Below, in pieces: positions 1 to 32,745 of a stretch of DNA of 32,745 bases (positions are counted from its first letter, which is position 1; each line of letters opens with the position of its first letter). The notes under the pieces are model-generated. The model was given only the letters and a program-made list of their open reading frames with translations, was not told the origin of the DNA and did no database searches. The stretch covers positions 1-32,745 of the forward strand of contig JAHECY010000043.1 of the NCBI GenBank assembly GCA_024641505.1, given 5' to 3'. A program made the position numbers and the translations under genes. The stretch comes from Gammaproteobacteria bacterium (GTDB taxonomy: Bacteria > Pseudomonadota > Gammaproteobacteria > SG8-11).

Positions 1-1338
1 GTCGGCGGTTGCGAACAAATGCCCACTGTAATTTCCCGGCGTTAACGAAGAGGCCTCCACTGAGGCAATCACGGTTTCCGGTGTGGCGCCGCCGGTGGGA
101 ATAAGCGCCAACCAGGGTATATCGGTCTTGATTTGATAGGATGCGGAATTGCCATCGCTGGTCCCCAGTACCAGCACCTGATCGGGAGGAATCTCGCCTT
201 CGGTCAAGGAAAATACCAGGGAAGTCTTATCGAACATCAGCATCGGCAAGGTGTTGCCCACCGCTATGTTGGCATGCACTAGGCGCAGTTCGCCTGTGTC
301 AAGTTCCAAGCGCGCGCTGAGGATATGATCGCCTTCGGTCCATGCCGTGGTATCGAAGGCGTTGGCGCTGACGGCATTGCCGCCGGCTAAGTCAAAAGGC
401 GCGCCATTGTCCGAACGCAAAGGCGCCCCCTGGGCCAGAGGATCATCCAAGAAGAACTCCGCTTTGACAACATTGAGTTCGGATGTCGTGAAAATATACT
501 GATTACCGGCTACAACTTCCTGATCCAGCGGCAGTGGATCATCCCGGTTGGCAAGGATGCTGAATACCAAGGCGGTGTTATCAGCCGGATCATTGACGTT
601 GACAATGACAGGTAAGCGGGCGGTAAGATAGCCGGCGGTTGAGATACTTACCGTGGTGCTGTAAGTGCCTGCCGGTAGCCCGGTGGGGTCGACGGTGAAA
701 GAGATACCCTGGGGTGACGAACCGGTGGACGGTTGGACCGCAAGCCAGGGGGCAAGAACTTTAACTTCAAAATCCGTTATCGAGGCATCGCTGGTATCCA
801 GATTCACACCGCGACTGACCGGTGCACCATCTAACTGGGTATTAATGACCAGGACGGTGCGATCCAGCGTCAACAGGGGCGCATGGTTGGCGACGACAAT
901 ATCACCATGCACTACTTCCGTAATACCGATAACCAGATCAACGACTGCGGTAATGGTATGCGTACCGTCTGCAAGAGATGTGGAATCAAAGGGAGTAGCA
1001 CCATTAACGCTGCCGCCGGCAAGGTCGAAGGGCGCCTTGTTATCGACCCGGTATGGACCACCCACCATCTGGGGATCATCGACAAAAAATTCGACACGAC
1101 TGATTTGCGTTTCCGGTTGTACCAGTATGAACAGATCGCCGGCCACCGTCTCGCCGTCCACTGGTATCGCGGCGCTGCGATTGGCGAAGGGGCTGAGCAG
1201 TAATTGACTACTGGCGCCGCGGATAGGAGAAAGTGGGGATAAACTCAGAATTAGAAGAACAGTCGCGGCCAGTTTTAACAAGCTAACCTGAAACTTTGAG
1301 GACTCCACAGGGGCTTTGCCCCGCAACAACGAACCCAT
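1..1338 (-). CDS. Secreted protein with tandem Ig-like and BACON-like modules (partial, C-terminus off the left edge)
   Basis: An uninterrupted 446-codon reading frame runs off the window edge, so the protein is longer than seen. The ATG at 1338 is preceded by GGGAG at 6-nt spacing. The N-terminus has basic residues, a hydrophobic stretch (about 17-36) and a small-residue segment around 41-44, which fits a Sec signal peptide. After it, a two-module unit occurs twice. Module A (about 58-150 and 255-362) carries the near-identical cores EFFVDDP/EFFLDDP, APFDLAGG and FD(S/T)T with a GTH/GDH turn, resembling bacterial Ig-like domains. Module B (about 152-250 and 364-446+) carries PWLA, a P-S/T-G-G/S-x-x-P turn and L-P/T-x-G-x-Y, as in BACON-type domains. 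I infer an exported adhesion or polymer-binding role. No catalytic motif is visible, and the missing C-terminus could hold one. Confidence 0.72.
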   Translation of the reverse strand, partial: MGSLLRGKAPVESSKFQVSLLKLAATVLLILSLSPLSPIRGASSQLLLSPFANRSAAIPVDGETVAGDLFILVQPETQISRVEFFVDDPQMVGGPYRVDNKAPFDLAGGSVNGATPFDSTSLADGTHTITAVVDLVIGITEVVHGDIVVANHAPLLTLDRTVLVINTQLDGAPVSRGVNLDTSDASITDFEVKVLAPWLAVQPSTGSSPQGISFTVDPTGLPAGTYSTTVSISTAGYLTARLPVIVNVNDPADNTALVFSILANRDDPLPLDQEVVAGNQYIFTTSELNVVKAEFFLDDPLAQGAPLRSDNGAPFDLAGGNAVSANAFDTTAWTEGDHILSARLELDTGELRLVHANIAVGNTLPMLMFDKTSLVFSLTEGEIPPDQVLVLGTSDGNSASYQIKTDIPWLALIPTGGATPETVIASVEASSLTPGNYSGHLFATAD

Positions 1339-1650
1339 AGCGTACTCCCGCTGCGTTCTCCCCCATGATGCATCCCAGTTATAGTTGACTACTTGTCTTT
1401 GTTATTAGTCACAATTTATAGAAGGGTAATAAATATCACGCGGAGTAAGGTTTAGAGAAGTAATTTAATCGAATTTGTTTAACCGCAATTTGTGGGTTGA
1501 TATACCGAGGAAAACTGCAACAGAGATTTAAAGGATGTGGCACCTTACTGATAAATAAGTATTATTTATCAGTACACAGCAAGCCTATTGAAAAGGACTC
1601 CGAAAACTGCAAGGGAAGGCAAGATTAAAAAAACACATAATACGTTATTT
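1339..1650. other. AT-rich intergenic region between hemH and the secreted-protein gene
   Basis: These 312 bp separate the end of hemH from the start of the secreted protein, both on the minus strand. The stretch is clearly more AT-rich than its neighbours and has no convincing open frame. It must contain the promoter of the secreted-protein gene. Several AT-rich hexamers resemble -10 boxes on the minus strand (for example near 1418 and 1384), but none has a good -35 partner. The only strong structure is the palindrome at 1546-1574. Confidence 0.6.
1546..1574. repeat. Perfect 13-bp AT-rich inverted repeat with 3-nt centre
   Basis: The arm TACTGATAAATAA (1546-1558) is followed by GTA and then its exact reverse complement (1562-1574). 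The palindrome lies about 75 bp after the hemH stop and about 210 bp before the start of the secreted-protein gene on the same strand. It lacks a GC-rich stem and a T tract, so it is a poor intrinsic terminator. Its symmetry fits a dimeric regulator operator, but no regulator can be named. Confidence 0.55.
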
Positions 1651-2760
1651 TCATCGCGTAGCCCCCGCCTGCATAGCGCGCTGTTTGCGTGCCGCCTGCT
1701 CTTCGGCGGAGTAACCGGCATATTCGGGGTCGGCACAAGACCAGCCCTGGATATGCTGCCGGATCAGCGCCAGCATGAGGTCGACATGGGTGTCCGCATC
1801 GTTCAGCGCGGGAATATAGTTGAAGCTCTTGCCGCCCTTCTCCATAAAAACCTGTTGTACGCCCTGGGCGATTTCTTCCAGGGTTTCCAGACAGTCGGCG
1901 GAGAAGCCGGGGCAGATCACATCCACTTTGCCGATGCCCTGCTGCGCCCATTTTTCAATGGTGGGTTGGGTGTACGGCGGCAGCCATTCTTCGCGGCCGA
2001 ACAATGATTGAAAACTCACATCCCATTCGCCGTCTTTCAGGTGCAGTCGCTCCGCCACCAGGCGCGCTGTTTTACGGCAATGGCAATAATAGGGATCACC
2101 GGCCAGATGGTAGCGTTTGGGAATACCGTGAAAGGAAAACAGCAATTTGTCCGGTTGTCCCCATTGGGTCCAGGGCGTGGACACGCTGTCCGCCAAGGCG
2201 GAGATATACAGCTCATGGTCATGGTACTGGTTGATGAAGCGCAGTTCCGGAATCCAGCGCCAGCGTTTCAGTTCATCGGCGATGGCATCGAAGGTCGAGG
2301 CCGTGGTGGTGGCGGAATATTGGGGATACAGAGGCAGCACCAGAACATGGCGCGCGCCGGCTTCCTTGAGCCGTTCCAATCCCTGGCTGATGGAGGGTCG
2401 GCCATAACGCATGGCCAGTTGCACCTGCACGGGAAAGCGCAGGTCCTTGTCCAGGCGTTCCTGAACTTTACGCGCCAGCGCCAGGGAATTGGTATATAAG
2501 GGCGAGCCTTGCTCGGTCCAGATTTGCTGATAAGCATGGGCGGCCTTATGCGGCCGAATATTGAGAATGACGCCGTTGAGGATGAACCACCATAGCAGGC
2601 GCGGCATATCGACGATGCGCGGGTCCGCCAGAAATTGTTTCAGGTAGGAGCGCACTGCGTGCGCCGTGGGCGCATCGGGGGTCCCCAGATTCAGCATTAA
2701 AATACCGATGGTTTCACCTTGCCCGTGATCGAACAGCGGCTCGTCGCGAAATATCCCCAT
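1651..2760 (-). CDS. hemH: Ferrochelatase
   Basis: HemH inserts Fe2+ into protoporphyrin IX, the last step of protoheme synthesis. The 369-residue protein has the family N-terminus (ILMLNLGTPDAP at 20-31), the central LFSFHGIP segment with the metal-binding catalytic His211, and CLETLEEI with the conserved acidic Glu292, all in the expected order. The segment DPYYCHC (222-228) adds two closely spaced cysteines; whether they bind anything cannot be judged here. The length is slightly above typical bacterial ferrochelatases because of a short C-terminal extension rich in Ala, Gln and Arg. The start has GAAGGGG at 5-nt spacing. A TATACT-like -10 box lies at 2810-2815 on the minus strand. The gene diverges from psd. 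Confidence 0.96.
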   Translation of the reverse strand: MGIFRDEPLFDHGQGETIGILMLNLGTPDAPTAHAVRSYLKQFLADPRIVDMPRLLWWFILNGVILNIRPHKAAHAYQQIWTEQGSPLYTNSLALARKVQERLDKDLRFPVQVQLAMRYGRPSISQGLERLKEAGARHVLVLPLYPQYSATTTASTFDAIADELKRWRWIPELRFINQYHDHELYISALADSVSTPWTQWGQPDKLLFSFHGIPKRYHLAGDPYYCHCRKTARLVAERLHLKDGEWDVSFQSLFGREEWLPPYTQPTIEKWAQQGIGKVDVICPGFSADCLETLEEIAQGVQQVFMEKGGKSFNYIPALNDADTHVDLMLALIRQHIQGWSCADPEYAGYSAEEQAARKQRAMQAGATR

Positions 2761-2852
2761 GGTTGCCCCTTCATTATGGTTGTTTCAACTGCCGGTCAGC
2801 GGTGCAGGCAGTATACGTGTTTCCCGTCAGGGCGGGAAATCAACGGCGATTA

Positions 2853-2881
2853 ATGACAGCGTGTATTTAATAGCATAAGAT
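2853..2881 (+). promoter_or_regulatory. Predicted sigma70 promoter for psd
   Basis: ATGACA (2853-2858, five of six matches to the -35 consensus) and TAAGAT (2876-2881, four of six to the -10 consensus) are separated by 17 bp. Transcription would start near 2888, leaving a leader of about 48 nt before the psd ATG. A small hairpin (TTTCCCG, six-base loop, CGGGAAA; 2820-2839) lies just upstream in the divergent hemH-psd region. Confidence 0.5.
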
Positions 2882-2935
2882 GCCGCTTTTATCTGCACCC
2901 GCCGTACGGTGAGTGGCCAAAATTCGAAGGTCCCG

Positions 2936-3796
2936 ATGCTAATTGATTATTTAAAAGTCATCCCCCAGTATTTTTTACCCACCCATGCCATTTCGAAACT
3001 GTTCTTCCTGCTCACGCGCAGCCGCAACCGGGCGTGGAAAAACTGGCTGATCAACTGGTTTATCAAAACCTATGGCGTGGACATGTCCGTGGCAGTGGAA
3101 CAGAATATCGAGAATTTCCCGGATTTTAACAGCTTCTTCACCCGTGCCCTGAAAGCCGACGCCCGACCGTTGGCGCGGGAACCCGGCGCCATCGTGTCAC
3201 CCGTGGACGGCGCCATCAGCCAACGGGGACCCATCGAACGGGGCAGGATTTTTCAGGCTAAAGGCCATGGTTATACGGCGGCGCAACTGTTGGGCAGCGC
3301 AACCTCGGACTGGCAGGCCTTTGAAAATGGGGCTTTTTGCACGATTTACCTGTCACCCAAGGATTATCACCGTATTCATATGCCGATCGCCGGCACGCTG
3401 ACCCACATGCGCCACATCCCGGGCAGACTGTTCAGCGTCAATGCCGCTACCACCCGGCGCATTCCCGCATTGTTCGCGCGCAATGAACGGGTGGTGGCGA
3501 TGTTTGATACCGCTCTGGGAAAACTGGCCATGGTGCTGGTGGGGGCGTTGAATGTCTCGCAAATCGATACCGTGTGGGCGGAAAACGTGCACGGTCCCGA
3601 CCCCCTGCGCAGCCATCAATGGGACTACGGGGATAAAACGCCCATCACCCTGCAGCAAGGCCAGGAAATGGGCCGTTTCAATATGGGTTCCACGGTTATT
3701 CTGTTGTTTGAACCCGGTAAAATTCAATGGGTTAGCGAGATCGCTGCGGATAAATCGGTGCGTATGGGGCAATTAATGGCGCGCACCGTCGCCTGA
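2936..3796 (+). CDS. psd: Phosphatidylserine decarboxylase proenzyme
   Basis: Psd is an inner-membrane enzyme that decarboxylates phosphatidylserine to phosphatidylethanolamine. It cleaves itself to form a pyruvoyl cofactor. The self-cleavage site M250-G251-S252-T253 is present, with the partner residues Asp91 (SPVDGA) and His148 (DYHRIHMP) that complete the D-H-S triad known for the E. coli enzyme. At 286 residues it matches the bacterial short form. The ATG at 2936 was chosen because GAAGG lies 5 nt upstream and the protein then starts in register with known homologues. An in-frame GTG at 2909 would add nine residues. It diverges from hemH. Confidence 0.96.
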   Translation: MLIDYLKVIPQYFLPTHAISKLFFLLTRSRNRAWKNWLINWFIKTYGVDMSVAVEQNIENFPDFNSFFTRALKADARPLAREPGAIVSPVDGAISQRGPIERGRIFQAKGHGYTAAQLLGSATSDWQAFENGAFCTIYLSPKDYHRIHMPIAGTLTHMRHIPGRLFSVNAATTRRIPALFARNERVVAMFDTALGKLAMVLVGALNVSQIDTVWAENVHGPDPLRSHQWDYGDKTPITLQQGQEMGRFNMGSTVILLFEPGKIQWVSEIAADKSVRMGQLMARTVA

Positions 3797-3898
3797 ACAA
3801 TTTTTTAAAGCATGAGGTAAATCCGGGATATTGCGCTCATTTCCCCCAGGGCATTGGACTATACTGGAAATAAGCCACTGTGAGGAAGGATGTGTGTC

Positions 3899-4084
3899 AT
3901 GACCGACAAACTCAAACCCGAGGTGCCAGAACTCATCGCCTGTGATATTTGTCTGGAGGAAATTCCCAGTACCGCCGCCCAGAGCATGGAGTCGGACGAC
4001 TATGTGTACCATTTCTGCGGCATCCACTGTTATGAGCAATGGCAGCAACAAAGCAAGCAACAGAAAAAAGAAGACGTTGACTGA
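3899..4084 (+). CDS. Small four-cysteine protein, DUF3330-like
   Basis: This 61-residue protein contains CDIC (Cys15, Cys18), then EEIPSTAA, DDYVYHFCG (Cys40) and HCYEQW (Cys44), followed by a Gln/Lys-rich tail. The C-x2-C...C-x3-C spacing suggests a small treble-clef or TRASH-like zinc site. The pattern of an acidic patch followed by YHFCG fits DUF3330 as I remember it. Function is unknown. An ATG nine bases upstream (3890) is also in frame; the later one was preferred because GGAAGG sits at a normal distance. The gene lies about 100 bp after psd and converges with epmA, ending 6 bp from its stop. Confidence 0.72.
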   Translation: MTDKLKPEVPELIACDICLEEIPSTAAQSMESDDYVYHFCGIHCYEQWQQQSKQQKKEDVD

Positions 4085-4090
4085 ACCCGG

Positions 4091-5059
4091 CTAGGCGCAC
4101 TCCCAGGGGAACGGCAAAACCTGATCGATGTGCGCGTACTCCCCCGCCAGCATGCACAGGCGATCGATACCGATGGCAACGCCGGCACAGGGCGGCAAGC
4201 CATGCGCCAGGGCCGCCACCAGGTGGCTATCCATAGACACGGCGGCTTGCCCGGCCGCCGCGCGGCGTTGTAAATCGCGTTCGAAGCGTTGCCGTTGTTC
4301 CACCGCATCCGTCAGTTCGCAAAATCCATTGCCCAACTCTACGCCGTCGACAAAGACCTCGAAGCGTTGCGCCACGCGCGCATCATCCGCGCGTAGCCGG
4401 GCCAGCGAAGCCTGGGACGCTGGAAAATCATGCACAAACACCAGGCCCTGCCCTTTGAGCCGGGGTTGCAGCAACGCGCCGAACAACAAGTCCAATAACG
4501 CATCCCGATCACCTGCCACCAGGCCTTGCACCTCGCCTTCGGTGCGGATCCATGCCTGATGCAGCTCGTCAAAACTCGCCTGCAGGGGATCGAGTTGCAG
4601 GTACTGCATGAACAAATCCTGGTAGCGTAGTTTTCGGCCGGGTCCGGGATCACGCCAGGCGCCCAATACGCTACGCAACAGTTCTTCGACTTCCGCCATC
4701 AATTGGTGATCGTCATAGCCCACGCGATACCATTCCAGCATCGTGAATTCCGGATTGTGCCAGCGACCCCGTTCGCGGTCGCGAAACACCCGGGCGATTT
4801 GAAAGATGGAGCCACTGCCCGCCGCCAGCAGGCGTTTCATATGAAATTCCGGGGAGGTAATGAGAAATCGCTGCGCCGCGCCGACCGGTACGCGGTAACT
4901 TTCGATATTGGGATCGGTGGTTCCGGCCTGGGACAACAGCGGCGTTTCCACTTCCAGGCATTCCCGAACGGAAAAAAAAGCACGCATCAGGCGCATGATG
5001 CGTGCTCGGGTGTGCAGTGCTTCCAGGTCGGCCGTCGGTTCCCAGGTGGATGCGTTCAT
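4091..5059 (-). CDS. epmA: Elongation factor P--(R)-beta-lysine ligase
   Basis: EpmA (PoxA/GenX/YjeA) is a truncated class II lysyl-tRNA synthetase paralogue that attaches (R)-beta-lysine to a lysine of EF-P. The class II motifs are visible: motif 1 with VETPLL (37-42), motif 2 from about 92 to 112 with FRDRERGRWHNPEF, and motif 3 GVAIGIDRL (about 293-301). The anticodon-binding domain of LysRS is absent, as expected for EpmA, and the 322-residue length is typical. The gene follows efp on the same strand with a 23-bp gap, so the enzyme and its substrate are probably co-transcribed. Confidence 0.95.
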   Translation of the reverse strand: MNASTWEPTADLEALHTRARIMRLMRAFFSVRECLEVETPLLSQAGTTDPNIESYRVPVGAAQRFLITSPEFHMKRLLAAGSGSIFQIARVFRDRERGRWHNPEFTMLEWYRVGYDDHQLMAEVEELLRSVLGAWRDPGPGRKLRYQDLFMQYLQLDPLQASFDELHQAWIRTEGEVQGLVAGDRDALLDLLFGALLQPRLKGQGLVFVHDFPASQASLARLRADDARVAQRFEVFVDGVELGNGFCELTDAVEQRQRFERDLQRRAAAGQAAVSMDSHLVAALAHGLPPCAGVAIGIDRLCMLAGEYAHIDQVLPFPWECA

Positions 5060-5082
5060 GCCGCTCAGGCCCTACGGCGTGC

Positions 5083-5652
5083 TTATTCCTTGGCGCGCGA
5101 GACGTATTCGCCGGTACGGGTATCGACTTTGATGTATTCGCCGGATTCGATGAACAAGGGGACGCGCACCACCGCGCCGGTTTCCAGCTTCGCGGGCTTG
5201 CCGCCGCCGCTGGCGGTGTCGCCGCGCACGCCGGGGTCGGTCTCGGTAATCTGCAGTACCACGAAATTGGGCGGCGTCACAGCGATGGGATTGCCGTTGT
5301 ACAGAGTGACCACGCACATGTCCTGTTCCTTGATCCACTGCGAGGCGTCACCCACGGCGGCGTCGTCCGCGCCGACTTGTTCGAAGGTGGTGGCATGCAT
5401 GAAATGATAGTGCTCGCCGTCGTTGTAGAGATACTGCATGTCCGTATCCACGACGTCGGCGCCTTCCACGGATTCGCCGGATTTAAGGGTACGGTCGACC
5501 ACGCGCCCGGTTTTCAAATTGCGAATCTTGACGCGGGTGAACGCCTGGCCTTTGCCGGGTTTGACGAATTCGCACTCGACAATATTGTAGGGGTCGCCAT
5601 CAAGCATGATTTTCAACCCGTTTCTCAGATCATTAGTACCGTAGTTAGCCAT
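5083..5652 (-). CDS. efp: Translation elongation factor P
   Basis: EF-P binds between the ribosomal P and E sites and relieves stalling at consecutive prolines. The 189-residue protein has the KOW-like domain I with KPGKGQAF at 31-38; Lys34 is the residue modified by EpmA/EpmB. Two OB-fold domains follow, ending with the family-typical [17 protein letters not shown]. Its neighbours are epmA (downstream, same strand) and epmB (divergent), which directly supports beta-lysylation rather than rhamnosylation of this EF-P. A TATGAT box on the minus strand around 5720 could be its -10 element. Confidence 0.97.
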
Positions 5653-5732
5653 GTAATTCCTGTCTTTGGGGAACCCTGCCCCGCTAAAAAATCGAACACA
5701 CCGTGGTGAAAGTGCGTATCATACCGCACACT

Positions 5733-6773
5733 ATGATGCCTTTGCACACCCAAAACCCCGGCTGGCAGCAACAAATGGCGGATGTCGTCACCGATGGCCG
5801 GGAGTTGTGCCGCATTCTGCACCTGGACCCGGCCCGGTTGCAGCCACCCTTGCTGGCCGATTCCGGTTTCACCATGCGCGTCCCCCGGGCCTTTATCAAC
5901 CGCATGGAACCCGGCAATCCCGAAGATCCCTTACTCCTGCAAGTCCTGGCCAGTGCCGTGGAAAATATCCCGGTGGCGGATTTTCACCGGGACCCGGTGG
6001 GCGACACGGCAGCACTGCGGCAACCGGGCCTGCTGCACAAATACCATGGCCGCGTGCTGCTGGTTACCACCGGCGCCTGCGCCGTGCATTGCCGGTATTG
6101 TTTCCGCAGACATTACCCCTACGGCGACGCCGCCACCCGTGGCAACGATACGGCGGCGCTGTTACGCTACCTGCACGATGACACCTCTATTAAAGAGGTA
6201 ATTTTAAGCGGCGGCGATCCTCTGACGTTAAGCGACAATCGTTTGCAACACTTATTAGCGGAGCTGCACAGCGTGCCGCACCTGACGACCTTACGCGTTC
6301 ATACCCGTATTCCCACCATCATTCCCGACCGCATCGGCAACCGGTTTCTCGATATTTTCCGGCACAGCCCCTTGGCCAAGGTCATGGTGGTGCATGTCAA
6401 TCATCCGCGGGAACTGACGGCGCTTGAGCGCGGCCCCTTCCAGGAGTTGCGGGATGCAGGATTTTTCCTGTTGAATCAATCGGTTCTACTTAAAAGAATC
6501 AATGATGACGCCACCACATTGGCGCAACTGAGCGCATCGCTGTTTGACCTGGGGATCCTGCCGTACTACCTGCACCAACTGGACAAAGTACACGGTGCGG
6601 GCCATTTTCAGGTGACGGACGCGGTCGCCGGCGCCATCTACCACGCCCTGGCCTCCCTGGTGCCCGGTTACCTATTACCCAAGTTTGTCCGGGATATCCC
6701 GGGCCAACCCCACAAGACGCTTTACCCATTCCATACTAATGCTTCCCCCGCATCTAAAGCCTGGCCCGCCTAA
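5733..6773 (+). CDS. epmB: EF-P beta-lysylation protein, lysine 2,3-aminomutase family
   Basis: EpmB (YjeK) is a radical-SAM, PLP-dependent aminomutase that converts (S)-alpha-lysine to (R)-beta-lysine for EpmA. The radical-SAM cluster motif appears as GACAVHCRYCFRRH, with cysteines at 116, 120 and 123 counted from the chosen start. Other family segments are RVPRAFINRM, PGLLHKYHGR, LSGGDPL, LLNQSVLL and LPYYLHQLDKVHGAGHF. The start is uncertain: ATG codons at 5733 and 5736 and a GTG at 5703 are in frame, and none has a strong ribosome binding site. The ATG pair aligns best with the length of known EpmB. The gene diverges from efp. Confidence 0.94.
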   Translation: MMPLHTQNPGWQQQMADVVTDGRELCRILHLDPARLQPPLLADSGFTMRVPRAFINRMEPGNPEDPLLLQVLASAVENIPVADFHRDPVGDTAALRQPGLLHKYHGRVLLVTTGACAVHCRYCFRRHYPYGDAATRGNDTAALLRYLHDDTSIKEVILSGGDPLTLSDNRLQHLLAELHSVPHLTTLRVHTRIPTIIPDRIGNRFLDIFRHSPLAKVMVVHVNHPRELTALERGPFQELRDAGFFLLNQSVLLKRINDDATTLAQLSASLFDLGILPYYLHQLDKVHGAGHFQVTDAVAGAIYHALASLVPGYLLPKFVRDIPGQPHKTLYPFHTNASPASKAWPA

Positions 6774-6805
6774 GTCGATATATCTAGCTGTAACATAAGA
6801 ATTTT

Positions 6806-8704
6806 ATGGCTCGTTACCTTACCCATAGCACACGCCATGGGCGTGAGAACTCGGATCAGGACACCGTGGCTGACAGACACAGCATTTCTTTACACCTGCC
6901 TACTCGGCAATCGGCGAAGACGCATTCCGTAGAAACGCGTCCCAAGATCATCGAGAAATGGCTGGAGCAATTACCGCGCGCCAATACCGGCGAATGCGCG
7001 CGTCTGTATTTCGGTTTGTTGCGCGATCTTAATCGAATCGAGATCGCCGACCACGATCGCTTTAAAATACTGGAAATGTGCCTGGAGCCGGGTGAATTTA
7101 TCTACCAGGCGTTGATCAAGCACTATCTGGGCTTGCCATTTCCGTTGTCGGTCAAGAAACAGCAAGTCGCGGTTCTAGCGCGCGAGCTGGAGTGCGAGCT
7201 TGCACTCGGCTACAAAATCATTGTCGAGGACCGCATCAACGGCAAGACTTCCAAGATCGACCGCCACACCTTTCACGTCGCCTTGCACCGGTGCTGCGAA
7301 CATCTCGGCAATGTGCTGTTGCGTTCCTACATGGTCTATATGCAGACACCGCCGCATATCTGGGCGCAACTCAACCGTCTTTATCACTATGCGGAAACTC
7401 ACAAACTGCATCTGGGCGAACTGCGGGATACCGGCTCCAGCATCGAGCAGATATACAAACGCATTTTACTGTTGAAAGCCATCAACCCCAACCGCATGCG
7501 CCAATCCGACATTGTCAAAACCAACACCTTGCTGTTGGACTGGGTCAAATACGCCATGATCGTCCCGGTGACCAATGCCGCTGCCCAGGACGGTTTGTAT
7601 TGCGTGGATCTGACACAAGACGCGCCGCCGGACTATTTCGTCAACAACAGCACCGCTAATCTGCCTGCTCTCCGCCTCATTGACACCGGCAAGATGCTGC
7701 AGCATATTCATGACACGGCCGATCACTACACGCGCTTGAGCAGCGCTGTGGACACCGTCGCCTTTGGCGCGTTGTCACCACACACCCTGCATCAGTTGCT
7801 GGTGACCTGGAGCGGCGGCTCGAAGCGTCATTTCACACGCTCCCACGGCCAGAACAATGTTGAAGTACTCATCGGTCTGACCACGGTGCACCACTTTCTC
7901 ATGGAAGGCGAGCTGACCGCGGATTTGAAAAAACAGGGCGCCAAGGATGTGTTCCGACCCACGGAATCAGGTATTTTCGAAGTGCGTTCCCGCTATAAAT
8001 CCGGAACCGCCGGCTCCGCCAATATCGATATCTGGAATCCCTCGTACACCATCGCCAGCCAGGAACAAGACTACAATATCGACTTCGACAGCCCTGCCGT
8101 GGTAGGTTCCTATCGAGCACAAAGCGAAGCCGCACAAGGCACTAAAAATTATGAAGTCCATATCTGCGCCAGCGTCGACGAGAGCGCCACCGGCTATCGC
8201 CTGGTGTGGATTCCCTGGGAAGGCAAGAAACCGCCACTCAACGTGCATGTGGGTGATCTGGTCGCGGTGCGCAATATGGTGATTGCCGGCATCAATCACT
8301 GGAGCATCGGCGTCATTCGCTGGATAAAAAACTCCGCCAACGAAAAACTTGAAATGGGTGTGGAAAAACTCGGACCCTACGGCATGGCGGCCGGGGTACG
8401 CAGCAAATTGAAAGGCAAGGAAACCGGAGACATCCAGCGCGCCATCATTCTTCCGGCAATCAAGGCGTTGCGGCAACCGGAAACCCTGGTGGTACCGTCC
8501 TTGATCGACGCCACCCGCAGTTTGAAGCTGTACTACCACGGCAAGGACACACCGATAAAATTATCGGCCATCATCGACTCCACCGGATCCATCACCCAGT
8601 ACGAATTCAAGGAAGTGATTTCGGGTAAAGTCGAACCGGGTCACGACGATAACCAGAGTGACTCGCCCCTGGAAAAGTTCAATAACATCTGGAAATCCCT
8701 CTAA
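6806..8704 (+). CDS. Conserved 632-aa protein encoded upstream of the FimX-like gene, possible PilZ-type domain
   Basis: I do not recognise an enzyme. The first 45 residues are polar and probably disordered. From about 46 to 330 the protein looks alpha-helical. From about 335 it becomes beta-rich, starting with GGSKRHFTRSHGQ, where R341xxxR345 resembles the arginine pair of PilZ domains, followed by NVEVLIGLTTVHH. A second beta segment (about 464-525) contains GDLVAVRN, WSIGVIRWIK and LEMGVEKLGP. By gene order it corresponds, as I remember it, to the conserved protein next to fimX in Pseudomonas (PA4958). The fimX-like start is only 21 bp downstream, so the two are very likely co-transcribed. 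A role with FimX in c-di-GMP-dependent surface motility is inference from context. Confidence 0.7.
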   Translation: MARYLTHSTRHGRENSDQDTVADRHSISLHLPTRQSAKTHSVETRPKIIEKWLEQLPRANTGECARLYFGLLRDLNRIEIADHDRFKILEMCLEPGEFIYQALIKHYLGLPFPLSVKKQQVAVLARELECELALGYKIIVEDRINGKTSKIDRHTFHVALHRCCEHLGNVLLRSYMVYMQTPPHIWAQLNRLYHYAETHKLHLGELRDTGSSIEQIYKRILLLKAINPNRMRQSDIVKTNTLLLDWVKYAMIVPVTNAAAQDGLYCVDLTQDAPPDYFVNNSTANLPALRLIDTGKMLQHIHDTADHYTRLSSAVDTVAFGALSPHTLHQLLVTWSGGSKRHFTRSHGQNNVEVLIGLTTVHHFLMEGELTADLKKQGAKDVFRPTESGIFEVRSRYKSGTAGSANIDIWNPSYTIASQEQDYNIDFDSPAVVGSYRAQSEAAQGTKNYEVHICASVDESATGYRLVWIPWEGKKPPLNVHVGDLVAVRNMVIAGINHWSIGVIRWIKNSANEKLEMGVEKLGPYGMAAGVRSKLKGKETGDIQRAIILPAIKALRQPETLVVPSLIDATRSLKLYYHGKDTPIKLSAIIDSTGSITQYEFKEVISGKVEPGHDDNQSDSPLEKFNNIWKSL

Positions 8705-8725
8705 CAGGCGTACTCACGGCGAAAG

Positions 8726-10831
8726 GTGCTGGCACACGTGGAAAAAGATAATGTCGTAAGACTGATAACGATACGCGGCTCCGCCAACGAGTCTGAGACC
8801 CTGGCCGGCATGATGCGCAATGCGGGCTATCCGGTGCGTGCCACGCATATCGAAACCCTGGAAGAGCTGCAGGAAGCCTTCAAGAACCAGGTGTTCGATC
8901 TGGTGCTGTGCGCGGTCAAAACGCCCACGATCAGCGCTCAGCAAGCCCTGGAATATATCGCGAAAACCGGCAAGGACGTGCCCGTGGTGGTCACGGTACC
9001 GCAATACGATGACAAACTGGCCACCCAGATGATGGAAGCCGGCGCCCGGGATGTGGTACCGGAAACCAGCCAGAAACTACTGCTGCTCACCATCACCCGG
9101 GAACTTGGCGATCTCCGGGAACGCCGCCGGCATCGTCAGGCGAATATTATGTTCATGGAAAGCGAAAAGCGTAACCGCGCGCTGATGGAAAGCTCCCGTG
9201 ACGCCATCGCCTATTTGCATGAGGGCATGCATATTTACGTGAACAGTTCCTATCTTGAAATGTTCGGTTATGCGCATCCGGAAGACGTGGAAAGCGTACC
9301 CATCATGGACATGATTTCCGCTGAAGACCAGAAAAGTTTCAAAGAAATCCTCAAGCAGTTGGGTAAGGGCGAAAACCCGGAACATGCTTTTGAATTCAAA
9401 GCCGTGACCGCGGCCGGCAGCACATTTTCCGCGAAAATGGAATTCGCCGCCGCCGCCATCGAAGGCGAACAATGCACCCAGATCATCATTCGCAATACGG
9501 CCAACGAAGGCAGCGCCGAATTGCAGAAAGAACTGGACGCGCTCAAGCGCCAGGACTTGGTGACGGGCCTGTACAATCGCAATTACTTCATGGAAGAGCT
9601 GGAGAAAATCCAGAAAGCCTTCATGGAACACAAAGCCAGTAATTGCGCCTTGATGCAAATAGAGCTGGATCAGTTTAAAAAACTGCAGGAATCCCTGGGA
9701 CCCGCGGCATCGGACTTACTGTTGAGCGATTTCGCTACGGTGCTGAAAAAATGCGTGGGACCCCAGGACCTGGCGGCTCGTTATGCGGGCGACATTTTTA
9801 CCATCATTTATCAACAGAAAGACCTCGCCGCCGTACAGAAAATCGCCGACGCGATAAGAAAGGCAGCGGAAAATCATATTTTCCAGGTCGAGTCGCAGTC
9901 CATCACCTCCACTTGCAGTATTGGCATTTATCGGCTGACGGAACAATCCACGACCACCAAGAATGTGCTTAACTATCTGGATATGGCATGCCGCAAGGCC
10001 CACAAAGACGGCGGCAATCGCGTTCATTTGCATTCCGCCGAAGATGAAATGGCCAAGAACGAGGAAGACCGCAAATGGATTCAGACCGTGCGCGCCGCTT
10101 TGCAGAAAGACTCGTTTCATTTGGCCTTTCAACCCATCGTCAGTCTGCACGCCGAGCCCGGCGAAAAATATGAAGTGCTGTTGCGGTTGAAAAACAGCAA
10201 CGGCAAGGAAATTCCGCCGGTCGAATTTCTGGTACCGGCGGAACAAGCCGGACTGATGCGCGAAATCGACCGCTGGGTGATTCGTCAATGCGCCAAGGTG
10301 TTGGTGAAAAAGCGCAGCGTCAACACGGATCTGCGTTTCTTCATCAAGCTATCCCAGGATTCGCTCAAAGATCCGACCCTGCTGGTATGGATCAGCAAGC
10401 TGCTGAAAGCGGCGCGCTTGCACGGCGACTGTATGGTGTTCGAGGCCAGTGAGCCTTATGTGCTGGCGAGCCTGAAAGAAACCAAGACCTTTGTCAGCGG
10501 CCTGAAACAGCTGCACTGCCTGTTCGCGGTCGATCATGTGGGCGCGGAGTCGGACAATCTCAGCTACCTGAATCATCTTGACGCTTCTTACCTCAAGATC
10601 TCCGGCGCGCTGATTTCCGCCATGCTGGCGGAAGACAGCAAGCGCGATCTGGTAAAAACCATCGCCGAGCGCGGTACCGCGGAACGGCGCAAAACCATCG
10701 CCTCCCACGTGCAGGACCCCAACACCCTCGCCCTGCTCTGGCAATTCGGCGTCAACTTCATCCAGGGAAATTATTTACAGCCGCCCAACGCGGAACTGGC
10801 CTATGACTTCAATGCCAAGGATGAAGACTGA
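8726..10831 (+). CDS. fimX: FimX-like protein: degenerate REC, PAS, degenerate GGDEF, degenerate EAL
   Basis: The domain order is that of FimX, a polar regulator of type IV pili and twitching, and the length is close (701 versus about 690 residues). The receiver-like domain (about 10-130) lacks the phospho-acceptor Asp: the expected position holds Ala63 in DLVLCAVKTP. PAS spans about 150-260. The GGDEF site reads AGDIF (354-358). The EAL site reads EVL (483-485). Further along, the Asn position is Lys541 (FIKLSQ), DD is DH (603-604), and the late E-x-V-E region is SHVQ. The overall EAL fold signature remains, ending in IQGNYLQPP. I infer a c-di-GMP sensor without cyclase or phosphodiesterase activity. 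The start is uncertain: GTG at 8726 or GTG at 8738, the latter having AAAGG upstream. Confidence 0.85.
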   Translation: MLAHVEKDNVVRLITIRGSANESETLAGMMRNAGYPVRATHIETLEELQEAFKNQVFDLVLCAVKTPTISAQQALEYIAKTGKDVPVVVTVPQYDDKLATQMMEAGARDVVPETSQKLLLLTITRELGDLRERRRHRQANIMFMESEKRNRALMESSRDAIAYLHEGMHIYVNSSYLEMFGYAHPEDVESVPIMDMISAEDQKSFKEILKQLGKGENPEHAFEFKAVTAAGSTFSAKMEFAAAAIEGEQCTQIIIRNTANEGSAELQKELDALKRQDLVTGLYNRNYFMEELEKIQKAFMEHKASNCALMQIELDQFKKLQESLGPAASDLLLSDFATVLKKCVGPQDLAARYAGDIFTIIYQQKDLAAVQKIADAIRKAAENHIFQVESQSITSTCSIGIYRLTEQSTTTKNVLNYLDMACRKAHKDGGNRVHLHSAEDEMAKNEEDRKWIQTVRAALQKDSFHLAFQPIVSLHAEPGEKYEVLLRLKNSNGKEIPPVEFLVPAEQAGLMREIDRWVIRQCAKVLVKKRSVNTDLRFFIKLSQDSLKDPTLLVWISKLLKAARLHGDCMVFEASEPYVLASLKETKTFVSGLKQLHCLFAVDHVGAESDNLSYLNHLDASYLKISGALISAMLAEDSKRDLVKTIAERGTAERRKTIASHVQDPNTLALLWQFGVNFIQGNYLQPPNAELAYDFNAKDED

Positions 10832-10852
10832 GAGGTATCGAAGCGCGCGCAA

Positions 10853-11734
10853 TCAGGCATTGCGCAGCGCGGCGATGCGTTCTTCCAGGGGCGGATGCGA
10901 CATGAACAGGCGCTGGATGCCCAGGGCCTTGGCCCCGGAGATGCCGAATGCGGCCATCTGATCGGGCAAATGGGGTTGTCCCACGGACTGTTGCAGACGT
11001 TCCAACGCGGCGATCATCTTACCTCTGTTACTCAACCGGGCGCCGCCTTGATCGGCGCGGAATTCACGCTGCCGGCTGAACCACATCACGATCATACTGG
11101 CCAGGATACCAAGCACCAGTTGCGCAACTATGGTGGTGATCCAGAACGCCGGGCCATGACCGCGTTCGGTTTTGAATACCACGCGGTCCACCAGATGACC
11201 GATCACCCGGGACAGGAAAAACACAAAAGTATTCACCACCCCCTGAATCAACGCGAGAGTGATCATATCGCCATTGGCGACATGGGTGATTTCGTGTCCC
11301 AGCACCGCTTCCGCTTCGTCACGGGTCATGCGCACCAGCAAACCGCTGCTGACCGCGACCAGCGCGTTGTTGCGGGAGGCGCCCGTGGCAAAGGCGTTGA
11401 CATCGGGCGCGTCATAGATGGCCACTTCCGGCATACCGATACCGGCTTCCTGCGCCTGACGTTTCACGGTTGCCAGCAACCAGGCTTCTGATTCATTTTT
11501 CGGTTGGTCAATAACATGCGCCCCGGTCATGCGCTTGGCGGACCACTTGGAAATCGCCAGCGAAATCAGCGAGCCGGAAAAACCCATCAGTGCGGCAATG
11601 ATCAACAGGTTCTGCAGATCCAGGTTCGTGCCTGTGTTATCAAAATACCCTTGAATACCCAACAAAGACAGGGCGATATTAAGCACGAAGATGACGGCCA
11701 GATTGGTGACGATAAAGAGAAAAACCCGTTTCAT
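10853..11734 (-). CDS. htpX: Membrane zinc metalloprotease HtpX
   Basis: HtpX is an inner-membrane M48 protease that degrades misfolded membrane proteins under envelope and heat stress. Its 293 residues equal the E. coli length. Two N-terminal membrane segments (about 4-26 and 42-62) are followed by the zinc motif HEITH (147-151) in [12 protein letters not shown], two more hydrophobic segments (about 160-180 and 190-212), and the third zinc-ligand region [10 protein letters not shown]. It converges with the fimX-like gene. A 7-bp stem (10847-10865) overlaps its stop codon and might mark the end of both transcripts, though it lacks a T tract. The gene lies downstream of parC with a 107-bp gap. 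Confidence 0.96.
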
Positions 11735-11841
11735 GATACGACTCCGAAGGTTAAACGGTTACCACTGCAGCATAGGGGCCGTGGTTGGTACTTTCAAGTG
11801 CTCCCGGTTTGACCCCGGCGTCCGGCAATAAGTTGCCTGCC

Positions 11842-14115
11842 CTATTCCGCGGCCCCTTCTTCCGGCCTCAGTATCACTTCCATGCGCTCCACCTGCCGAT
11901 AGCCCTTCTTCAGTTTCAGGCCGCGCTGGCCGCGCTCACCCACGTGTTCTTCCAGTTGCGGATCATCCATCTCCAATGTCCGATTTCCGGCAAACACATT
12001 AATACTTTCCCCCGAGGGAATTGAAACCACCGCGGACATGGTTTCCCGCTTGCCGCCTTTGGCGGGCGGCAGACCGATTATCTTGTTGCCCTTGCCCTTG
12101 TTCATGGCGGGCAATTCCTGCAGTGGGAACACCAGCATATTGCCGTCACTGCTGGTGGCGGCTATCCAGTCGGACTCGTAGTCATAAATCTTCACCGGCG
12201 CCACCGCGCTGGCATCCTTCGGCACATTAAGCAATGACTTACCGTTTTTATTGCGCGTGATCATGTCTTCCAGTTTACAGGCGAATCCATAGCCGGCATC
12301 GCTGGCCACCAAAAACAGGTCCTCCGGCGCGCCCATCATCACGCCCACGAAACTGGCGCCCGCCGGCGGCTTGAAGCGGGCGGCAATGGGTTCGCCGTGG
12401 CCGCGGGCCGAGGGCAAGGTATGCGCGGGAGTGCTGTAGGTGCGGCCGGTGGAATCCATGAAAATCACCAACTGGTTGCTCTTACCCTTGGCGCTGGCAT
12501 GGTAACTGTCCCCGGCCTTGTAACCCATAGTTACGGGATCGACTTCATGCCCCTTGGCGGAACGTACCAGGCCTTTCTTGCTCAACACCACGGTCAAGGG
12601 TTCGGCGGTGATCAACGCGGTTTCCTCGATCGCCTGGGCGGCATCGCGCTTGACGATCGGAGAGCGGCGCACATCGCCGTATTTGTCGGCGTCTTCCTGC
12701 AGTTCTTTTTTGATCAGTGATTTCAGTCGGGCCTTGGACTTCAGGGTTTTTTCCAGATCATCTTTTTCCGCCGCCAGTGCATCCTTCTCACCGCGAATTT
12801 TCATTTCCTCCAAACGCGCCAACTGCCGCAATTTGGTATCCAGAATATAGTCCGTCTGCTCCTCGGTAAGCTTGAAGCGCTTCATCAGCACGGCTTTGGG
12901 ATTTTCCTCCTGCCGAATGATGCGAATCACCTCGTCCAGATTCAAATAGGCGATCAGCAAGCCATCCAGTAAGTGCAGGCGGCGATTCACCTTGTCCAGA
13001 CGGTACTGCAGGCGCCGCTCCACCGTCTGGATACGGAATTCCAGCCATTCCGAAAGAATCATCTGCAGGTTCTTGACCTGCGGTTTGCCGTCGTTGCCGA
13101 TCATATTAAGGTTGACGCGATAGGTGCGTTCCAGATCGGTTACCGCAAACAAATGCCCCATGAGCTCTTCGGCGTCGAGCTTGCCGGCGCGTGGGCTGAC
13201 CACCAGGCGGATAGGATTTTCATGATCAGACTCATCGCGTAAGTCCTCAATCATGGGCAGCTTCTTGGCCTGGATCAGCGCCCCCAACTGCTCCAGCACT
13301 TTGTCGCCGGAGGTCTGGTGCGGCAATGCGGTGATGATGATATCGCCCTGCTCCACCTCATAGCGGGCGCGCATACGGATACTGCCGTTGCCCGTTTGGT
13401 ACATTTGTTTGATTTCGTTGCGCGGGGTAATGATTTCCGCGAATGTGGGATAATCGGGACCCTTGATGAATTTCATCAGGTCCGCCAGCGATGCTTCCGG
13501 ATTATCCAACAGGTGAATACATGCTTGCGTGACCTCCCGCAGGTTGTGGGGCGGAATATCCGTCGCCATACCCACCGCGATGCCGGTGGTGCCGTTGAGT
13601 AAGACATTAGGCAACCGTGCGGGCAAAATCGACGGTTCCTCCAGGGTTCCGTCAAAATTGGGTGTCCAATCCACGGTGCCCTGATCGACTTCCTGTAATA
13701 ATACTTGTGCGTAAGGCGCCAGCCGCGATTCCGTGTAGCGCATCGCGGCGAAGGACTTGGGATTGTCCATGGAACCCCAGTTGCCTTGACCGTCAATCAA
13801 CGGGTAGCGATAGGAGAACGGCTGCGCCATCAATACCATGGCTTCGTAGCACGCGGAATCCCCATGCGGATGAAACTTACCGAGCACATCGCCCACGGTA
13901 CGCGCGGATTTTTTATATTTAGCGGTGGCAACAAGCCCCAGCTCGGACATGGCGTAAACGATGCGGCGTTGCACCGGCTTCAGCCCATCACCAATATTCG
14001 GTAACGCCCGATCCAGGATAACGTACATGGAATATTCCAGATACGCCTTTTCCGTAAACTGGCTCAGCGGCTGTTTTTCAATACCGTCGAAATCGAAAGT
14101 GGTGTTTTTGCCCAT
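11842..14115 (-). CDS. parC: DNA topoisomerase IV subunit A
   Basis: ParC is the DNA breakage-reunion subunit of topoisomerase IV, which decatenates daughter chromosomes. Its catalytic tyrosine is Tyr127 in AMRYTESRL. The quinolone-resistance-determining region reads [12 protein letters not shown], with Ser87 and Glu91 equivalent to E. coli Ser80 and Glu84, both the usual susceptible residues. The 757-residue length and the C-terminal beta-pinwheel region (from about 500) are typical of ParC and shorter than GyrA. Partner parE is upstream on the same strand, but 494 bp of repeat-rich DNA separates them, so parC may have its own promoter. Confidence 0.96.
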
Positions 14116-14176
14116 GGTTACGCTTTCACTCTGTTCTTTGCCGTAGGGTGCTTATGACGCACCGTATTTCGTTTTT

Positions 14177-14197
14177 GTTTGTTTCTTCGTCCGCGCC
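14177..14197 (+). repeat. 21-bp direct repeat, copy 1
   Basis: This 21-bp sequence, beginning GTTTGTTTCTTCG and ending CCGCGCC, recurs exactly at 14448-14468 in the same orientation. The two copies flank the palindromic element, and both lie in T-rich surroundings. This could be a duplication at the borders of an inserted element or two units of a dispersed repeat family. Confidence 0.8.
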
Positions 14198-14291
14198 TTA
14201 AAAGCTGGCGCATCATACCCGCTGCACAAACCTTGCTTTTCATTTGTGATACAAACAATCGTTCCGCAGCTACATTTCCCGACAGCGGTAG

Positions 14292-14390
14292 CGGTGGGGG
14301 TGCCGTTGCCAGGACGTCAAGCGCCAGGGATGGCGCTTGCGAGCCCCCAGGGATGGGTTTACGGCGTTCCTGGCAACGGCACCCCCACCG
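14292..14390. repeat. Long inverted repeat with nested hairpin
   Basis: The arms at 14292-14314 and 14368-14390 are perfect 23-bp reverse complements, separated by 53 nt. Inside the loop lies a second perfect hairpin, CAAGCGCC (14318-14325), loop AGGGAT, GGCGCTTG (14332-14339). The motif CAGGGATGG occurs twice within the loop region. The shape is a stem with at least one inner arm and resembles palindromic intergenic repeats or non-autonomous elements (REP/BIME or MITE types). No transposase is nearby. Confidence 0.82.
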
Positions 14391-14447
14391 ATACGCAAAG
14401 CTGGCGGGAAATCCCAAACGAAGTTACCACCATCAGCATTTTGTTTC

Positions 14448-14468
14448 GTTTGTTTCTTCGTCCGCGCC
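14448..14468 (+). repeat. 21-bp direct repeat, copy 2
   Basis: This is an exact copy of the sequence at 14177-14197, same orientation, 271 bp away. It lies on the far side of the palindromic element. Confidence 0.8.
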
Positions 14469-14609
14469 GCGGCAAGGCACAAAGAGGCGTTTTTATCCAG
14501 TCTCGCACCCTGCATGTTGCGAATACTTTGCGCGCTTGGCGTCTTGGCGAGAGTGCATGTTTTTTCAATCGCAACGATCAATTTTCACGCTGTCTCGCAA
14601 TCCAGCCCG

Positions 14610-16502
14610 TCAGCCGACCACCTGCACCAGATTGCCTTTCAATTCCAGCCAGGCTTTGCGATCCGAGGCGCGCTTCTTGCCCAGCAGCATATCCATCATT
14701 TGATTGGTGTCGTCACCCGGGTGTATCGTCAGTTGCACCAGACGCCGCGTGTCAGGGGAAATCGTGGTTTCGCGCAATTGCATGGGGTTCATTTCACCGA
14801 GACCTTTGAAGCGAATAACATTCACTTTGCCCCGAATGTTTTCCGCGGCGATGCGGTCGAGAACGCCTTGTTTCTCCGCTTCATCCAGCGCGTAAAATGT
14901 ATGCTTGCCGATATCGATACGGTACAACGGCGGCATGGCGACAAACACATGGCCGGCTGCTACCAGCGGCAGGAAATGGCGCACGAATAAAGCACACAAC
15001 AACGTGGCGATATGCGCGCCATCGGAATCCGCATCCGCTAGAATACAAATCTTGCCATATCGCAGGGACTTGAGATCATCAGAGCCCGGCTCTACACCGA
15101 TCGCCACGGAGATATCATGCACTTCCTGGGAGCCCAGTACTTGCGCCGAATCCACTTCCCAGGTGTTCAGAATCTTACCACGCAGTGGCATGATAGCCTG
15201 GAAGGCGCGCTCGCGCGCCTGCTTCGCGGAACCGCCGGCGGAGTCGCCTTCCACGAGAAATAATTCCGTGCGGGTAACATCCTGGGAAGTACAGTCCGCC
15301 AGCTTCCCCGGCAACGCCGGACCGGAGGTGATTTTCTTGCGCACCACCTTTTTGTCGGCACGCATGCGCGTCTGGGCGCTGTTGATCGCCAGTTCCGCGA
15401 TACCTTCGCCCAGGTCCACATGCTGGTTGAGCCACTGACCGAACACATCTTTGACCACGCCGGACACGAAAGCCGCGCACTCCCGCGACGACAGGCGTTC
15501 TTTGGTTTGGCCCGCGAATTGAGGGTCCTGAAGTTTTACCGACAGTATGTAGGACACCCGGTCCCAGACATCTTCCGGTGCGATTTTGACGCCGCGCGGC
15601 AGCAGGTTCCGCAACTCGCAGAAATCGCGTACCGCATCGGTGAGGCCGGTACGAAAACCATTGACGTGAGTGCCACCCTGCGGGGTGGGCACCAGATTGA
15701 CATAACTTTCCGCAATCGCTTCGCCGCCCTCCGGCAGCCACACCAAGGCCCAATCCACCGCCTCCAGATTCCCCTGCATGGTGCCGACGAAAGGTTCCGC
15801 CGGCAGCAACACCTGCCCTTGCAGGCTGCTGGCAAGGTAGGCCCGGAGACCATCCTCGTAACACCATTCTTCCCGGTCGTTTTCCTTCTCATCCAGAAAC
15901 GTCACCTGCAGGCCGGGACACAACACGGCTTTGGCGCGCAACACATGCTTTAACCGGGGTACCGAGAACTTGACGGTATCGAAATACTTGGCATCGGGCC
16001 AGAAGCGCAAGGTGGTGCCGGTTACGCGCTGCCCGACACTGCCCACCACTTCCAGCTTGGATTTGCGGTCGCCGCCGGCGAACGCGATGTGATATTCCTT
16101 GCCGCCGCGCCGGATCCATACTTCCAGATGTTTCGACAGGGCGTTGACCACGGACACGCCGACTCCGTGCAAACCGCCGGAGAATTGGTAGCTTTTATTG
16201 GAAAACTTGCCGCCCGAATGCAGCTTGGTGAGGATCACCTCCACCCCGGTCATTTTTTCCGTGGGGTGTTTATCCACGGGCATGCCGCGGCCGTCGTCCG
16301 CCACGCTCAAGGAGCCGTCCTTGTGCAGCACGACATCGATACGCTTGGCATGACCCGCAATGGCTTCGTCAACGCTGTTATCGATGACTTCCTGGGCAAG
16401 ATGGTTGGGCCGGTCGGTCTGGGTATACATCCCCGGCCGTTTTCGAACCGGATCCAGACCGCTGAGTACTTCTATCGCTGAGGCGTCGTAGCGGCTATTC
16501 AT
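14610..16502 (-). CDS. parE: DNA topoisomerase IV subunit B
   Basis: ParE is the ATPase subunit that drives strand passage with ParC. The GHKL ATPase motifs are present: EVIDNSVDEA (38-47), DDGRGMP (69-75) and GGLHGVGVSVVNAL (109-122), plus the QTK loop (332-334). The Toprim domain has Glu418 in LVEGDSAGGS and the DxDxD acidic site at 490-494 (LADADSDGAH). The 630-residue length matches gammaproteobacterial ParE and excludes GyrB, which carries an extra insert. parC lies downstream on the same strand. Confidence 0.96.
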   Translation of the reverse strand: MNSRYDASAIEVLSGLDPVRKRPGMYTQTDRPNHLAQEVIDNSVDEAIAGHAKRIDVVLHKDGSLSVADDGRGMPVDKHPTEKMTGVEVILTKLHSGGKFSNKSYQFSGGLHGVGVSVVNALSKHLEVWIRRGGKEYHIAFAGGDRKSKLEVVGSVGQRVTGTTLRFWPDAKYFDTVKFSVPRLKHVLRAKAVLCPGLQVTFLDEKENDREEWCYEDGLRAYLASSLQGQVLLPAEPFVGTMQGNLEAVDWALVWLPEGGEAIAESYVNLVPTPQGGTHVNGFRTGLTDAVRDFCELRNLLPRGVKIAPEDVWDRVSYILSVKLQDPQFAGQTKERLSSRECAAFVSGVVKDVFGQWLNQHVDLGEGIAELAINSAQTRMRADKKVVRKKITSGPALPGKLADCTSQDVTRTELFLVEGDSAGGSAKQARERAFQAIMPLRGKILNTWEVDSAQVLGSQEVHDISVAIGVEPGSDDLKSLRYGKICILADADSDGAHIATLLCALFVRHFLPLVAAGHVFVAMPPLYRIDIGKHTFYALDEAEKQGVLDRIAAENIRGKVNVIRFKGLGEMNPMQLRETTISPDTRRLVQLTIHPGDDTNQMMDMLLGKKRASDRKAWLELKGNLVQVVG

Positions 16503-16591
16503 GGACTATGATCAGATAATGGCAAGCTGTGAGTTGATTAATTATTGTACCGGCAACATTACTAGGTGCCGGCATTGTAGAGTAACTCCGG

Positions 16592-16614
16592 AAAAAATAA
16601 CACCCGGTTATTTT
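16592..16614 (-). terminator. Possible intrinsic terminator after the S8 protease gene
   Basis: On the minus strand AAAATAAC, a five-base loop (CGGGT) and GTTATTTT form an 8-bp stem that ends in a run of six T. It begins 7 bp after the protease stop codon. The stem is AT-rich and therefore weak, but position and T run suit a terminator isolating the protease transcript from parE. Confidence 0.45.
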
Positions 16615-16620
16615 AAGCCA

Positions 16621-19296
16621 TCATTTACCGGGATCGATGGCAATGGATTTCAAGGGCTTATCGCGCCTTATCCCTGAGCTTTGTGCGGTCCGGGCGGTGC
16701 CCAGCAATTGCGCATTGGCCAGCCCGAAATCCTCCTGGAAACCGGCGTTGAACTTGATGCCGGTAATCTTGCCGTCACTGGCTTCCACGGTTTCCAGATT
16801 GCCCAAGGTGGGATAACCGCCACAGGCCTCGCCATTGTCACAAACAAAGCCGTCGTTATCAAAATCCGTGCCCGCGACGATATAAAATTTACCTGCCGGG
16901 ACATCCTTGAAGTTGACTCCGTAGACGCCGCCACTGCCGGCGCTATGCTGTTCGTCGATCACCTGCTGCAGGACGGCATCCACCAGCAACACATAGAGAT
17001 AACCGCTGTTACCGGAGGTCAACTCCTTGCCAACAAGCATCGTCACCGGAACTTTGATGATGCCGGTGCCGGTGGTGAACAAAATGTTGGAATGGTTTCG
17101 CGAATCCGGCAAGCCGCTTCGGTCCACCACCACCTGATAACTGCCCACACCATTGGCATCTATCGATTGCGCTGTTACTGTCAGCCAGGAATTTTCGGTC
17201 GCCACATTGGTTATCGTCAAGGTCCCGCCCCCGTCGTTGCTGGCGCTGACACTCAATGCGGTATCGGTACGGCCGAAATCAAGCTGATTGGGCGTAACCC
17301 GCAACACCGGCGGCAACGTGCCGTTACCGGATGCCAGGCCGCTGGCCTGTTGCACCGCTTTCAATGCATCGATCAAGCCGTAACCGAAATTGTCATTGCG
17401 CGTAGCCGCTCCGTCACCGGATAAATCCTCGGTAAGACTGCCCGCGGCAATGAGCACATCGAGATTGTCAGGTGTCAGCGTTGAATAAATCGCTTTCATC
17501 AACGCCACCACGCCGGCCACATGCGGTGCCGCCATGGAAGTGCCCTGGTAGTAGGTATAGCCCATTTGTTGCACGCCACTGCGATCATCCACCACCGTAC
17601 TCAGAATGCCATAGCGGGAACCGCTGGCCATTTCGCCGCCGGGCGCCGCCACGTCAATCGTACTGCCAAAACTGGAATATGACGCCAGCGTTTTGCTCGG
17701 GCCGACAGCGCTGACCGAGATCACACCGTCATAGGCGGCGGGATAGTTGGGGACATTGTCCGCGGCATTGCCGGCGGCGGCGATAACGATGACACCTTCA
17801 GCGCGCACGTCGTCGAACTCCTGCTGGGCGGTGGCGGAACTGCCGGTGCCGCCTAGACTTATGTTGATGATATCCGCTTTCTGAATCGGCGTTGTAGTGG
17901 AATCATTGGACAAACGGGCGGCATAGCGAATGGCCTGCAGAATATCGTAGTCCGTCGCCGAATTGCGCCCGGACACCCGCAGCGGCATGATCTTGGTATT
18001 CCAGGCGACACCCGCGACGCCGCTGCCGTTATTGGACTGCGCGGCGATGGTGCCGGCCACATGGGTGCCATGATAGGTGCCGAAACCGTTGTTCAAGCCG
18101 TCACCGGGATCATCAGGATTGCTGTCCAGACCATCACCATCGCCGGCATTTACCGGATCGGATATGAAATCGTAGCCGGTACTCAGCAGACTCGCTTGTA
18201 AATCCGGATGGGCCAGCGCCACGCCGGTGTCCACCACCGCGACGATGATCCCGGCGCTGCCGGTGGTGATGTCCCACGCCTGCTGTAAATTGATCAAAGG
18301 ATAATGCCATTGCAGGGGATAATACGGGTCATTGGGCTCGGTGAAGGTGTGGCGGATAAAATTCACGTCCGCCGAAAGCACATCGGAACGCGCGCGCAAG
18401 GCCTTGACCAATTGAATGGTTTCCAGTTTTTGCCGGGCGACCGGATCGGGCAACTGGCTTTCCGGGCGCAGCACGCTGCGCTGACCGATGCCCAGCGTGC
18501 GCAAGGCCACGCTGCGATCCGTATTCGCGGGCAATTTTACGAGCACGGGGTGGTCAAAAGAAGTTCCTGCCTTGACCTGCAAACCCAGCGCCGCCATACG
18601 GGTCTGCGGCGTGGCCACGGCGGTCGCGCCATACAAAACATCGCCGGCCGCGGCGAAATCCGTCTTAAAACGCACGATCACCTCGTCCGGCACGAAATCA
18701 TGCTGCAACGCCAGACTGGTGCACGGGGTAACGCCAACCTCGGCGCCGATGGTCAGCACATAATTGGATATGGAAAAGCCTTGGGCGATCACCACCACAT
18801 CGAACGCGCCAGCCGTGGGCGCGGTCAATTGTTCCGTGCTGGTATCAACACACTCGGAAGCGGCCACGGGGGTCGACGCATTGGGTTCATACAGACGCAA
18901 ATCCAGGTCCACGGCCGAGGGTTGTAGCGGCCGGTAATCACTGATGGTCAACCGGATGGATTGCCCCTGGGCCAGGATCACACGATAAGTGTCGATGACA
19001 TCGCCGCTGTTGGCAAACCGGTCCCCGTCCCTGCCGGTGCCTACCGCGCTGACGAAACCGCCGATGGTCGCGGAATTGTGCACGGATTGCGCGGTTGCGG
19101 AAGTATCATTGGATTTATAAGGGGCGTTGGGATCATTGACATCACTGTCGGCGATATTACCCACCGTGGCAGTGATCACTACCGAGGATTCGGTCGTCTT
19201 CTTGTCGCTGCCGAACAGGTCCGATACACAGGCAGTCAATGAACCAACCCCGCACAGCACCAGCACCGCCAGCCATTGCCACTTCATCCCTGCCAT
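16621..19296 (-). CDS. Subtilisin-family (S8) serine protease lipoprotein
   Basis: The 891-residue protein begins with a lipoprotein signal peptide ending in LTAC (lipidated Cys23). A pre-peptidase C-terminal-like beta domain follows (about 100-185), then a prodomain-like segment starting VPDEVIVRF (about 202). In the S8 catalytic domain (about 340-650) the triad is Asp356 (VVDTG), His409 (HGTHVAG) and Ser587 (GTSMAAPH), with Asn510 as oxyanion residue (AAGNAAD). After it lie a BACON-like domain (about 665-765) and a C-terminal beta domain containing DFDNDGF. The ATG at 19296 was chosen because GGGGTG lies 6 nt upstream; a TTG at 19323 would add nine residues. I infer an outer-membrane-anchored or surface protease that probably cleaves its own prodomain. 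Confidence 0.9.
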   Translation of the reverse strand: MAGMKWQWLAVLVLCGVGSLTACVSDLFGSDKKTTESSVVITATVGNIADSDVNDPNAPYKSNDTSATAQSVHNSATIGGFVSAVGTGRDGDRFANSGDVIDTYRVILAQGQSIRLTISDYRPLQPSAVDLDLRLYEPNASTPVAASECVDTSTEQLTAPTAGAFDVVVIAQGFSISNYVLTIGAEVGVTPCTSLALQHDFVPDEVIVRFKTDFAAAGDVLYGATAVATPQTRMAALGLQVKAGTSFDHPVLVKLPANTDRSVALRTLGIGQRSVLRPESQLPDPVARQKLETIQLVKALRARSDVLSADVNFIRHTFTEPNDPYYPLQWHYPLINLQQAWDITTGSAGIIVAVVDTGVALAHPDLQASLLSTGYDFISDPVNAGDGDGLDSNPDDPGDGLNNGFGTYHGTHVAGTIAAQSNNGSGVAGVAWNTKIMPLRVSGRNSATDYDILQAIRYAARLSNDSTTTPIQKADIINISLGGTGSSATAQQEFDDVRAEGVIVIAAAGNAADNVPNYPAAYDGVISVSAVGPSKTLASYSSFGSTIDVAAPGGEMASGSRYGILSTVVDDRSGVQQMGYTYYQGTSMAAPHVAGVVALMKAIYSTLTPDNLDVLIAAGSLTEDLSGDGAATRNDNFGYGLIDALKAVQQASGLASGNGTLPPVLRVTPNQLDFGRTDTALSVSASNDGGGTLTITNVATENSWLTVTAQSIDANGVGSYQVVVDRSGLPDSRNHSNILFTTGTGIIKVPVTMLVGKELTSGNSGYLYVLLVDAVLQQVIDEQHSAGSGGVYGVNFKDVPAGKFYIVAGTDFDNDGFVCDNGEACGGYPTLGNLETVEASDGKITGIKFNAGFQEDFGLANAQLLGTARTAQSSGIRRDKPLKSIAIDPGK

Positions 19297-19485
19297 GAAT
19301 TTCACCCCATACCCCGAAAACAAACACCCATTGTGCCAGAATCACTTTAGCCGGCATAGCGCCATACGCCGGGAATATTACACCAGGCGTCACTTGCGGC
19401 GGAAAGTACAGAATAATTCAGGGATTAGCTTAAGTAACGCTTAGCATGGCAAGCACGGCGAGGGAGAACGGCGCCGCGCGGGCAT

Positions 19486-20070
19486 TTAATCGAAATCCGC
19501 GGCCAGCGAGGCACGCACATTTTCCGGCACGGGATCCACCTGGTGGCAATAAGCCTGGTGCTCAACACCAACACCAATCGCGGCTCCGGCTTTTAGCGCG
19601 GCGATCATCTGCGGCGTGAATTCGAAACGCAGGAAATGCACGGACGAGGTTTTGCTCTGGTCTTCGCGTTCCATGTCTTCATCGGCGATGGCCCAGACAT
19701 GATCGAAGTCATCGACCTTGACCCAGATCCGGTCTTCCACGCCCTTCAAGCGCTGCAGCGCGACCTTGCGCTCATTGGCATCCTCGTATTCGAGCATGAA
19801 GGTGGCCTTGAGATTGGCGCCATCGGGAATCAGCGGGTTATAGGCGTTCAGTTCCTCCTCAATCCCCGCGGCTTCAAAAATTTTCTCGGCACGCAGCATT
19901 TCCTGGATCTGGTAGTGCATGGTGACGCGGTCTTCAAAATGCACGGAGGCATTGGCGCCGATGCGCACGATACGCTGTTTCTTGTGCTCCATGACCTTGG
20001 CGCGAAACTGCGCGCGTTGTTCGGCGTAATTTTCCAGACTGAGCAAATCGCCACGTGTCAACTTCCGCAT
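19486..20070 (-). CDS. DUF3501 family protein
   Basis: This 194-residue protein begins MRKLTRGDLLSLENY and contains FEDRVTMHYQIQEMLRAEKIF, here described as a long helix-forming segment at about 45-65, plus NAYNPLIPDG, which I recognise as DUF3501. Function is unknown. The family usually sits beside rubrerythrin and a CCG-domain Fe-S protein, as here, and is therefore linked to oxidative stress by association. The start at 20070 was chosen because GAGGGG lies 7 nt upstream. An in-frame ATG at 20100 overlaps the end of the preceding gene and has no ribosome binding site. The gene is the last of three on this strand. Confidence 0.88.
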   Translation of the reverse strand: MRKLTRGDLLSLENYAEQRAQFRAKVMEHKKQRIVRIGANASVHFEDRVTMHYQIQEMLRAEKIFEAAGIEEELNAYNPLIPDGANLKATFMLEYEDANERKVALQRLKGVEDRIWVKVDDFDHVWAIADEDMEREDQSKTSSVHFLRFEFTPQMIAALKAGAAIGVGVEHQAYCHQVDPVPENVRASLAADFD

Positions 20071-20089
20071 GTCCACCCCTCGTTCCTGA

Positions 20090-21436
20090 TTAGATGCCAT
20101 AAGCGTAACGCAGCATGCTCAAGGGATGCTGGGGCAACCCGCCATCCGGCATGCCATTTTCGATCTGATGCCCGGCCATCGGGCAATCGCTGCCATAGCG
20201 ATCGGCTCCCGACTTCTTGACGCGATCCACCACCGGCCGGCAGATTTTCATTGAAATCTCATGAAACTCCTTCTTTACCGCGTACGTGCCATCGTGACCG
20301 GAACAGCGCTCGATGACTTCCACCGTAGTGGTCGGTACCAACTGCAATAGATCGCGAGTTTTCGCCCCGATATTCTGCACGCGCTGATGACACGCGGCAT
20401 GATACACCACGTTGCCCAGGCTGTTTTTGAAATCGGTATTCAACTTGCCTTCCTTGTGGCGCAACATCAAATACTCAAAGGGATCGTAAATCGCCTTCTG
20501 GACTTTGCGCACCTGGGGATTGTCAGGGAACAACAAAGGCAATTCCTGTTTGAACATAAGCACGCAGGACGGTACCGGCCCGACGATATCCCAGCCGTCA
20601 TCAACCAGCTTTGCCAGCAAGGGGATATTGACGTTCTTGGCCTGCTCCACCGCTTCCAGGTCGCCCAATTCCAGCTTGGGCATGCCGCAACAGCGTTCCT
20701 TGTCGGCGAAGGTTACGGGAATACCGTTATGCTGAAAGACGGCGATCAGGTCCTCGCCCAGGTGCGGTTCATTGTAATTACCGTAACAGGTGGCAAACAG
20801 CGCGACCTTGCCCCGGGTTCTGCCTGCGGCTGTCGCGGTCAGGTCGCGATTTAACAGACCGTCGATGCGGCCACGCAACGGCGCGCTGTGGTACTCGGGC
20901 AATTTAGCGTTATGGTGCACGCCCAAGGCGGCTTCCAGAATACCCCGCGCCAGCGGCAACTTGTTCACCGCGTTGACCACCCCCGCGACCACGGGAATAC
21001 CGGCGAGACTGCCCACGGTATCGGTGCTGGACAACAATTTGTCGCGGAAACTGGCGCCGTGTTTCTTATACTTCACGGCTTTGGCGCGTAACATGACGTG
21101 GGGGAAATCCAGATTCCACTCATGGGGCGGCACATAGGGGCATTTGGTGAGATAACATAGATCACATAAATAGCAGTGATCCACCACCTTCCAATAATCT
21201 TGCTTCTTGATGCCGTCCACTTCCATGGTGTCGGATTCATCCACCAGATCGAACAGGGTTGGAAATGCGTGGCACAGGCTGACGCAGCGGCGGCAACCGT
21301 GGCATATGTCGTAAATCCGCTCCATTTCCTTGAGCAGTGCGGCTTCATTGTAGAATTCGGGATCTTTCCAGTTCAGCGGGTGGCGGGTGGGCGCCTCCAG
21401 GCTGCCTTCGCGTTTTGATTCTGTCGGTGCACTCAT
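20090..21436 (-). CDS. Two-[4Fe-4S] and CCG-domain oxidoreductase, GlpC/heterodisulfide-reductase-like
   Basis: The 448-residue protein has two ferredoxin-type clusters: CHGCRRCVSLC (Cys45, 48, 51, 55) and CYLCDLCYLTKCP (Cys88, 91, 94, 99). Two cysteine-rich CCG-type domains follow, the first with RCCGMP and the second with AACHQRVQNIG followed by CSGHDGT, where one cysteine of the usual pair is Ser. Such proteins pass electrons within redox complexes (GlpC, HdrB/D). Here the partner is likely rubrerythrin, encoded upstream. Electron delivery to a peroxide-reducing diiron centre is inference from this conserved gene trio. There are no membrane segments. The DUF3501 gene begins 20 bp downstream by the preferred start. 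Confidence 0.88.
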   Translation of the reverse strand: MSAPTESKREGSLEAPTRHPLNWKDPEFYNEAALLKEMERIYDICHGCRRCVSLCHAFPTLFDLVDESDTMEVDGIKKQDYWKVVDHCYLCDLCYLTKCPYVPPHEWNLDFPHVMLRAKAVKYKKHGASFRDKLLSSTDTVGSLAGIPVVAGVVNAVNKLPLARGILEAALGVHHNAKLPEYHSAPLRGRIDGLLNRDLTATAAGRTRGKVALFATCYGNYNEPHLGEDLIAVFQHNGIPVTFADKERCCGMPKLELGDLEAVEQAKNVNIPLLAKLVDDGWDIVGPVPSCVLMFKQELPLLFPDNPQVRKVQKAIYDPFEYLMLRHKEGKLNTDFKNSLGNVVYHAACHQRVQNIGAKTRDLLQLVPTTTVEVIERCSGHDGTYAVKKEFHEISMKICRPVVDRVKKSGADRYGSDCPMAGHQIENGMPDGGLPQHPLSMLRYAYGI

Positions 21437-21516
21437 GGCTATTGTGTGTAATCGCTGGGAATCACTTGGTCGCTGAACGCACCGGGGTCCGGTCAGACCC
21501 CGGATTGCAGCGCTTA

Positions 21517-21933
21517 TTATTCCAGATTGTCCAATGCTTTCTGGAAACGGTTGGCGTGCGAACGTTCCGCCTTGGCAAGAGTTTCAAACCAATCGGCGAT
21601 TTCTCCGAAACCTTCACTGCGCGCGGTTTTGGTCATGCCGGGATACATGTCGGTGTACTCATGGGTTTCACCGGCGATTGCGGCCTTGAGATTGTCTGCG
21701 GTGCCGCCAATGGGCAGACCGGTCGCCGGATCACCACAGGCTTCCAAATATTCCAGATGCCCGTGAGCGTGGCCGGTTTCACCTTCCGCGGTAGAACGGA
21801 ACACGGTGGCAACATCGTTGTAACCTTCGACATCCGCTTTTTGCGCGAAATACAGGTAACGGCGGTTAGCCTGGGATTCTCCGGCAAACGCAGCCTTCAA
21901 ATTGCCTTCAGTTTTGCTGCCTTTCAATTGCAT
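21517..21933 (-). CDS. Rubrerythrin (diiron domain only)
   Basis: Rubrerythrin reduces hydrogen peroxide at a diiron site in a four-helix bundle. The 138-residue protein has the expected carboxylate and histidine motifs: [39 protein letters not shown] and AERSHANRF. It lacks the C-terminal rubredoxin domain of classical rubrerythrin, so electrons must come from another protein, plausibly the Fe-S protein encoded next. The ATG at 21933 has GGAGG at 7-nt spacing; an upstream in-frame ATG (21957) does not. It is the first gene of the operon. Confidence 0.94.
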
Positions 21934-22010
21934 ACTTAATCCTCCGAGGTGTAACATATTGATTTTTCATGCCGTTAGCCAATGCCGGCGTGAACGGTCC
22001 CAAGCAACGC

Positions 22011-22025
22011 TTAGAATAAGTCTAA
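22011..22025. promoter_or_regulatory. PerR/Irr-like operator palindrome
   Basis: TTAGAATAAGTCTAA is a 7-1-7 inverted repeat with one mismatch per arm pair and a perfect outer TTAGA/TCTAA. It resembles boxes of the Fur superfamily peroxide sensors (PerR consensus TTATAATNATTATAA; Irr-type TTAGAA...TTCTAA). It lies 13 bp downstream of the predicted -10 box, where a bound repressor would block initiation. Rubrerythrin is a classic PerR target in other bacteria. No Fur-family gene is in this window. Confidence 0.5.
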
Positions 22026-22038
22026 AATCGCGGACTAC

Positions 22039-22065
22039 ATTATATGGTATCAAATCACCTGTCAA
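22039..22065 (-). promoter_or_regulatory. Predicted promoter of the rubrerythrin operon
   Basis: On the minus strand TTGACA (22065-22060) and TATAAT (22044-22039) are both perfect consensus hexamers, separated by 15 bp instead of the usual 17. Promoters with strong boxes and a wrong spacer often need an activator or are intrinsically damped. The predicted start near 22032 gives a leader of about 100 nt. Confidence 0.6.
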
Positions 22066-22354
22066 GGCCTATAATCTGTGGCACTCCTTAACCCACGATT
22101 AGTGGTGCCGAGGTGTTTAAGATAACGGCATGGACCTAACAAATTTACCGCAGCAGCACACAGGATTCGAATACCGTACCAGATCCATGTAATAATAGCG
22201 TTCCCGAGCAGGGGTGTCCTGGTCCCGGAAAAAGCCACCGCAGGAACGTTGTACATGGGATGCGCAGCCGTTCAATTCTCAGGTACGATGCGCCGCTCGC
22301 ACCGGGATAGCTATTGATTTTGAACACCACTCGACCCGTTATACAGGAAAGCCC

Positions 22355-22621
22355 GTGGCCAAAAAACCAAAAGATTCGCCTGACTTTGAGCAATCCCTGG
22401 AGGAGCTTGAAGGCATCATCGAGCGCATGGAAAAAGGCGAACTTAGCCTGGAACAGTCCCTCGCGGACTTCGAACGCGGCGTGCAACTCACCCGCACCTG
22501 TCAAAAAGCGCTCAAGGAAGCGGAACAACGGGTCTCAATCCTGATGCAACAAGAAGGTGCAGATGTCATGATGGACTTTACTGCCGGCCCGGCTGATACC
22601 ACGGAACCCTCGGCACCATGA
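22355..22621 (+). CDS. xseB: Exodeoxyribonuclease VII small subunit
   Basis: XseB is the small helical subunit that assembles in several copies on XseA to form the single-strand exonuclease VII. The 88-residue protein contains the family core [20 protein letters not shown] followed by [15 protein letters not shown] and a CQKALKEAE helix. The GTG start at 22355 has AGGA at 6-nt spacing and gives the standard N-terminus. The stop overlaps the ispA start by four bases (ATGA), which indicates translational coupling. xseA is not in the window. Confidence 0.95.
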
Positions 22622-23508
22622 CACTCTCCGGATTTCTCGACATCTGCTTGCCGCGCGTGGAAAGCGCCTTGGATCACTGGCTGCCGCCGGATACCATCGC
22701 GCCCGTGAATTTGCATCAGGCCATGCGTTACGCCTCGCTGGGCGGTGGTAAGCGCGTGCGTCCCGCCCTGGTTTATGCCACCGGCGCCGCCCTCGGCACA
22801 CCGCAACCACAGCTCGACGGTATCGCCTGCGCCGTGGAATTAATTCACGCATATTCGCTGATCCACGACGACCTGCCCGCCATGGACAACGACGACCTGC
22901 GCCGTGGAAAACCCACCTGTCACAAGGCATTCGATGAGGCCACCGCCATTCTGGCCGGAGACGCCATGCAAGCGCTGGCATTTCATATTCTGGTGCAGGA
23001 CCCGGCGCTCAATGTTGATGCCGGCGCGCGTCTGACCATGGTAGCGAAGCTCGCCCATGCTGCGGGGTCGCGGGGCATGGCCGGGGGACAGGCCATGGAT
23101 CTGGCCAACGAAAACCGGGACATCACCCTGACCGAGCTCGAAGATATGCACATCCACAAGACCGGCGCCCTGATTCGCGCCTGTGTGCAATTGGGTTCGC
23201 TGGCCGCACCGGGGTTGACCGTTGCACAGGCTGAGCACCTGGATCACTACGCCAAGTGCGTGGGTCTCGCTTTCCAGATACGTGACGATATTCTGGATGT
23301 GGAAGGCAACACGCAAACCCTGGGTAAAACCGCCGGCGCTGATCAGAAATTAAGAAAAGCCACCTATCCATCCCTGTTGGGCATGACCCGCGCGAAGGAA
23401 ATGGCACAAGAACTTCATGCCCAGGCCTTGGAACATTTAGAGACCTTTGACGCCGCGGCCGACACGCTGCGCTGGCTGGCTGATTACATTATTATGCGTG
23501 AGAGTTGA
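22618..23508 (+). CDS. ispA: Farnesyl diphosphate synthase (polyprenyl synthetase)
   Basis: IspA condenses isopentenyl and dimethylallyl diphosphates to geranyl and farnesyl diphosphate, the precursor of quinone side chains and undecaprenyl phosphate. The first aspartate-rich motif is [11 protein letters not shown] (Asp84, Asp85, Asp90) and the second is RDDILD (Asp223, Asp224, Asp227). GGGKRVRP at 42-49 binds diphosphate. The length of 296 residues fits. It sits between xseB (overlapping ATGA) and dxs (53 bp downstream), the common proteobacterial order. Confidence 0.96.
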
Positions 23509-23560
23509 CACCAAGAATCATGCTTGCAACCCTCACCCTTATCCTCTTACAGTGGAATCC

Positions 23561-25474
23561 ATGAGCGAATCGACCGTTACTAACGAGCTGGACCGTATTA
23601 ATACGCCACACGAACTACGTGCGTTACCCGTATCCCTATTGCCGCAAGTGGCGCATGAAATCCGCAGCTTCCTCATCGACAGCGTCAGCAAAACCGGAGG
23701 CCATCTGGCCGCGAATCTGGGCGTGGTCGAGCTGTCGATTGCGCTGCACTATGTTTTTAATACGCCCGACGACCGCTTGGTCTGGGACGTCGGGCACCAG
23801 AGTTATCCCCACAAGATCCTGACCGGACGTCGGGATCGCATGCACGAAATCCGCAAGGCGCACGGGCTTTCGGGATTCCCGAAACGGGGAGAAAGCGACT
23901 ACGATACGTTTGGCGTCGGTCACTCCAGCACCTCGATCAGCGCCGCCCTGGGCATGGCCCTGGCCGCCAAGTCGCAGGGGGTCGATCGCAAAGTCGTGGC
24001 CGTGATTGGCGACGGCGCCATGACCGCCGGCATGGCCTTCGAAGCGCTCAATCATGCGGGCGATCTGGATGCGAACATTCTGGTGGTGTTAAATGACAAC
24101 GATATGTCAATCTCCCCCAACGTGGGCGGATTGTCGAATTACCTGGCACGGTTGCTGTCGGGTCGTCTTTACGCCACGGTGCGTGAAGGTGGCAAGAAAG
24201 TGCTCGGCCGCATGCCTTCGGTGTGGGAACTGGCGCGCCGCGCGGAAGAACATGTGAAAGGCATGGTGGTGCCCGGCACCTTGTTCGAGGAACTGGGGTT
24301 CAACTATATCGGTCCCGTGGATGGTCATGATCTGGACACCCTGATCACCACCCTGTCCAACCTCAAGAATCTGAAGGGCCCGCAGTTTCTCCATGTGGTC
24401 ACGCAAAAAGGTAAAGGCTACGCCCCGGCGGAGAACAATCCTTCCAGTTTTCACGGCGTCACGTCTTTCGATCCCAAAACCGGGGCGCCGATCTCGCGCA
24501 AGTCGTCCGGCCCGTCATACACGGAAGTGTTTGGCGACTGGCTGTGCGCGCAGGCGACCGTTGATCCCAAATTAATGGCGATCACGCCGGCCATGTGCGA
24601 GGGCTCCGGCATGGTGGCCTATGCCAAACAGTTTCCGAACCGTTTTTTCGATGTCGGCATCGCCGAGCAACACAGCGTCACGCTGGCGGCAGGCATGGCC
24701 TGTGAGGGCCTGAAACCGGTGGTCGCCATTTACTCCACGTTTCTGCAACGCGCTTATGATCAGTTGATCCATGATGTCGCGCTGCAAAACCTGCCGGTAT
24801 TGTTCGCCATCGACCGTGCCGGTCTGGTGGGTCCCGACGGCCCCACCCATGCGGGAAGCTTTGATCTCAGTTACCTGCGCTGCATCCCCAATATGGTGAT
24901 CATGACCCCCACGGATGAACAGGAATGTCACCTCATGTTGAATACCGGCTATCAGCACTCGGGACCGAGCGCGGTGCGTTATCCCCGGGGTTGCGGACCC
25001 GGCGTGAAGGTGACGCCGAGCCAGCAAGCCTTGCCGCTGGGCAAGGGCGTGGTAGTACGTTCCGGTCAGCGGGTCGCCCTCCTCGCCTTTGGCAGCATGT
25101 TGGGTCCGGCACTGGTGGCTGCGGAAAACCTTGATGCTTCCGTGGCTAATATGCGCTTTGTCAAACCCCTGGACGAAGAACTGCTCCTGGATCTGGCGGG
25201 TACCCACGAACTCCTGGTTTCCCTTGAGGAAAACGCGGTGGCCGGGGGAGCGGGCAGCGGTATCAACGAATTTCTGATTTCCCGAGGAATCGCCACCGCC
25301 ACTATAAACCTTGGACTGCCTGATACTTTCCTGGAGCATGGCACCCGTGAGGAACTGCTGGCTGCCTGTGGCTTGACCAGTGATGGTATACTTCACGCCA
25401 TTGACGCCTATTACCAAAGGCAAGCTTGTAAAACTACCAACGCCACATTAAAGTCTAGAAAATTAGTCAACTAA
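23561..25474 (+). CDS. dxs: 1-deoxy-D-xylulose-5-phosphate synthase
   Basis: Dxs joins pyruvate and glyceraldehyde 3-phosphate in a thiamine-diphosphate-dependent reaction, the entry step of the MEP isoprenoid pathway whose products IspA uses. The 637-residue protein has [12 protein letters not shown] with His48, the thiamine-diphosphate motif GDGAMTAG (150-157) ending near NDNDMSIS, the transketolase-type [18 protein letters not shown] region carrying the catalytic Glu, and [15 protein letters not shown]. The ATG at 23561 gives the normal N-terminus; an open extension upstream overlaps ispA and is not used. The ribosome binding site (GTGGA) is weak. Confidence 0.97.
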
Positions 25475-25479
25475 TCACG

Positions 25480-25860
25480 ATGCCGTCTCGTTATACCCTT
25501 AAAATCATAGTTGATTTTGCCGCTGCCCATTTGCTGCGGGATTATCCCGGCGTGTGCAACCGTCTGCACGGGCACAACTGGAAAATCGAAGTGCAGGTCA
25601 CCGCCACCCGACTGGACAAAGTCGGCATGGGCGTGGACTTCAAGGACATGAAGCAGGCGACCAGGGAAGTCATCGACAAACTCGACCATCGTAATTTGAA
25701 TGACTTGGAGCCGTTCAAGACGGTAAACCCAACCGCGGAGAATATCGCCGCGTATTTGTACCGGGAAATTTCCGGAACATTGAACCGCGAGCATGCCCGC
25801 GTCAGCGCGGTGACCGTATGGGAAACCGAGCGTGCCTGCGTAACTTATTCGGAGGAGTAG
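25480..25860 (+). CDS. queD: 6-carboxy-5,6,7,8-tetrahydropterin synthase (QueD / PTPS family)
   Basis: QueD converts dihydroneopterin triphosphate to 6-carboxytetrahydropterin in queuosine and deazapurine synthesis. The zinc ligands are His17 (AAAH), His30 and His32 (RLHGH). The catalytic Cys26 lies in [11 protein letters not shown], with LDHRNLND (Asp69, His70) and WETE (Glu115) completing the active site. The 126-residue length is typical. It starts 5 bp after the dxs stop and is followed 2 bp later by folE2, whose product makes its substrate, so the two act in consecutive steps. Other tetrahydropterin synthase functions in the family cannot be fully excluded. Confidence 0.9.
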
Positions 25861-25862
25861 TC

Positions 25863-26657
25863 ATGACACCCGGACAAACCCAACCCATTGCCGACGTACA
25901 AGGCAGCAAGGACACCCGCCAGATCGCCATCGACAAGGTGGGTATCAAGTCGATCCGGCATCCGGTGCGGGTGCGTGATCGCAGTGGCGGTGAGCAGCAC
26001 ACCATCGCCAATTTCAATATGTATGTGAACCTGCCCCACAATTTCAAAGGCACTCACATGTCCCGATTCGTGGAGATTCTCAATCAACAGGAGCGGGAAC
26101 TTTCGGTGCGGTCGTTCAAGGACATGATCCGGGAAATGAAAAAACTGCTGGACGCGGAATCGGGACACATCGAAATGTCCTTCCCCTATTTCGTGGAAAA
26201 AGAAGCACCGGTTTCCAAAGTGCGCAGCCTGATGGATTACGATGTCACCTTCACCGGCATGGTCAACGGCAATCATGCCAGTATGACCATCAAGGTGGTG
26301 GTGCCGGTCACCAGCCTGTGCCCCTGCTCCAAGAAGATCTCCGACTATGGCGCACACAACCAGCGTTCCCACGTGACGGTGGGGGTGCAAACCCAGGAGT
26401 TCGTCTGGATCGAGGAAATCATCGACATCATCGAGAACGAAGCATCTTGCCAGCTTTACGGCCTGCTCAAGCGTCCGGACGAGAAATTCGTGACGGAACA
26501 CGCCTATGACAACCCAAAATTCGTGGAAGATATCGTGCGCGATATCGCCATGAAACTGAACCAGGACTCGCGCATCAGCGCTTACACCGTGGAATCCGAA
26601 AACTTTGAGTCCATCCACAATCACTCGGCCTACGCCATGATCGAGAAGCACAAGTAA
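25863..26657 (+). CDS. folE2: GTP cyclohydrolase IB
   Basis: FolE2 (GCYH-IB) opens GTP to 7,8-dihydroneopterin triphosphate for folate and queuosine synthesis. It is the metal-flexible alternative to zinc-dependent FolE and is often important under zinc limitation. Family segments are [15 protein letters not shown] (56-69), [12 protein letters not shown] (149-160) with Cys153 and Cys155, GAHNQRS (163-169), and [13 protein letters not shown] near the end. The 264-residue length fits. The ATG at 25863 has GGAGGAG upstream, whereas an upstream open frame overlaps queD. No zinc-regulator box was recognised in front of the operon. Confidence 0.95.
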
Positions 26658-26660
26658 CAA

Positions 26661-26684
26661 CGCGAGAGCGCGGGTACTTTTTTT
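26661..26684 (+). terminator. Weak candidate terminator after folE2
   Basis: CGCG, AGAG and CGCG form a short 4-bp GC stem right after the folE2 stop, and five bases later comes a run of seven T. The stem is short for an intrinsic terminator, but the position at the end of the operon fits. Confidence 0.33.
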
Positions 26685-26817
26685 GCCTAACCGGTAACAA
26701 GTCGGACCGCGGCGCCACCGCCGCCATGGCATGGACCCTCAGATTTTCGCCGCCACCACCGATAAGCCAGAGACAAGCAGACCTTTATTAATCCATAACT
26801 ATAAGGTGTGATTTCTC

Positions 26818-28053
26818 ATGAGTGACGGTGATGACGATCTCCTGCAGTGCAATGCCGCGGATTTTTTCTTCGGCATCGCCAAACCGGAACAAGCCCTGGC
26901 GCCGGTGCAGGTAAAAGACAGCACGGTGGTCCCCGCGCAACGCAAGAATGAAGCCCAGCTTTCGCCACGCGACCAGTTCATCCACGCGGTCCAGGAGTAT
27001 CTGGCGCTACTGCAAAATGAACAAAAACTCCCCAGCGCTGACCACCTGGTTAACACCCTGACCTTGATGCAAACCAAGATCAAGTTCCTGGGCATGGATA
27101 AGAATGCGCTGCGCAAACTCCATTACAGTACCGCCGTGATCGACGACTTTACGGGGATTTTACGCGCCGCGTGCAGCGGCAATATCGACCGGAGTTATTT
27201 AGAGCCGATCAAACAGGTACGCGACAAGTTCGGTGAACAATTCCGCAAGAATCTGGGACAGGAAATCAACATGCTGCTGGCGGAGCTGCAGATTCCCTTT
27301 CTGAAAATCGCCTTTATCGATAGCAAGCTACTGGACAACGACGCATTCCCCGGCAACAGCCTGTTTACCGCCATCGTGCGGCTGGGTGAAACCGTCCCCG
27401 CTGACAAGATCTTGGAGGATCCCGTCTACCGGGAATGCCGCGGGGCATTGCGTCATATTCTGAAAGATTTCGAGAGCGATGTTTCCTTGTTCACCAGTCT
27501 GCTGCAATCATCCCCGCTATTGAATAAACAAATGGCGCCGGGCGCGGAACATATCAGTCCTCCCAAAAAGAGCAATGTCGTCAAGGCGTTTCGCGCTGAT
27601 GTGCCGGTGACGACGGTCATTTCCGGCACGCCGACATCCGCAGACCTGGTCGAAACACCGGCGTCCCGGGTCATTGCCGAAATTTCCACGGCGCCGACGA
27701 CCGATCCGGATACGATCACCTACATTCTGGAAAAAAATCAGAAAGGCAAGAAATTGCCGCCCAAGGTTGTTAATTTCACCAGCAGCACCTGGAAGGATGT
27801 GCTGGTGCAAACATTGGAAATGCATGGCGAGAACAGTCAAGCCTTTCGGCGTGCCGTGGAATTGGTGGAGGGATTGACCTGGATCACGGACATGCAACTG
27901 AATCTCCAGGACAGCATGGCCATCAAGCAAATGTACGCCGAGATCTGGCTGCGACTTGACGATGGGCTGCGGGAAATAAAAGCCGCGGAGGCGCAAAAGG
28001 AAGAAATCTGTAAAATGATGCTGGATTTATTTCTCGACAGGATGGTGTCATAA
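26818..28053 (+). CDS. DUF1631-like protein
   Basis: Function unknown. The 411-residue protein is mostly helical. The middle part reads ELQIPFLKIAFIDSKLLDN followed by FPGNSLFTAIVRLG and a long helix ending ILKDFESDVSLFTSLL (about 190-235). After a Thr/Pro/Ala-rich linker (about 237-300), the C-terminal part has LPPKVVNFTSSTWKDVL and ELVEGLTWITDMQ. These two blocks match the layout I remember for DUF1631 proteins, though this one is shorter at the N-terminus. The ATG has AAGGTG 9 nt upstream. It lies 160 bp after folE2 and ends 12 bp before the convergent protease gene. Confidence 0.6.
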   Translation: MSDGDDDLLQCNAADFFFGIAKPEQALAPVQVKDSTVVPAQRKNEAQLSPRDQFIHAVQEYLALLQNEQKLPSADHLVNTLTLMQTKIKFLGMDKNALRKLHYSTAVIDDFTGILRAACSGNIDRSYLEPIKQVRDKFGEQFRKNLGQEINMLLAELQIPFLKIAFIDSKLLDNDAFPGNSLFTAIVRLGETVPADKILEDPVYRECRGALRHILKDFESDVSLFTSLLQSSPLLNKQMAPGAEHISPPKKSNVVKAFRADVPVTTVISGTPTSADLVETPASRVIAEISTAPTTDPDTITYILEKNQKGKKLPPKVVNFTSSTWKDVLVQTLEMHGENSQAFRRAVELVEGLTWITDMQLNLQDSMAIKQMYAEIWLRLDDGLREIKAAEAQKEEICKMMLDLFLDRMVS

Positions 28054-28065
28054 CGTCGAGCACCG

Positions 28066-28788
28066 TCACCACTTGCGGCGCAACGTCATCACCTTGCCGT
28101 TGCGTACCATCTCCAGCTTTTCCAGAAAGGAGTTTCCCAACAGTATATCCGCCGGAAAACCGCCGTCCATCACCATTGCCTCGACATTAGGAACACTGAC
28201 GGTGCCCACTTCGACACTGCTCAGGTTCACCACATACCCGGTGACCACGCCGGAGGCGGTGCTGGCAAGACGGGATTCTCCTTCCAGATAGTCGATCCCC
28301 AGTCGTTTGGCCATGCCTGCATTCAGGGCGATCGTCGTCGCTCCCGTGTCCACCAAAAACTTCACCGTCACCCCGTTGATGCGCCCGCGCACGTAATACA
28401 TGCCACGCCGGTCCGGCAAGATTTTCACTTCCGGCCGTGGCGGCGCGGTACTGTACGCTGAACCCTCCGGGGAGCCGCCATCGGCGCTGGTCCTGGCACC
28501 CATGTGAATCAGGCTGCGTTCGCCATTGAGCTCGATGACAGCGCTGGTGGTGGTCAACGATACCAGGGTAAAGCCTCTGGTGCTGCTCTCCCCCACCGCC
28601 AGCAACTCCCTTTTACCATCGACAATGAATACCGCTCGATCGTTGAAGGAGCCCAACAGGGCGATGGAGAATTCCGCCGCGCCGATGGGTGCCGACAGCA
28701 GCAGAAAGCCCAGAAGAAATCCTAACAGTCTGTGATTGCCTCGACATATGATAGGGCTCAACCTATGGTCAACGCAGAGATAGAGCAT
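28066..28788 (-). CDS. Retropepsin-like aspartic protease, TIGR02281/clan AA type
   Basis: The C-terminal half is a single-copy retropepsin-like fold with the active-site motif FLVDTGATTIAL (Asp147), a flap region around GVVTGYVVNL, and the hydrophobic-Gly sequence ADILLGNSFLEKL typical of these proteases. They work as homodimers, one Asp from each chain. An N-terminal hydrophobic stretch (about 21-38) ending in AAEF suggests export to the periplasm. Residues 41-120 form a small beta-rich region with a Ser/Gly/Pro linker. The start at 28788 shares bases with the start of the divergent neighbour and has a poor ribosome binding site; a TTG at residue 10 would give a more normal signal peptide. 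Confidence 0.85.
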   Translation of the reverse strand: MLYLCVDHRLSPIICRGNHRLLGFLLGFLLLSAPIGAAEFSIALLGSFNDRAVFIVDGKRELLAVGESSTRGFTLVSLTTTSAVIELNGERSLIHMGARTSADGGSPEGSAYSTAPPRPEVKILPDRRGMYYVRGRINGVTVKFLVDTGATTIALNAGMAKRLGIDYLEGESRLASTASGVVTGYVVNLSSVEVGTVSVPNVEAMVMDGGFPADILLGNSFLEKLEMVRNGKVMTLRRKW

Positions 28789-29488
28789 GAAACCAATCCG
28801 TATATTTCGTCACATTGCCTGTGAGGGTCCGGGCTACCTGGGTCAATATCTGGCGCAACGCAAAATCCCCTTCACTACCGTCTGTATCGACCGGAATGAA
28901 CCGATCCCAAGGGGCCTGGACGACGTCTCCGCTTTGGTGTTCATGGGCGGTTCCATGAGCGTCAACGACCCCCTGCCCTGGATTGAGACGGAGTTGCACC
29001 TGATCCAGCAAGCACAACAGCGCGCACTGCCTATGCTGGGCCATTGCCTGGGCGGGCAACTGATCGCCAAGGCGCTGGGTGGCGAGGTACGACCCAACCC
29101 GGTCAAGGAAATCGGCTGGTTTGAAGTGACCACCACGGGCACGCCAGCGGCCCGGCAGTGGTTCGGGCAGGAGACCGATTTCATGGCATTCCATTGGCAC
29201 GGCGAAACCTTTTCCACCCCCACGGATGCCGATAAGTTGTTACGTAGCGTCCATTGCGAGAACCAGGCGTTTGCCCTGGGCAATACCTTGGCCTTGCAGT
29301 GCCATATGGAAATGACCGAAGCAATGGTTGCCGAGTGGTCAAGCTGCTATGCCGAGGAAATAGCGACCCCAGTATCGCCAACCGTGCAATCAGCGCAACA
29401 AATGCTGACCGATATCAAGGCACGCGTTGCGGCACTCCAGGCCGTCGCAACCTCACTGTATGGTCATTGGGTAAATCGTTTGGTATAG
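28787..29488 (+). CDS. Class I glutamine amidotransferase domain protein
   Basis: The catalytic triad of class I (GATase1) enzymes is complete: Cys87 in GHCLGGQ, His173 and Glu175 in QCHMEM. VFMGGSMSVND (51-61) and AFHWHGETF (134-142) are typical of the stand-alone GMP-synthase-like amidotransferases. These release ammonia from glutamine or hydrolyse gamma-glutamyl bonds, and the substrate cannot be told from sequence. The C-terminal 50 residues form a helical tail. The 233-residue length is normal. No synthase partner is adjacent. Its ATG overlaps the start of the divergent protease gene. Confidence 0.88.
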   Translation: MKPIRIFRHIACEGPGYLGQYLAQRKIPFTTVCIDRNEPIPRGLDDVSALVFMGGSMSVNDPLPWIETELHLIQQAQQRALPMLGHCLGGQLIAKALGGEVRPNPVKEIGWFEVTTTGTPAARQWFGQETDFMAFHWHGETFSTPTDADKLLRSVHCENQAFALGNTLALQCHMEMTEAMVAEWSSCYAEEIATPVSPTVQSAQQMLTDIKARVAALQAVATSLYGHWVNRLV

Positions 29489-29511
29489 GATGGGAATGGT
29501 TCGGGGCGTGT

Positions 29512-29538
29512 AACACTCGCCGCCTGAGCGCGAGCGTT
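29512..29538. terminator. Candidate hairpin between convergent genes
   Basis: AACACTCGC and GCGAGCGTT pair with one A-C mismatch around a nine-base loop. The hairpin lies 23 bp after the amidotransferase stop and about 30 bp from the end of the small membrane-protein gene on the other strand. It could end both transcripts, but no T tract is present. Confidence 0.35.
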
Positions 29539-29569
29539 CTATTATCGGTGCTGCCAGGTCAACCGCGCA

Positions 29570-29749
29570 TCAACGAATGAATGGATTCAAACGTGACTGT
29601 TTTTCAGCGATGATGGCCTGTGCCGTTTTGCTTTCTTGGGATCCCTTGGTCTCCCAGGAGGCTTGGGCTTTCATGGTGATAACCACACCAATCCCAACGA
29701 TGATAGCCACGATCGTAAACAGGTCAGGTTTATTGCGGCGTGATCTCAT
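29570..29749 (-). CDS. Small single-pass membrane protein
   Basis: This 59-residue protein starts MRSRRNKPDLFT, followed by one hydrophobic helix (about 10-27, TIVAIIVGIGVVITM) and a polar, charged tail ending in LNPFIR. The N-terminal arginines predict an Nin-Cout topology. The ATG at 29749 is preceded by AAAGGT at suitable spacing, and a TATAAT box lies at 29800-29795 on the same strand. The frame extends further upstream, but that part looks non-coding. Function is unknown. Confidence 0.6.
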   Translation of the reverse strand: MRSRRNKPDLFTIVAIIVGIGVVITMKAQASWETKGSQESKTAQAIIAEKQSRLNPFIR

Positions 29750-29879
29750 AAGATTTACCTTTATACTCGAGCCATTTATTTGGCCAATGACAACATTATA
29801 GGCGTTAGATGCTTCTTTGGTCGGCATTCGGTCACAAATCTTTAAATTAACCGGTGGATTTCCCGAAATTGTCGAAAAA

Positions 29880-29899
29880 TTGATGTGAATCACGTCACA
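29880..29899. promoter_or_regulatory. Overlapping FNR-type and CRP-type binding sites
   Basis: TTGATGTGAATCAC (29880-29893) matches the FNR/Anr consensus TTGAT-N4-ATCAA at nine of ten positions. TGTGAATCACGTCACA (29884-29899) matches the CRP/Vfr core TGTGA-N6-TCACA perfectly. Both lie about 130 bp upstream of the small membrane-protein start and downstream of the glycerate kinase gene on the same strand. The small gene is the only visible target. The distance to the nearby TATAAT box (about 90 bp) is long for direct class II activation. Confidence 0.55.
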
Positions 29900-29962
29900 A
29901 AATCCGAGTTTTCGCTCCTACCTGAATTCAATTAAGGAATCTAATCAAATCAGGCCCTTGCG

Positions 29963-31210
29963 TCACCCGTGTCGCATTCCCACCACAACATCCATAACGT
30001 TCGTGCCGGTGGGTCCGGTATACACCAAGGCGTTTACCCGTTCCAGGAATGTCGCAGCATCAGCACGCGCCAGATAGTCGTCAGCGCGCATCCCCAATTG
30101 GAGTCCACTACGCACCGTGGTCCCGTCAACCACAGCGCCGGCGCAGCGGCTGACACCGTCACTGCCATCGCTGCCTGCGGCCAATATCACGCAATCGTCA
30201 TGCCCCGCCAAGGTCACCGCGGCGGTAAGGGCCAGGGCAGTGTTGCGCCCGCCAATACCGGGAGCGGGCGGTAACCGTACCGTCGTTTCGCCTCCCTGTA
30301 CGTACACCGCCGCCACCCCCGAGGTGAGCGTTTGCGCCAGGGCAGTACCGGTCACACAGGCATCACCGGTCAACAACGAGTGCGACGTTATCACATGATA
30401 ACCATCGTGGCGTGCACGTTCGGCGATGGCATCGACCAACATGGCATTGTTACCGATAACTCGCGGCTCAATTACTGGCCTGCCATCAAGGTCCGCGACG
30501 TTTATCGGTATTGCCGCCAGTATTGCCGCCAGCCAGTCCGGTACGGACAAATCCTGCAACAGGGTGATGTAGGAGTGATCCGGCACCAAGAGCCCCGAAC
30601 CAATTACCGCCGGATCGTCACCGGGAACATCGGAAATCAGCAGCGCCGTGACATGATGCGCCGCGAGTAACTCGGCGAAACCACCCGCCTTGATCCTGGA
30701 CAGATGTTTGCGCACCGCGTTGACCCTGACGATATCCCAACCCGAGGCCAGCAACCATTGATTAATGCGTCGCAGTTCCGCGATACCCACGCCGGGACGC
30801 AACACCTCCACCAACGCCGAAGCACCCCCGGAAATCAGACACAACACCGATTGTCCCGCTGCTATGCCGGCGATAAACCGCAACAAATGCCGCCCCGCGC
30901 TCAAGCTGAGATGATCCGGGACGGGATGATTGCCAATGATGAGTTCACAACCGGAACGGAAACGCAGACTGTCCGGCACATGGCCGGCGCGCGTGATCAC
31001 CAGCGCCGCCTGGAGATCCGTACCATAGATATCGTAAACGCCTTCCGTCATGGCACCGGCGGCTTTCCCAATGGCAATGACGTAATCCGGCTGGGTAAGC
31101 GCATTACTGGCAAGATAGTCGCGCACCAGTCGCCGGCCATGCACAGCGAGTAATCCCTGCGCAAATAAACTTAATAAATATTCTTTTGTTTCAATGTGTT
31201 CACTGTTCAT
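29963..31210 (-). CDS. Glycerate 2-kinase, MOFRL/TtuD family
   Basis: The 415-residue protein belongs to the family of glycerate 2-kinases, once annotated as hydroxypyruvate reductase TtuD. It uses ATP to phosphorylate D-glycerate to 2-phosphoglycerate. Family segments are AIGKAAGAMTEG (46-57), CLISGGASAL near 124-133, NAVRKHLSRIKAGGFA, LISDVPGDDPAVIGSGL, then QGGETTVRL and GGRNTALAL of the MOFRL domain, ending with GPTGTNVMDV. A 12-bp tandem repeat (TATTGCCGCCAG, near 30508-30531) encodes two copies of LAAI. No glyoxylate or tartrate pathway genes are adjacent, so the source of glycerate is unclear. The ribosome binding site is weak. Confidence 0.9.
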   Translation of the reverse strand: MNSEHIETKEYLLSLFAQGLLAVHGRRLVRDYLASNALTQPDYVIAIGKAAGAMTEGVYDIYGTDLQAALVITRAGHVPDSLRFRSGCELIIGNHPVPDHLSLSAGRHLLRFIAGIAAGQSVLCLISGGASALVEVLRPGVGIAELRRINQWLLASGWDIVRVNAVRKHLSRIKAGGFAELLAAHHVTALLISDVPGDDPAVIGSGLLVPDHSYITLLQDLSVPDWLAAILAAIPINVADLDGRPVIEPRVIGNNAMLVDAIAERARHDGYHVITSHSLLTGDACVTGTALAQTLTSGVAAVYVQGGETTVRLPPAPGIGGRNTALALTAAVTLAGHDDCVILAAGSDGSDGVSRCAGAVVDGTTVRSGLQLGMRADDYLARADAATFLERVNALVYTGPTGTNVMDVVVGMRHG

Positions 31211-31281
31211 CGCATAACATGTCGTCTACACTTTAAGCAATCAGTTATCGGAACCGGAGAACTTGCTGCAAGTCCACTAAT

Positions 31282-31304
31282 TTGTCGGCGACTGCCGCCG
31301 ATAA
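31282..31304. other. Hairpin upstream of rocF
   Basis: TTGTCGGCG (31282-31290), loop ACTGC and CGCCGATAA (31296-31304) pair over nine positions with one G-T wobble. It lies about 57 bp before the rocF start in a 151-bp divergent gap. It may be part of the rocF leader or an operator. The sequence alone does not decide. Confidence 0.4.
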
Positions 31305-31361
31305 CACAAATCAACACCTGGTCTATTCCACGATCCCATTACCCGCGAAGGTTATACTGCC

Positions 31362-32246
31362 ATGCACGCGAAAGTAAAACCACAAACAAACTTACATATA
31401 TACGGTGTCGCTTCCTGCCAGGGCGCCCAGGATCGACGTTGTGATATTACACCCGATCTCCTAAAAGGCTCCAACCTAACCCGAAAACTCGAGGAGCAAG
31501 GCGTTATCGCCGAGTGGCAAAATATTTTTCGCATGGAAAATCATGCGGAACGCCACGACCTGGTCAAGATGTTGTCCGCCCTGTCAGGATCGGTGGCGCA
31601 AAGTGTCACCCAACACACCCGTTTCGCCATCGTCGGTGGCGATCATTCCAGTGCCATCGGCACCTGGAGCGGCGCCTCCCAGGCCCTGCGGAACCAGGGT
31701 GACATCGGACTGGTATGGGTGGATGCGCACATGGATGCCCACACTCCGCAAAGCAGTCTCACCGGCGCCCTGCACGGTATGCCCGTGGCGTGTTTACTGG
31801 GCCACAGCGCGCCAGAGTTGGCGGACATTGCTTATGCCGGTCAAAAAATCAAACCTGAAAATATTTGTCTGGTGGGTGTCCGCAGCTTCGAAGCACCGGA
31901 ATTGCAATTGTTGACGAAACTGGGCGTCACCATCCACTACATGGATGATATCCGGCGCAAAGGTATCAATGAAGTGATGTCCGCCGCAATCGAACAGGTC
32001 AGCAAACATACCAAGGCTTTCGGCGTCTCTATCGATATGGATGTATTTGATCCGGTCGACGCTCCGGGTGTCGGCACTCCATCCCAAGACGGCTTGCTGG
32101 CTTCGGCGTTCCTGCCGGTATGCAAGACCTTTGGCGAACATGAAAAATTCATCGGTGCGGAAATTGTCGAGTTTAATCCCTACCGGGATCGAAATCACAA
32201 GACTGAATTGTTAATCAAAGATCTGATAGCCGCGATTTTTCATTGA
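31362..32246 (+). CDS. rocF: Arginase
   Basis: Arginase hydrolyses arginine to ornithine and urea at a two-manganese centre. All metal ligands are visible: His95 (GGDHS), Asp121, His123 and Asp125 (VDAHMDAH), Asp225 and Asp227 (SIDMDVFDP). LHGMP contains the conserved His138 proposed to relay protons, and the substrate segment DAPGVGTP (233-240) favours arginase over agmatinase. The length of 294 residues fits. The downstream gene encodes ornithine aminotransferase only 2 bp away, giving a two-step route from arginine to glutamate semialdehyde. Confidence 0.94.
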   Translation: MHAKVKPQTNLHIYGVASCQGAQDRRCDITPDLLKGSNLTRKLEEQGVIAEWQNIFRMENHAERHDLVKMLSALSGSVAQSVTQHTRFAIVGGDHSSAIGTWSGASQALRNQGDIGLVWVDAHMDAHTPQSSLTGALHGMPVACLLGHSAPELADIAYAGQKIKPENICLVGVRSFEAPELQLLTKLGVTIHYMDDIRRKGINEVMSAAIEQVSKHTKAFGVSIDMDVFDPVDAPGVGTPSQDGLLASAFLPVCKTFGEHEKFIGAEIVEFNPYRDRNHKTELLIKDLIAAIFH

Positions 32247-32248
32247 TC

Positions 32249-32745
32249 ATGCCAGACCACATCAAAATCGAAGAGGCGTATTGCGCGCACAATTATCAAC
32301 CTTTGCCGGTGGTACTGGTGGAAGGTGACGGCATCTACGTATGGGATACCGGTGGCCAGCGTTATATCGACATGATGAGCGCATATTCCGCCGTCAGCCA
32401 CGGGCACCGGCATCCGCGGCTGCTGCAGGCATTGTATGAACAAGCGGGCAGACTGGCGGTGGTATCACGGGCCTACCACACTGACAAGCTCGGCCCCTTC
32501 TTGAAGTACGCATGTGAACTGATCGGTATGGATCAGGCGTTACCGATGAATACCGGGGCGGAAGCGGTGGAAACCGCGCTTAAAGCCGCACGCAAATGGG
32601 CCTATACCGTCAAGGGTGTGGCCGCCGATAAAGCCGAGATCATCACCTGTGCCGGCAATTTTCATGGCCGCACCATCACCATCGTCGGCTTCTCGTCGGA
32701 GTCGCAATATCGAGATGGTTTTGGCCCCTATCCCGGGGGATTCAA
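32249..32745 (+). CDS. rocD: Ornithine--oxo-acid transaminase (partial, C-terminus off the right edge)
   Basis: The visible 165 codons match the start of PLP-dependent ornithine aminotransferase: EEAYCAHNYQPLPVVLVEG, YVWDTGGQRYIDMMSAYSAV, HGHRHPRLLQAL, MNTGAEAVETALKAARKW and CAGNFHGRT. It transfers the delta-amino group of ornithine to 2-oxoglutarate, giving glutamate semialdehyde and glutamate. The catalytic lysine lies beyond the window. It starts 2 bp after rocF and is almost certainly translated from the same mRNA. Confidence 0.93.
   Translation, partial: MPDHIKIEEAYCAHNYQPLPVVLVEGDGIYVWDTGGQRYIDMMSAYSAVSHGHRHPRLLQALYEQAGRLAVVSRAYHTDKLGPFLKYACELIGMDQALPMNTGAEAVETALKAARKWAYTVKGVAADKAEIITCAGNFHGRTITIVGFSSESQYRDGFGPYPGGF

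Follow-up and report, generated by a model that had tools for sequence, protein, structure and literature searches.

This locus raises the question of whether two adjacent genes, one for a FimX-like sensor and one for the protein encoded upstream of it, specify two c-di-GMP-binding proteins and no enzyme. The window, that is, the whole stretch of DNA analysed, is 32,745 nt long, and both ORFs proposed at 6806-10831 were present there. The upstream gene (6806-8704, plus strand, ATG start, 632 aa), hereafter the partner, was assigned to the FimW family from its ORF, family, and synteny evidence. It adjoins a fimX-type gene (8726-10831, plus strand, GTG start, 701 aa as called), and 21 bp separate the partner stop codon from the called fimX start. 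GTG 8738 is a likelier FimX start than 8726, because the sequence encoded there, VEKDNVVRL, aligns with the starts of relatives (MERDNTLHL, MDKDQTLRL, and MDNVLRL). Upstream lie genes that we take to be epmB (5703-6773, plus strand) and the divergent efp (5083-5652) and epmA (4091-5059); the same order is kept around partner-family genes in relatives. Downstream are two convergent genes on the minus strand, presumably htpX (10853-11734) and parC (11842-14115), which are near the pair in several relatives as well.

The fimX-type product shows the FimX domain order, REC-PAS-GGDEF-EAL, and all four domains scored above the Pfam cut-offs (for REC, 30.4 bits against a cut-off of 30.2). Each domain is encoded on the plus strand. 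The REC-like domain (8801-9061; PF00072, 4.7e-7) carries Ala63 in place of Asp and is followed by the PAS domain (9170-9484; PF13426, 1.5e-8; PF00989, 6e-8). The GGDEF domain (9551-10021; PF00990, 1.5e-30) has AGDIF (residues 354-358; 9785-9799) in place of GGDEF. The EAL domain (10085-10786; PF00563, 2.9e-52) contains EVL (residues 483-485; 10172-10180), Lys541 (10346-10348), and Asp-His (residues 603-604; 10532-10537), and SHVQ (residues 660-663) occupies the place of EGVE in active EAL domains. The sequence-only reading had described these catalytic sites as degenerate, and this was confirmed: Ala63, AGDIF, EVL, Lys541, and DH were all located as quoted, and every quoted signature is broken.

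In a PDB sequence search, the closest solved relative was P. aeruginosa FimX (4j40, 5.1e-81), followed by 5xgb (PA0861, 4e-61). The protein resembles P. aeruginosa FimX in domain order, in its degenerate GGDEF and EAL signatures, and in the EVL motif, and its gene, like fimX in Pseudomonas relatives, has a FimW-family gene just upstream. Compared with the 80 Pseudomonas-type copies, it has AGDIF against GDDVF in 71, Lys541 against His in 75, and DH against SQ in 55. Across 11 FimX-adjacent proteins from outside Pseudomonas, the degenerate REC, GGDEF, and EAL features vary, and two of these proteins retain the REC Asp. According to PMC5595344 and PMC11656802, the EAL domain of P. aeruginosa FimX binds c-di-GMP, and the protein interacts with PilB. 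The EAL domain encoded here, in which R487 of EVLLR is kept, would likewise bind c-di-GMP; it would make none and would probably cleave none. That the protein is instead a weak phosphodiesterase seems improbable to us, although weak activity of this type is reported for P. aeruginosa FimX in a passage of PMC5595344 and residues E573, E576, D603, K624, and Q680 are retained here. Lys541, His604, and SHVQ replace further positions that are catalytic in active EAL enzymes, which argues against cleavage.

The identity of the partner was approached through its family. The partner had no Pfam match, no NCBIfam match above cut-off, and no PDB sequence match better than E 0.3; PDB sequence searches with the partner, one Pseudomonas copy, and the family profile gave no relative. 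A single-sequence search of the genome contigs with the partner found nothing, and the family alignment held no stretch conserved enough for scanning. The Pseudomonas loci were reached with P. aeruginosa FimX as query. A family profile from which the rows of these loci had been left out found a member directly upstream of fimX, on the same strand, in all 80 Pseudomonas-type loci; one member was split into two ORFs. Over the C-terminal half, the partner is 21-27% identical to eight Pseudomonas copies. In a 48-row tree, all 23 FimX-adjacent rows included fell in one group of 31 rows (support 100/98), together with eight rows of other context. FimX-adjacent rows alone do not make up a group: this label requires six changes on the tree, two of which are forced by well-supported branches.

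By these sequence comparisons, the partner belongs to the FimW family. Its orthology is based on other Pseudomonas copies and on gene position; the sequence of P. aeruginosa FimW itself, which we take to be PA4958, was absent from the 80 loci, the plasmid matches, and the PDB matches. It shares with P. aeruginosa FimW the position upstream of fimX, a PilZ domain, and homology to the gene at the same place in other Pseudomonas. The partner had been described as a protein of no established function; this was not supported, since FimW is described as a pilus regulator that binds c-di-GMP and whose gene accompanies fimX in P. aeruginosa (PMC11656802), and it is listed as a PilZ protein (PMC12564702); c-di-GMP binding and polar recruitment are reported in PMC10212136. 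Published phenotypes disagree: FimW is needed for optimal piliation and twitching in PMC11656802, and a fimW deletion in PA14 twitches like the wild type in PMC12288467.

An AF2 model of the partner (m35ee170a825d; pLDDT 80.2, pTM 0.79) was used to delimit its domains, all on the plus strand. An all-helical N-terminal domain (residues about 40-249; 6923-7552) was modelled with pLDDT mostly >90. VIA-align matches to PilZ structures placed a PilZ domain with an insert at residues 339-525 (7820-8380). A stretch within it, residues 380-446 (7943-8143), is predicted to be disordered (pLDDT <50), and a small beta domain follows in the predicted model (residues 527-603; 8384-8614). The latter gave Z values of 6-7 to HtrA1 and phage connector rows, and no fold was assigned with confidence. 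Matches of the helical domain to 14-3-3 and designed repeats (Z about 8-9) are within the common range for helical bundles and were uninformative, and this domain was given no fold assignment.

The putative ligand site consists of RHFTR (residues 341-345; 7826-7840) and DESATG (residues 458-463; 8177-8194), which match the c-di-GMP-binding motif RxxxR and the second PilZ motif, [DN]xSxxG. Both are kept in most of the 122 family members aligned. R341 and R345 are both present in 92/92 FimX-adjacent rows, and in 28/30 and 30/30 of the other rows, respectively; D/N458, S460, and G463 are present in 92, 90, and 92 of the 92 FimX-adjacent rows. The RxxxR site, proposed earlier as a possibility, is therefore real and not a chance occurrence. 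The motifs are 112 residues apart here and 34-140 residues apart across the 122 rows.

A PilZ-like barrel had been set in advance as the structural test, and the predicted structure contains one. For the whole partner, VIA-align gave Z 9.3-11.4 to MotI, VCA0042, BcsA, Alg44, and YcgR. For the C-terminal half modelled alone, ranks 1-31 were all chains that we recognize as PilZ-domain ones (Z 8.1-11.8; first other row 7.3). With Foldseek by itself, neither model matched anything at E 0.001 or below. The Pfam PilZ model PF07238 gave no match with the partner; among 38 family members it had three weak matches, the best at 0.0034. The partner resembles YcgR, MotI, VCA0042, Alg44, and BcsA in its predicted barrel and both ligand motifs, but differs from them in the 112 residues between the motifs, the helical N-terminal domain, the extra C-terminal beta domain, and the lack of a match to the Pfam PilZ model. 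The earlier proposal that a FimX-type protein devoid of catalysis is paired with a protein containing a PilZ domain is supported by these sequence and model computations.

A protein with a PilZ fold could also act as a scaffold and leave c-di-GMP unbound, with FimX as the only sensor. The stand-alone pilus protein PilZ, though a member of the superfamily, does not bind the ligand according to a passage in PMC11656802, and in an automatic alignment, six distant relatives from a single family of genomes all lack one or both of the arginines. Both motifs are nevertheless intact in the partner and near-invariant in FimX-adjacent rows, and passages in PMC11656802 and PMC10212136 describe FimW as c-di-GMP binding; we consider a scaffold role unlikely.

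The fimW-fimX neighbourhood extends beyond Pseudomonas to an Acinetobacter baumannii record and many genomes of Gammaproteobacteria. The pair is real and old, and of a kind already known. The two-gene unit described from the sequence stands in this window but does not extend to all relatives: of 30 adjacent pairs, 11 have a reversed gene between fimW and fimX (an acetyltransferase gene in all 10 cases scanned), and therefore the pair is not always co-transcribed as an operon. Eight neighbours of family members located elsewhere were scanned; a DEAD-box helicase occurred in two loci and the rest were all different. With the presence of FimX called solely from matches to a REC-PAS profile (E 1e-40), so that shortened copies such as that of genome G026 (locus L045) are missed, and with some pairs hidden by contig ends, 140 genomes comprised 41 with both proteins, 15 with FimX only, 23 with the FimW family only, and 61 with neither.

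These data bear on whether the neighbours share a function. Slow rearrangement of the epmB/efp and htpX/parC region could have kept together two proteins that work separately. The intervening reversed gene fits such a history, as do the 15/56 FimX-positive genomes without a FimW-family match, the 23/64 FimW-family-positive genomes without FimX, the PA14 phenotype in PMC12288467, and the statement, in a review (PMC11656802), that there is no evidence of functional FimW-FimX interaction. Conversely, co-presence is associated over the 140 genomes (Fisher p 1.2e-7, uncorrected for descent), and fimW and fimX stay neighbours even with a reversed gene between them. Separate functions are a serious alternative, albeit one to which we give somewhat less than even chances.

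The locus is very probably a fimW-fimX pair, two c-di-GMP receptors without an enzyme, controlling type IV pilus extension. Ligand binding, polar action, and the pilus role are attributed to the pair by analogy with its relatives. The FimW-type protein would be a receptor with a helical N-terminal domain and a PilZ domain whose motifs are split by a long, largely disordered insert. A rise in c-di-GMP, for example after surface contact, would load both proteins, and the loaded proteins would promote pilus extension. FimX would do this through the extension motor PilB, which it would affect either directly or by way of PilZ, and FimW would do so by accumulating at the pole. The genome of the window has a PilB gene above the curated cut-off and 14 PilZ-domain matches; three short ones, scanned as candidates for the pilus protein PilZ, gave no NCBIfam match. 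The Xanthomonas FimX-PilZ-PilB complex, as a passage in PMC11656802 presents it, is similar in that a degenerate EAL protein works with a PilZ-fold protein, but there the PilZ protein is small and does not bind c-di-GMP, whereas here its counterpart is 632 aa long and has both ligand motifs intact.

For this genome, the outcome is a routine annotation of the two genes as fimW and fimX. As a wider and rather speculative suggestion, FimW-type proteins may be a large c-di-GMP receptor family with a split PilZ domain, nameless in Pfam and NCBIfam and reaching up to five copies per genome, in which the FimX-adjacent group would form with FimX one ancient two-receptor switch that sets pilus extension, with the two proteins reading c-di-GMP through different folds, and the insert between the motifs would be a contact or localisation arm. 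A family unrecognised by Pfam and NCBIfam is now tied to a described pilus regulator, and joint action of FimW and FimX becomes testable in several organisms.

The two genes lie on the forward strand where the sequence-only reading had placed them: a FimW-family ORF of 632 aa (6806-8704) and a FimX-type ORF of 701 aa (8726-10831), 21 bp apart. The upstream neighbor is presumably epmB, beyond which efp and epmA run divergently; the convergent downstream neighbors are genes that we take to be htpX and parC. Within a 4.78-Mb genome, the window corresponds to contig C92; PilB (above the curated cut-off), 25 EAL-domain matches, and 14 PilZ-domain matches were found in this genome. The FimX frame has its first start at GTG 8726 and an alternative at GTG 8738 (both within 8726-8740); the starts of relatives suggest that the latter is the true one.

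REC, PAS, GGDEF, and EAL domains were assigned to the FimX-type protein by Pfam, and its best solved relative was P. aeruginosa FimX (5.1e-81). The signatures Ala63, AGDIF, EVL, Lys541, and Asp-His are all degenerate, as had been noticed earlier, and SHVQ at 660-663 is a further broken EAL signature. E573, E576, D603, K624, and Q680 of the EAL domain are still kept. The degenerate P. aeruginosa FimX is reported to bind c-di-GMP and to have no cyclase and weak phosphodiesterase activity (PMC5595344). The likeliest reading of the FimX-type protein is a pure receptor.

The FimW-family protein alone gave no useful match in Pfam, NCBIfam, or PDB. An alignment of 122 family members was divided into 92 FimX-adjacent rows (FimX-like ORF on the same strand, at most 700 bp away), 80 of which are Pseudomonas-type loci, and 30 other rows, which include some FimX-linked ones beyond that limit. 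R345 is kept in all 122 rows. R341 is kept in 92/92 FimX-adjacent and 28/30 other rows, D or N at 458 in 92/92 and 28/30, Ser460 in 90/92 and 21/30, and Gly463 in 92/92 and 29/30. We take residues 341/345 and 458/460/463 to be the two c-di-GMP motifs of PilZ domains. They are 112 residues apart in the window's protein (67 of these below pLDDT 50) and 34 to 140 apart across the 122 rows. The Pfam PilZ model matched 3/38 family members (best 0.0034), a failure that may be due to this long, variable stretch.

An AlphaFold model built with 35 sequences (mean pLDDT 80.2, pTM 0.79) shows a helical domain ending at residue 249, a PilZ-like barrel at 346-535 that is interrupted where residues 380-446 are disordered, and a small beta domain at the C terminus. 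Foldseek returned no match at 0.001 or better for the model; its first five rows, all short of that level, were BcsA, MrkH, and PlzA chains. VIA-align was run on candidates from Foldseek, and its top matches were MotI (Z 11.4, 88 residues, 2.6 A) and VCA0042 with c-di-GMP (Z 11.2, 86 residues, 2.1 A), with BcsA and Alg44 also among them. When the C-terminal half was modeled alone, ranks 1-31 had Z 8.1-11.8 and the first other row Z 7.3; we recognize these 31 as PilZ-domain chains, presumably including those whose titles do not say so. The comparison with PilZ suggested beforehand for the partner thus came out with PilZ chains leading VIA-align for both the whole model and the half. The 632-aa protein belongs to the FimW family and has a PilZ domain. 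The sequence-only reading was right in its observation and largely so in its interpretation; what fell was its view of a partner with no established function, which belongs to a known kind.

The likeness to FimW of P. aeruginosa was drawn through genes upstream of fimX in other Pseudomonas rather than through the P. aeruginosa sequence. The fimX loci were found with P. aeruginosa FimX, and the best 80 of 124 relatives were kept. These come from Pseudomonas with species names and from a small number of related metagenome-assembled genomes; P. aeruginosa itself is absent. A family member lies directly upstream on the same strand in 80/80 of these, split into two ORFs in one. A tree was built from 48 selected family members, 8 of them from these loci; 23/23 FimX-adjacent rows fell inside one 31-row group (support 100/98), together with four rows at the epmB locus and four from elsewhere; the 17 rows outside were all from elsewhere. 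The FimX-adjacent rows formed no separate group in this tree (six label changes, two forced). A review describes FimW as a pilus regulator that binds c-di-GMP and whose gene accompanies fimX in P. aeruginosa (PMC11656802). FimW is also listed as a PilZ protein (PMC12564702), its dimerization and recruitment to the poles are described as driven by c-di-GMP (PMC10212136), and a PA14 fimW deletion mutant is reported to twitch as the wild type does (PMC12288467).

Relatives, counting the window's own genome, were found in 22/55 genomes of the first search, 42/299 genomes of the phylum (profile search), and 64/140 genomes of the class (E 1e-20). An initial set of 41 stretches containing family members comprised one Acinetobacter baumannii record and 40 others. 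An epmB-like gene was next upstream of the family member in 16, and a FimX-like gene lay downstream within about 1 kb in 14; one of these 14 (L044) is cut off by the end of its contig and holds just the last part of the partner. The 140 genomes of the class, each with a completeness of 90% or more, had 57 FimX-type places in 56 genomes, with a family member directly upstream at 30. Both genes occurred in 41 genomes, FimX only in 15, the FimW family only in 23, and neither in 61 (Fisher p 1.2e-7, uncorrected for descent); 26 of the 56 FimX genomes had no adjacent pair. Genome G025 carries tandem FimW-family genes at the epmB locus (L049, 3883-5673 and 5798-7588, +) and gave no FimX-type match at E 1e-40.

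Twelve adjacent pairs have a gap of roughly 0.7 kb or more between the two matches. In 11 of them, a gene on the strand opposite to the pair lies between fimW and fimX (L188-L197 and L199). All 10 scanned intervening genes matched GNAT acetyltransferase families, and the eleventh (L193) resembles them by eye. In the twelfth pair (G038, L198) the fimW frame is broken and there is no such inserted gene; at L054 (6123-8249) of this genome, the gene's end is in a separate ORF ahead of fimX. Co-transcription of fimW and fimX is therefore not general, and the proposed two-gene unit holds in the window but not in every relative.

The window's own genome has a very divergent member of 582 aa (contig C17, L168, 11154-12899, -) with RMENR and DESPGG, adjoining TonB and TonB-dependent receptor genes. 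One weak match each was found in 20 genomes of one family (code f84, 1.7-3.0 Mb), represented by L169-L174; the neighbor in L170 is a nitronate monooxygenase gene. Both RxxxR arginines were kept in 0/6 of these rows in an automatic alignment. If they belong to Neisseriaceae, which is a guess, they are possibly a PilZ relative without its ligand.

A possible cooperation of FimW with FimX, and the roles of the split PilZ domain and of the unnamed paralogues, are testable.
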